The position numbers were made by a program, and so were the translations under genes. Below are positions 1 through 48,821 of a stretch of 48,821 nucleotides of DNA, piece by piece (the first letter of the stretch is position 1; each line of letters starts with the position of its first letter). Below the pieces are notes generated by a model that did no database searches, was not told the origin of the DNA, and saw only the letters and a program-made list of their open reading frames with translations. The stretch comes from Hyphomicrobiales bacterium (GTDB lineage Bacteria > Pseudomonadota > Alphaproteobacteria > Rhizobiales > Beijerinckiaceae). The DNA lies in the NCBI GenBank assembly GCA_028290705.1, contig JAQGJH010000020.1:1-48821 (forward strand), read 5' to 3'.

Positions 1-1
1 C

Positions 2-115
2 ACCGGCGAATATATCGACACGCTGGGCTGGCGCTTCGAAGTCGTGGATCTGGACGGTCGCCGCATCGACAAGGTGCTGGCGCGCAAGCTCGAAGACACG
101 GAGATGGATGGCTGA
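2..115 (+). CDS. CorC/HlyC (TlyC-like) transporter-associated protein, C-terminal end
   Basis: Only the last 37 codons are in the window; the gene runs off the left edge. The visible peptide contains GWRFEVVDLDGRRIDKVL, which matches the end of the CorC_HlyC transporter-associated domain that closes CBS-domain proteins of the CorC/HlyC/TlyC family. These proteins are linked to magnesium and cobalt efflux or to membrane ion homeostasis. In Rhizobiales such a gene often sits beside ybeY, phoH and lnt, but that side is not visible here. The ORF ends with TGA at 113-115. The family call rests on a short C-terminal segment, so CorC-type and membrane-anchored HlyC-type cannot be separated. Confidence 0.75.
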   Translation, partial: TGEYIDTLGWRFEVVDLDGRRIDKVLARKLEDTEMDG

Positions 116-136
116 GGGCAGGGGGCGGCGCCAGTT

Positions 137-150
137 GGACGCTCGCGTCC
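137..150 (+). terminator. weak hairpin after the CorC/HlyC-like gene
   Basis: The arms GGACGC (137-142) and GCGTCC (145-150) form a six-pair stem with a two-base loop, about 20 bases after the stop codon. There is no T-run behind it, so it is at best a weak or Rho-assisted end. Confidence 0.2.
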
Positions 151-235
151 TTCAGGCGCATTCTATGTTCCCAACCCAATTGCAACATCGCCCAATTTCA
201 GTCAAGCTCATGCTTTTCAGGTGTGAGTTTCTAAA

Positions 236-844
236 ATGCGGTTTGGAATCTATGGCGTTTTAATCGCGATTGCTTCTTCCAGCATTCCGGCTGAAGCTGC
301 GAAAAATGATCTTTCGGATGTCCTCGCGACCGTCGCTGCCGAACTTATGGGTTGCAGAGGTCTCAATGATGATAAAGCTCGGCTACAATGCTTCGATACC
401 GTAGCCAAGAAGGCTTCCGAAGGAGCAGGAAAAGCAATCCTGGAGTCGCTGGATTCTCCAAAGGTGGAATTCAGTCTATCCAACATGATCGTCGTCGATC
501 CGGCTGATCTGTATATCTCGCCAAGGAAGTATGTCGGGCGCTCACTTGAGGTCCGCAATGTCGCTTGCATACACGCCGACACCGACGATTACCGGTGCAT
601 CAGCGGAGGCTCTGTGTTTACAGCCATATTCTCGGAAGACGTTTCTCCTTCTCAATCTAAGATCGAAATGGAACGACGTTGTGGTTTGATTCGAAATATT
701 TCATCACCGAATTGCCGAGTCACGATTCGCTTTGTGCCGAGTGAATTTGAGGAAGACGTTGTGAGTGGGGCAAACAAGAGGGTCATCTTCAAGACGCTGT
801 CGCTGGAAGTTCGACCCGCGCAACAAAATCGAAGGTCTAGATGA
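236..844 (+). CDS. hypothetical secreted protein
   Basis: I do not recognise this 202-residue protein. The first 22 residues look like a signal peptide: a short basic start, a hydrophobic stretch and an A-E-A-A cleavage region, suggesting periplasmic location. The mature part has a CRGLNDDKARLQCFD segment near residues 40-54; C-x(n)-D-x-R-L-x-C-[FY]-D is a short motif seen in many unrelated small exported proteins. Further cysteines lie near residues 110, 119, 148 and 159, so disulfides are possible. A line counted by hand has about 48 percent GC, clearly below the roughly 65 percent of the core genes nearby, suggesting horizontal origin. Its stop codon overlaps the next ATG by four bases (ATGA at 841-844). 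Confidence 0.6.
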   Translation: MRFGIYGVLIAIASSSIPAEAAKNDLSDVLATVAAELMGCRGLNDDKARLQCFDTVAKKASEGAGKAILESLDSPKVEFSLSNMIVVDPADLYISPRKYVGRSLEVRNVACIHADTDDYRCISGGSVFTAIFSEDVSPSQSKIEMERRCGLIRNISSPNCRVTIRFVPSEFEEDVVSGANKRVIFKTLSLEVRPAQQNRRSR

Positions 845-1104
845 AGTCGCGGTATCCATTGAATGTCGACAAGCAAAAGGCTCAGTCGCAGTCAGTCGGA
901 GGGCTAAACGGTGCCGTCAGGCATGTTGGCGTCCTGTCGCTGGCCGAACACACATTCGGCGAACGCGATAAGGCCCATCTTTGGTTCCGACGCGGGCTAA
1001 GCGAATTGGGCGGCGAGAAGCCGCTCGACGTCGCTCAGACAGAGGCCGGCGTGCGCATCGTGGAGAATGTCTTGGCACGGATCGCTTGGGGCGCTCCCGC
1101 CTGA
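841..1104 (+). CDS. C-terminal stub of an Xre/MbcA/ParS-type (DUF2384) antitoxin
   Basis: From about residue 30 to the end the 87-residue product resembles the toxin-binding domain of Xre/MbcA/ParS antitoxins: AEHTFGERDKAHLWFRR, then LGGEKPLDVAQTEAGVRIVE and a closing LARIAWGAPA. A normal family member has about 50 more N-terminal residues forming a helix-turn-helix region. Here that part is missing: the first 20 or so residues look unrelated, and an in-frame TAG lies at 838-840 directly before the ATG. No RES-domain toxin follows. I read it as a remnant of a toxin-antitoxin locus, although the ATGA overlap with the gene upstream means it could still be translated as a short protein. Confidence 0.5.
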   Translation: MKSRYPLNVDKQKAQSQSVGGLNGAVRHVGVLSLAEHTFGERDKAHLWFRRGLSELGGEKPLDVAQTEAGVRIVENVLARIAWGAPA

Positions 1105-1454
1105 TGCTCGGCTGCCAGAATGCGTTGGGCTGGCCCGCGAGCTAAGCAGCCAGTTTTCCGACGGTATGCAAATGGCCGCGATTCAACATTCACGCTAGGA
1201 GTTGGCTATCTGACTTGGACCTGCGACTGCTCTGAACCCCATCCATACAAGTTCCATAATATACCTTATGCGAATAACGGATGCCTGGATCACCATCCCT
1301 GCGTGGCCCATTCGACAAAGCCTTCCGCCATAGCCGGAATGGCAACCCTCCACCCCACGGAGGTCGTCAACCTCTCCCATGCATGTCGGCATCCAGCTTC
1401 GTCACGCGTCTATGATCGAACGCCCGTGCGGGCGGCGTATGATGGAGAGCGACA
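1105..1454. other. 350-bp gap with no convincing gene
   Basis: The stretch is lower in GC than the core genes (about 48 percent over 1201-1260). Open frames here give no recognisable protein. It contains an inverted repeat CATAA-N6-TTATG (1255-1270) and a GC hairpin CGCCCG-TG-CGGGCG (near 1422-1435) just before the YciI-like gene. No RES toxin or other part of the toxin-antitoxin locus could be read here in any frame. Confidence 0.5.
1255..1270. promoter_or_regulatory. small inverted repeat, possible operator
   Basis: CATAA and TTATG form a perfect five-base dyad around a TATACC centre, 185 bp before the YciI-like gene, in an AT-rich pocket. It could be a regulator site or an extended -10 region. 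Short dyads of this kind arise by chance, so support is weak. Confidence 0.2.
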
Positions 1455-1820
1455 ATGCGTGTGATGGTGATGGTCAAAGCTACGGCGGACAGCGAGAAAG
1501 GCCTCCTGCCGTCGACAGAACTCCTCGAAGCTATGGGCCGGTTCAACGAGGAACTCACCAACGCCGGCGTGATGCAGTCGGGCGATGGCCTGCATCCGTC
1601 TTCCAAGGGCAAGCGCGTGGCATTCGACGGCGCGAGCCGCTCGGTCTCGGACGGTCCCTTCACCCAGACGGCGGAGCTCGTCGCAGGCTTCTGGATCTGG
1701 CAGGTGAAGGATATGGCCGAGGCCGTCGAATGGGTGAAGCGCTGCCCGAACCCGATGCCGGGTCCGAGCGAGATCGAGATCCGTCCGCTCTACGAGGAAG
1801 CAGATTTCGCCCCCGCCTGA
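1455..1820 (+). CDS. YciI-like protein with DGPF motif
   Basis: This 121-residue protein belongs to the YCII/DGPFAETKE family of small ferredoxin-like-fold proteins. The defining DGPF is at residues 66-69, inside SVSDGPFTQTAELVAGFW, and the N-terminal strand MRVMVMVKA is typical. The biochemical role of the family is not settled; many members sit beside ECF sigma factors, but none is visible here. A GGAGAG ribosome-binding site lies about 6 bases before the ATG. The gene is alone on this strand and converges on the glutathionyl-hydroquinone reductase gene, with stop codons 9 bp apart. Confidence 0.85.
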   Translation: MRVMVMVKATADSEKGLLPSTELLEAMGRFNEELTNAGVMQSGDGLHPSSKGKRVAFDGASRSVSDGPFTQTAELVAGFWIWQVKDMAEAVEWVKRCPNPMPGPSEIEIRPLYEEADFAPA

Positions 1821-1829
1821 CCGACCGCG

Positions 1830-2813
1830 TCAGCTTCCGCTCGACCCACGACCATGCGGAACGTCGAGGTGCAGGATGGGTCCGGCTGGCACGATCCCGC
1901 TCGGGTTGATGTGCCGGTGGCTGCCGAAATAATGGCTCTTGATATGGTGGAAGTTCACCGTCTCGGCCACTCCCGGCATCTGGTAGAGCTCGCGCAGATA
2001 GCCCTGCAGATGCGGATAATCGGCGATGCGCCGCAGGTTGCATTTGAAGTGTGTGGCGTAGACGGGATCGAAGCGGATCAGGGTCGTGAACAAGCGCCAG
2101 TCCGCTTCGGTGGGCCTGTCGCCGCAGAGATAGCGGCGCGTGCCCAGCTGCGCTTCCAGCCAATCGAGCGTGTCGAAGAGCGGGCGGACATTTTCCTCAT
2201 AGGCCGCCTGCGTCGTGGCGAAGCCGGCCTTGTAGACCCCGTTGTTCAACGTGTCGTAGACGCGTGCATTGATCGCGTCGATCTCCGGGCGCAGGTCGGC
2301 GGGATAGAAATCGCCCGGCTTGGCCCCAACCTGATCGAACGCACTGTTGAACATGCGCATGATCTCGGCGGATTCATTGCTGACGATGCGCCGCAGCTTC
2401 TTGTCGAACAGGACGGGAACGGTGGCGCGCCCCGTGTATCCCGGCTCGGCCGCGGCATAGACTTCATGCAAGGCCCTGGCGCCGAAGAACGGGTCAGGCA
2501 GCACGCCCTCGCCGGGCGCGAAGGTCCAGCCATCCTCCAGCATCAGCCAGTGCACGATCGACAGGCCGATCATGTCCTCAAGGCCCTTGAGCCGCCGCAG
2601 GATCAACGTCCGATGCGCCCAGGGACAGGCCAGCGAGACGTAGAGATGATAGCGTCCAGGTTCCGCCTCGAAGCCACCCTGCCCGCCGGGCCCAGGCGCG
2701 CCGTCCGGCGTCACCCAGTTCCGCAGGGCGCTCTCCTTGCGCTCGAAGCGCCCATCTGCCGAGGCAAAGCCGCTCGCGTCCTTGTGCCAGCGCCCGTCGA
2801 CGAGCATACCCAT
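1830..2813 (-). CDS. yqjG: glutathionyl-hydroquinone reductase (omega-class GST, YqjG type)
   Basis: The enzyme reduces glutathionyl-hydroquinones to hydroquinones with release of glutathione disulfide, in the cytosol. It keeps the family's catalytic region SLACPWAHRTLILRR with the active Cys at residue 63, the same number as in E. coli YqjG, followed by a GST C-terminal helical domain containing DRPTEADWRLFTTLIRFDPV. Length from the chosen start is 327 residues against about 328 in E. coli. A 32-codon upstream extension is open but low in family character; the ATG at 2813 has a GGAG ribosome-binding site and gives the family N-terminus MGMLVDGRW, so it was preferred. Confidence 0.92.
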   Translation of the reverse strand: MGMLVDGRWHKDASGFASADGRFERKESALRNWVTPDGAPGPGGQGGFEAEPGRYHLYVSLACPWAHRTLILRRLKGLEDMIGLSIVHWLMLEDGWTFAPGEGVLPDPFFGARALHEVYAAAEPGYTGRATVPVLFDKKLRRIVSNESAEIMRMFNSAFDQVGAKPGDFYPADLRPEIDAINARVYDTLNNGVYKAGFATTQAAYEENVRPLFDTLDWLEAQLGTRRYLCGDRPTEADWRLFTTLIRFDPVYATHFKCNLRRIADYPHLQGYLRELYQMPGVAETVNFHHIKSHYFGSHRHINPSGIVPAGPILHLDVPHGRGSSGS

Positions 2814-3133
2814 GACAATCTCCAATCCTGGCCTGTCTCGCGATCGGCGAAGGCGTCCTGGTTCCAACGATTCACCGCGCGATCGGCTGCGTCGATCCTT
2901 GTCTTTCACGGCGTCAAGTCTTTTTCTCAGAATGCGTGAAAGCCATGGCGCAGGCCCGACTTTACTGCTACAAGTGCGACAGGTGCGCGCATCCCATATT
3001 GAGAATGCGAGACTTCCGGTTCGCTGGAACGATCGAAACCAGTCGGGAGCACCTCCTGGCTGGCTTTTTGCGTTTTGGATTCTGATGACGGACCACGGGC
3101 TTAGCGAAGAATTGGCGGAGACGAGCAGGTATC
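2814..3133. other. divergent intergenic region between yqjG and the double cold-shock gene
   Basis: These 320 bases separate two divergent genes and must hold both promoters. I see no convincing -35/-10 pair; CATATT at 2993-2998 is a possible -10. The clearest element is the terminator-like hairpin at 3039-3068, described separately. Confidence 0.4.
3039..3068 (+). terminator. terminator-like hairpin in the leader of the double cold-shock gene
   Basis: The arms CCAGTCGGGAG (3039-3049) and CTCCTGGCTGG (3053-3063) pair over 11 bases, two of them G-U, with loop CAC, and are followed by CTTTTTG. This is a canonical intrinsic terminator shape on the plus strand. No plus-strand gene ends here, since yqjG is on the other strand. 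It lies 66 bp before the cold-shock ATG, so it could act as an attenuator in that gene's leader. Confidence 0.5.
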
Positions 3134-3796
3134 ATGAGCAAAGGTAAGGATTTCCGGGGCCCCAGAAAGCGGGGGTTCGACGACGATGGACCGATGTCCT
3201 ACGACTCTCGTCCGAGCCGTCCTTCTCGCCCGGCATTCGGTAGCGGCCCCAGCTTTGGCGGCGGCCCTGCTCCCGAAATGGGGGGAGCCCCGACGGGTAC
3301 GCCCGTCGACGCCACGGTGAAGTGGTTCAAGGGTGACAAGGGGTTCGGTTTCGTCGAACTCGGCAATGGTACCGGCGATGCGTTCCTGCACATCGGCGCG
3401 CTCCAGTCCGCCGGTTACGAGACCGTACCTCCGGGCGCCAAGCTCAAAGTGCTGGTTGGATCCGGCATGAAGGGCGCCCAGGTCACACGCGTGCTGGAAG
3501 TGGATACGTCCACCGCCTCCGAAGTACGCCCTGCCCGCACGTTCGACAGCCCGCGGCCGCAGCGCCGCATGCCGGACGTCTCCACGGCCACGGAAATTTC
3601 CGGAACCGTGAAATGGTTCGATGACGCGAAGGGCTTCGGCTTCGTCGCGAGCAACGACGGCGGCAAGGATGTCTTCGTGCACATCTCGATCCTGCGTCCT
3701 TCCGGAATCGCGCATCTGCCCGAAGGGCAGGCCGTCTCCATGAAGGTTGTCGAAACGCCGAAAGGCCGCGAGGCAGTCTCGATCGACCTGGCCTGA
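3134..3796 (+). CDS. protein with two cold-shock domains
   Basis: The 220-residue product has two CspA-type OB folds. The first (about residues 56-122) begins ATVKWFKGDKGFGFVELG and has DAFLHIGAL; the second (about 155-219) begins SGTVKWFDDAKGFGFVASND and has DVFVHISIL. Both RNP1 (KGFGFV) and RNP2 ([FV]-[LV]-H-I) motifs are intact, so single-stranded RNA or DNA binding is expected. The first 50 residues are rich in Gly, Pro, Arg and Ser and probably disordered. Such tandem proteins are common in Rhizobiales. Translation starts at ATG 3134 behind AGCAGG. An intrinsic terminator follows the gene, and a terminator-like hairpin precedes it. Confidence 0.92.
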   Translation: MSKGKDFRGPRKRGFDDDGPMSYDSRPSRPSRPAFGSGPSFGGGPAPEMGGAPTGTPVDATVKWFKGDKGFGFVELGNGTGDAFLHIGALQSAGYETVPPGAKLKVLVGSGMKGAQVTRVLEVDTSTASEVRPARTFDSPRPQRRMPDVSTATEISGTVKWFDDAKGFGFVASNDGGKDVFVHISILRPSGIAHLPEGQAVSMKVVETPKGREAVSIDLA

Positions 3797-3846
3797 GCCG
3801 GATCGCTCGTCCGTCCGTCATCTGCACCGGAGCCCCGTTCCGGTCG

Positions 3847-3876
3847 AAAAGGCGCTCGTCTCCGGGCGCCTTTTTT
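3847..3876 (+). terminator. intrinsic terminator after the double cold-shock gene
   Basis: AGGCGC and GCGCCT arms around the CCGGG-containing loop are followed by TTTTTT at 3871-3876, about 50 bp after the stop codon. This is a standard Rho-independent signal, and it separates the cold-shock gene from mazG. Confidence 0.75.
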
Positions 3877-3925
3877 CGTTTCTCTCTCCGCCCGCTAGGC
3901 TGACTTTTCTGACAGGCCGTTGCTC

Positions 3926-4741
3926 ATGAAACCTGCCCGCGACTTGGCCCGTCTCATCGAGATCATGGCGGCTCTTCGCACGCCAGGCAGCGGCTGCCCC
4001 TGGGATCTGGAGCAGACCTTCGCGACGATCGCGCCCTACACGATCGAGGAGGCCTATGAGGTCGCCGACGCGATCGAACGCGCCGACTGGTCGGATCTCA
4101 CCGATGAATTGGGCGACCTGCTGCTCCAGGTCGTTTTTCACGCCAGGATCGCCGAGGAGGCCGGCCTCTTCGCTTTTCCGGACGTCGTCGAAGCCATCAC
4201 CACCAAGCTGGTTCGCCGCCATCCGCACGTCTTCGGGGATGGAAATGCTCTTTCACCCGAGGAGGTGAAGGCCTCCTGGGGGCGCATCAAGGCAGAGGAA
4301 AAACGCCTCAGGGCCGCGCGGCGGGGAGGCGTCGAGGTCGCAAAAGGGTTGCTGGCCGACGTGCCCGCGGCTCTGCCCGGCCTGACCCGTGCGGTCAAAC
4401 TCCAGGCCAAAGCGTCGACGGTCGGTTTCGACTGGAACGACGCCCGGCTGGTTCTCGCCAAGATCAAGGAAGAGATCGCCGAATTTGAAGAAGCTGCCGA
4501 TCTCAAGGACCCGGACGCCATGCGGGGCGAAATCGGCGACCTGTTGTTTGCCGTCGCCAATCTCGCGCGGCACGTCGACGTCGACCCGGAGGACGCCGTC
4601 CGCGCCACCAACGCCAAGTTCGAGCGGCGTTTCGCTCACATCGAGCAAGCTCTGGTCACGCAGGGCCGCAGCCTCGACGACGCGACGCTTTCGGAAATGG
4701 ACGCCCTCTGGGACGAGGCCAAGCGGCTCGAGCGATCGTGA
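3926..4741 (+). CDS. mazG: nucleoside triphosphate pyrophosphohydrolase MazG
   Basis: MazG hydrolyses (d)NTPs to NMP and pyrophosphate, cleaning the nucleotide pool and affecting the stringent response. The 271-residue protein shows the tandem MazG arrangement: GCPWDLEQTFATIAPYTIEE near residues 22-42, DELGDLLLQVVFHA near 60-73, and a second repeat with KIKEEIAEFEEA and GEIGDLLFAVANLARHV. The E-x-x-E and E-x-x-D metal ligands are present in both halves. E. coli MazG has 263 residues. I chose ATG 3926 over an in-frame TTG two codons upstream. The gene converges on hflX with only 3 bp between stop codons. Confidence 0.95.
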   Translation: MKPARDLARLIEIMAALRTPGSGCPWDLEQTFATIAPYTIEEAYEVADAIERADWSDLTDELGDLLLQVVFHARIAEEAGLFAFPDVVEAITTKLVRRHPHVFGDGNALSPEEVKASWGRIKAEEKRLRAARRGGVEVAKGLLADVPAALPGLTRAVKLQAKASTVGFDWNDARLVLAKIKEEIAEFEEAADLKDPDAMRGEIGDLLFAVANLARHVDVDPEDAVRATNAKFERRFAHIEQALVTQGRSLDDATLSEMDALWDEAKRLERS

Positions 4742-4744
4742 GCG

Positions 4745-6190
4745 TCAGGTCTCGCCGGCCTCGCCATCGGTAGCGCCGTCGTCTTCGGCCTCGAGCCAGA
4801 CCGACGCGACGGGCATTTCCTCGTCACGGCTCGCTTCGGGAAATCGCTGCAGCAAGCGTTCGATTTTCTCGGGCGCGATCCGCAGCAGGATGTCGAGCGA
4901 TCCATCCGTGTGCGGCGAACGCGAAAGCACCTCGCCGTTCTCGTAAAGCCAATGCAGCCCCTGCCCGTCCGTCGCGGCCACCGGCACACGAAAGCGGGAG
5001 CGGCCACGCGCCAGTTTGTCCTCGATGCCGGCCAGAAGAGCGTCCGTGCCATCGCCCTTGAGGGCTGAAACGATGAAAGGCCGTTCGCCCGCGCTGCGAT
5101 GTTCGACGGCATCCATCAGGGCCAAGCGACGGTCATCGCTGAGCAAATCGAGCTTGTTCCAGACCTCGATGATGCGGTCGCGATCTTCGGGCTGAATGCC
5201 GAGGTCCGCCAGAATGGCCTCGACGTCGGCGCTCTGGGCCTGCGTGTCCTCATGCGCGATGTCGCGCACATGCAGCACGATGTCGGCCGAGATCACCTCT
5301 TCGAGCGTCGCCCGGAAGGCGGAAACGAGCGTCGTCGGCAAGTCGGAGATGAAGCCCACGGTATCGGACAGCATGATGCGTGCGCCATGCGGCAGACGCA
5401 GCCCGCGCAGCGTCGGGTCCAGAGTGGCGAACAGCATGTCCTCGGCGAGAACCTCGGCGCGTGTCAGGCGGTTGAACAGCGTCGACTTGCCGGCATTGGT
5501 GTAGCCCACCAGCGCCACCACCGGATAAGGCACGGCCTGGCGGCTCTTGCGATGCAGGCCGCGTGTCTTCTTGACGGATTCGAGATCGCGCTCGATCCGC
5601 GTCATGCGCTCCTGGATGAGCCGCCGGTCCGTCTCGATCTGGGTTTCGCCCGGTCCGCCCAGGAAGCCAAAGCCGCCGCGCTGGCGCTCGAGATGCGTCC
5701 AGGATCGGACCAGCCGCGATTTCTGGTAGTTCAGATGCGCCAGCTCGACCTGCAGCGCGCCTTCGCGGGTCCGCGCCCGCCGGCCGAAGATTTCGAGAAT
5801 GAGGCCGGTGCGGTCTATGACCTTGCAGCCGAAAGCCTTCTCCAGGTTGCGCTGCTGGACGGGAGACAGCGCGCAATCCATCAGCACGAGATGGATGTCG
5901 TGCTCCTTGACGCGCTCGGCCACTTCCTCGACCTTCCCCTTGCCGAGATAGGTTGCGGGGCGGATCTGCGAGAGTTGCACGAGTTCGCGGCCCACGACAT
6001 CGAGGTCGATGGCGCGCGCCAGCCCTTCAGCCTCATCCAGGCGCGCATCCGGCGCGCGGAGAGAGCCGCCTGTCTCGAGGCGCGCGGAGGCGCGATCGCT
6101 GAGATAGGGACCCACGACAAGTGCGTGGGTCGCCTCCGCCAGCGCCTTTTCCGGCTCGATGATGGGTTTACCGATATTCGCCGCGCTCAC
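4745..6190 (-). CDS. hflX: ribosome-associated GTPase HflX
   Basis: HflX is a GTPase that binds the 50S subunit and rescues or splits stalled ribosomes. The 481-residue protein has the HflX N-terminal domain, a helical linker with GFGFLGGPGETQIETDRR near 172-190, then the G domain: G1 GYTNAGKST at 229-237, G3 DTVGF at 276-280, G4 NKLD at 345-348 and a G5-like SAL. It is longer than E. coli HflX (426 residues) because of an N-terminal extension usual in alphaproteobacteria and an acidic C-terminal tail. The start is GTG at 6190 with GAGG about 6 bases upstream. It lies 30 bp after hfq, the classic hfq-hflX pairing. Confidence 0.96.
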   Translation of the reverse strand: MSAANIGKPIIEPEKALAEATHALVVGPYLSDRASARLETGGSLRAPDARLDEAEGLARAIDLDVVGRELVQLSQIRPATYLGKGKVEEVAERVKEHDIHLVLMDCALSPVQQRNLEKAFGCKVIDRTGLILEIFGRRARTREGALQVELAHLNYQKSRLVRSWTHLERQRGGFGFLGGPGETQIETDRRLIQERMTRIERDLESVKKTRGLHRKSRQAVPYPVVALVGYTNAGKSTLFNRLTRAEVLAEDMLFATLDPTLRGLRLPHGARIMLSDTVGFISDLPTTLVSAFRATLEEVISADIVLHVRDIAHEDTQAQSADVEAILADLGIQPEDRDRIIEVWNKLDLLSDDRRLALMDAVEHRSAGERPFIVSALKGDGTDALLAGIEDKLARGRSRFRVPVAATDGQGLHWLYENGEVLSRSPHTDGSLDILLRIAPEKIERLLQRFPEASRDEEMPVASVWLEAEDDGATDGEAGET

Positions 6191-6220
6191 AGGGACCTCG
6201 CTTTCGCGTCCCTGCCGGCC

Positions 6221-6469
6221 TCACTTCTCAACGGAATCGTCAGGCTCGAACATCTGAATCGGATGACCGGGCATGATCGTCGAGATTGCGTGCTTGTAGA
6301 CGAGCTGAGAATGCCCATCCCGGCGGAGCAGGACGCAGAAATTGTCGAACCAGGTGACAACGCCTTGAAGCTTCACACCGTTCACGAGAAATATCGTGAG
6401 CGGCACCTTGTTCTTGCGTACGAAGTTCAGGAACGTGTCCTGCAAGTTCTGGGTGCGTTCGGCAGCCAT
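6221..6469 (-). CDS. hfq: RNA chaperone Hfq
   Basis: Hfq forms a hexameric Sm ring that pairs small RNAs with mRNAs. The 82-residue protein has Sm1 (about residues 10-45, [20 protein letters not shown] and [14 protein letters not shown]) and Sm2 with the YKHAISTI signature. The start at 6469 ([11 protein letters not shown]) matches the family; a longer in-frame extension of 24 codons is not typical. An AAAGAG stretch serves as a weak ribosome-binding site. The gene follows ntrX by 171 bp and precedes hflX, the usual alphaproteobacterial order. Confidence 0.97.
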
Positions 6470-6640
6470 TTTTTTTCTCTTTCCGTCAAAGCTCGCCAGG
6501 GTTTCGTCTCTGGTCCAGCTTTCGTTGTCTGCGCAGTTCAAGGAACGTACGATGTCCGAAACCTAGCGGATGCAAAGCAAGAGCCGCAAGGCTAACTTTG
6601 CAGAAAGCCGTCATGCTTTCGGACTGTGGGGTCAGGACGC

Positions 6641-8008
6641 TCAATCAATCGAAAGTGACTTGAGTTTACGATGGAGGGCCGATCGCTCCATTCCGATAAA
6701 CTCTGCCGTCCGCGAAATATTGCCGCCGAAGCGACTGATCTGGGCCACGAGATACTCGCGTTCAAAAACTTCGCGGGCCTCGCGCAGTGGCAGGCTCATC
6801 AGCTTCTCGCCGCCGGTTCCGTTCGGCGTGGTCGGCACCAAGGCGCCGATCTCGGAAGGCAGCATTTCGGCCGTGATGGTCGCATCCGGATCGCCCGCCG
6901 TCAGGATCATCAGACGCTCGACGTTGTTGCGCAGCTGCCGGATGTTCCCCGGCCAGTCGTGCGACTGTAAAACCGCCATCGCGTCCTCGCCAACCTGGCG
7001 GCGCGGCATGCCGGTCGTCTGCGAGACCTGGTCCATGAAATAGGACACCAGTTCGGGAATGTCCTCTCGCCTCTCGGACAACGAGGGAACGCGGATCGGC
7101 ACGACCGAAAGCCGGTGGAACAGATCCTCGCGGAACGTCCCCTCGGCGATCGCGGCAGCCAGATCGCGGCTCGCGGACGAGATGATCCGCACGTCGACGT
7201 GCACGCGGGTCGCGCCTCCCACGCGCTGAAAGTTCTGATCGACCAGCACGCGCAGGATCTTGCCCTGCGTCTCCTTCGGCATGTCGGCCACTTCGTCCAT
7301 GTAGAGCGTGCCGCCGTGCGCTTCCTCCAGTGCGCCGACCTTGCGCAGTCTCCCCTCCCCGGCCTCCGTGCCGAAAAGTTCGACCTCCATGGACTCCGGC
7401 GTGATCGTCGCTGCATTGATGATCACGAAAGGGCCGGCCGCGCGGTTCGACGCGTCATGAATGGCGCGCGCGACGAGTTCCTTGCCCGATCCCGGCGCGC
7501 CGGTGATCATGATGCGCGAATTGGCCGGCGCCACGCGCTCGATGACGCTGCGCAACTGGTTGATCGTGCTCGATTTACCAACGAGCCGGTTGGTCGCGCC
7601 GGAGCGCGTCTTCAGGTCCGTGAGTTCACGCTTGAGGCGCGAGGTCTCGAGCGCCCGGTCGGCCACCAGGACGAGCCTGTCAGCCTTGAACGGCTTCTCG
7701 ATGAAGTCGTACGCCCCGAGCTTGATCGCCGAGACGGCCGTCTCGATGTTGCCATGGCCGGAGATCATCACGACCGGCAAAGTCGGATGCTGTTCCTTGA
7801 TGATCTGCAGGATCTGCAATCCATCCAGGCGCGAGCCCTGCAGCCAGATGTCGAGGAAGACGAGATGCGGCCGTCGCGACTCGATGGCGGCCAGTGCCTC
7901 GTCGGAATTGCGCGCCGTTCGCGTCGCGTGGCCCTCGTCCGACAGGATGCCCGATACGCCTTCGCGGATGTCGGCTTCGTCGTCGACGATGAGAATATCG
8001 CTGACCAT
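6641..8008 (-). CDS. ntrX: response regulator NtrX
   Basis: NtrX is the partner of the NtrY kinase in nitrogen and redox-linked control. The 455-residue protein has a receiver domain (acidic pair at 9-11, phospho-Asp 53 in VFLDIWLQ, Lys in FIEKPF), an AAA+ domain with Walker A TGAPGSGKE near 169-177 and Walker B TLYMDEVADMP, and a Fis-type helix-turn-helix at the end (NISRTAEFIGMERSALHRKL). The GAFTGA loop that contacts sigma-54 is absent: where NtrC has [10 protein letters not shown] this protein reads TEAGEGRLRK. ATG 8008 lies 5 bp after the ntrY stop. The same frame stays open far upstream but overlaps ntrY and was not used. Confidence 0.95.
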   Translation of the reverse strand: MVSDILIVDDEADIREGVSGILSDEGHATRTARNSDEALAAIESRRPHLVFLDIWLQGSRLDGLQILQIIKEQHPTLPVVMISGHGNIETAVSAIKLGAYDFIEKPFKADRLVLVADRALETSRLKRELTDLKTRSGATNRLVGKSSTINQLRSVIERVAPANSRIMITGAPGSGKELVARAIHDASNRAAGPFVIINAATITPESMEVELFGTEAGEGRLRKVGALEEAHGGTLYMDEVADMPKETQGKILRVLVDQNFQRVGGATRVHVDVRIISSASRDLAAAIAEGTFREDLFHRLSVVPIRVPSLSERREDIPELVSYFMDQVSQTTGMPRRQVGEDAMAVLQSHDWPGNIRQLRNNVERLMILTAGDPDATITAEMLPSEIGALVPTTPNGTGGEKLMSLPLREAREVFEREYLVAQISRFGGNISRTAEFIGMERSALHRKLKSLSID

Positions 8009-8013
8009 GGATC

Positions 8014-10272
8014 TCACGCCTTCTCGTTGGGGGCGGATGCGCCGAACGCCGCAGATGCGCTCGCATCGTCCCGTGGAATCATGGGGAAATAGAGTCTGAC
8101 ACGCGCTCCGGGGCCGTCTTCGGCGTCGAGCAATTCGATGCCGCCGCCATGATCTTCGAGGATCTTGGCGACGATCGGCAGCCCCAGTCCAGTGCCTTCG
8201 GCGCGAGTGGTCATGTAGGGCTCGAGCAGGCGCTGGCGGTTCTCGGTCGGGAAGCCGATGCCATTGTCCGAGACCTCGATCGACAGAACGTTTCTCGGGC
8301 TCTCGTGCACCCGCACCTTGATGCATCCGGGCGCGAGACCTTCGCCCTCGCGCGCGGCCAAACCCTCGGTGGCGTTCTTGATGATGTTGGTGAGCGCCTG
8401 CGACAACAGTCGGCGATCGAACTTTGCCCGTACCGGATCTTCCGGGATATCTTCCTCGAAGGCCACTTCGGGATGCCCGACCTTCATCAGGAACAGCACC
8501 TGCTTGACCGTCACGGTCACGTCGTCTTCCTCGAGACGCGGCTTCGGCGTGCGGGCAAAGGATGAGAATTCGTCGACCATGCGCTTGATGTCGTCGACCT
8601 GCCGCACGATCGTGTCGGTGCACTGGTCGAAGATCTCGCGGTCCTGCGTGATCAGCTTGCCGTACTTGCGCTTCAACCGTTCGGCGGACAGCTGGATGGG
8701 TGTCAGGGGATTCTTGATTTCATGCGCGATTCTGCGCGCGACATCCGCCCATGCGGAGGTGCGCTGTGCGCTCACGAGATCGGTGATGTCGTCCAGGGTC
8801 ACGACGTAAGATTGCTCGACGTGGGACGAGGGCTCCGTGCTGACGCGCACGTTGAAGATGCGCTCGCGTCCATTGCGCAGCATCGTGGTCTGCCCCTGAT
8901 AGAGGCGCAGCCTCTTGTCGCGCGCCTCGGCGATGATCGGGCCAAGCTCAGGCACGACCTCTTCGATCGGTCGCCCGGGCGCGGCGTCGGCGTCGGTCGG
9001 CGTACCTTCCAGCAGCTTGATGGCTGACGGATTGAGCACGGTGACCAGCCCCGCCTTGTCGATGCCGATGACCGCCGCTGGCACGCCCGAAAGCACCGCC
9101 TCGGTGAAAAGCCGCCGCTCGTCGATCAGATTGCTGGCCGCAATCAGGCGGTTCTGCTGCAGGCGCAGCTCCGACGTCATCTTGTTGAAGGTCTCGCCGA
9201 GATGCGCGAGGTCGCCCTCCGATTTGTGCACCGGAACCTGGACGTAGAGATTGCCGGACGACACCTGGTCGGTCGCGGCGATCAGCCGGCGGATCGGCAT
9301 GACGAGACGGTTGGCGAAGGACAATCCGAGCCAGGTCGCCGAAAGCAGCATCACCAGCGCGAGCAGCACATACATGGTCGCGAAGGCGATCTGGATGTTG
9401 CGACGGTGGGCGTCGAAAGCCTCGTAGAGGGCGATGAGGCCGGCGGCCTGCGCCGGGAAATCAACCGCGAAGGGATCGATGGGCCGCGCCACATACACAT
9501 AGGTGTTGTCGATCGACACGAGGTCGCGCACGGCCACGAAGGTGCGTCCCTCGTCGAGGATCAGGCACAGCGGCTCGTTTTTCTTGGCGTCCTCGAAATC
9601 CTGCGGTTCGGGCGTCACCACCCTGCCCTCGTTGCCGGTATCGGCCCGCTCGATCACGGTCCCGTCTCCCGACATGATCACCGCCGTGGTGAAGCCGAGG
9701 ATCTTGGTGCGGCCCGTGAAGAACTCGCGAAACTTGTCGCGGTCGCTGTCGTAGATCGTGCGCAGCCGATCCAGATCGCTGGCGAGGAGCCGCGATTCCT
9801 GAAGCAGCGAACGGCACTGCGACTCCCGGAACAGTCGCGCGGCCTCCGCCGTGTTGAGCACGAAGCCGCGGACGTCCTGCATGAATGCCGGGTTGAGGCT
9901 GCGCTCGAGCGTGATGGAGCCCACGATGGCGATCAGGATGGCGGGCGCGGCCGCGATCCCCGAAAAAAGCCCGACGATGCGGATGTGCAGCCGCGCACCG
10001 GCCGCTCCCGCCCGCCAGGCCCGAATGAGCCGCCAGACTTCCACGGCCAGCAGGGCCGCCAGCACCAGGATGATGATCGCATTTGCCAGGAACAGCGTCA
10101 GAACGACGTTGGTGGTCGGCGAGATCGGCGTGTAATCCGCAAAGATCAGGACCGTGGACAGGCCGCAGGCAATCGCCAGCGTGACGACCACCGGGCCGAA
10201 ACGCGCGAGAAAGCGCCGCTCGCTCTGATAGGCGGCCGAACGCTGGCCCTGCCCTGTATCCGCCGACGTCAT
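8014..10272 (-). CDS. ntrY: sensor histidine kinase NtrY
   Basis: NtrY is the membrane kinase that signals to NtrX. The 752-residue protein has transmembrane segments near its N-terminus (around VVVTLAIACGLSTVLIFA and AIIILVLAALLAVEVW, then one near IVGLFSGIAAAPAILIAIV), a periplasmic sensor region, a further membrane helix (ALVMLLSATWLGLSF), a HAMP region, a PAS domain (AVIGIDKAGLVTVLNPSA), the H-box [20 protein letters not shown], and N, G1 and G2 boxes (NIIKNATEG, SDNGIGF, EGTGLGLPIV). ATG 10272 behind GAGGG gives MTSADTGQG; an upstream open extension of 56 codons looks non-coding. It is 225 bp downstream of ntrC. Confidence 0.95.
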   Translation of the reverse strand: MTSADTGQGQRSAAYQSERRFLARFGPVVVTLAIACGLSTVLIFADYTPISPTTNVVLTLFLANAIIILVLAALLAVEVWRLIRAWRAGAAGARLHIRIVGLFSGIAAAPAILIAIVGSITLERSLNPAFMQDVRGFVLNTAEAARLFRESQCRSLLQESRLLASDLDRLRTIYDSDRDKFREFFTGRTKILGFTTAVIMSGDGTVIERADTGNEGRVVTPEPQDFEDAKKNEPLCLILDEGRTFVAVRDLVSIDNTYVYVARPIDPFAVDFPAQAAGLIALYEAFDAHRRNIQIAFATMYVLLALVMLLSATWLGLSFANRLVMPIRRLIAATDQVSSGNLYVQVPVHKSEGDLAHLGETFNKMTSELRLQQNRLIAASNLIDERRLFTEAVLSGVPAAVIGIDKAGLVTVLNPSAIKLLEGTPTDADAAPGRPIEEVVPELGPIIAEARDKRLRLYQGQTTMLRNGRERIFNVRVSTEPSSHVEQSYVVTLDDITDLVSAQRTSAWADVARRIAHEIKNPLTPIQLSAERLKRKYGKLITQDREIFDQCTDTIVRQVDDIKRMVDEFSSFARTPKPRLEEDDVTVTVKQVLFLMKVGHPEVAFEEDIPEDPVRAKFDRRLLSQALTNIIKNATEGLAAREGEGLAPGCIKVRVHESPRNVLSIEVSDNGIGFPTENRQRLLEPYMTTRAEGTGLGLPIVAKILEDHGGGIELLDAEDGPGARVRLYFPMIPRDDASASAAFGASAPNEKA

Positions 10273-10497
10273 CGCCGCCCTCAACGTCCGCGAGTCTCGT
10301 AGATCCCGGACTTTCCACGCGGCGCTTCGGATCGAAACGCCACACCATCGCATGCCACAAATGACCGTGGCTTTCATACAACGGTGTTGCTGGATTGCGA
10401 CAAATTTGAGGGCGGCAGCCGACATATCCACGAACTGCACAAGTCCGCGGTGGATGACGCGTGCCGCCCCGTGGCTTTTTGGGCGCGGTCGACGGGT

Positions 10498-11982
10498 TCA
10501 GCGCGGCGAGCGCATCAACCGAATATCCAGATCGCGAACCTTCTTGCGTAGAGTGTTCCGGTTCAGACCCAGCAGCTCGGCCGCCTTGATCTGGTTGCCG
10601 CGCGTTGCCGACAGCGCGGCCGAGATCAGCGGATATTCGATTTCGCGCAGCACACGGTGATACAGGCCCGGCGGCGGCAGCTGGTCCCCATGGGTGCGGA
10701 ACAGCGTCGCCAGATGATGCTCGACGGAGAGTGACAGCGTCGTGTCGTCGTCGCCCGCAAGGCTCGCGGCCGGCGCCGCCGAACCGTTCACGGGCGCCTG
10801 CGTCTGGCGGGAGACCACCGGCGCGTCATGGCCGAGTTCCGCCTCGACGAGCTGGTCCGTCACCAGTTCCTGCGGATAGAGCGCGGCGAGCCGCCGGACG
10901 AGATTCTCCAGCTCGCGGATGTTGCCGGGCCAGCGATAGCGCTTCATCCGCTCGACGGCCGCCGGCTCCATGTGCTTGAGCGGAAGGCCTTCGGACGCCG
11001 CCAGCTTGAAAAAGTGCCGGGCGAGGTCCGGGATGTCTTCGGTGCGCTCGCGCAGGGGGGGCAGCCTCAGCGGCACGACGTTCAGCCGGAAGAACAGGTC
11101 TTCGCGGAACAGACCCTGCTGGATGAGGACGCGAAGATCCTTGTTGGTGGCCGCAACGATACGGACGTTGGTCTTGATCGGCGTGCGGCCGCCCACCGTG
11201 GTGTATTCGCCCTGCTGCAGAACGCGCAGGAGCCGGGTTTGCGCCTCCATCGGCATGTCGCCGATTTCGTCCAGGAAGAGCGTGCCGCCCTCGGCCTGTT
11301 CGAAGCGGCCGGCAGAGCGGGCGTTGGCTCCGGTGAAGGCGCCCTTCTCGTGTCCGAAAAGCTCGCTTTCGATCAGGTCGCGCGGAATCGCCGCCATGTT
11401 GATGGCGACGAAAGGTCCGCCCCGGCGCTTGCCGTAGTCGTGCAGCGCACGCGCCACCAGTTCCTTGCCGGTGCCGGACTCGCCCGTGATCATGACGGTC
11501 AGGTCGGTCTGCATCAGCCGTGCGAGCGTGCGGTAGATCTCCTGCATCGCAGGCGACCGACCGACGAGAGGCATGCCCTCGATCTCTTCCGGCTTCTCAC
11601 GCGCGACCCGCGCGCGCGGCTCGCTCATGGCGCGGCCCACGATGGCGACGAGTTCCTTCAGGTCGAAGGGTTTTGGCAGGTAATCGTAGGCCCCGCGCTC
11701 GGACGCCTTGATGGCGGTCATGAACGTGTTCTGCGCGCTCATGACGATGATCGGCAGGTCCGGGCGAAGTTTCTTGATGCGAGGCAGTAGTTCGAATGCG
11801 TTCTCGTCCGGCATGACGACGTCGGTGATGACGAGATCGCCTTCGCCCGCCTGCACCCAGCGCCACAAGGTGGCGGCGGTCCCGGTCACACGCACTTCGT
11901 ACCCGGCCCGGGCGAGAGCCTGGCTCAGCACGGTCCTGATAGCAGCATCGTCGTCGGCAACGAGGATGTTTCCGGTCGCCAT
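10498..11982 (-). CDS. ntrC: nitrogen regulation response regulator NtrC
   Basis: NtrC activates sigma-54 promoters under nitrogen limitation after phosphorylation by NtrB. The 494-residue protein has a receiver domain with phospho-Asp 54 ([10 protein letters not shown]), an AAA+ domain with Walker A GESGTGKE near 168-175, the sigma-54 contact GAFTGA at 214-219, Walker [12 protein letters not shown], and a Fis-type DNA-binding helix-turn-helix ([20 protein letters not shown]). ATG 11982 has an AAGGAG site about 10 bases upstream and gives the family start [12 protein letters not shown]. It sits 82 bp after ntrB in the dusB-ntrB-ntrC operon. Confidence 0.97.
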
Positions 11983-12064
11983 CTGCACTTTTCTCCTTAC
12001 GCCCGGGTTCGGACGTGTTCGATCCGGCAGACGATGTCGAATGCTTCCGCCGGCTCTCCGGCCG

Positions 12065-13207
12065 TCACTCCGCGCCACCCCGCCCGTCGGTCGGAGCGTA
12101 CATGGGCATCAGAACCCTGAAGGTGGTTCTGCGCGGGTGAGACTCGCATTCGACGATTCCACCATGATCACCAATGATCTTGGCAACAAGTGCAAGACCG
12201 AGGCCAGTTCCCGAGGACTTGTTGCTGACGAAAGGATCGAACAGGTGCGCGATGATATCTTCCGCCACGCCCGGTCCATTGTCGCGAATACAGAACTCCA
12301 GCGGCAGACTGACCGGCGCAACCCCTCCGGGCGTCTTGAGGCGGACACCGGGACGGAACGCCGTCGACAGCTCGATCTCACCGTCGATCGTGTCTTCGCC
12401 AATGGCCTCGGCGGCGTTTTTGACGAGGTTGAGGAAAACCTGGATCAACTGGTCCCGGTTGGCCGAAACCGGCGGCAGGGAGGGATCGTAGCTCTCATGA
12501 AAGCGGATATGGCGCGCAAACCCGGCCTGCGCGATCCGTTTCACATGATCGAAGACCGCGTGGATGTTGACGCTCTCGCGCTCCACCGGCCTCTCGTCCG
12601 AGAAGATCTCCATCCGGTCGACGAGCTTCACGATCCGGTCCGTCTCGTCGCAGATGAGGCGCGTCAGGGCCCGATCCTCGTCGGTGACGGCGGTTTCCAG
12701 GAGCTGCGCGGCCCCGCGTATCCCAGAAAGGGGATTCTTGATTTCATGCGCCAGCATCGCAGCGAGCGCCGTAACCGATCTTGCTGCACCGCGATGCGTC
12801 AATTGCCTGTCCATTTTATCGGCAATTGTCCGTTCTTGAAGCATGATGACTACGCCCTCGCCATTGGCGGAGAGCGGCGCCGCGTTGATGTCGACGATCC
12901 GCTCCGCGCCGATGCGAGGTGTCCCGATATCGACACGGTATTCGTTGACCACGGCGCCGCGCGTCAGGGCATGCTCCACCACCGACAGAAGCGGAGAACC
13001 GAAGGGCAGCACGTCGGCCAGTTTCAGACGGAGCAGCATGACCCGGCTGAGTTCGAAGAAGCTCTCCGCGGCGACGTTGGCGTCGCGGATCGACCCGTCC
13101 CGCGCCACGGCGAGGACGGGATGCGGCAGGTTGTTGAACAGGAGCTGCGCCGTGGGGGCAAAGCTCTGGGAGCCTTCTGTGAGGCGCGACAAACGGTCGA
13201 GTTGCAT
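12065..13207 (-). CDS. ntrB: nitrogen regulation histidine kinase NtrB
   Basis: NtrB is the cytosolic kinase/phosphatase that, with PII, sets NtrC phosphorylation. The 380-residue protein has a PAS domain (about 20-130), the H-box [20 protein letters not shown] with His 154, and the ATPase boxes [18 protein letters not shown] and [14 protein letters not shown]. No membrane segment is visible. Its start at 13207 is 2 bp after the dusB stop codon, so the two are co-transcribed and likely translationally coupled. Confidence 0.96.
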
Positions 13208-13209
13208 GG

Positions 13210-14277
13210 TCAGGCCGCTTCGGCGCCAGGAGCGCGCTCGAGAAAAGAATGGGAGTGGAAGAACCCCGCCAGCAGGGTTCTGACCTCCGCGGGATCTTCG
13301 CTGGTGACGAGCCGCAACCGCTCCTCCGGCCTGGGCTCACAGCCCGAGAGTGCATGTTCCGCATAGGCCGCAAGATGTTTGCGCGCATGCCGAAGGCCGC
13401 TCTCCCGGCCGAAGATTGTCAGCAGCGTCTCGTAATGCTCGAGCGCCGCCTCGGATCGAGCTGCGGCCCCAGGCTGCCGGACGGGTCGCCCGGCGAGTGC
13501 GTCGGCAATCTGCCCGACGAGCCAGGGCCGGCCGAGAGCCGCGCGCCCGACCATGACGCCGTCCGCGCCGGACGCATCCAGCATGGCGCGCGCATCTTCC
13601 GGCGTGGAACAGTCGCCGTTGGCCACGAGAGGAAGCGACATCGCCTCGCGGACCGCCCGGATCGCCGCCCAGTCGGCCCGGCCCTTGTAGAACTGGCAAC
13701 GCGTGCGCCCGTGCACGGTGATCAGACGAATGCCCTCCGCCTCTGCCCTGCGGGCGAGTTCGGCCGCATTGCGTGTCTGGTCGTCCCAGCCGAGCCGCAT
13801 CTTCAAGGGGACGGGGATGCTCACCGCGGACACCGTCGCCCGCACGAGCGTCACCGCTTGGTCGAGATCGCGCATCAGCGCCGAACCCGCATAGCCGCCC
13901 GTGACGCGCTTGGCCGGGCAACCCATGTTGATGTCGACCATCGCCGCCCCGGACTGTTCCGCCAGCCGAGCGGCCTCGCCCATCCAGTACGGATCGCAGC
14001 CGGCGATCTGGACGACATGCGGCTCGACGCCCTCGCCTTCCGCGCGGATCCGTGTCTCTTCATCGCCTCGAACGTAATCGTCCGAAGCGACCATTTCCGA
14101 GACCACCAGAGAGGCGCCGAAGCGACGCGCGATGCGGCGCATGCCGACGTCCGTCACGCCCGACATGGGCGCGAGGATGGCGCAGCCATCGAGCACGACA
14201 GGGCCGATCGCCAAGGGTGAGAGACCCGCGGCGGCACTCACGTCGGAGTTGCTCAAAAATTGGGCACGCGGAAACAT
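13210..14277 (-). CDS. dusB: tRNA dihydrouridine synthase DusB (NifR3 type)
   Basis: DusB is an FMN enzyme that reduces uridines in the tRNA D-loop. The 355-residue protein has the FMN-binding start [16 protein letters not shown], the catalytic-cysteine region [20 protein letters not shown] (Cys 120) and [16 protein letters not shown]. It heads the dusB-ntrB-ntrC operon, the usual alphaproteobacterial arrangement. An upstream in-frame extension of 65 codons is open, but ATG 14277 ([10 protein letters not shown]) fits the family length. There is no Shine-Dalgarno sequence; instead a TATAAT box ends 6 bases before the ATG, which points to a leaderless transcript. Confidence 0.94.
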
Positions 14278-14283
14278 GCCGAG

Positions 14284-14311
14284 ATTATAGCCAGATTTGT
14301 GCAGCGCGCAA
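14284..14311 (-). promoter_or_regulatory. sigma-70-type promoter of the dusB-ntrBC operon
   Basis: On the minus strand a TTGCGC -35 box (14306-14311) is followed after 16 bp by a perfect TATAAT -10 box (14284-14289), then CTCGGC and the dusB ATG at 14277. Initiation at the normal distance would fall on or next to the A of the ATG, giving a leaderless mRNA. No other start codon in a plausible position would give DusB a leader. Confidence 0.55.
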
Positions 14312-14354
14312 TGCCATGAGCGGATCTCGTAGAGCGGCACAATGAAGATGTCGG

Positions 14355-14381
14355 GGGACGCTCCCGCATCTGAGCGTTCCC
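14355..14381 (-). terminator. hairpin between eno and dusB
   Basis: GGGACGCTC (14355-14363) pairs with GAGCGTTCCC (14372-14381) with one bulge, about 90 bases after the eno stop codon. No T-run follows on the minus strand, so it is either a weak terminator or a processing hairpin. The 5' arm also carries the GGGACGCTCCC palindrome seen again upstream of eno. Confidence 0.3.
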
Positions 14382-14472
14382 GCGACTGAGCCAGTTCAAC
14401 AAGGAAGCTACTCAGGGCAGAGAACGGACCCGATCGACGTGCAAATGTCGCCGACCGGGATCCAGCTTTCAA

Positions 14473-16369
<1,897 letters not shown>

Positions 16370-16388
<19 letters not shown>

Positions 16389-17197
16389 TCGGCGAGCCCG
16401 CAGGTCACGCCGCGCAAGTGGTCGGCAAGCGCCTGCCGGGTGAGCGTGTCGGGTAGATCCTCGAAGCGGATCGGCCCGCCGATCCGCACGTCCACGGTCG
16501 TGCCGATGCGACGGCGCAATTCGTGGAAGAACAAGCCGAGCCGCAGCATGGAATGAATGTGGCTCGCGATCTGGAAGACGCGGCTGTTCCGCCCTTCGAA
16601 ATAGACCGGCAGGACGGTCGCGCGTGATCGCTCCGCCAGCTGCGCGACAAACGGCTGCCAGCGGGCATCGACCGCCGGGAGGCGTCCCAGCCTGTCGGGC
16701 GACGTCGAGACTTCGCCGGCCGGAAAGACGATCAGGGTTCCACCCCGCGCGAGATGCTGGCGTGCGCGTGCGCGCGATGCGACGTTCGTCGCCTGTGCTT
16801 CCCGGGTCGAGGCGAAATCGATGGGCAGCACCCAGTCGGAAATCTCGGGTGCGCGCAGCAACACGGCATTGGTGAGCACCAGCACGTCGCCGCGCACCTG
16901 CGTGGCGAGAGCGCTCAGGACGATCCCGTCCAGCACGCCGAATGGATGATTGGCGACGATCAGCAAAGGCCCGCAGGCAGGCGCGGCGGCCAGGGCGGCG
17001 GCATCGTAATGCACGTCGATCTGGAGCCTGCGCAGAGAGGCCGCGAACCAGTTCTCGCCGGGCCGGAGGTCGACGCGGTTCTGCAGGTAAAGGCTTTCCA
17101 GATGCCGCGCACCCGACAGCCGCTCGGCCGCGCGGATCAGCAGTCGCAGCGGCGCGAAGGTCGACGAATCGGCATAGGAGAAAACGCCTTGTTCCAT
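16370..17197 (-). CDS. lysophospholipid acyltransferase family protein
   Basis: The 275-residue protein belongs to the PlsC-like superfamily that moves acyl chains to lysophospholipids or ornithine lipids at the inner membrane. The catalytic His and Asp are in [11 protein letters not shown] (His 84, Asp 90), the spacing variant seen in OlsA-like and 'hemolysin-like' acyltransferases rather than the classic H-x4-D. The phosphate-binding block [13 protein letters not shown] follows. The exact acceptor cannot be told. It lies 36 bp downstream of kdsA on the same strand, and its last codons overlap the 3' end of queF on the other strand. Confidence 0.85.
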
Positions 17198-17233
17198 GCG
17201 GCTGGATTAGCGCCGCCGCATGACGAACGCATG

Positions 17234-18097
17234 TCAGCGCCGTCCTGCGGCCCGGTCGCTCTTGGCGAGCTTGTCGAACGCCATGAGCTGGCGCAGCAGA
17301 CCTTCCATGTCCTTCAGCGGCACCTGGTTCGGCCCGTCCGAAAAGGCGTTGGCGGGATCGTCGTGGCTTTCGATGAACACGCCCGCGACGCCGACCGCCA
17401 CGGCCGCGCGCGCCAGCACCGGCACGAATTCACGCTGTCCGCCCGAAGACGTCCCCTGCCCTCCGGGCTGCTGCACGGAATGGGTCGCGTCGAACACCAC
17501 CGGTGCGCCCGTCTGCTCGGCCATGATCGGCAGGGCGCGAAAATCCGTCACCAGCGTATTGTAGCCGAAGCTGGCGCCCCGCTCGGTGACGAGAACATTC
17601 GCATTCCCCGCGCCGGTCAGCTTGGCGACCACGTTCTTCATGTCCCAGGGCGCCAGAAACTGGCCCTTCTTGACGTTGACCGGCTTGCCGGTGCGCGCGG
17701 CGGCGATCAGCAGATCCGTCTGGCGGCACAGGAACGCCGGGATCTGCAGCACGTCCACGACCTCCGCCGCGATGGCGCATTGATCGTTCTCGTGAACGTC
17801 GGTGATCACGGGCAGGCCGAAGCGCTCCTTGATCTCCGCGAAAACCGGAAGCGCCTCCCGCAGGCCCATGCCGCGGCGGCCCTCCAGCGAGGTGCGGTTC
17901 GCCTTGTCGAAGGAGCTCTTGTAGACGAGCCCGATGCCCAGCTTGCCGCAAATCTCTTTCAGCGCGGCCGCCATCGTGAGGGCATGCTCGCGGCTCTCCA
18001 TGGCGCAAGGCCCGGCGATCAGCGCCAGCGGCAGATCGTTGCCGAACGTGACAGCGCCCGCGCCCGTCCCGATCGTGACTTCGGCTTTGGCATACAT
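17234..18097 (-). CDS. kdsA: 3-deoxy-8-phosphooctulonate synthase KdsA
   Basis: KdsA condenses arabinose-5-phosphate and phosphoenolpyruvate to KDO-8-phosphate for lipopolysaccharide. The 287-residue TIM-barrel protein shows [61 protein letters not shown] and the [15 protein letters not shown] block. ATG 18097 gives the family start [10 protein letters not shown]; 20 more codons are open upstream but not conserved-looking. It follows the VOC gene by 75 bp and precedes the acyltransferase, so a lipid-envelope operon is plausible. Confidence 0.96.
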
Positions 18098-18172
18098 GGC
18101 AGAACCCCGGTGTGTCGAAGAGTGCCGAGCGCTACAGAAGCCGCCGCCCGATGGCAACCCCGCAGATCGGCC

Positions 18173-19054
18173 TCAATCCGTGACGGCCTCGAACGCCAGG
18201 GCGGCGCCCATGGCGGCGCTGGGCGGCACGATCAGACGGTGCCCCACCGTTGCGGCGGCGATGCCGGCCTCATCCAGCAGATCGGCCACCACGTCCAGGT
18301 CGCGGACGGCGATCCGGCAGGCACAGAGACGCGGCCCCGCGCCGCCCGTCCCGAGCGCCGCCTCGCCGAAGCGATGAACGAACGCAACGGGCGTCAGGAT
18401 TTCCATCGACTGCCCCGGGGCGACCTCGAGGTCGATCCCCATCGAGGTGGCGAGCATCTCGCGCTGACCCGTGAGCCCCGAAAGGAACTCGCCATGCGAG
18501 GCCGGATTCTCCGCCACCACCACGATGCCCGCGATGCCCGTCGCGCCATTGGGATGCTGCTGCAGCGAGGAGGCGAAGAATTCCTCGGGATGATGATGCT
18601 GGCAGGCGAAAAAGCCGATGGCCGGCATGAGGGAAGAGCGCGCGAAGGTGAGCGTGAAGGCGACGTGACTCTCGCCGCCATCCGGCCGCTTGCCTTTCCG
18701 CTCGAAGTGAAACGGTTCGAAATCACCGACTTGGGCCGCCTTGAAGTCAGCCCGCGTGGCGACCGCGTCGGACGATTGGAGCGCAAGCATCGACAGTCCC
18801 TCCCGCTCGGCGAGTTGCTCGCAGATGAACCCCGCGAAGGAGAACGTGCGCGGATCCGGGTCCTCGGGAGGACGGAACCCCGGACCGACGCCGATCAGTT
18901 CGAGAAAATGCCCGGGAAACTGGACGATATGGTTCTCCGTTCCCCAGGGGTGATGATTGCGCGACCCGATGGTGAAACCGAGACGCTTGTAGAGCTCGGC
19001 CTGCCCTGCGAGATCGCGGGACGCATGGACGACATGGTCGATGGCGCGCGGCAT
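18173..19054 (-). CDS. VOC family protein (glyoxalase-3-like)
   Basis: The 293-residue protein starts with AIDHVVHASRDLAGQAELYK, the typical first strand of a vicinal-oxygen-chelate domain, and has ENHIVQFPGHFLELIG as the second metal-ligand strand. It resembles the Glyoxalase_3-like group, which is conserved beside kdsA and eno in Rhizobiales. The substrate is unknown. The start ATG at 19054 gives MPRAIDHVVH. Position between the homocysteine methyltransferase-like gene and kdsA, same strand, suggests co-transcription with kdsA. Confidence 0.85.
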   Translation of the reverse strand: MPRAIDHVVHASRDLAGQAELYKRLGFTIGSRNHHPWGTENHIVQFPGHFLELIGVGPGFRPPEDPDPRTFSFAGFICEQLAEREGLSMLALQSSDAVATRADFKAAQVGDFEPFHFERKGKRPDGGESHVAFTLTFARSSLMPAIGFFACQHHHPEEFFASSLQQHPNGATGIAGIVVVAENPASHGEFLSGLTGQREMLATSMGIDLEVAPGQSMEILTPVAFVHRFGEAALGTGGAGPRLCACRIAVRDLDVVADLLDEAGIAAATVGHRLIVPPSAAMGAALAFEAVTD

Positions 19055-19152
19055 GGGAGGCTCCGGAGGTTACGGCGTCGGGATCTGCAAACTAGCATTT
19101 CTCACGAGCCTCACCAATGCGTCCCCGGAGCGTGCCGACGAAGGCCCGATAT

Positions 19153-20112
19153 TCAGGCGCTCATCGCCGTCATCCTCGGGACGCAGGCCTCGCAGATCGC
19201 CGCAACGTGCCGATGGTCGGTGCCGCAGCACCCGCCGAGGATGCGCATGGCCGGGAACTTTCGCGTCAGGCGAAGATAACGCGCTGCCAGATCCTCGGGA
19301 TCGCCCGGGTCGAGGGTTTCCGACTCGTCGAGTTCGGCATGGCTGCGCGTCGACGCATTGGCCCGCACGCCGGCGATCCTGCGCATCCAGTTCTCACCGG
19401 CTTCGAGCGCCTGCTCGAAATGGGTCGGATGCGCGCAATTGATCATGTAGTAGGCCGGATAGCCGCCGGTCTGGTCATCCACCGTCTCGATGGCGTCCCT
19501 CAGGCTTCGCCCTGTCACGAGCCGGCCATCGGTTTCGACCGTAAATGAAATCATGCAGGGCATGCGCGCATTTCGGGCGGCCCGGGCAATGCCCATGGCC
19601 TCATCGACATTGGTGAGCGTGTAGGCCGAGACGAGATCGGCCTCGGTCGACGCCAGGGTTTCGATTTGCGCCGAGTGATAATCCTCCGCCTCGGCGGAAT
19701 TCATCAGTCCGGCCTTGTAACCGTCGCCGCGCGGTCCGATCGACCCGCTGATCACGCAGGGGTGTTCCGGCTGCTCCCACTCCGACCGCAGATCCTCCAG
19801 AAATGCGATGGATCGCCGGTTCATGTCGGCGAGCCCCGACGCATCATATCCGAGTTCCTCGCCCCAATCCGCATTGGCGCGCCAGGTCATACCCTCGAGG
19901 ACGAAGCCGGCGTCTCGGCCGCGCGCGATCGCCAGATATCGACGATAATAGGCGCGAAGGCGATTTCGCCCGTCCTCGGACTCGAGCAGGACGAAACTGG
20001 CAAAATGCGGCAGCAAAATACCATCGTGGAACATCAATTTGGTTTCCATTCCGCCGTCGGTCAGGAACATCTTTCCCTTCAACTGCGGCAGGTCGTGACG
20101 ATACTTGGGCAT
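19153..20112 (-). CDS. homocysteine S-methyltransferase family protein
   Basis: The 319-residue protein is a Pfam S-methyl_trans member, the zinc-dependent fold of MmuM and the N-terminal module of MetH and BHMT. It opens with FLTDGGMETKLMFHDGILLP and carries the zinc ligands in MINCAHP and GGCCGTDHRHV near the C-terminus. The methyl donor is not determined; these stand-alone enzymes may use S-methylmethionine, betaine-like donors or others. ATG 20112 has a strong AGGAGG site. It follows the methyltransferase gene by 67 bp on the same strand. Confidence 0.88.
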   Translation of the reverse strand: MPKYRHDLPQLKGKMFLTDGGMETKLMFHDGILLPHFASFVLLESEDGRNRLRAYYRRYLAIARGRDAGFVLEGMTWRANADWGEELGYDASGLADMNRRSIAFLEDLRSEWEQPEHPCVISGSIGPRGDGYKAGLMNSAEAEDYHSAQIETLASTEADLVSAYTLTNVDEAMGIARAARNARMPCMISFTVETDGRLVTGRSLRDAIETVDDQTGGYPAYYMINCAHPTHFEQALEAGENWMRRIAGVRANASTRSHAELDESETLDPGDPEDLAARYLRLTRKFPAMRILGGCCGTDHRHVAAICEACVPRMTAMSA

Positions 20113-20179
20113 CCGTGCCTCCTGGGCGATGGCGTGCCGCGCAGCGCCATACTTCTTGCGGCGACCCGCAACGCAGCAC

Positions 20180-20863
20180 CTAGCGCCGGACCTCCGGCTT
20201 GATGGCGAGCCAGATCATATGCCGTGCGCCACGCCGTCCGGCGTGCGCCTTCACACGCACCTCCTCGACGGAAAAACCTGCCTTTTCCAATCGTTTCGCG
20301 AACTTCTCATCCGGCCCGGACGACCAGACCGCCAGCACGCCACCGGGTTTCAGGGCGGCCTTTGCCTGGCCGAGCCCGCTCCACGCATAAAGCCGATCAT
20401 TGGCTGCCTGAGTCAGTCCCTCCGGTCCATTGTCGACGTCGAGGAGGATCGCGTCATAGGCCGATGGCTTGGCCACGATGGACCCGCGAACGTCTTCGAC
20501 CCGGATGCTGACGCGGCGATCGGCAAGGCAGTTCTCAAAGATTTCCGCCATGGGCCCGCGCGCCCAATCGACCACCGCCTGCGCCAGTTCAGCGACGACG
20601 ATCTCGGTCGACTGGTCGAAGGCTTGGAGCGCCGCCCGCAGCGTGAAGCCCATCCCCAGCCCCCCGATCAGCACGCGCGTTCTGGCCCTCCCCTCCAGCC
20701 GTGCCGCCGTGAGGGTGGCGAGCGCCTCCTCCGACCCGCTGAGGCGGCTGTTCATCAGTTCGTGCTGGCCGAGCCTGATCGAAAATTCCTGCCCGCGGCG
20801 CATCAGCCGCAGTTCGCCGCCGCCCGGGATCATGGCCTTGTCGAGATGCACCCAGGGAATCAA
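20180..20863 (-). CDS. spermidine synthase-like methyltransferase-fold protein
   Basis: The 227-residue protein has a Rossmann core like spermidine synthases: RVLIGGLGMGFTLRAALQA, then EIVVAELAQAVVDWARGP and DAILLDVDNGPEGLT. Family members with this layout are annotated as spermidine synthases, but an aminopropyl activity is unproven. I chose the TTG at 20863, giving MIPWVHLDKAMIPGGGELRL, because a GAGG site sits 7-8 bases upstream and this N-terminus fits the fold; an ATG 39 codons further upstream at 20980 is possible but yields a poor leader. The gene diverges from the ExoD-like gene. Confidence 0.75.
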   Translation of the reverse strand: MIPWVHLDKAMIPGGGELRLMRRGQEFSIRLGQHELMNSRLSGSEEALATLTAARLEGRARTRVLIGGLGMGFTLRAALQAFDQSTEIVVAELAQAVVDWARGPMAEIFENCLADRRVSIRVEDVRGSIVAKPSAYDAILLDVDNGPEGLTQAANDRLYAWSGLGQAKAALKPGGVLAVWSSGPDEKFAKRLEKAGFSVEEVRVKAHAGRRGARHMIWLAIKPEVRR

Positions 20864-20995
20864 ATCATGTCCTCGTCGCCGGAGTGAAGCCCCGACCGTA
20901 CCTAGCACGCACACAGGTGGGCGCCACACCGGTCGGTCCGTGGACCGGCAGGATAGCCGTTTGGAACCCGGCTCCGCCAATTCCGTTCAAGATGC

Positions 20996-21589
20996 GTGAG
21001 CAACGAACCTAAAAGCATCGGCGACATTCTCGACCGCCTCGAAGAGACTGCAGGCGGCGCCAGCAAGGTGTCGTTCGGTCAGATCGTCGAATCGCTCGGC
21101 CACCGGAGCCAGGGCCCGTTCCTGATCGTGCCGGCCCTGCTGGAAATATCTCCGATCGGCTCGATTCCGGGTGTACCCACCGTACTGGCGGCCATCGTCA
21201 TTCTGTTTGCCGCCCAGATCATGTTCGGGCGCAAGCACGTCTGGCTGCCGCAATTCGTGGCCTCGCGCGGATTGTCCGCCGAGAAGATCCGCAAGGGCGT
21301 CGAGAAGCTTCGGCCGATCGCGGAACGCGTCGACCGCTGGTTCCACGGGCGCGTTGCCTGGCTGACTGGAAAACCGTTCGTCTCGATCGCGGCGGCAGCC
21401 TGCATCCTGCTGGCTTTGAGCGTGCCGCCGCTCGAGATCCTGCCCTTCGCCAGCACGGCGCCCATGGCTGCCATCGCGGCCTTCGGTCTGGCCCTGCTGG
21501 TGCGTGATGGCGTCCTGATGATTGCGGCCGGTCTGCTCGCGGCACTCGCGGTGGCGTTCAGCCTCGGCATCGTCAGCTGGACGCTGTAA
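20996..21589 (+). CDS. exopolysaccharide synthesis protein ExoD family
   Basis: The 197-residue membrane protein belongs to the ExoD family, first linked to exopolysaccharide production and alkali tolerance in Rhizobium. It has an N-terminal cytosolic helix region (SIGDILDRLEE), the conserved GPFLIVPALLEISPIGSIPGV block (glycine-proline rich, near residues 40-60), and about four membrane segments (around 55-75, 130-150, 152-170, 172-192). The start is GTG at 20996 with no strong ribosome-binding site. It is a single-gene unit; a perfect 11-bp inverted repeat follows its stop. Confidence 0.88.
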   Translation: MSNEPKSIGDILDRLEETAGGASKVSFGQIVESLGHRSQGPFLIVPALLEISPIGSIPGVPTVLAAIVILFAAQIMFGRKHVWLPQFVASRGLSAEKIRKGVEKLRPIAERVDRWFHGRVAWLTGKPFVSIAAAACILLALSVPPLEILPFASTAPMAAIAAFGLALLVRDGVLMIAAGLLAALAVAFSLGIVSWTL

Positions 21590-21615
21590 GGGCGCGCCGG
21601 ACGACCGGCGCGCCC
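21590..21615. terminator. perfect inverted repeat between two convergent genes
   Basis: GGGCGCGCCGG (21590-21600) and CCGGCGCGCCC (21605-21615) form an 11-pair stem with the loop ACGA, right after the ExoD stop and 10 bp before the substrate-binding gene stop on the other strand. It could serve both genes. There is no T-run on either side, so it would be a strong hairpin of the non-canonical kind. Confidence 0.5.
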
Positions 21616-21624
21616 TCGAGCCGA

Positions 21625-22599
21625 CTACTTCTTGGCCGGCGGGATCTGGATCAGTTCGGCGATCTGTTCCTTGGTGAGCGGCGCCGGCAGATACTTGAAC
21701 GCGACGGCATCCTGGCCGATCTTGTCCAGACCAATGATCCGGTCCGGCTCGACGGCTGCGCGGGGGAAGAAGTCATCCCGCGAACGCTTTGCGAGTTCAG
21801 GCGTGATCTTCAACCAGTCAGCATAGACTTTGATCGCCTCCGGGTCCTTGTACATGTACTCGATCGTGTCGCGATAAGCCTGCATGTAGCGGGTGATCAC
21901 GTCACCACGATTCTTGAGCGTGTTGACGTTGGACGCCAGGACCCGGACCGTCTGGTCCTTGAACGACGTGTCGTTTCCGGAGGCGAGCAGCCGGATTTTT
22001 TTCTGGTCGATCATCTCGATGCCGAAGGGCGGCGCAGCCCAGCCGATGTCGACCTGCCCCGACATCACCTGCGTCAGGCTGGACGGAGGTGAACCGGTCG
22101 CGACCGGCTTCGCCTTCAATCCCTTTTCGCTGATGAAGGCATTGACGATGCCCTGCGTGGAGGAGCCCGCGGTTGAATAGGAGATCGTCCGACCTTCGGT
22201 ATCGGTCAGCGACTTGATCGGCGAGTCCGCCCGGACGTACCAGAACAGATCCTGCGCACCCGTGCTCTCGGCCCCGATGATGCGGATCGGCGCGCCCTTG
22301 GCGAAGGCGCTCATGGCTCCCAACGTGCCGATCGCGACGCCGACGTCGACCGCGCCGCTGATCACCGCCTGCTGGGTTTCGCCGCTCCCCTGCGTGTAGA
22401 GAATCTCGAGTTCCAGTCCGTGCTTTTTGAAAATGCCGGCGCGGCTCCCGACTTCGGACACGGACGTATCCCAGTTACCGCGCTGACCCGCCGCGACCTT
22501 GACCTTATCTTGAGCAAAAGCCGCCTGCGCGGCCAAGAGCTGCGTCGAGAGAAGCAGCATTCCCGTCACGGCAGCGCGACGGCTGAATGTAGCAAGCAT
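21625..22599 (-). CDS. ABC transporter substrate-binding protein (SsuA/TauA/NMT1-like)
   Basis: The 324-residue protein has a signal peptide (MLATFSRRAAVTGMLLLSTQ then AQAAFAQ) and a two-lobe periplasmic binding fold of the NMT1/THI5-like group, with VAAGQRGNWDTSVSEVG, GSGETQQAVISGAVDVGVA and STAGSSTQGIVNAFI. Family members bind sulfonates, taurine, nitrate, or pyrimidine-like compounds. No permease or ATPase for it lies nearby, so its ligand and partner are unknown. ATG 22599 has GGGAG upstream. It is alone between the ExoD-like gene and the ABC/methyltransferase unit. Confidence 0.85.
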   Translation of the reverse strand: MLATFSRRAAVTGMLLLSTQLLAAQAAFAQDKVKVAAGQRGNWDTSVSEVGSRAGIFKKHGLELEILYTQGSGETQQAVISGAVDVGVAIGTLGAMSAFAKGAPIRIIGAESTGAQDLFWYVRADSPIKSLTDTEGRTISYSTAGSSTQGIVNAFISEKGLKAKPVATGSPPSSLTQVMSGQVDIGWAAPPFGIEMIDQKKIRLLASGNDTSFKDQTVRVLASNVNTLKNRGDVITRYMQAYRDTIEYMYKDPEAIKVYADWLKITPELAKRSRDDFFPRAAVEPDRIIGLDKIGQDAVAFKYLPAPLTKEQIAELIQIPPAKK

Positions 22600-22717
22600 G
22601 GCGTTACTCCCATCAATCTGGCACGCCGCTTTTACGCGGTCTGAGCATATCTTCGCGTGAGATCCACGAAAAAGCCAGCGCCTTGCGGAAGGGTGCGATG
22701 CTGCATCCGCGAAGGCC

Positions 22718-22740
22718 GGTGAAGGACTGAGCCCCTCACC
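22718..22740 (-). terminator. weak hairpin downstream of the methyltransferase-like gene
   Basis: GGTGAAGG (22718-22725) and CCCTCACC (22733-22740) pair over eight bases, one of them G-U when read on the minus strand, with a seven-base loop, 70 bases past the stop of the 194-residue gene. No T-run follows. Confidence 0.25.
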
Positions 22741-22809
22741 GCTTCAGCCGAGCGCCTTCCTCAGCGTTGAGATGAAGGCGCGCGGCATGGCTGGCTTCAC
22801 CTCGAACGA

Positions 22810-23394
22810 TCAAGCAGTCTTGCGATAGACCAACAAGGTCTCGGCGAGGCCGATCTTCTCCACCTTGCGGCTCTCCTCCCACTGGGCGATCACCTTCTCG
22901 GCCGTGTCGAAGGCGAAAGACTTCGTGTAGAAAATCACGTATCCGCCAGGCCGCGTCTTGTCGGTCAGCATCTCCAGAACCTGCAGATCCGTCAGTGCGC
23001 CATATTCGTCGTTGCGCTCGTTGCGAAATTCGCAGAGGTGGAACAGCGTCACGACGTCGAATTCGGGCAGAAGCCGCGGCTCGAGCTGGTAGATGTCGCC
23101 AAAGAAGCTCTTGTAGGTCTTCTCCACTTCCGGGCGATCGATGGCGAGCTTGACGAAAGCGTCGTATTCGCCCGGACTCGCCGTGATGGCGAGAACGCAA
23201 TTGTTGCTGCCATTTTCCGCCGTCCGAATGCCCACGATGTGATGGCTGCCTGTGCCGAAGTGGAAGATCGACGCGTTCTTGACGTCGTTCTTCTCGAGCC
23301 AGTCGCAGAAATGGACGTCGCATGGACATTCCTTGACGCGCAGATCCCAGATGGCGTCCCAAAAATGCAGCTTGCCCTTCTTATCCTCAGTCAT
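22810..23394 (-). CDS. methyltransferase-like protein of unknown function
   Basis: I do not recognise this 194-residue protein as a named family. The central part looks like a Rossmann-type methyltransferase: FHFGTGSHHIVG near residues 45-56 as a motif-I substitute, DIYQLEPRLLPEFDVVTLFH near 99-118 as motifs III-IV, and GGYVIFYTKSF near 150-160. The N-terminus has several charged residues and CPCDVHFCDW with three cysteines and a histidine, perhaps a metal site. The start codon overlaps the stop of the upstream ABC gene by 8 bp, so the two are translationally coupled and probably act together. Confidence 0.6.
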   Translation of the reverse strand: MTEDKKGKLHFWDAIWDLRVKECPCDVHFCDWLEKNDVKNASIFHFGTGSHHIVGIRTAENGSNNCVLAITASPGEYDAFVKLAIDRPEVEKTYKSFFGDIYQLEPRLLPEFDVVTLFHLCEFRNERNDEYGALTDLQVLEMLTDKTRPGGYVIFYTKSFAFDTAEKVIAQWEESRKVEKIGLAETLLVYRKTA

Positions 23395-25291
23395 GCTTCT
23401 CTCCGATCGTGAGTTTCTCGACGTTCGCCAACGAAGGCCTGCGCCGCGTTTCGTGGCGCGTCATGTCGCGCTCGACGAGCTGGACCGAACCAGCATCGTC
23501 CCGCACGAGCATGAAACGCCGCGTATGGTGCTGGGCGAGCGTGGATGCTCCCCCGACGGTGATGATCGTGGCGCTGGGCAGCTCACGCGCCAGCGCCTCG
23601 AACAGGATGATCTGCGTTGCGTCGTCGAACCCGGACAGCGCATCTTCGAGAACGACAATCTGTGGTTTCATGGCCAGAACCCGCGCAAAGGCGAGGCGCT
23701 GTTTCTCGCCGCCTGAAAGGGCCTGTTCCCAGCGCGCGCTTTCGTCGAGCCGGCGGGTGAGGTGCCCTGCCCCGCAGACGTGCAGCGCAGAAACGATGTC
23801 GCCGCGCGTGCGTGCTCCTGAGGGAAGCGGATAGATCAACGCATCTTCGAGCTTTCCGGCCGGCAGGATGGGAATGGCCGGCAGAAACACGAGCTGCCGA
23901 TCCGCCGGCATGAAGATGCGCCCCTCGCCCCATTGCCAGAGGCCCGCCATGGCCCGCACCAGAGTGCTCTTCCCGGTTCCCGGCTCGCCCGTCAGCCAGA
24001 CGCGATCGCCCGGCGCGAAGCTCGCCTCCGCGGATTCAATCACGACGCGACCGGACGCATCCGTCAGCCGCAACTCTTCGAGATGAACATGGGCGTCGGG
24101 GCTTGGCGTACGCTCCAGCATCGGCGCGGCGCCCGCAGCCGAGCGATCGGTTTCCTCGAACGCATCCACCAGTTCCACGACGCGCCGGGCCGAGGCGAAC
24201 CATTCCGCCAGCCGCCAATAATTGTCGACCAACCAGCCGATGGCGATCTGCACCTGCGCGAAGGCGGATGCCAGTTGCATCACCTCGCCGAGCGACAACT
24301 CGCCCGCCAGATATTTCGGCGCGGCCAGCACCAGCGGCACGACGGGCACCAGCGAACTGTTGGCGTTCATCAGCCACGTCACGCGCGCATGCTGCCGAAC
24401 GACGGAGAGCCAGTCGCGCACGAGCGCCGAATAGGTCTTGTCGAGCCGATCGCGTGCATTGCCTTCGCCCTGCGACAGCACGACCGCCTCGGCGTTTTCA
24501 CGCAGCCGGATCATCTCGAACCGGAAACGCGCCTCCGACTCGTTTTTGGCGGCCGCAGCGCCGGAGAGATGCCGGCCGACGATGGGCATGAAGGCCGAGA
24601 CGATGACGCCATACACGAGAGCGCCGACGACCATGAAGGCCGGCACCTGGATCTGGACGCCCCCGAGCCTGACGTCCAGCTCACCGCCCACGGTCCAAAG
24701 GATCACCACGAAGGTTGATGCCGAAAGAACGGCGGTGAAGAGCCCGATGGCGAAATCGACCAGCGGCTCGGTCGCCATGCGGACGTCGTCGGAAATTCGG
24801 TATTCCGGATTGGCCATGCCGGTCGGCGACACGACCATGCGGTAAAAACGCTGCCGGGCGATCCAGCGGTCGAGAAGGCGCGCGGTGCACCACTCGCGCC
24901 AGCGCACCTGGAGAGTTTCACGCGTGCGCACGATGCTGACGCCGACGGCCGCGATGCAGAAGATCAAAACGACGAACGCCAAAGCGGCAAACCCTGCTGA
25001 GGCCGCATCGTGCCGCTCCAGCGCGTCGAAAAACCAACGGTTCCAGCGATTGAGCGCGACGTCCACACCGAGTTTCAAGATCAGGCAGCCGGCCAGCCCG
25101 ATCGTGAGCCACCAAGCCATGCGGCTCGAGGGGCCGCTCCAAAACCCCGTCGTGAAGGCATTGAAGCTGCGGACGGTGGCCCGGTCGATCGTCGGGGATG
25201 ACTCAGCGGTTCCGGTGCCGAACGGATCGCTCACCAGACGTCGGGCCCCGGAAGGATGGCTGTGGCTTGGGCGCTCGGGAACATCCGCCAA
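23387..25291 (-). CDS. SbmA/YddA-type ABC transporter, fused permease and ATPase, with degenerate ATPase motifs
   Basis: The 634-residue protein has an N-terminal ABC_membrane_2 domain (about 60-370, several hydrophobic helices) like SbmA/BacA and YddA, then an ABC ATPase domain (about 410-610). Walker A is GEPGTGKST and the signature LSGGEKQRLAFAR is intact. Other sites are changed: the Q-loop reads FLPAIPILP (usually FLPQRPYLP), Walker B and catalytic base read VVLEDALSGFD (usually FLDEATSALD, so D and E are swapped) and the switch histidine of SVGHRSTL is replaced (TVGGASTL). ATP turnover may be low or absent. The start is a TTG at 25291, but a GTG 19 codons on is possible. It overlaps the methyltransferase-like gene by 8 bp. 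Confidence 0.85.
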   Translation of the reverse strand: MADVPERPSHSHPSGARRLVSDPFGTGTAESSPTIDRATVRSFNAFTTGFWSGPSSRMAWWLTIGLAGCLILKLGVDVALNRWNRWFFDALERHDAASAGFAALAFVVLIFCIAAVGVSIVRTRETLQVRWREWCTARLLDRWIARQRFYRMVVSPTGMANPEYRISDDVRMATEPLVDFAIGLFTAVLSASTFVVILWTVGGELDVRLGGVQIQVPAFMVVGALVYGVIVSAFMPIVGRHLSGAAAAKNESEARFRFEMIRLRENAEAVVLSQGEGNARDRLDKTYSALVRDWLSVVRQHARVTWLMNANSSLVPVVPLVLAAPKYLAGELSLGEVMQLASAFAQVQIAIGWLVDNYWRLAEWFASARRVVELVDAFEETDRSAAGAAPMLERTPSPDAHVHLEELRLTDASGRVVIESAEASFAPGDRVWLTGEPGTGKSTLVRAMAGLWQWGEGRIFMPADRQLVFLPAIPILPAGKLEDALIYPLPSGARTRGDIVSALHVCGAGHLTRRLDESARWEQALSGGEKQRLAFARVLAMKPQIVVLEDALSGFDDATQIILFEALARELPSATIITVGGASTLAQHHTRRFMLVRDDAGSVQLVERDMTRHETRRRPSLANVEKLTIGEKHD

Positions 25292-25294
25292 GAC

Positions 25295-25408
25295 TTAGCT
25301 TTTTGTGACGCAACGGGAAAGTCCCGAACTCCATGGGACCTCGGGCGGCAGGTCGAACGTACTCCCCAGGGCATTCTTCACCTTCTTCTCGGCCAAGGTT
25401 GTGATCAT
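25295..25408 (-). CDS. possible 37-residue leader ORF upstream of the ABC gene
   Basis: A short ORF opens with ATG at 25408, reads MITTLAEKKVKNALGS then FDLPPEVPWSSGLSR, and stops with TAA at 25295-25297. It is in the same frame as the ABC gene, whose TTG start at 25291 lies one codon beyond the stop. The codons are GC-rich in the third position and the peptide looks amphipathic, but there is no clear ribosome-binding site and I know of no match. It may be a leader peptide, a small protein, or chance. Confidence 0.3.
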   Translation of the reverse strand: MITTLAEKKVKNALGSTFDLPPEVPWSSGLSRCVTKS

Positions 25409-25581
25409 GGTACAAAGTCAGGCGGCTTGGGAAGCATCTAAAGGTCGGAGGCGCCTTCCTGGTGCCAACCCGGCGCGCTAGCCTGAATACGTAGAAGCAC
25501 GGTGAGCAGCCGGTAAAGCAAAGTCAAAGGTTGTGGTGTTCCTTGGCTTGATCGTTGCTTTGCTTCGTCGGGAACAAACAA

Positions 25582-25609
25582 TTGTTGATGGTGTCTCGCC
25601 TATTTTATT
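25582..25609 (+). promoter_or_regulatory. possible promoter of the KaiC-like gene
   Basis: TTGTTG (25582-25587) and TTTATT (25604-25609) are 16 bp apart and four of six bases of the second match a -10 consensus. A start site near 25616 would give a leader of about 120 bases holding the repeat and hairpin. Confidence 0.3.
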
Positions 25610-25636
25610 TTTGAACGTTGAAGTACGATCCGCGCG

Positions 25637-25670
25637 AAGCCGCGGTGGGCGGTTCGGCCAAGCCGCGGTG
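25637..25670. repeat. 11-bp direct repeat upstream of the KaiC-like gene
   Basis: AAGCCGCGGTG occurs at 25637-25647 and again at 25660-25670, a 23-bp period or about two helical turns, as expected for cooperative binding of a regulator. It lies 65-98 bp before the start codon. Confidence 0.35.
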
Positions 25671-25698
25671 CTCCTCGAGAATCCGCGCTAGCGTCGAA

Positions 25699-25727
25699 TT
25701 CCGGTTTCTCGTCTCAAACCGGGAATT
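25699..25727 (+). promoter_or_regulatory. hairpin covering the ribosome-binding region of the KaiC-like gene
   Basis: CCGGTTT (25701-25707) and AAACCGG (25716-25722) pair perfectly, with flanking TT and AA extending the stem across a bulge. The only Shine-Dalgarno-like bases before ATG 25735, GGGA at 25721-25724, lie in the 3' arm, so folding could limit translation. Confidence 0.35.
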
Positions 25728-25734
25728 TCATTAG

Positions 25735-27273
25735 ATGTCAGCAATGCTTCAGCCAGGCCACCCGCTCAGAAAGCCCGTCAAGCCGAGCGAAGTCGTACCT
25801 TCAGGCGTGAAGGGGCTGGATGCGGTGATCGGCGGCGGGTTCGCGAAGCATCGCGTCCACCTCATCGAGGGGGCGCCCGGATCCGGCAAGACCACGCTGG
25901 GAATTCAGTTCCTGATGGACGGCGTGTCGCGCGGCGAGCGAGCGCTCTACATCACCCTTTCCGAATCGAAGGTCGAGATTCTTTCGGTCGCCGACAGCCA
26001 CGGATGGTCGCTGGACGGGATCGACATTTTCGAACTCGTCCCCCCGGAACTCAGCCTCGATCCCGGACAGCGCCAGACCATCGTCTATTCGGCGGATCTC
26101 GAATTGGGCGAGACCGTCCAGGCCGTCCTGCGCGAAGTCGAGCGGGTGAAGCCCCAGCGGATCGTCTTCGACAGTCTGTCGGAAATTCGCCTGCTGGCCC
26201 AATCGTCGCTGCGCTACCGGCGGCAGGTTCTCGCACTGAAGCATTACTTCGCCCAGCATTCCTGCACCGTTCTTCTCCTCGACGATCTGACGTCGGAGGG
26301 CGACGACCTGAACCTTCACTCGATCAGCCATGGCGTCGTCCGCATGGAGCAGATCGCGGTGCAATACGGATCGGAACGCCGCCGCCTGCGGGTCTTCAAG
26401 ATGCGCGGTTCCAAGTTCCGCGGCGGCTTCCACGATTTCTCTATCCGGCGCGGCGGCATCGAAGTCTACCCTCGACTCGTTGCATCCGAACATCACCGGG
26501 ACTTCGACGACAGCGTTCCGGCAAGCGCCGGAGTCGAGGAATTCGACCAGATGCTCGGCGGCGGCTTCGATCGCGGGACGAGCACGCTGATCATGGGACC
26601 AGCCGGCAGCGGAAAATCGTCGCTTGCCTTTCAGATCATTTATGCGGCTCTCCAGCGCGGCGAGAAAGCCGTGGTCTTTTCCTTCGACGAAACGAGACGC
26701 ATTCTTCTGAAGCGCTGCAAGGGCATGGGCATCGACCTTCTGCCGTATCTCGAATCGGGCCTTTTGCGCCTTGACCAGATCGATCCAGCTGAGTTGTCGC
26801 CTGGCGAACTCGTGGGCCGCGTGCGCGCCGCCGTCGAGGATGGAGACGTACGCCTCGTCGCGCTCGACTCTCTGAGCGGCTTCCTCAATGCCATGCCTGA
26901 AGAACATTTCATGCTGCTGCAAATGCATGAATTGCTGACCTATCTCAATCAGCAGGGCGTCGTGACGCTCCTGCTTCTCGCGCAGCACGGACTGATTGGA
27001 CAGATGCAGTCGCCGGTCGACCTCACCTATCTGAGCGACGCGGTCCTGCTGCTTCGCTTCTTCGAAGCCCACGGCGCCATTCGTCATGCCATCTCGGTCA
27101 TCAAGAAGCGAACCGGCTCCCACGAGCGCAGCATCCGCGAGTACAGGATCAGCAACGACGGCGTTCGCATCGGCCCTGCGCTGACGCACTTTCGCGGCAT
27201 TCTCACGGGGGTGCCAAGTTTCGATGGTCCGCGCGAGAGCCTGATCGAGAACGCCAATGACGCGCAGCTCTGA
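25735..27273 (+). CDS. KaiC-like double-domain ATPase
   Basis: The 512-residue protein has two RecA-like KaiC domains. Domain 1 (about 15-245) has Walker A GAPGSGKTT and KMRGSKFRGGFHDF; domain 2 (about 260-495) has Walker A GPAGSGKSS, FSFDETRRIL and the DSLSGFL Walker B region. One of the two catalytic glutamates of each KaiC domain seems kept (LSESK; FDETR). In my manual alignment the KaiC autophosphorylation pair Ser431-Thr432 falls on Thr-Tyr (DLTYLSD). No kaiA or kaiB is nearby. The gene overlaps the histidine kinase gene by 17 bp, so the two form one unit. True circadian function is not implied; many proteobacterial KaiC homologues act in stress signalling. Confidence 0.88.
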   Translation: MSAMLQPGHPLRKPVKPSEVVPSGVKGLDAVIGGGFAKHRVHLIEGAPGSGKTTLGIQFLMDGVSRGERALYITLSESKVEILSVADSHGWSLDGIDIFELVPPELSLDPGQRQTIVYSADLELGETVQAVLREVERVKPQRIVFDSLSEIRLLAQSSLRYRRQVLALKHYFAQHSCTVLLLDDLTSEGDDLNLHSISHGVVRMEQIAVQYGSERRRLRVFKMRGSKFRGGFHDFSIRRGGIEVYPRLVASEHHRDFDDSVPASAGVEEFDQMLGGGFDRGTSTLIMGPAGSGKSSLAFQIIYAALQRGEKAVVFSFDETRRILLKRCKGMGIDLLPYLESGLLRLDQIDPAELSPGELVGRVRAAVEDGDVRLVALDSLSGFLNAMPEEHFMLLQMHELLTYLNQQGVVTLLLLAQHGLIGQMQSPVDLTYLSDAVLLLRFFEAHGAIRHAISVIKKRTGSHERSIREYRISNDGVRIGPALTHFRGILTGVPSFDGPRESLIENANDAQL

Positions 27274-29335
27274 ACTGCCGCCAGCGCCAAAGGTCGTCGT
27301 TCTCGCGCCCATCGGCCGCGACGGCCAGGTGATCTGCGCGATCCTGACGGACGCCGGTTTCGATTGCGAAATCGCGACCGACGTGAAGGATCTTCTCGGA
27401 CGCCTGGACACCGCGTCGGCGGGCGTTCTGGCCGAAGAGGCCTTCACCAGCTCGTCCGAACTGGCATTGATCGATCAATGGCTGTCGATCCAGGAGGCAT
27501 GGTCCGATTTCCCGTTCGTGCTGCTGTCGATCCCCAGCGACGAAGCGGACCAGCGCCGTGCCCAGCTTCGCGACGTTCTCGGAAACATCACGCTCCTGGA
27601 GCGGCCGCTTCGCCCCGACACGCTGGTGCGCGCGGTGCGTTCCGCATCCCGTGCGCGTCAGCGGCAACGCGAAGCGGCGCGGCTGCTGGACGAACGAGCC
27701 CGTGCCGAAGCCGAACGCCGCGTTCGCGAGGAACGGCTCCGAGAACTCTTCGACAATGCCGCAGACGCCATCTTCATCACGGACTCCGCCGGCTGCGTGA
27801 CGGACGTGAACCCGGCCGCCTGCACGCTCCTCGAAGCGCCGCGCGAAGACCTGATCGGCCGTCTCATCGCCAGCCTGATCATGCCGGACGAGCGCGAAGA
27901 CTTCACGCTCTGGATGGCCCGCCAGACCGATGGGCAGGCGACCTCGGCGGAATGGCGCATGATCCGTCCGCGCGGCCGTTGGCTCGATACGGAGATCAGC
28001 GCCCGCGTGCTCAGCGATGGACGATGGCAGGCCTTTGCGCGCGACATCGGCGACCGCAGGCTTGCCGAGGAAGCCTTGCGCGACTGGAACGAGACGCTGG
28101 AGGCCCGCGTCGCCGAACGGACGGCTGAACTCGTCCAGACCCAGACTGCATTGGCGCAGGCGCAGAAGATGGAAGCCGTCGGCCAGTTGACCGGCGGCGT
28201 CGCGCACGACTTCAACAACCTGCTGATGGTGATCTCCGGCGGCCTCGAAATGCTCAGCCGCGACCCTGATCCCGAACGCCGCAAGCGCGTCACGGACGGG
28301 ATGCGGCAGGCGGTCGAACGCGGCGCGGCCCTCACCCGCCAGCTGCTGACCTTCTCCCGGCGCGACGCGCTCAAACCCGTGGTTCTCGAATTGGATCGTC
28401 GCATCAGCGCCATGAGCGAGATGCTCGAGCGATCCTTGCGCGGCGACATTCGCGTCGAGATGAGTTTTCAGTCGCAGCTCTGGCCTGTCGACGTAGACCC
28501 CACACAGCTCGAACTTGCCGTCCTTAATCTGGCGGTGAATGCGCGCGACGCCATGCCGGAAGGCGGCACCCTGCGCGTTCGCGGCGAAAACGCACCCGAC
28601 GTGCAGGACGAAGATCTCGCCGGCGACTTCGTTCGTATCGCCGTTTCCGACAACGGCAGCGGCATGTCGGCCGAAATCATTGCCCGGGTCTTCGAACCGT
28701 TTTTCACGACGAAGGGCATCGGCAAAGGCTCAGGGCTTGGCCTTGCGCAAATCTACGGCTTCGCAAAAGAGTCGGGCGGCGGTGTCCGCATCAGCAGCGA
28801 AGTCGGCGTCGGCACCACGGTTTCGGTTCTGCTGCCCCGCACCCGGCGCGTGCCGCTCGCCGCCGATCTCGTCAGCGATGACAGCGCGCGTATCCATCGC
28901 TCCGCCCGCACGTCCCCGGAAGCCACTGTACTGCTGGTCGAGGACGACGACGAAGTCGCGGCCCTCGTGGGCGAGATGATCGAACAACTCGGATATGACG
29001 TCACGCGCGTCGCGACTGGCGCCGCGGCTCTGGGCGCCATGGCCAATGGCCGCGATATCGACGTGGTGTTCTCTGACATCCTCATGCCGGGCGAGATGAG
29101 CGGCGCCGACCTGGCGCGCGAGATTCGGCGGCGGCGGCCTGACATGCCCATCGTCCTGACCACGGGCTACGATGGCGAGGCCAGGGTCGCGACGGACCAG
29201 TTGCGCCTTCCCGTATTGCGCAAGCCATACCGGCTCGAGGCTCTGGCCCGGGTGCTGGCGGACGCCATTCAGCGACGGGGCACGCAGGACGCAGGCGCCG
29301 GCGAGGACGACACAAGGATGATCGGGGCCGGCTGA
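27257..29335 (+). CDS. hybrid histidine kinase with N-terminal pseudo-receiver, PAS, kinase and receiver domains
   Basis: The 692-residue protein starts with a receiver-like fold (about 10-130) that lacks the phospho-Asp: the strand that should hold it reads AGVLAEEAF, and the usual K-P pair is ERPLRP. A coiled-coil-like linker and a PAS domain (about 165-280, NAADAIFITDSAGCVTDVNP) follow. The kinase core has the H-box GQLTGGVAHDFNNLLMVISG, the N box NLAVNARDAMPEGG, DNGSGM, and the GSGLGLAQIYG G2 box. A C-terminal receiver (about 555-675) has a normal acidic pocket (VEDDDE), phospho-Asp in VVFSDILMPG and KPYR. No membrane segment is seen. Overlap with the KaiC-like gene suggests that the kinase reads or sets the state of that ATPase. 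Confidence 0.88.
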   Translation: MTRSSELPPAPKVVVLAPIGRDGQVICAILTDAGFDCEIATDVKDLLGRLDTASAGVLAEEAFTSSSELALIDQWLSIQEAWSDFPFVLLSIPSDEADQRRAQLRDVLGNITLLERPLRPDTLVRAVRSASRARQRQREAARLLDERARAEAERRVREERLRELFDNAADAIFITDSAGCVTDVNPAACTLLEAPREDLIGRLIASLIMPDEREDFTLWMARQTDGQATSAEWRMIRPRGRWLDTEISARVLSDGRWQAFARDIGDRRLAEEALRDWNETLEARVAERTAELVQTQTALAQAQKMEAVGQLTGGVAHDFNNLLMVISGGLEMLSRDPDPERRKRVTDGMRQAVERGAALTRQLLTFSRRDALKPVVLELDRRISAMSEMLERSLRGDIRVEMSFQSQLWPVDVDPTQLELAVLNLAVNARDAMPEGGTLRVRGENAPDVQDEDLAGDFVRIAVSDNGSGMSAEIIARVFEPFFTTKGIGKGSGLGLAQIYGFAKESGGGVRISSEVGVGTTVSVLLPRTRRVPLAADLVSDDSARIHRSARTSPEATVLLVEDDDEVAALVGEMIEQLGYDVTRVATGAAALGAMANGRDIDVVFSDILMPGEMSGADLAREIRRRRPDMPIVLTTGYDGEARVATDQLRLPVLRKPYRLEALARVLADAIQRRGTQDAGAGEDDTRMIGAG

Positions 29336-29346
29336 CTGCCACTCAG

Positions 29347-29368
29347 GCAGGCAGATCGGTCTGTCTGC
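29347..29368 (+). terminator. hairpin after the KaiC-kinase unit
   Basis: GCAGGCAGA (29347-29355) pairs with TCTGTCTGC (29360-29368), with one G-U pair and a TCGG loop, 11 bases after the kinase stop codon. No T-run follows, so termination is not certain. Confidence 0.35.
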
Positions 29369-29423
29369 TCCCAACCTGCTCGATAAAGTCGCCGGAACCA
29401 CACGGCTCACCCTCCGCCCGTAT

Positions 29424-29439
29424 TGGCATAGGCTTTGCC
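29424..29439 (+). promoter_or_regulatory. sigma-54 (-24/-12) promoter of the TRAP transporter operon
   Basis: TGGCATAGGCTTTGCC has GG (29425-29426) and GC (29437-29438) separated by exactly 10 bases, and TTGGCA plus TTTGC match the -24 and -12 sigma-54 elements. The expected start site near 29449 lies about 34 bp before the dctP-type ATG 29483. DctD/NtrC-type activators bind further upstream; NtrC is encoded in this window. Confidence 0.5.
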
Positions 29440-29482
29440 TTGCATCCTCCATTGCCCACGGGCACGAGGAGGATGGCAAGCC

Positions 29483-30583
29483 ATGAAGCGTCGTTCGTTC
29501 ATCAAGGCAGGAATTCTAGGCGCTGCAGGCGGCGCGCTCGCCGCCCCGTCGATCGTCTCCGCGCAGCAAAAAACGTTCTCGTGGAAGATGACCAACGCCT
29601 ACGGGCCGGGTTCGCCTTTCTATGTGACGGGTCCGGGCAGCCCCACCGACTTCTGCGACATGGTCAAGAAAATGTCCGGCGGCCGTCTGCAGATCCAGCA
29701 TTTCGCCGCCGGCGAACTGATCCCTGCGCTGGAAGGCTTCGACGCCGTGTCCAAGGGCATCGTCGAAATGAATGCCGCCAACAGTTACTTCTGGTCGGGC
29801 AAGACCTTCGCGGCCCAATACTTCACCGCCGTGCCGTTCGGCCTGAACTTTCAGGGAATGAACGCCTGGCTGTATCACGGCGGCGGACAGAAGCTCTGGG
29901 ACGAAGTCTACGCACCTTTCAATCTCGTGCCGATGGCCATGGGCAACACCGGCGTGCAGATGACCGGCTGGTTCCGCAAGCCGATCGAGAAGATCGAGGA
30001 CTTCAAGGGCCTCAAGATGCGCATTCCGGGTCTCGCCGGAAAGGTGCTGGCGGGCTTCGGTGTCGACGTCAAGCTGCTGCCCGGCGGCGAAATTTTCCCG
30101 GCCCTGGAACGTGGCGTGATCGACGCCGCGGAATTCGTTGGACCCTATCAGGATCGCCGTCTCGGCCTGCAGAAGGCTGCGAAATATTACTACACCACCG
30201 GGTGGCACGAGACCTCGACGGTGACCGAGCTCATCGTCAACAAGGCTGCGTGGAATTCGCTTCCCGAGGACCTCAAGGAGATCGTCAAGGCTGCGGCCGC
30301 AGCCTGCAATACGATCAGCCACACCTGGTGCGAAGCCACGAATGCGGAAGCGCTCGACGACCTCGTCAAGAACCAGGGCGTCATCGCCGGCCCGTTGCCG
30401 GCGGACATCGTCGCAAAACTCCGTTCCGCGACCGCGACTGTGCTGGACGAGGCGGCCGCCAAGGATCCGCTCGTCAAGAAAGTGCATGACAGCTTCATGG
30501 CCTTCAAGACGAACCACGACAAATGGGCGGGCGTTTCGGAAGCCGTCTATCAATCGCAGATCCGCGGCCCACTGAAAGCTTGA
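29483..30583 (+). CDS. TRAP transporter substrate-binding protein (DctP type)
   Basis: The 366-residue protein is the periplasmic receptor of a tripartite ATP-independent transporter. It carries a Tat-type signal, MKRRSFIKAGILGAAGGALA, with the twin arginines, ending near SIVSAQQ. The mature fold has FSWKMTNAYGPGSPFYVTGP, a middle block GWFRKPIEKIEDFKGLKMRI (conserved in DctP proteins, with the carboxylate-binding Arg) and GGEIFPALERGVIDAAEFVGPYQD. It is closest to the mannitol/chloroaromatic type, suggesting organic anions or aromatic acids. ATG 29483 has a GAGGAGG site. The dctQ- and dctM-type genes follow immediately. Confidence 0.92.
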   Translation: MKRRSFIKAGILGAAGGALAAPSIVSAQQKTFSWKMTNAYGPGSPFYVTGPGSPTDFCDMVKKMSGGRLQIQHFAAGELIPALEGFDAVSKGIVEMNAANSYFWSGKTFAAQYFTAVPFGLNFQGMNAWLYHGGGQKLWDEVYAPFNLVPMAMGNTGVQMTGWFRKPIEKIEDFKGLKMRIPGLAGKVLAGFGVDVKLLPGGEIFPALERGVIDAAEFVGPYQDRRLGLQKAAKYYYTTGWHETSTVTELIVNKAAWNSLPEDLKEIVKAAAAACNTISHTWCEATNAEALDDLVKNQGVIAGPLPADIVAKLRSATATVLDEAAAKDPLVKKVHDSFMAFKTNHDKWAGVSEAVYQSQIRGPLKA

Positions 30584-30585
30584 TC

Positions 30586-31155
30586 GTGCATCAGATGGTG
30601 GAAGATCCGGGCCAGCTCGAAAGGCTGGCTCGAAGGCTCGACGTCGTCGTCGAGCATGCGGGTCGCTTCGGCGCGTGGACGGGCTTCGCGCTCGTTCTCG
30701 TCATGGCCGGCAATGTCCTGATGCGCTACGTGTTCCACAAGGGATCCGTGGCCATGCAGGAGCTGGAATGGCATCTGATGGCGCCCGTCTCGCTGCTCTG
30801 CATCGCTTTTGCGATCAAGCACGAGGGGCATATCAGGGTCGACATCCTCTACGGCCAGATGGCCCTCCGCACTCAGCAGGTCATCGAACTCATTTCATGC
30901 GTTCTCGCGCTGCTTCTCTGCGTGATCCTCGTCTATCTTTCCATTCCTTACGTCATGCAATCCTACTCGATCCTCGAAGGCTCGCCCGATCCCGGCGGCC
31001 TGCCCTATCGCTTCATCGTCAAATCGATGATCCCGCTGGGCTTCGTGTTGCTGGGCCTGCAGAGCCTCGCGTCCGTGCTCCGCGCCGCGGCGGCGCTCAA
31101 GCGCGTGCAGAACGTCCATGTCTCGGGTATGGAGCAGCCTGATGCCGCTCAATGA
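30586..31155 (+). CDS. TRAP transporter small permease subunit (DctQ type)
   Basis: The 189-residue membrane protein has four hydrophobic helices (about 28-48, 62-80, 102-125, 143-163) and the DctQ hallmark MQELEWHLMAPVSLLCIAFA. It pairs with the large permease to take up the ligand delivered by the binding protein, driven by an ion gradient. The start is uncertain: GTG 30586, 2 bases after the dctP-type stop, or ATG 30595; both have weak ribosome-binding sites. The 3' end overlaps the next gene by 14 bp. Confidence 0.88.
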   Translation: MHQMVEDPGQLERLARRLDVVVEHAGRFGAWTGFALVLVMAGNVLMRYVFHKGSVAMQELEWHLMAPVSLLCIAFAIKHEGHIRVDILYGQMALRTQQVIELISCVLALLLCVILVYLSIPYVMQSYSILEGSPDPGGLPYRFIVKSMIPLGFVLLGLQSLASVLRAAAALKRVQNVHVSGMEQPDAAQ

Positions 31156-32467
31156 AATTCTCGCGCTGGCCTGCATCGCGTCATTCTTCGTCATGCTCGC
31201 CATGGGCATTCCCGTGGCGCTCACACTGGCGGTCAGCGGCTTCGTCTTCGGATATATCGGGTTCGGCTCGCTGCTCTTCAGCCTGCTGCCGGCGCGCATC
31301 TACGGCGTCACGGCCAATTACACGCTGATCGCCATTCCGCTTTTCGTCTTCATGGGAGTGATGCTCGAGAAATCGAAGATCGCCAATGAACTCATGGACG
31401 TGATCGGCCATGTGTCGGGCGGGCTTCGCGGCGGCATGGGCATCGGCATCATCCTCGTGGGCGTGCTGATGGGTGCGACGACCGGCATCGTCGGCGCCAC
31501 CATCGTGACGCTCGGCCTGCTGACCCTGCCGACGCTGCTGCGTCGCGGCTACGACAAGAGCCTCGCGTGCGGGGCGATCTGCGCCTCCGGCACGCTCGGC
31601 CAGCTCATTCCGCCGAGCACGATTCTCATCCTGCTTGCCGACATCATGGGGCAATCCGTCGGCACGCTCTTCGCGGCCGCGGTTTTCCCCGGGCTGATGC
31701 TGGCCGGAATTTTCTGTATCTACTTTCTCGTGATCGGCTGGCTGCGTCCCGAGATGGCCCCGCCCATTCCGCTCGAAGAGCGGCAGGCACTGCCGACCCG
31801 CGAATTGCTCGTGCGACTGATGAAAGTCGGGCTGCCGCCGATCGCGCTCGTCATCGCCGTGCTGGGCTCCATCATCGGCGGGATCGCGGCGCCCACCGAA
31901 GCGGCTTCCATGGGCGCGCTGGGCAGCATTCTCGTCACAGCATCGCTCGGCCGCCTGAGCTGGCAGACCCTCAAGGAAACCGTCTACACCACGGGGCGTA
32001 TCACAGCCGCCATGATGTTCGTGCTGATCTGCGCGCAGGTCTTCGCGCTCGCCTTTCGCGGCCTGCAGGGCGAAAAGCTCGTGCACGACGCGTTTTCAGC
32101 GGTGCCGGGCGGACCCAATGGCGTGATCCTGTTCATGCTGCTGCTGATCTTCATCCTCGGCTTCTTCATCGAGTGGATCGAAATCAGCTACATCGTCGTG
32201 CCGATGTTCCTGCCCTTGCTTGCAGCCACGGGCGCGGACCCCGTCTGGATCGCGACGCTCATCGCCGTGGTGTTGCAGACGTCGTTTCTCACGCCGCCTT
32301 TCGGATGGGCGTTGTTCTACTTGCGGGGTGTCGCTCCACCCGAGGTCTCGACCCTGGACATCTACAAGGGCGTCGTTCCCTTCATTCTGCTTCAGATATC
32401 TGCTCTGGCCATCGTCTTCTTCTATCCCGGCATCGCCACATGGCTGCCGAAGGCGATTGGCTGGTGA
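31142..32467 (+). CDS. TRAP transporter large permease subunit (DctM type)
   Basis: The 441-residue membrane protein has 11-12 hydrophobic helices. The DctM signatures GIPVALTLAVSGFVFGY, GMGIGIILVGVLMGATTGIV, GTLGQLIPPSTILILLADI and FILGFFIEWIEISYIVVPMF are all present. It forms the ion-coupled channel of the TRAP system. ATG 31142 (MPLNEILALA) overlaps the small subunit by 14 bp, as is common in this operon type. The gene ends 20 bp before an FNR-like box. Confidence 0.93.
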   Translation: MPLNEILALACIASFFVMLAMGIPVALTLAVSGFVFGYIGFGSLLFSLLPARIYGVTANYTLIAIPLFVFMGVMLEKSKIANELMDVIGHVSGGLRGGMGIGIILVGVLMGATTGIVGATIVTLGLLTLPTLLRRGYDKSLACGAICASGTLGQLIPPSTILILLADIMGQSVGTLFAAAVFPGLMLAGIFCIYFLVIGWLRPEMAPPIPLEERQALPTRELLVRLMKVGLPPIALVIAVLGSIIGGIAAPTEAASMGALGSILVTASLGRLSWQTLKETVYTTGRITAAMMFVLICAQVFALAFRGLQGEKLVHDAFSAVPGGPNGVILFMLLLIFILGFFIEWIEISYIVVPMFLPLLAATGADPVWIATLIAVVLQTSFLTPPFGWALFYLRGVAPPEVSTLDIYKGVVPFILLQISALAIVFFYPGIATWLPKAIGW

Positions 32468-32486
32468 ACACCGCGGACCCAAAGCA

Positions 32487-32500
32487 TTGATCTAGCTCAA
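32487..32500 (+). promoter_or_regulatory. FNR/FixK-like box upstream of the Rieske oxygenase gene
   Basis: TTGATCTAGCTCAA matches the FNR/FixK consensus TTGAT-N4-ATCAA in all but one base. It lies 110 bp before the oxygenase ATG. If it worked as a class II site centred near -41.5, transcription would start near 32535, inside the palindrome at 32529-32557. No fnr or fixK gene is in the window. Confidence 0.5.
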
Positions 32501-32528
32501 GGCCGACAACTTCCGAGGCCCCTAAGTT

Positions 32529-32557
32529 CTCTATGCGGAACACGTGTCCGCATAGAG
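32529..32557. promoter_or_regulatory. 29-bp near-perfect palindrome, probable operator
   Basis: CTCTATGCGGA (32529-32539) and TCCGCATAGAG (32547-32557) are exact inverted repeats around ACACGTG. With one base bulged out, the dyad runs unbroken through the centre. This is the kind of site bound by dimeric IclR-, GntR- or TetR-type regulators. It sits 53 bp before the oxygenase start codon and downstream of the FNR-like box, as a repressor site would. No regulator gene is linked. Confidence 0.55.
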
Positions 32558-32609
32558 GAACAACTGACCGGCCCCAACGCCGGCGGAGCGCGCGAAGGAG
32601 GCTGCGGCC

Positions 32610-33896
32610 ATGCTCAAGAAGGAACAGAACGAACTCGTCACCCAGACGGGTCCCGGCACCATGATGGGCGATCTCTTCCGCTGCTACTGGCTGCCCGTAC
32701 TCCTGAGCGAAGAGCTTCCCGAGCCCGACTGCCCGCCCGTCCGCGTCAAGATCCTCTCTGAGCGCCTGGTCGCCTTCCGCGACACCAGCGGCACGCTCGG
32801 CCTCATCGACGAATTTTGCCCGCATCGCGGCGCGTCGCTCTGGTTCGGGCGCAACGAGGAATGCGGATTGCGCTGCCCTTATCACGGCTGGAAATTCGAC
32901 GTGAACGGCCAGTGTCTCGAAGTACCGTCCGAAGATGCCGCGTCCGGCTACGCCAAGAAGATCAAGCTGACCTCCTATCCGCTGATCGAGAAAGGTGGCG
33001 TGATCTGGACCTACATGGGCAAGCCGGAACATATGCCGCCCGAGCCGGCCTACGAGTTCGCAACCGTGCCGCGCGAGCAGAGCTTCATGTCCAAGCGCTT
33101 GCAGGAATGCAATTGGCTGCAGGCTCTCGAAGGCGGCATCGACTCGAGCCACGTGTCGTGGCTGCACCGCGGCGACGTCAAGGCCGATCCCCTGTTCAAG
33201 GGAGCGGCCGGAAACAAATACAACCTCAACGATCTCGCGCCCGTGTTCGAGGTCGACGAGACGGATGGCGGCCTGCTCATCGGCGCGCGACGCATGGCGG
33301 AAGACGACCAATATTACTGGCGCATCACCCCCTGGCTGATGCCCTGCTACACGGCCGTTCCGCCACGCGGCGACTACCCTATGCACGGCCATTTCTGGGT
33401 GCCGATCGACGATGAATCCTGCTGGGCCTGGAGCTTCGACTACCATCCCGTCCGTCCGTTGACGGCCGAGGAAGTCGGTCACATGAAGGCCGGCAAGGGC
33501 GTGCATTGCAGATACGTGCCGGGCACTTACCGTCCGCTCGCCAACAAGGACAACGACTACCTGATGAGCCGTGAGGCCCAGAAGGCAGGCACCACCTACA
33601 GCGGCGTGGAAGGCATCGCCATCCAGGATTCTTCGCTGCAGGAAAGCATGGGACCGATCGTCGACCGCACGAAGGAAAACCTCGTCGGCTGCGACAACGG
33701 CATCATCATGGCTCGACACAAGATCATGCGGGCCGCCAAGGCGCTGCGTGAAAAGGGCACACTGCCACCCGCACGGACGCCGGAACAGCAGGCCGTGCGT
33801 TCCACCGCACTGCTCCTGAAGCGCGACGTCAACTTCATCCACGGAGCGAAAGAAGCGCTCAAGGCGAAGAAGGGCGTTCCGCAGACCACCGTTTGA
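32610..33896 (+). CDS. Rieske 2Fe-2S aromatic ring-hydroxylating oxygenase, alpha-type subunit
   Basis: The 428-residue protein is of the phthalate 4,5-dioxygenase/PobA-like type. The Rieske cluster ligands are Cys70-His72 (FCPHRGASLW) and Cys89-His92 (CPYHGWKFD). The mononuclear iron site has Asp178 and His181-His186 in LEGGIDSSHVSWLHRGD, and the C-terminus has VDRTKENLVGCDNGIIMARH. It would add oxygen to an aromatic or cyclic acid, using a separate reductase, which is not seen here. AAGGAGG sits about 9 bases before the ATG. It is transcribed from its own promoter region and ends at a strong terminator. Confidence 0.92.
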   Translation: MLKKEQNELVTQTGPGTMMGDLFRCYWLPVLLSEELPEPDCPPVRVKILSERLVAFRDTSGTLGLIDEFCPHRGASLWFGRNEECGLRCPYHGWKFDVNGQCLEVPSEDAASGYAKKIKLTSYPLIEKGGVIWTYMGKPEHMPPEPAYEFATVPREQSFMSKRLQECNWLQALEGGIDSSHVSWLHRGDVKADPLFKGAAGNKYNLNDLAPVFEVDETDGGLLIGARRMAEDDQYYWRITPWLMPCYTAVPPRGDYPMHGHFWVPIDDESCWAWSFDYHPVRPLTAEEVGHMKAGKGVHCRYVPGTYRPLANKDNDYLMSREAQKAGTTYSGVEGIAIQDSSLQESMGPIVDRTKENLVGCDNGIIMARHKIMRAAKALREKGTLPPARTPEQQAVRSTALLLKRDVNFIHGAKEALKAKKGVPQTTV

Positions 33897-33922
33897 CACT
33901 CACTCCCGTGGTGTCCAACTCC

Positions 33923-33952
33923 AGCCCGCCGCAGCAATGTGGCGGGCTTTTT
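33923..33952 (+). terminator. intrinsic terminator after the Rieske oxygenase gene
   Basis: AGCCCGCC (33923-33930) and GGCGGGCT (33941-33948) pair over eight bases, followed by a run of five T (33948-33952). This ends the oxygenase transcript 27 bases after the stop codon and separates it from the CoA-transferase operon. Confidence 0.8.
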
Positions 33953-34052
33953 CGTGCCCTCGGTCTCAGAGTGAGCGCCCGCTTGCCCGACAGCCTCGCT
34001 TGCTCCACAATCCCCGGTAACGCGGCGCAAAAGTCCGCAACTGGGAGGAGCC

Positions 34053-35213
34053 ATGTCCGGAGCGCTGGACGGAATTCGCGTCGTCGAATTCGCCAATTAC
34101 GTCTCGGGTCCTTATGCCGGAATGCTGCTAGGCGACCTCGGCGCGGACGTCGTCAAGGTGGAAGAGCCGACGCGAGGCGACCCATTCAGGGGCTGGGGGC
34201 GGGTCGAATATTCACCCACCTTCGGATCCGTCAACCGCAACAAGAAAAGCGTCACGCTCGATTTGAAGAGCGACGTAGGAAAGGCCGATGCGCGCGCGCT
34301 GGTCGCAACCGCCGACGTCGTGATTGAAAACTTCCGCCCCGGCGCCATGGATCGTCTCGGTCTTGGCTACGACTCGTTCCTCGCCGCGCAGCCGGGTCTC
34401 GTCTGGTGCTCCATCACCGGCTTCGGCTCCGACGGGCCTGACGCGTCGCGGCCCGGCTACGACACGGTCGGCCAGGCGACCGGCGGCCTCCTCAGCCTTC
34501 TCACCGACACGGGCGATCCGAAGCCCATGGGCATCTCGCTGTCGGACCATCTTGCCGGCATCACAGCCACCAATGGCGTGCTGGCGGCCCTGATCGCGCG
34601 CGGCCGCACGGGGCGCGGACAGCGCGTTGAAACCTCGCTGCTGGAAGCCACCCTCTCGTTCTGCGGCGAAAACGCCGCTCGCTTCTTCGAGAACGGCAAG
34701 GTGCCGGACCGCGCCGCGAGAACCCACCAGGCGCAGGTCTATGCCTTCACGGCGTCGGATGGAAAAGCCTTCGTGGTCCACCTCTCCTCGCCGAAGAAGT
34801 TTTGGGAAGCTTTGGCGCGCGTCGCCGGTCATCCCGAGTGGATCGCCGACGACCGCTTCGCCACCAAGGAAAGTCGCGCCCGGCACTATGACGAGTTGAA
34901 CCGCCAATTGTCGCTGGTGTTCAGGGAAAACACCCGTGCCCACTGGCTGCGGCTCCTGCAGGAGGCCGACGTCCCGTCCGCGCCGCTGAACACGCTCGAC
35001 GACGTCTTCGCCGACCCGCAGGTAAAACATCTCCAGATGCGCGTCGACGTGCCTCACCCGAAACTCGGCAGCGTCGGTCTGGTTCGCAACGGTTTGCGCC
35101 TGTGCGGCACGCCCGCGAGCGTGCGCTTCTGCTCGCCCGAGCTCGGCGAGCACAATGACGAAATCCTCGGCCCGCTCCGCGGCCGCAGCGTCACCGGGGG
35201 AGAACGCTCATGA
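34053..35213 (+). CDS. CaiB/BaiF family CoA-transferase (class III)
   Basis: The 386-residue protein moves CoA between acids through a covalent aspartyl-CoA intermediate. Family features are the N-terminus LDGIRVVEFANYVSGPYAGM, GDLGADVVKVE, NKKSVTLDLKS, ENFRPGAMDRLGLGYD and GISLSDHLAG, which holds the likely catalytic Asp. The acid is unknown; in this context it is probably the product of the oxygenase pathway. Strong GGAGG lies about 6 bases before the ATG. Its TGA overlaps the start of the next gene (ATGA). Confidence 0.92.
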   Translation: MSGALDGIRVVEFANYVSGPYAGMLLGDLGADVVKVEEPTRGDPFRGWGRVEYSPTFGSVNRNKKSVTLDLKSDVGKADARALVATADVVIENFRPGAMDRLGLGYDSFLAAQPGLVWCSITGFGSDGPDASRPGYDTVGQATGGLLSLLTDTGDPKPMGISLSDHLAGITATNGVLAALIARGRTGRGQRVETSLLEATLSFCGENAARFFENGKVPDRAARTHQAQVYAFTASDGKAFVVHLSSPKKFWEALARVAGHPEWIADDRFATKESRARHYDELNRQLSLVFRENTRAHWLRLLQEADVPSAPLNTLDDVFADPQVKHLQMRVDVPHPKLGSVGLVRNGLRLCGTPASVRFCSPELGEHNDEILGPLRGRSVTGGERS

Positions 35214-36229
35214 GAGGCAGGTTGCTCGCCGCATTCGCGGTGCTGTGTTTGACGACGACCGCGAAAGCCGATGCCGTCTCGGATTTCTACACCGGCAAGC
35301 GCCTTACCCTGATCACCTCGGCGTCGGTCGGGGGCGGCTACGATCAATATGCGCGGCTGCTGGCGCGCCACATGCCACGCTTCATTCCGGGCAATCCCGT
35401 GATCACGGTGCAGAACATGCCCGGCGCGGAAGGCATCAAGGCTGCCAACCACCTCTACAACATCGCCGCCAAGGACGGCACGGTGCTGGGGGGCCTGCAA
35501 CGCAACACCGGGCTGGCGCATTTCTACGCCCCGGAAACCACCAGCGCGCAATTCGACGCTCGAAAGTTCACCTGGCTGGGTTCGCCGCAGCAGGAGATCG
35601 GGCTGCTCATCGTCCGCACGTCCTCGGGCGTGAAGAGCTCCGAGGATCTCAAGACGAAGGAGATCACCACCAGCTCCACGTCGCGCAATTCGCCAAGCTC
35701 GATCTATCCACGCCTGCTCAACGCCATCTACGGCTCGAAACTGAAGGTGATCGAGGGGTATGACGGTTCGCAATCGGCGCTGCTCGCCATCGAGCGCGGA
35801 GAGGTGGACGCGCATATTTCCGGTGGATCCTCGGCCGCTTTTCGCGCCCGATTCCAACCATGGGAAAAGAGCGGAATGGCCCGCGTGGTGCTGCAACTCG
35901 GCATGGAGCGCGACCCGGAATACAAGGATGTTCCGACCGCGCTGGAAATCGCGCCGACGCCCGCCGACCGCCGCATTTTCGAAATGGCTTTCGTCGAACA
36001 GGTGATGGGCCGTCCCTTCGTCCTGCCGCCGGGTGTTCCGCAGGATCGCGTCATCGCACTGCGCAAGGCCTTCGACGCCACCATGACCGACAAGGAATTT
36101 CTGGATGAAGCGCGCAAGCAGGGCATGGAGATCGATCCGGTCAGCGGAGCGCGCATCAACGAATTGCTCGAACAGGTCTATTCAGCGCCCGCCGATGTGG
36201 CGAACCGCGTCCGCGCCCTCGTAAAATAG
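35210..36229 (+). CDS. Bug/TctC-type tripartite tricarboxylate receptor
   Basis: The 339-residue protein is a periplasmic receptor with a signal peptide (MRGRLLAAFAVLCLTTTAKA). It shows the TctC hallmarks DFYTGKRLTLITSASVGGGYD, LLARHMPRFIPGNPVITVQN, MPGAEGIKAANHLYN and the late block VPTALEIAP. Bug proteins bind carboxylates, including aromatic and aliphatic acids, usually through a loop of conserved waters. No TctA/TctB membrane genes are in the window, so it may work with remote permeases or signal ligand presence. It overlaps the CoA-transferase gene by 4 bp. Confidence 0.85.
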   Translation: MRGRLLAAFAVLCLTTTAKADAVSDFYTGKRLTLITSASVGGGYDQYARLLARHMPRFIPGNPVITVQNMPGAEGIKAANHLYNIAAKDGTVLGGLQRNTGLAHFYAPETTSAQFDARKFTWLGSPQQEIGLLIVRTSSGVKSSEDLKTKEITTSSTSRNSPSSIYPRLLNAIYGSKLKVIEGYDGSQSALLAIERGEVDAHISGGSSAAFRARFQPWEKSGMARVVLQLGMERDPEYKDVPTALEIAPTPADRRIFEMAFVEQVMGRPFVLPPGVPQDRVIALRKAFDATMTDKEFLDEARKQGMEIDPVSGARINELLEQVYSAPADVANRVRALVK

Positions 36230-36236
36230 GCTCGCC

Positions 36237-37442
36237 ATGAACATCGCATCTCCCGCGCCACTTATTCATCCCTCGCGCGAATTGCGCGACACATGCGCCA
36301 TCGTAGGCGCCGGCACCAGCCGTCTCGGGCGAGTCCCGGGGGTCTCGAGCCTGGATCTACTGGTCGAGGCGATCCGCAACGCGCTCGAAGACGCAGGGCT
36401 GCACGCGTCCGACGTCGATGGCGTGCTCTGCCGCGGCCCGGACGAATCCTATTCCCACCATCAACTCGTGGCGGAACGTCTCGGCATCAACGCCAGCTTC
36501 TCCACGACGCTCACCAATGGCGGCGCAAGCCAGATCATGTCGGTCGCACTTGCCGTCATGGCGATCCGCTTCGGTCTCGCCAAAACGATCGTCTGTGGGT
36601 TCGGCCGCGACACATGGTCGAGGACCCACGCCAACGAGGAGGCGCGCGTCCGCAACGAAACGCGGCCAGCAAGCCTTTTGCCGCGCGAGTTCGGACCGGA
36701 ATATGGATATTTCGGCGCGACCGCGGCCCACGGCCTCGGCGCGACGCGGCACATGCATCTTTACGGCACGACGCGCGACCATTTCGCCGAGATCGCGCTG
36801 GCGTTCCGCGAGCATGCACTGCGCAACCCCGCGGCGCAGATGAAGAAGCCCCTGTCGCTCGAGGATTATCACGCCGCGCGCCTCATCGTTGCGCCCTTCG
36901 GGATGTTCGATTGCAGCCTGCGCTCCGATGCGGCCGGCGCGGTCATCGTCACCAGCGCCGAGCGGGCGCGAGACCTGAAGCAGCCGCCGGTCCTCGTCAA
37001 AGGCTTCGGCACTCACAACAACACACGCGGCTGGTTCAACGACGACAATATGGTGGTGACGGCGGCGAAACAGAGCGGTGAGGCCGCCTATCGCATGGCT
37101 GGACTGGGCCCGGAGGATGTGGACACCGCGCAGATCTACGATTGCTTCACCTACATGGTGCTGACGCAACTCGAGGATTACGGCTTCTGCAAGAAGGGCG
37201 AAGGCGGCTCCTTCGTGGCCTCGGGCGCGCTGCGCCTCGGGGGCTCCCTGCCCTGCAACACCTCTGGCGGTCAACTCTCGGAAGCCCATGCCGAGGGCAT
37301 GCTGCAGATCGTCGAGGGCGTCCGCCAGTTGCGCCACACCTATCCAACGAACCGCCAAGTGAAGGACGCCAACGTGGCCCTCGTGTCTGGCCATGGCGGC
37401 AACCAGGTCTGCCACTCCACTCTCATTCTCGGACGCGCATGA
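36237..37442 (+). CDS. thiolase-like protein lacking the nucleophilic cysteine
   Basis: The 401-residue protein is in the thiolase superfamily (SCP2-type lipid-transfer/acetyltransferase-like group). It begins with DTCAIVGAGTSRLGRVPG and has the usual layout, but the active-site region reads TTLTNGGASQIMS where a biosynthetic or degradative thiolase has a Cys, and the C-terminal block is SGHGGNQVCHSTLIL. The catalytic cysteine is therefore absent. Such proteins, with a DUF35 partner, act as retro-aldolases on steroid side-chain acyl-CoAs (Ltp2-like) or as acyl-CoA binding platforms. The next gene is exactly such a DUF35 protein, overlapping by 4 bp. Confidence 0.88.
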   Translation: MNIASPAPLIHPSRELRDTCAIVGAGTSRLGRVPGVSSLDLLVEAIRNALEDAGLHASDVDGVLCRGPDESYSHHQLVAERLGINASFSTTLTNGGASQIMSVALAVMAIRFGLAKTIVCGFGRDTWSRTHANEEARVRNETRPASLLPREFGPEYGYFGATAAHGLGATRHMHLYGTTRDHFAEIALAFREHALRNPAAQMKKPLSLEDYHAARLIVAPFGMFDCSLRSDAAGAVIVTSAERARDLKQPPVLVKGFGTHNNTRGWFNDDNMVVTAAKQSGEAAYRMAGLGPEDVDTAQIYDCFTYMVLTQLEDYGFCKKGEGGSFVASGALRLGGSLPCNTSGGQLSEAHAEGMLQIVEGVRQLRHTYPTNRQVKDANVALVSGHGGNQVCHSTLILGRA

Positions 37443-37855
37443 TGACGGACACACGCCCCAAGCCCAAACCGCGCCCGGCGCCCGAGTCCCTGCCGTACTG
37501 GCAGGCGGCACGGGAGCATCGTCTGACCCTGCCACGCTGCTTGTCGTGCGAACGCTTCTGGTTTCCGCCCTCGCGCACGTGCCCTCACTGCCTGTCGCCG
37601 GAGCTCGAATTCCAGGACGTGTCGGGCCGCGGCAAGGTCTATAGCTTCGTCACTTTCCACCGGGTCTACCACCCGGCGTTCGAACACGAGGTGCCCTACG
37701 TGGTCGCGCTCGTCGAACTCGAGGAAGGGCCGCGACTCCTCACCAACATTCTGGATATCCCGCCGCAGGACGTAAGATGCGACATGCCCGTCGAAGTCGT
37801 GTTCGACGATCTCGACGCGGAGTTCAGCATTCCGAAATTCAGACCGAGCACCTGA
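37439..37855 (+). CDS. DUF35 OB-fold/zinc-ribbon protein, partner of the thiolase-like protein
   Basis: The 138-residue protein has an N-terminal rubredoxin-like zinc ribbon with four cysteines (CLSCERFWFPPSRTCPHC, about residues 34-51) and a C-terminal OB fold (about 60-135, GKVYSFVTFHRVYHPAF). It is the classic DUF35 partner of thiolase-like proteins; together they form the active complex. ATG 37439 overlaps the thiolase stop TGA by 4 bp. Its own stop directly abuts that of the convergent acyltransferase gene. Confidence 0.9.
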   Translation: MMTDTRPKPKPRPAPESLPYWQAAREHRLTLPRCLSCERFWFPPSRTCPHCLSPELEFQDVSGRGKVYSFVTFHRVYHPAFEHEVPYVVALVELEEGPRLLTNILDIPPQDVRCDMPVEVVFDDLDAEFSIPKFRPST

Positions 37856-38602
37856 TCAGGCGGCGTTTCGAGCCACCTTCAGGGGCCGCTCGATGCGCCC
37901 GATGCGATCGAGTTCCGCCTGAATGGCCTGCTCGGCTGACTTCATGGCCGCCTGTGCCGGCATTCCGGCCGGAATGGCAGGCAAGTACGAGACCGTCATC
38001 GTGCCGGCCCGGCGGTTCTGCTTGCCGAGGCCCCAGAATTCTCCGGAATTGACCGCAACCGGCAGTACCGGACAATCGAGCTTCGCATAAAGCAATTCGA
38101 CGCCGCGCTTGAACTCGACCGGAGCGCCCGGCTCGGACCGCGTCCCTTCGGGAAATATCAGCACCGGTCGCCCGTTGTTCAGTGCGCGCGATCCTTCGTC
38201 GATCATTTTCCGAATGGCTTTGGAGCCGCTTTCCCTGTCGATCAGGATCATCGGCGAATGGCGCAGGAACCAGCCGAAGATCGGCACGCCGAGCAGTTCC
38301 TGCTTCGTCACGATCGCGACGTCCTTGAACAGCACCAGCGACGCAATGGTCTCGAAGGTCGATTGATGATTGGCGACAACGAGATAGCGGCCCTCGGGCA
38401 CATTCTCACGGCCGCGCTCGGCGTAACCGAGGCCGACGATCCACCTGAGTGAAAGGATCACGCCCCGCGCCCAGACCCGGCTGCTCGCCCGCACCATGCG
38501 TTCGGGCGACCCCATCATCCAGATCGTCAGGAGGACGGGCGAAAACGCGGCGGTCCACGCGGCGAAGGCGGCCGTAAAAGCGAGAGATCGCAAGCGCTGC
38601 AT
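37856..38602 (-). CDS. 1-acyl-sn-glycerol-3-phosphate acyltransferase (PlsC-like)
   Basis: The 248-residue protein has a short N-terminal membrane segment, then VVANHQSTFET, the catalytic N-H-x4-[DE] motif with Glu in place of the usual Asp, and VLIFPEGTRSEPGAPVEFKRG, the phosphate-binding and acyl-acceptor region. LPVAVNSGEFWG is the fourth PlsC block. It converts lysophosphatidate to phosphatidate in membrane lipid synthesis. The start is ATG 38602. It is likely monocistronic. Confidence 0.9.
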   Translation of the reverse strand: MQRLRSLAFTAAFAAWTAAFSPVLLTIWMMGSPERMVRASSRVWARGVILSLRWIVGLGYAERGRENVPEGRYLVVANHQSTFETIASLVLFKDVAIVTKQELLGVPIFGWFLRHSPMILIDRESGSKAIRKMIDEGSRALNNGRPVLIFPEGTRSEPGAPVEFKRGVELLYAKLDCPVLPVAVNSGEFWGLGKQNRRAGTMTVSYLPAIPAGMPAQAAMKSAEQAIQAELDRIGRIERPLKVARNAA

Positions 38603-39051
38603 GGGTCAGGGGTCCGGAAAGGCTTCGGGATCGTCAATGGCCCGGGATGAGTCCCGAGGCATTTGATTCGGAAGGATCGTTGGAAGATGAGGCTCCGTCG
38701 ACGGAGCCGCAAGGCCCGCTACCGACACTTCGGCCAATCGCCTGTGACTGGTCAAACGATCGGCGCCGGTGAAAGCTGCCGTGGTCAGGGCCACCCGAAG
38801 GTGATACAACGCAACAAAGGCGCCTGCGCGGCGAAATCCTGACTCGACGTGATTTACGGTCCGCCGCCCAGTCGGTCGACTTTCTCGCTTCCGGCATCAT
38901 CAGGTATCGCTCGTCGATCCTTCCCGAACGGGAGGGATGAACGCGGCGCCCTTGCGGTATGGCGAGACGCCTTCTGGCTGCCACCGTAGCATCGAACGTG
39001 CTCGACCCGCCGAACGCGCACGTCAATTCAGGCAAAGGGATAGAGGTTACT
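38603..39051. other. 449-bp intergenic region
   Basis: This divergent gap lies between the PlsC-like gene and the DUF6481 gene. It contains an 18-bp perfect palindrome (38691-38708). I see no good gene: long open frames in the opposite direction are overlaid on the DUF6481 gene and do not give known proteins. No RNA gene was recognised. Confidence 0.4.
38691..38708. promoter_or_regulatory. 18-bp perfect palindrome
   Basis: GGCTCCGTCGACGGAGCC is identical to its own reverse complement. It is 89 bp before the PlsC-like start codon and 344 bp before the DUF6481 start. An operator for a dimeric regulator or a cruciform are options. Confidence 0.35.
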
Positions 39052-39291
39052 ATGAAAGACAAGGGTTTCGGCGAGCGGCTCAGCGCATCGCGTGACGCGA
39101 AAAAGGCGATGGCCGCGAAATTCCTGCAGCGGCCAGCGCCTGACGACGCCGCCATGCTGGAACGCCAGGCCGCCCGCGCAGCCGTCGCCGAGGCACGGGA
39201 AAAGCGCAACGTCCAGAAGGAAGAAGCTCGCCGCGAGGCCGAGAAGGTGAAGGCCGAAGAAGCGGTCAAGGCCGCTGCCCTCGCCGAGTAA
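39052..39291 (+). CDS. DUF6481 family protein, cut short by an in-frame stop
   Basis: The ORF starts MKDKGFGERLSASRDAKKAM behind GAGG and reads a charged, Ala/Glu/Lys-rich helical protein for 79 residues, ending at TAA 39289-39291. The reading frame then continues without change for 38 more codons to a second stop, giving the family's typical tail AARDARYAARKARK. A normal member has about 117 residues. The context is GAG TAA GAG, which a single change (G to T) of GAA would produce. It may be a fresh pseudogene, a readthrough gene, or a sequencing error. Confidence 0.75.
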   Translation: MKDKGFGERLSASRDAKKAMAAKFLQRPAPDDAAMLERQAARAAVAEAREKRNVQKEEARREAEKVKAEEAVKAAALAE

Positions 39292-39408
39292 GAGGCCAAG
39301 CTCGCCAAGCTCGCCGAAGCCGAACAGCAGGCCGAGAAAGAGCGCGCCGAACTTGAGAAAAAGGCTGCGCGTGACGCACGCTACGCCGCCCGCAAGGCGC
39401 GCAAGTAA
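39292..39408 (+). pseudogene. C-terminal remnant of the DUF6481 gene
   Basis: The bases after the in-frame TAA keep the same frame with strong codon bias and end in AARDARYAARKARK and TAA at 39406-39408, matching the conserved DUF6481 C-terminus. Nothing else in this stretch is out of place. It is translated only if the stop is read through. Confidence 0.7.
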
Positions 39409-39438
39409 GACATCTGCCACACGACCCAGGGAGCCGGG

Positions 39439-39633
39439 ATGACCCACAAATTCAAATGCAGTGACATGGTGCTCTTGAACCAGTTGGGCTTCTCGAGCTC
39501 CAAGCCGAGCGCCGCGACGGTTTATGAAATTGTCCGGCTCATGCCGGCCGATCAGAGCGGCGAAGTCTCTTATCGCATCAAGGCCGGCACCAGCGAGCGT
39601 GCGGTGCGCGAAAGCGAACTCCGCAGTCCCTGA
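39439..39633 (+). CDS. small conserved Rhizobiales protein of unknown function
   Basis: The 64-residue protein contains VYEIVRLMPADQSGEVSYRIK and a closing TSERAVRESEL. Short proteins like this appear after DUF6481 genes in related genomes, and here it starts 30 bp after the DUF6481 remnant. It has no signal peptide or membrane segment. A possible RNA-binding or KOW-like beta fold is only a guess. Its stop lies 3 bp from that of the convergent hydrolase gene. Confidence 0.7.
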   Translation: MTHKFKCSDMVLLNQLGFSSSKPSAATVYEIVRLMPADQSGEVSYRIKAGTSERAVRESELRSP

Positions 39634-39636
39634 TCG

Positions 39637-40896
39637 TCAGCGGCGAACCGGAATCGCCGCTGCCGCCGCCGCACTCGAAACCGTCCCGCCCAATTGCCCG
39701 CCGAGATCCTGGAACTGGTCGGCGAGACCTTCGCGCGTGCGGGGATCGACGATCGCCACCGGAGCCGAGATCGCAATGCTGGCCGCGCGCCCGACCGTGC
39801 TGGCGGCGCCCGTGGCCACGAAGCCGATCGTTTCGCCGATGCCAGCCTTCGAATCGCTCAAGGTCTGGCCTGCCGCGAGCCGTCCGCCGATCATCTGCAC
39901 GACCTGCGGATTGGACGCGAATTTGGCGTGATTGAGCGAGTCTACCGAAGTGGTCGTCGTCAGATCGACGACCTGAACGCGCTCTTTCTCGAGTTGCGAC
40001 CGGAACGGCTCGGCACGCGGATCGATCGCGCCGAGCCGCGGCGTGTTGCCCCAGACCCGGCTGGAAAACGCCAGCGCACGGTCGTCCTGCGAGACGAACA
40101 GCACGAAGGGCGGCCGCTGCTCGCCGATCGTGGCGATCTGCCGCCTGAACACATCCACGTCCACGTCGGGTGCGGCCAGCATCACGCTCTTGATCTTCGG
40201 GGCGATGCGACCGTTCCGGATCGACATCTGCCGCAAGGCCTCCAGCGTCACCCAGTTTCCCATCGAATGGGCCAGGATGGAGATTTCGCCGACCGCCGGA
40301 TCCTTGGCGAGAGTTTGCAGAATGGCTTCCAGCGCATCGCGCGAATAATTGGTGCTTTCGCGATCGTAGGTATAGGCCAGAAGCCTGCCGCGCGAGGGCC
40401 ATGTGAACAACAAAGGCAGGGCCGGCGCGCGCGAGTCGTGAACGATCTGCGAGAAGCGATAGACCGATTCCTCGAAGCGCGTGTTGTAGCCGTGCACGAA
40501 CAGCAACACGTTGCGGTGTTTGGTGCGCTTCAGGCGCGCATGGAAGCGCGCGAGGGCTTCCTTCTGGTCGATCCGATCGGCGCGCAGCGTCGCAAACTCG
40601 CGGGCGGGATCGGCGACAACCTTGGCGGGCCATTGGACTTCGCCGATTTGTCGGACCTGATCGGGCGGGATCGACACGCTGATATCTGCGAATCGCAAGC
40701 CGACGCCACGCTCGCCGGTAAACATCTGTCCTCGCGTCGCACCCTCGTCGCTGCGCGTCGTCGCAACCAGCAGATCGACGCGGGACGTTCCCGGTGTCTC
40801 ATACCCGACGGGCGTGAGAACTCCCTCGGGACGTCCGGCGCAACCCGTCAGGGCGAGCGCAGCGAAACAGGCCATGGCAAGACGAAGACGCGTCAC
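39637..40896 (-). CDS. lipoprotein alpha/beta hydrolase (DUF900/COG4782 type)
   Basis: The 419-residue protein starts with a GTG at 40896 behind GGAGG (6 bases) and has a lipoprotein signal, FAALALTGC, so it is anchored by the Cys. The hydrolase fold has NVLLFVHGYNTRFEESVYRF (oxyanion strand) and SILAHSMGNWVTLEALRQ with the nucleophile Ser in AHSMG. Later blocks hold AAPDVDVDVF and the probable catalytic His in DSLNHAKF. Substrate unknown; it is probably a periplasmic esterase. The C-terminal 60 residues are Ala/Gly rich and may be flexible. Confidence 0.85.
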   Translation of the reverse strand: MTRLRLAMACFAALALTGCAGRPEGVLTPVGYETPGTSRVDLLVATTRSDEGATRGQMFTGERGVGLRFADISVSIPPDQVRQIGEVQWPAKVVADPAREFATLRADRIDQKEALARFHARLKRTKHRNVLLFVHGYNTRFEESVYRFSQIVHDSRAPALPLLFTWPSRGRLLAYTYDRESTNYSRDALEAILQTLAKDPAVGEISILAHSMGNWVTLEALRQMSIRNGRIAPKIKSVMLAAPDVDVDVFRRQIATIGEQRPPFVLFVSQDDRALAFSSRVWGNTPRLGAIDPRAEPFRSQLEKERVQVVDLTTTTSVDSLNHAKFASNPQVVQMIGGRLAAGQTLSDSKAGIGETIGFVATGAASTVGRAASIAISAPVAIVDPRTREGLADQFQDLGGQLGGTVSSAAAAAAIPVRR

Positions 40897-40994
40897 GAAA
40901 CCTCCGGCGTATGTCCTCGTACTTACAGGCAAAACGCAGAGCCAGCCAGAACATGAATTAGTTTTGATGTGCCTGCCGGCAGTGCGTCCGGACA

Positions 40995-41030
40995 TGAAAA
41001 AGCCCCGCGTCCGTGAAGGACGCGAGGCTT
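40995..41030 (-). terminator. intrinsic terminator downstream of cspA
   Basis: Read on the minus strand, AAGCCTCGCGTCC and GGACGCGGGGCTT pair with a TTCAC loop and are followed by TTTTC. It lies about 140 bases past the cspA stop, so the cspA transcript has a long 3' tail. Confidence 0.75.
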
Positions 41031-41171
41031 CGAAGCCGCGGAGGGCCTCATTCAGAGTTTGTTCCGCACCCTACCCCGGTCGCCAGTACATCCGTGGTCA
41101 ACCTCGAGCAAGATGCGGATCGCGGCAGCTACAAGGGGCCCTGTTGGGACGCCCGAGCCGCCGCAAAGAGA

Positions 41172-41384
41172 TCAATCGACCGCCTTGAGGTGGTCAGCAG
41201 ACATCTTGCCGCTCTTGCGATCGGAGACGAGTTCGTACTCGACCTTCTGGCCTTCACGCAGGTCGCTCATGCCCGAACGCTCGACGGCGCTGATATGAAC
41301 GAAGGCGTCGCTTCCGCCGCCATCCGGAGCGATGAAGCCAAAACCTTTTTCAGCGTTGAACCACTTAACAGTTCCCTTAGCCAT
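41172..41384 (-). CDS. cspA: cold-shock protein CspA family
   Basis: The 70-residue single-domain protein has [20 protein letters not shown] with RNP1 (KGFGFI) and [13 protein letters not shown] with RNP2. It binds single-stranded RNA and can act as an RNA chaperone and antiterminator. ATG 41384 has an AAGGAAG site. A promoter-like pair at 41530-41558 would give a leader of about 140 bases, as is usual for cold-shock genes, and a terminator lies downstream. Confidence 0.96.
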
Positions 41385-41738
41385 GGAAACTTCCTTTTCT
41401 AAGACATAGATATTGCGTACCCGCGCAAAGGCGGGCCGTCGAACTTGCTTTTTCGGGAGAGAAGAGTTTGACCTTGGCGCGAATTTCTTCAGCGCGAGAC
41501 AAGTCATCTGGCCGTCCATCGACTTGACTAATATGGTCCACATCACTTCGAAACACAAGAGCAATGAGGGATTTTCTTGACATGGCAAAAATGCGGCACG
41601 GTTTTTACATGGAGCCCCTAGGGTTTTCGATGGATAAAATCTTTTGGAATCCTGTGTACATCGGCTTCTGAGACCAGCGCGTGGCGCTTCGGTCATGGTA
41701 CAAGGAGTGAACGTTCCCCTTTTGATCCAAGATTTTTG
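41385..41738. other. divergent region between cspA and the YhaO-like gene
   Basis: The 354 bases are lower in GC than the coding DNA around them. On the minus strand they hold a cspA promoter candidate and its long leader, including a small stem CCCGC-N6-GCGGG near 41420-41434. No separate gene is convincing, although a 68-codon frame on the minus strand crosses the leader. Confidence 0.45.
41530..41558 (-). promoter_or_regulatory. cspA promoter
   Basis: On the minus strand TTGTGT (41553-41558) and CATATT (41530-41535) are 17 bp apart. Four bases of the -10 box match the consensus. A start near 41523 gives a leader of about 140 bases for cspA, the usual place for cold-dependent RNA structure. 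Confidence 0.45.
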
Positions 41739-42968
41739 ATGGCTTTCACCTTTATCCACGCCGCCGATCTTCATCTCGGAAGCCCATTGACTGGCCTCGC
41801 CATGAAGGACGAGGCCGTCGCAAAGGCCTTCTCGCATGCGAGCCGCGATGCCTTTTCGGACCTTGTCGCCTGCGCCCTTTCGGAAAAAGTGGCGTTCCTC
41901 CTGATCGCCGGCGACGTTTACGACGGAGACTGGAAGGACACGTCCATAGGGCTGTTCTTCAACCGGGAAGTGGCCAAGCTGGACCGAGCCGGAATCCCGG
42001 TGTTTTTCATCCGCGGAAACCACGACGCCGAGAGCGAGATCTCCCGGGCCGTCGCTCTGCCGGACGGGATCCGTGAGTTTTCATCACGAAGAGCGGAAAC
42101 GAAGAAGCTGCCCGAGCTGAAAGTCGCGATTCACGGGCGAAGCTTCGCCGATCGTGTCGCCCAGGAGAATTACGCTCTCGCCTACCCGTCCGCCGAGCCT
42201 GGATGGTTCAACATCGGGATGCTGCACACCTCGCTCGAAGGCAATGCGGCGCACGCGACTTACGCGCCCTGCTCCCGCCAGGACCTGATCGGGCGCGGCT
42301 ATGACTATTGGGCGCTCGGCCACATTCACGAGCAGCAGGTCCTCCACGAGAACCCATGGATCGTTTATTCGGGCAATCTGCAGGGACGCAGCGTCCGGGA
42401 ATGCGGCCCCAAGGGTGCATTGCTGGTGACTGTCGACGACGGCCGGGTGGCCGGCCTGCGCCCCCTCGTTCTCGACAAGGCGCGCTGGCTGCACGAGACG
42501 ATCGACGTCTCCCAGTTCGCCGATGAGCATGCGATCTTCGAGGCCGTGCAAAAGGCCGTTGCGCCGCCGCTCGCCGCCGCCGACGGGCGGCTGACTGCGG
42601 TGCGCATCACGCTCGTGGGCGAAACGCCGCTGCATGGCGCGCTGAAATCACGCGCGACGGCCCTGCGCGACGACGTCCAGGCACGACTTCACCATCTGAG
42701 CGAGGACGCCTGGCTGGAAAGTCTGAAAGTCGCCACGCAAGCTCCCCGTACATCGTGCACCAGCGCTGGCGGCATGGACCCGGAAGCCTTGCTCGCCGGG
42801 CTGGAGCACGATCCCTTGCTCCGAAAGGAGGCCGAAGAAACTCTCGCGCGTGTTCTGGCGAAATTGCCGGCAGGCCTCGACGTGTCGAGCCTGGACGACC
42901 TCGGCGAGATCATGTCGGACGCGCGCGCCCTCGCGACCGCCCGCGCGCTTGAACGGGCGGGAAACTGA
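41739..42968 (+). CDS. SbcD/YhaO-like DNA repair metallophosphoesterase
   Basis: The 409-residue protein has the full calcineurin-type nuclease motif set: AADLHLGSP (motif I), AGDVYDGDW (II), [10 protein letters not shown] (III), MLHTSLEG (IV) and LGHIHEQQ (V). It belongs to the Mre11/SbcD superfamily, YhaO type, and would cut DNA ends or hairpins with its ATPase partner. ATG 41739 was taken over a TTG one codon upstream. The large ATPase gene follows after only 3 bp, forming a two-gene operon. Confidence 0.93.
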
Positions 42969-42971
42969 ACC

Positions 42972-45900
42972 ATGCGCCTTCTCGACCTCGGACTCGATCG
43001 CTATGGCCCCTTCACGGACCGGCGGTTGGTCTTCCGGCCCGACGCGAAGCTGCACATCGTGCATGGCGCGAACGAGGCCGGAAAAAGCTGCTCGCTTGCG
43101 GCCGTCACGGATCTGCTGTTCGGGATCGAGCGGCAGACCGCCTATGACTTTCTGCATCCAGGCAAGGAGATGCGGCTGACGGCGCGCGTCCGCGACCATC
43201 GCGGCGCGACCCTTGCGTTCAAACGCAGCAAGAACAAACCCCAGATTGCCGACCTCAGCGGCGTCGCACTCCCCGACGATGCGCTGGCCCCCTATCTGGG
43301 CGGCGTCGCCCGGACGGTCTTCCGGCGCGCCTTCGGGCTCGATGCCGAAGCTCTGCGCCGGAGCAGCGAGGAATTGAAACAGAGCGACGGGGAACTGGGG
43401 GCTGCGCTTTTCTCCGCCGCCTCGGGCCTGCGCGGCTTCGCCGACGTCCAGAAAGCGCTGCAGGACGAGGCAGATGGCATATACGGCGATCGGCGCGCCA
43501 ACAGTCGCCTGTTTTATCAGGCGCTCGACCGCTTCGAGAAAGCCCGCAAGGACTTGCGCGAGCACGAGACACGCGGCGGCGATCTGAAGAAGTTGCGCGA
43601 CGAACTGGCCGAACAAAGCGCCGAAGTCGAACGTCTCCGGGCGCGCCGCGCCGAGATCGCGACACAATTTTCGCGCCTCGAACGTCTGCGCCGGGCTCTG
43701 CCGATCATCCGCGCGATCGACGACGCGCAGGCGGCGCTCGCGGCGCTCGGCGAAACGCCGAACCTTCCCGCAGGCATCGGAGAAGCCCTTGTTGCAGCCG
43801 TGGAAACTGCCCGGCGTGCGCAGGAGGAAGAGCAAAAGCAATCCGCGGCTTCGACGCGGCTCGAAGAAGAACTGGCCGGGATCAAGTTCGACGCCAGACT
43901 CATCGAAGCGTCGGGCGAAGTCGAGAAGATGCGCATCAAATCGGGCGAATACGCCAAGGCTTTGGTCGATCTGCCGGTCGTCGAGCGCGAGCATGCCGCC
44001 GTTCTCGATATGCTGTCGAGACTCGCCCGTCGGCTCGGCCTCGCCGACGTGGCGGCCCTCGTGGAACGCCAGCCCGACGACGCAAGCCGCGTGCGCCTCG
44101 CCGCGCTTCTCGAACAGGGAACGACCCTGAAAGCCGCGCGCGATGGCTGCCTGGCCGCCCGCCGGCGCGAGGCTTCGGCGCTGGAGGCTCGGCGAGCGTC
44201 GCGCCAGGCGTCTGGCGTCCTGCGCGATCCGAAGCCTTTCGAGGAAAGACTGAACGCGCTGGCGGGCGTGGTCAAGCGCGCCGAAGCCATGCTGGCGGAA
44301 GCACCTGAACTCGATGCCGAAAAATCGCGGTTGGGCGAAGCGGCCGCGCGACTGTCACCGCCCGTGCGCGATCTGGAGCGGCTGGCCGCCGCTTCCTTCC
44401 CGAACCCGGCTCTGATCAAGGCATATTCGGCACGTTTCGAGGAATGCGAAAGAACCCTCGCGCGAAGCCGGGACGATCTCGCGAAAGCCAAAGCCGAACT
44501 CGCGCAACTGTCGCGCGCATTGTCGGATCTTTCCGCCAGCGGCCCGATCCCGACACCCGATGCGATCGCGGCGGCGCGGGCGGAACGCGACGCCCGATGG
44601 TCGAGGCTGAGCGCCATCCTGCTCGGAGGCGCGACGCCGGCCGACGCCATTTCGACGCCCGCGCACATCGCAGCTTTCGAACTCGCCAAGGCCGAGGCTG
44701 ACCGGCTGGCCGATGCTCGTGCGACCGATGCGACCCGCGTCGCGGCCCATCTGGACAAAGCCCGCCAGGCGACGGAAGCGACCGCCCGCATCGAGGCTTT
44801 CGAGACTGATAGGGCAAATCTCGAACGCGCCTCGCGGCGACTTTACGAGGAATGGACCGCGCAATGGGGCGAAGCTGACGTTCAGCCTCTTGCGCCGGCC
44901 GACATGCTGTCATGGCGGGTCGAGATCGACGGATTGCTCGCACGGCGCGATCGATGGCGCGACCGCCAAAGCCAACACACGGCCGGCCAGCGCGGCATCG
45001 AGGATGCACGTCCGGCTCTCGACGCGCTCGTCATGGATCTCGGACTTGAAGCCATGGCGGGACTGCCGGTGCCGGCGCTGGCCGATCGCATTTCCGCCGA
45101 GATCGGAAATGTTTCGCGGCTCTGGAGCGCGGCCCGCGACGACGAGGCGATCATCCGCGATCTGGGCAAGCGCGCCGAAGCGGCAGCAGAGGCCGAAGCC
45201 AAGGCGCAGGAAAGCTTCTCCGATTGGCAGAAGGCATTCCGGGCCGCCCTTCCCCGGATCGGCCTGACCGAGGCGGCAGACGAATCGGAGGCGGCGGCCG
45301 TGCTGGACGCGTGGCGCGACGTACCCGCGGCCGAGACGCAGCTCAACCTTCTCCGTCGCCGGATCGACGGGATCCGCCGCGATGCGCGCCAGTTCGAGGC
45401 TGACCTCAAGACGCTCGTCGACGAACTCGCCCCCGACCTCGCCGGAAATGCCCCGGACGCAATCCTGCAAACCCTTGCTGAGCGCACCACGACGGCGCGG
45501 GACGCCCGCACGCGCCGCGAAGAGACGCGCCGCCGCGTGCAGGAAGCCGCCGCCCGATTGGCCGAGTGCCGGAGCGCGGATGCGCTCGCCGGCCGCGCGC
45601 TCACATTGTTGGCCGAGCGCACGGGGCTGCCGGGCGAAACCGATTTCGAGGCCGTGGGACGGCGCCTCGCGTCCCGCGACGCAATTCTCCGCGCTCTTGA
45701 GCAGAAACGCAGCGAGCTCGCCAATGCGGCGGACGGACGCGCCGAGTCCGACTTACGCCATGCGCTCGCGAACCATGATCCGGACACCGCGGATCAAGAC
45801 GCCGCGCGCCTGCGCGAAGAAGATCGCGCACTGGAACTCGCAGGGAATGAAGCTTTCGCGGCCCACCGCGACATCGAGACTCGGCTGCTGGCGCTCGAGA

Positions 45901-46463
45901 GCGCCGTTGGAGCCGAAATCGCCGCACAGCAACGCCGAAACGCAGAAGCCGAGATGGTCGAGGCCGCGCGCGACTGGGCCGTGCTCAGCATTGGCGCGCG
46001 CATGATCGGAACCGCGATCGAACGCCAGCGCGTCGGCCGTCAGGAACCGCTGATGATGCGCGCGGGCGAACTGTTCGAACTGCTCACCGGCGGCTCATAT
46101 CGCGGCCTCGGGCAGGAATACGAGGACGACACGCCCCACCTCGTCGGCCACCGAAGCAGCGGCGGCTCCGTTAAAATCGTCAACATGAGCGAGGGAACGC
46201 GAGACCAGCTCTACCTGGCCTTGCGCCTCGCCTATGTGGAGGACTTCGCGCGCCGGGCGGAGCCCCCACCGTTCTTGGGCGACGATCTCTTCGCATCGTT
46301 CGACGATGCGCGCACCGCGCACGGGCTCAGGGCGCTCGCAGCCATCGGCGATACCGTCCAGCCGATTCTCTTCACCCATCACGGGTTCGTCGTCGAGACG
46401 GCACGCCGCGAACTCGGCGACGATGTCGATATCTTGTCTCTGGCAACAGACCAGCATGCGTGA
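42972..46463 (+). CDS. YhaN/SbcC-like AAA family ATPase
   Basis: The 1163-residue protein has an N-terminal half ATPase with Walker A HGANEAGKS and a C-terminal half with SEGTRDQLYLALRLAYVEDF (signature) and FLGDDLFASFDDARTAHGL (Walker B). In between lie long Ala/Glu/Arg-rich heptad-like stretches forming coiled coils, typical of SMC/Rad50/SbcC proteins. It lacks a CxxC zinc hook, as in YhaN. With the nuclease encoded just upstream it should process DNA ends or unusual structures. The codon use is very GC-rich and Ala/Arg heavy. The next gene is arsR, 56 bp on. Confidence 0.93.
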   Translation: MRLLDLGLDRYGPFTDRRLVFRPDAKLHIVHGANEAGKSCSLAAVTDLLFGIERQTAYDFLHPGKEMRLTARVRDHRGATLAFKRSKNKPQIADLSGVALPDDALAPYLGGVARTVFRRAFGLDAEALRRSSEELKQSDGELGAALFSAASGLRGFADVQKALQDEADGIYGDRRANSRLFYQALDRFEKARKDLREHETRGGDLKKLRDELAEQSAEVERLRARRAEIATQFSRLERLRRALPIIRAIDDAQAALAALGETPNLPAGIGEALVAAVETARRAQEEEQKQSAASTRLEEELAGIKFDARLIEASGEVEKMRIKSGEYAKALVDLPVVEREHAAVLDMLSRLARRLGLADVAALVERQPDDASRVRLAALLEQGTTLKAARDGCLAARRREASALEARRASRQASGVLRDPKPFEERLNALAGVVKRAEAMLAEAPELDAEKSRLGEAAARLSPPVRDLERLAAASFPNPALIKAYSARFEECERTLARSRDDLAKAKAELAQLSRALSDLSASGPIPTPDAIAAARAERDARWSRLSAILLGGATPADAISTPAHIAAFELAKAEADRLADARATDATRVAAHLDKARQATEATARIEAFETDRANLERASRRLYEEWTAQWGEADVQPLAPADMLSWRVEIDGLLARRDRWRDRQSQHTAGQRGIEDARPALDALVMDLGLEAMAGLPVPALADRISAEIGNVSRLWSAARDDEAIIRDLGKRAEAAAEAEAKAQESFSDWQKAFRAALPRIGLTEAADESEAAAVLDAWRDVPAAETQLNLLRRRIDGIRRDARQFEADLKTLVDELAPDLAGNAPDAILQTLAERTTTARDARTRREETRRRVQEAAARLAECRSADALAGRALTLLAERTGLPGETDFEAVGRRLASRDAILRALEQKRSELANAADGRAESDLRHALANHDPDTADQDAARLREEDRALELAGNEAFAAHRDIETRLLALESAVGAEIAAQQRRNAEAEMVEAARDWAVLSIGARMIGTAIERQRVGRQEPLMMRAGELFELLTGGSYRGLGQEYEDDTPHLVGHRSSGGSVKIVNMSEGTRDQLYLALRLAYVEDFARRAEPPPFLGDDLFASFDDARTAHGLRALAAIGDTVQPILFTHHGFVVETARRELGDDVDILSLATDQHA

Positions 46464-46510
46464 CGAGAACGGGCCACACGCCTCTTGCCTTTGCCCGACA
46501 TTTCTGCAAT

Positions 46511-46530
46511 TCTGGATATATGGATACAGA
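46511..46530. promoter_or_regulatory. possible ArsR operator overlapping the arsR start
   Basis: TCTGGATATATGGATACAGA is an imperfect dyad with TCTG and CAGA ends and an AT-rich middle, spanning the arsR ATG at 46520. A TTGCCT / AATTCT pair 17 bp apart (46485-46513) lies just upstream, so ArsR binding would block transcription. The -10 fit is poor. Confidence 0.35.
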
Positions 46531-46876
46531 CAACGCTCTTCTCGCGTTCGCGGCTCTTGCCCAGCCGACCAGGCTCGAAGCCTTCCGGTTGATGGTGAAG
46601 GCCGAGCCGGCTGGCCTGGCCGCCGGTGAACTCGCCCGAACACTCTCCGTGCCGCAGAACACGCTCTCCACGCATCTCGCGATTCTCGCGCGCGCCGGCC
46701 TGGTTCTGAGCGAGCGACGAAGCCGCTCGATCGTCTATCGCGCGAACCTCGGGACGTTGAGCGAAGTCACGCTCTTTCTATTGAAGGATTGCTGTGGCGG
46801 CGCGCCCTCGATCTGCGAACCGCTCATCGCTGAACTCTCGATGCCCTGCGACTGCCCGGAGACCTCCCATGGCTGA
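46520..46876 (+). CDS. arsR: arsenical resistance regulator ArsR
   Basis: The 118-residue ArsR/SmtB repressor has a winged helix-turn-helix (LARTLSVPQNTLSTHLAILARA). Arsenite would be sensed by the C-terminal cysteines: Cys91-Cys92 and Cys99 in KDCCGGAPSIC, the arrangement of the AfArsR type, with further Cys110 and Cys112. Arsenite binding releases it from the operator and turns on the operon. The ATG at 46520 is preferred to an in-frame start 20 codons upstream. Its 3' end overlaps arsC by 8 bp. Confidence 0.95.
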   Translation: MDTDNALLAFAALAQPTRLEAFRLMVKAEPAGLAAGELARTLSVPQNTLSTHLAILARAGLVLSERRSRSIVYRANLGTLSEVTLFLLKDCCGGAPSICEPLIAELSMPCDCPETSHG

Positions 46877-47396
46877 GAAGATCTACAACGTCCTGTTTCT
46901 CTGCACGGGAAATACGGCCCGTTCGATCCTGGCCGAAGCCATCTTGCGCGCGTCGGGCAATCCGCATTTCCGAGCCTTCTCGGCAGGCAGTCAGCCTAAG
47001 GGGGAGGTCAATCCCATTGCGTTGAAGGTCCTGTCCGACCTGGACATCGCGACCGAGGGATTGTCGTCCAAAAGCTGGGACGTTTTCGCCGTTCCGCAGG
47101 CTCCCGTGATGGATTTCGTCTTCACCGTCTGTGACAGCGCCGCCGGAGAAGCATGTCCCTTGTGGCCCGGCCAGCCGATGACCGCGCATTGGGGCATCGA
47201 GGATCCAGCGGCGGTCGAGGGAACCGAGGTCGAGAAACGGGCGGCTTTCGTCACCGCTGCGCGGTTCCTGAAGAACCGCATCAACGCCTTCATCAACCTG
47301 CCGCTGTCGTCACTCGACAAAATCACGCTCGGGGCAAAGCTCCGCGAAATCGGCCATGGCGAAGGCGCCACCGACGCACGCAAAGGAGCGGCATGA
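46869..47396 (+). CDS. arsC: arsenate reductase ArsC, low-molecular-weight phosphatase type
   Basis: The 175-residue enzyme is in the thioredoxin-coupled/LMW-PTPase family. The active loop is FLCTGNTARSILAEA, a C-x5-R-S phosphatase loop, and the later FTVCDSAAGEACPLWPG holds the extra cysteines used for reduction. It converts arsenate to arsenite. It overlaps arsR and the second arsC (ATGA at 47393-47396), so the four genes form one transcript. Confidence 0.94.
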   Translation: MAEKIYNVLFLCTGNTARSILAEAILRASGNPHFRAFSAGSQPKGEVNPIALKVLSDLDIATEGLSSKSWDVFAVPQAPVMDFVFTVCDSAAGEACPLWPGQPMTAHWGIEDPAAVEGTEVEKRAAFVTAARFLKNRINAFINLPLSSLDKITLGAKLREIGHGEGATDARKGAA

Positions 47397-47824
47397 AAAT
47401 GGACGTGATCATCTATCACAATCCGGCATGCGAAACGTCGCGCAACACACTGGCGCTCATCCGCAATGCGGGTGTGGAACCGCATGTCGTGGAATACCTG
47501 AAGTCGCCGCCGACACGAGAGATGCTTCGGCAATTGGTGACGCGCGCCGACCTGACGATCCGCGACATCCTTCGCGAGAAGGGCACGCCCTTCCACGAAC
47601 TCAACCTCCAGGATCCCTCTCTCGACGACGCGGCTCTGATCGACGCGATCATGCTGCACCCCATCCTCATGAACCGTCCGTTCGTTGTTTCGCCGAAAGG
47701 TGTTCGGCTGTGTCGACCATCCGAACTCGTGCTCGATCTTCTGCCGCCTCAGAAAGGCGAATTCTACAAGGAAGACGGAGAACGGGTCGTCGATGAGAAC
47801 GGTCGCCGCGTTGCCACTGCCTGA
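47393..47824 (+). CDS. arsC: arsenate reductase ArsC, glutaredoxin type
   Basis: The 143-residue enzyme is of the unrelated glutaredoxin-dependent ArsC family. The catalytic Cys13 lies in YHNPACETSRNT, and PILMNRPFVVSPKGVRLCRPSE carries the family's conserved Arg residues. It reduces arsenate with glutathione and glutaredoxin. ATG 47393 overlaps the stop of the phosphatase-type arsC and has GGAG upstream. Having both arsC types in one operon is notable; each may use a different reductant. Confidence 0.94.
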   Translation: MKMDVIIYHNPACETSRNTLALIRNAGVEPHVVEYLKSPPTREMLRQLVTRADLTIRDILREKGTPFHELNLQDPSLDDAALIDAIMLHPILMNRPFVVSPKGVRLCRPSELVLDLLPPQKGEFYKEDGERVVDENGRRVATA

Positions 47825-47834
47825 GGTTTCCCGC

Positions 47835-48821
47835 ATGTCGATTTTCGAACGTTACCTCAGCATCTGGGTCTTTTTCTGCATCGTGGTCGGCGTCGCCCTC
47901 GGCTGGCTGATGCCCGAGGCGTTCCGAACCATTGGTGCGGCCGAAATCGCCAAGGTAAACCTGCCGGTCGCCGTCCTGGTCTGGCTGATGATCATCCCGA
48001 TGCTGCTGAAAATCGACTTTTCGTCACTTCGGCACGTCGGCCGCCACTGGCGCGGCATCGGCGTCACATTGTTCGTCAATTGGGCGGTCAAGCCCTTCAG
48101 CATGGCTCTGCTCGGATGGTTTTTCATATCATGGCTGTTCCGCCCATGGCTTCCTGCTGACCAGATCGACAGCTATATCGCAGGCCTCATCATTCTTGCG
48201 GCCGCACCCTGCACCGCAATGGTCTTCGTCTGGTCGAACCTGACGCGCGGCGAACCGCATTTCACGCTGAGCCAGGTCGCGCTGAACGACGCCATCATGA
48301 TCGTCGCCTTCGCGCCCATCGTGGCGTTCCTCCTCGGGCTCTCGGCCATTGCCGTGCCGTGGGACACACTGGTCTTGTCCGTGGCGCTCTACATCATCGT
48401 GCCGGTGATCGTCGCACAACTCATACGGCGCGCCATCGTTTCCGGCGCAGGAGAAGCGGCACTCCAGCGCCTGATGGCTCGTCTCGGCCCGATTTCCATT
48501 GCGGCCCTGCTCGCAACGCTGGTTCTGCTGTTTGGTTTTCAGGGCGAGCAGATCCTCGCTCAACCGCTCATCATTCTCATGCTCGCTGTTCCGATCCTGA
48601 TCCAGGTCTATTTCAACTCGGGCCTGGCCTATCTGCTCAATCGCGCCACCGGCGAGGCGCATTGCGTCGCCGGACCCTCCGCGTTGATCGGCGCCAGCAA
48701 TTTCTTCGAACTCGCCGTCGCAGCCGCCATCAGCTTGTTCGGGCTGCAATCGGGCGCGGCGCTCGCGACCGTCGTCGGCGTGTTGATCGAAGTGCCGGTC
48801 ATGCTTTCGGTGGTCGCCATC
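47835..48821 (+). CDS. acr3: ACR3-family arsenite efflux pump, cut by the window end
   Basis: The 329 visible codons start with MSIFERYLSIWVFFCIVVGV behind GAGG. The protein has many hydrophobic helices, with the conserved AAAPCTAMVFVWSNL (Cys for arsenite transfer) and GVLIEVPVMLSVVA near the visible end. This matches ACR3 arsenite permeases of about 350 residues; the last 20 or so residues are past the window. It exports arsenite made by the two ArsC enzymes. Confidence 0.95.
   Translation, partial: MSIFERYLSIWVFFCIVVGVALGWLMPEAFRTIGAAEIAKVNLPVAVLVWLMIIPMLLKIDFSSLRHVGRHWRGIGVTLFVNWAVKPFSMALLGWFFISWLFRPWLPADQIDSYIAGLIILAAAPCTAMVFVWSNLTRGEPHFTLSQVALNDAIMIVAFAPIVAFLLGLSAIAVPWDTLVLSVALYIIVPVIVAQLIRRAIVSGAGEAALQRLMARLGPISIAALLATLVLLFGFQGEQILAQPLIILMLAVPILIQVYFNSGLAYLLNRATGEAHCVAGPSALIGASNFFELAVAAAISLFGLQSGAALATVVGVLIEVPVMLSVVAI

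Follow-up and report, generated by a model that had tools for sequence, protein, structure and literature searches.

The closest described relatives of the transporter studied here are the YddA/BclA proteins (which we take to be family COG4178), including Rv1819c, with which it has in common the membrane domain, the domain order and the fold of the nucleotide-binding domain, or NBD (PF06472 and PF00005). Rv1819c ranks first against the transporter by Foldseek. The human proteins ABCD1, ABCD3 and ABCD4, which are ATP-hydrolysing transporters, are alike in overall fold (Z 22–26, level with MRP4 and further type IV ABC proteins), and we know of no partner gene of the kind described below for them. 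SbmA was not among the 50 structure matches listed, which is uninformative about SbmA. The SbmA/BacA secondary peptide transporters (SLiPTs) have a related membrane domain. In PMC13316013, SLiPTs are proposed to descend from a YddA-like ancestor through NBD loss, and the origin of the SbmA type from ABC transporters is argued from trees and a few split or NBD-less genes.

The window, by which we mean the whole stretch of DNA analysed, is 48,821 nt from a Hyphomicrobiales bacterium (GCA_028290705.1, contig JAQGJH010000020.1, positions 1–48,821, forward strand). It contains two genes whose reading frames and shared 8 bp are as the initial annotation had given them:

23387..25291, minus strand: gene 1, YddA/BclA-type ABC half-transporter with membrane domain and NBD, catalytic residues altered (634 aa, TTG start)
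22810..23394, minus strand: gene 2, the partner, with a predicted class I methyltransferase fold (194 aa, ATG start)
23387..23394, minus strand: overlap of both reading frames (8 bp, from the sequence)

Translational coupling across this overlap is likely. We found GGAG a few bases upstream of the partner ATG, and the intergenic distance among relatives ranges from -23 to 133 nt (-4 nt in 6 of 40 in one set of relatives). The transporter matches PF06472 (E 2.8e-36), PF05992 (E 2.8e-15) and PF00005 (E 5.7e-14), the YddA/BclA-type architecture, which combines an ABC_membrane_2/SbmA_BacA membrane domain and an NBD in one chain, and its nearest solved relative by sequence is 6tqe (Rv1819c; E 4.3e-62). 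It is an ABCD-like half-transporter of the YddA/BclA type that probably works as a homodimer.

Our preferred reading, to which we give about an even chance, is that the genes form a two-gene module in which a transporter no longer run by ATP hydrolysis serves a cytosolic enzyme. The pair occurs in a group of alphaproteobacteria in which the ATPase of the transporter looks broken and several lineages have discarded it, and it may show how an ATP-driven pump becomes one powered otherwise. Dead-NBD and NBD-less forms exist side by side in this group, and many of its genomes also carry canonical relatives. This makes it possible to test directly in which order hydrolysis was lost and the domain first retained and then discarded, and which residue might supply the energy instead.

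The NBD motifs of the window copy are as follows:

23966..23989, minus strand: Walker A GEPGTGKS, residues 435–442, Lys kept (sequence; Lys in 47/48 linked relatives)
23870..23890, minus strand: Q-loop VFLPAIP, Gln changed to Ala (sequence and alignment)
23699..23719, minus strand: signature LSGGEKQ, residues 525–531, intact (sequence)
23624..23659, minus strand: Walker B, catalytic Glu and D-loop, IVVLEDALSGFD, D and E swapped (sequence and alignment)
23543..23563, minus strand: switch (H-loop) region ITVGGAS, without His (His at this column in 0/48 linked relatives)

The initial annotation had reported this same combination of an intact Walker A and signature with changes at the Q-loop, the Walker B/catalytic base and the switch His, and both the sequence and an alignment with L002, a canonical paralogue in the same genome, confirm it. 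L002 reads FMPQKPYIP, LSGGEQQR, IIMDEATSALD and SVGHRP, where the Walker B to D-loop stretch of the window copy reads VVLEDALSGFD, and in this alignment every change falls on a catalytic position. The window copy thus lacks the canonical Q-loop Gln, Walker B Asp, catalytic Glu and switch His. An alignment with Rv1819c agrees, except for a Gly at the catalytic Glu in the solved chain 6tqe, presumably an engineered change.

We compared 48 relatives that are unique in the membrane domain (TMD), bear an NBD and lie beside the partner (linked) with 53 homologues away from the partner (unlinked), many from the same genomes as linked copies. This homologue set leaves out five other ABC proteins of the window's own genome (L003–L005, L007 and L008) and an NBD-type match, L024. 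All five residues scored (Walker A Lys, Q-loop Gln, Walker B Asp, catalytic Glu and switch His) are kept in none of the 48 linked copies and in 50 of the 53 unlinked ones, although these counts are not independent, since one ancestral event may account for a single feature, for example the missing His. The catalytic Glu, Q-loop and signature are altered in most linked copies and the switch His in all. Three linked copies (L036, L042 and L049) have a His one residue beyond the switch column, and three of the unlinked copies have also lost the switch His, which we count against our preferred reading. Of the signature Gly residues, the first survives in 2/48 linked versus 44/53 unlinked copies and the second is lost in 20/48 versus 1/53, and the intact signature of the window copy is unusual within the clade.

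In a tree of the membrane domain only, the 41 linked rows lie on one side of a branch with support 98/93, and none of 500 shuffles scored as low; the grouping is weaker in an extended tree. The altered ATPase sites mark a clade and not one strain, a check that the initial annotation had called for. For the trees, full copies L068–L077 stand in for the truncated L012–L023. L061 was dropped because it is on the same contig as L049. The second tree holds 72 of 98 rows, omitting L026, L041, L050, L052, L054, L070, L074, L077, L172, L179 and 16 unlinked rows as near copies, truncated rows or to save time; L193–L219 are outside both trees. In L028 the NBD is interrupted by an in-frame stop; this copy was excluded from alignment A2 and enters the trees with an X at that position.

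The expectation that the altered transporter and the 194-residue partner always occur together holds in part. Among 249 sampled genomes of the order, 13 have the partner and 11 of these have the ABC gene adjacent. However, within the window's own family, 19 of the 47 genomes that carry the partner show no ABC gene in the stretch around it (about 2–4.8 kb upstream, with 473 nt in one and 1.6 kb in two, and mostly at most 1 kb downstream), and thus the partner also exists alone. L218, a protein without an NBD that resembles the clade, is not beside the partner either; we count both this and the solitary partners against our preferred reading.

Canonical paralogues share genomes with linked copies (L002 in the window's own genome; L097–L103, L198, L199, L201, L202, L212 and L213). 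In TAP and TM287/288 a competent ATP site is paired with a degenerate one, and the linked protein could likewise be the degenerate half of a heterodimer with such a YddA-type paralogue. Close canonical paralogues in many of these genomes speak for this, and the LSGGEKQ of the window copy could complete the paralogue's site. We nevertheless consider it quite unlikely: in five of nine genomes with a linked NBD-bearing copy (G1046, G1103, G227, G082 and G246, with completeness 95, 98, 98, 100 and 89), there are beyond that copy only 31–35% relatives (E <= 1e-30), the loss of the second signature Gly in 20/48 linked copies would spoil the competent site as well (the first is lost in most linked copies but also in 9/53 unlinked ones), and members without any NBD exist.

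Five linked relatives have no NBD (L044, L046, L048, L162 and L189), and at these loci the membrane-domain ORF stops 15–89 nt before the partner. By parsimony the NBD was lost outright four times in the clade, with the membrane domain and the partner retained. The initial annotation had suggested a slow or regulatory ATPase, and a low rate of hydrolysis gating transport would fit the acidic catalytic residue (D or E) of 37/48 linked copies and the kept scaffold of the ATP site. The altered-site clade tied to the partner stands, but we judge "slow" less likely than "no hydrolysis needed" because several lineages do without the NBD; with the aligned switch His in none of the 48 and G, S or H at the catalytic position in the other 11, we regard gating by slow hydrolysis as unlikely.

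A further reading is an NBD that is a decaying relic without a role, on a protein working as an SbmA-like secondary transporter. Recurrent NBD loss and the stop in L028 fit this, as do a raised NBD/TMD dN ratio (median 1.56 in 13 linked pairs versus 0.92 in 11 unlinked pairs) and a coupling-motif score slightly below that of unlinked copies. On the other hand, NBD dN/dS is 0.044–0.270 (median 0.123) in 13 of 14 chosen linked pairs (L074/L075 gave no value), so the retained dead NBD is under purifying selection. The predicted NBD model is also confident, the Walker A Lys is nearly always kept, and the coupling motif is clearly less eroded than where the NBD is missing, which together leave the relic about as doubtful as the slow ATPase. 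Under our preferred reading the NBD would still fold and, with its Walker A Lys, probably bind nucleotide without useful hydrolysis, having turned into a structural or regulatory domain that some lineages dropped; translocation would therefore not be driven by ATP hydrolysis.

Three features stand out in the membrane domain:

24896..24922, minus strand: RETLQVRWR with E125, diagnostic for the linked clade (alignment)
24779..24811, minus strand: NPEYRISDDVR, coupling region 1, with D168 aligned to SbmA E193 (alignment)
24464..24502, minus strand: RENAEAVVLSQGE, EAA-type motif resembling coupling helix 2, eroded in relatives that lack the NBD (alignment)

Column 125 is E in 47 of the 48 linked NBD-bearing copies (one gap) and M in all 33 close unlinked copies; among the full 53 unlinked copies, two have E. 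The linked NBD-less L189 has M here, a further point against our preferred reading. D168 is not exclusive to the clade, being Asp in 9/53 unlinked copies including L002. Across nine columns of the coupling-helix-2-like motif, chosen as those well conserved in unlinked copies, the median number kept is 7 (4–9) in linked NBD-bearing copies, 8 (6–9) in the 53 unlinked copies and 3.5 (1–5) in ten NBD-less proteins. The complete SbmA glutamate ladder (E193, E203, E269, E276, E287 and E378) was not found in the 41 linked rows: E276 is kept in 41/41, E378 is E in 28/41, E193 is D in 41/41, and equivalents of E203, E269 and E287 are absent.

The clade thus differs from YddA/BclA proteins in its clade-wide catalytic changes, repeated NBD loss, operon-like pairing with the partner and E125. 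Its NBD-less members resemble the SLiPT architecture, but the clade departs from SLiPTs in mostly keeping the NBD (as the window copy does), in its incomplete ladder and in a coupling region 1 kept even by NBD-less members. Energy for our preferred reading may come from an ion gradient, probably of protons, or entry may be facilitated and pulled by the partner. Because the SbmA ladder is incomplete, which weighs against our preferred reading, ion coupling would depend on E125 as the candidate ionisable residue in its place, perhaps together with D168. More tentatively, the clade could represent a series from primary to secondary transport apart from SbmA, in which hydrolysis was lost once, E125 was gained as the coupling glutamate, the NBD was kept as a nucleotide-sensing clamp and then shed several times, and the substrate came to be captured by a new Cys/His-metal enzyme of methyltransferase fold.

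We looked for other clues to function around the pair. A vitamin B12 role, an idea from Rv1819c and ABCD4, is unsupported, since there was no cobalamin or other riboswitch within 19000–27000 of the window, nor any at 11 of the 33 loci taken from genome contigs (three tRNAs only). We also rejected a defence or phage system: PADLOC gave NBD-level ABC matches only and none for the partner, and in PHROGs the transporter matched ABC and unknown-function entries and the partner nothing. No common operator was seen in 56 upstream stretches (the best 8-mer was in 14/56 versus 9/56 after a single shuffle, and the rows include near-copies), and the best upstream match to an ICE-box had three mismatches (L038). 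We saw no conserved third gene: neighbours recur only within subsets of loci, and the genes around the orphan partners that we inspected are mixed. Titles and abstract openings of the papers listed in literature searches showed none on the dead-NBD clade or on the pair.

The partner belongs to a highly conserved family that is unnamed in Pfam, NCBIfam, PHROGs and PADLOC. Two stretches stand out among the 24 residues invariant across 76 unique partners (the partner of L062 is not in this set), which include CPCD, His and Glu:

23305..23328, minus strand: CPCDVHFC; C23, P24, C25 and D26 invariant in 76/76 (alignment)
23239..23265, minus strand: FHFGTGSHH, loop after strand 1; H45, G47, G49, H51 and H52 invariant in 76/76 (alignment and model)

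The three N-terminal cysteines that had been pointed out (C23, C25 and C30) are present, but C30, unlike C23 and C25, is not invariant across the family. The description "methyltransferase-like" holds at the level of the predicted fold (pLDDT 87; best structure match Z 14.8 over 163 residues, rmsd 3.0), but the window partner has no Pfam or NCBIfam match at E 0.1. Weak matches occur among 31 members, to Methyltr_RsmB-F in four (best E 0.015), Methyltransf_23 in one (0.0033) and Methyltransf_12 in one (0.094). Class I SAM-dependent methyltransferases (3ntv, TrmR, TehB and UbiG) have the Rossmann-like fold in common with it (Z about 14–15 over about 155–167 residues). Their motifs carry acidic residues at motif I and at the end of strand 2, whereas the partner has His45 and Thr71-Ala72 there, along with the invariant CPCD and HH. 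SAM is therefore a candidate cofactor at most, and we count the missing acids against our preferred reading. In that reading the gene 2 product would act in the cytosol, where a protein with the class I methyltransferase fold and an invariant, perhaps metal-dependent set rich in Cys, His and Glu would modify or trap the imported molecule.

Transport might instead have been abandoned, and the membrane protein might now be a receptor or scaffold by which the partner enzyme is recruited and controlled. The conserved linkage and coupling region 1 are compatible with this, and the partner is better conserved than the ABC gene (72–82% versus 51–62% identity to the window copies in L025–L042). We find it very unlikely, as the partner also occurs without the transporter and the membrane domain is strongly conserved, with all 52 invariant columns of alignment A2 falling in it (3 of the 27 rows have no NBD).

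The two genes lie together in the window as follows.

23387-25291, minus strand: ABC protein gene, 634 aa, TTG start
22810-23394, minus strand: partner gene, 194 aa, directly after the ABC gene and overlapping it by 8 bp

The ABC protein matches ABC_membrane_2 (E 2.8e-36), SbmA_BacA (E 2.8e-15) and ABC_tran (E 5.7e-14), and among solved structures it comes closest in sequence to Rv1819c (6tqe, E 4.3e-62). Its NBD is confident in the predicted model, which matches ABCD1 with Z 25.6 over 441 residues (rmsd 4.2). The initial annotation described four altered motifs in this NBD. We aligned the protein with L002, a canonical YddA-type paralogue from the same genome that is 46% identical to it, and the four changes are real and all fall at catalytic positions.

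After taking out copies with identical membrane domains, we compared 48 NBD-bearing copies beside a partner gene (linked) with 53 homologues away from one (unlinked). The switch His is kept in 0/48 linked vs 50/53 unlinked copies, the catalytic Glu in 12/48 vs 53/53, the Walker B Asp in 29/48 vs 53/53 and the Q-loop Gln in 11/48 vs 53/53. For the signature, the first Gly is kept in 2/48 vs 44/53 and the second in 28/48 vs 52/53. The Walker A Lys is kept in 47/48 linked and 53/53 unlinked copies. The full set of Lys, Gln, Asp, Glu and His is present in 0/48 vs 50/53. The Fisher value for the linked versus unlinked comparison is 1e-25, which ignores shared ancestry, and a single loss of the His in an ancestor would be enough. 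In the linked copies L036, L042 and L049 the residue just past the aligned switch column is a His. The sole linked copy lacking the Lys, L187, has lost Walker A itself (DLGQEVASA). The unlinked copies without the switch His are L092 (genome G238), L095 (G089) and L214 (G1129).

We built a tree from the membrane domain alone, which makes it independent of the NBD motifs. In this tree 41 linked rows fall on one side of a single branch with support of 98/93, and 0/500 label shuffles were as low. When more distant rows were added in a second tree, the linked/unlinked label took two changes, because L148/L153, a pair in which the ABC gene is divergent from the partner, groups with an unlinked protein; the other 46 linked rows group at only 88/81. 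The altered residues, proposed earlier as possibly defining a clade, do mark a group of relatives. L095 is close to the NBD-less L148/L153 in the second tree.

The partner is present in 33 genome_contigs loci, in 13/249 genomes of the order, in 4/385 class-sample and 4/398 phylum-sample genomes, and in 47/199 genomes of its own family; these samples overlap, and the order, class and phylum counts each include the window's own genome. An ABC gene lies immediately 5' of the partner on the same strand in 29/33 loci, the other four including two with little upstream sequence (L024, 39 nt; L053, <480 nt). A same-strand ABC gene also adjoins it in 11/13 order genomes and in 26/47 family genomes (24 plus the window and G082), and a divergent one in 2/47 (L148, L153). 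With up to five candidates per genome scored, the 11 top ABC matches across the 249 order genomes are the 11 linked positions, and the lower-scoring matches are unlinked because each genome has at most one partner match. In 19/47 family genomes (four with <2.7 kb upstream) no ABC gene was found in the fetched stretch around the partner. The 76 unique partners include 20 without an adjacent ABC gene, which argues that the partner has a role of its own.

For the partner we found no Pfam or NCBIfam matches at a threshold of E 0.1 and no PDB match by sequence below E 0.5. Its AlphaFold2 model, from an alignment of 31 family members, has a class I methyltransferase fold (pLDDT 87.1). The closest solved folds are 3ntv and 8c9v (Z 14.8 over 163 and 167 residues, rmsd 3.0), with many other methyltransferases tied. 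All 76 unique partners have 24 residues in common, among them W16, C23, P24, C25, D26, H45, G47, G49, H51, H52, D100, Y102, H119, E122, D136 and S159; by our count on the model, 13 of the 24 come directly after a strand, the pocket site of this fold. SAM-binding motifs usually carry acidic residues, and these are absent from the partner when compared with the usual motifs. A Cys/His metal site is possible.

One rival reading takes the dead NBD for an inert relic. Its dN/dS is 0.044-0.270 (median 0.123) in 13 close linked pairs, where the membrane domain median is 0.072, and 0.049-0.204 in 11 unlinked pairs, figures that are descriptive because branches are shared between pairs and dS is >1 in several cases. 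The ratio of NBD to membrane-domain dN has a median of 1.56 in linked vs 0.92 in unlinked pairs (our medians of computed values). Measured against the membrane domain, NBD evolution is thus quicker in linked than in unlinked pairs, so that constraint on the NBD is relaxed yet real and simple decay does not describe it. We also scored a coupling-helix-2-like stretch (unlinked consensus RENAESIALLGGE) over its 9 best-conserved columns. Unlinked copies keep 6-9 of these (median 8, n=53), linked NBD-bearing copies 4-9 (median 7, n=48) and NBD-less proteins 1-5 (median 3.5, n=10), so the motif erodes mainly once the NBD is gone, suggesting continued docking by the dead NBD. Coupling region 1 (NPEYRI-DDVR) is retained in NBD-bearing and NBD-less forms alike.

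The NBD has been lost repeatedly. Five operon-linked relatives (L044, L046, L048, L162, L189) have the membrane domain alone, with a stop 15-89 nt before the partner; for L048 this was read directly from the sequence. Parsimony on the second tree gives six changes in NBD presence in total. By our reading, four of these lie within the linked clade (L044+L046, L048, L162 and L189) and two outside it (L148/L153 and the unlinked L104/L105). The number is approximate because L162, L189 and L048 sit on long branches. L104 and L105 are YddA-type membrane proteins of 373-403 aa, and their genomes (G184, G101) also carry a linked pair. L218 is NBD-less and clade-like (50% identity, E125), yet in its genome it is encoded apart from the partner. 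In L028 there is an in-frame stop at residue 471, within the dead NBD, while the membrane domain and partner are open; this is either a sequencing error or a fresh NBD loss.

According to PMC13316013, SbmA uses a glutamate ladder that is partly present in YddA, and its E193 is the residue proposed as proton switch. We aligned 41 linked rows with E. coli SbmA and YddA. E203, E269 and E287 are absent from the linked clade in this alignment, E276 is conserved in 41/41 and E378 in 28/41. The E193 column (D168 in the window protein) is Asp in 41/41 linked rows; among 53 unlinked copies 43 have Glu there and 9, L002 included, have Asp. Since the ladder is incomplete and the Asp is not exclusive to the clade, this is no plain copy of the SbmA mechanism. 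A scan for residues that are fixed among linked copies but uncommon among close unlinked ones returned four: G117, E125, D168 and W306. The sharpest is E125 (RETLQVRWR), which comes after a hydrophobic run and lies within a long predicted helix (96-154). It is Glu in 47/48 linked NBD-bearing copies (one gap) and 4/5 linked NBD-less ones, vs Met in 33/33 close unlinked copies; of all 53 unlinked copies, only the distant L207 and L208 have Glu. We infer that E125 may act as a gate residue that is ionisable and new to the clade.

We propose that the membrane domain, probably as a homodimer, would transport a small molecule of hydrophilic or peptide-like character and would need no ATP hydrolysis to do so, that the dead NBD would bind nucleotide and have a stabilising or gating role, and that the partner would act in the cytosol on the transported molecule. 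Less probably, the ABC protein could be a slow ATPase or a receptor, or the linked protein could be half of a heterodimer with a canonical paralogue. Against the heterodimer, in 5/9 genomes that carry a linked NBD-bearing protein no close canonical paralogue was seen, and four of these are 95-100% complete. By homology the proposed transporter belongs to the YddA/BclA family as a derived branch, yet without that family's full canonical set of catalytic residues. Like SbmA/BacA it may need no ATP hydrolysis, but it differs from them in that the window protein keeps its NBD and the clade's ladder is incomplete. In the literature searched we found no published account of the clade or the gene pair.

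Elsewhere in the window, the gene for a KaiC-like double-domain protein (25735-27273, plus strand, PF06745) shares 17 bp with that for a PAS/histidine-kinase/receiver-like protein (27257-29335, plus strand), the latter identified by eye from its translation. On the minus strand, at 19153-20112 and 20180-20980, there is a homocysteine S-methyltransferase-like gene (PF02574) preceded by one whose spermidine-synthase matches fall below the cut-off. Among the relatives, one group (L024, L030, L037, L039, L041) has opposite-strand neighbours that, read by eye, resemble a nickel/cobalt ECF transporter cluster.
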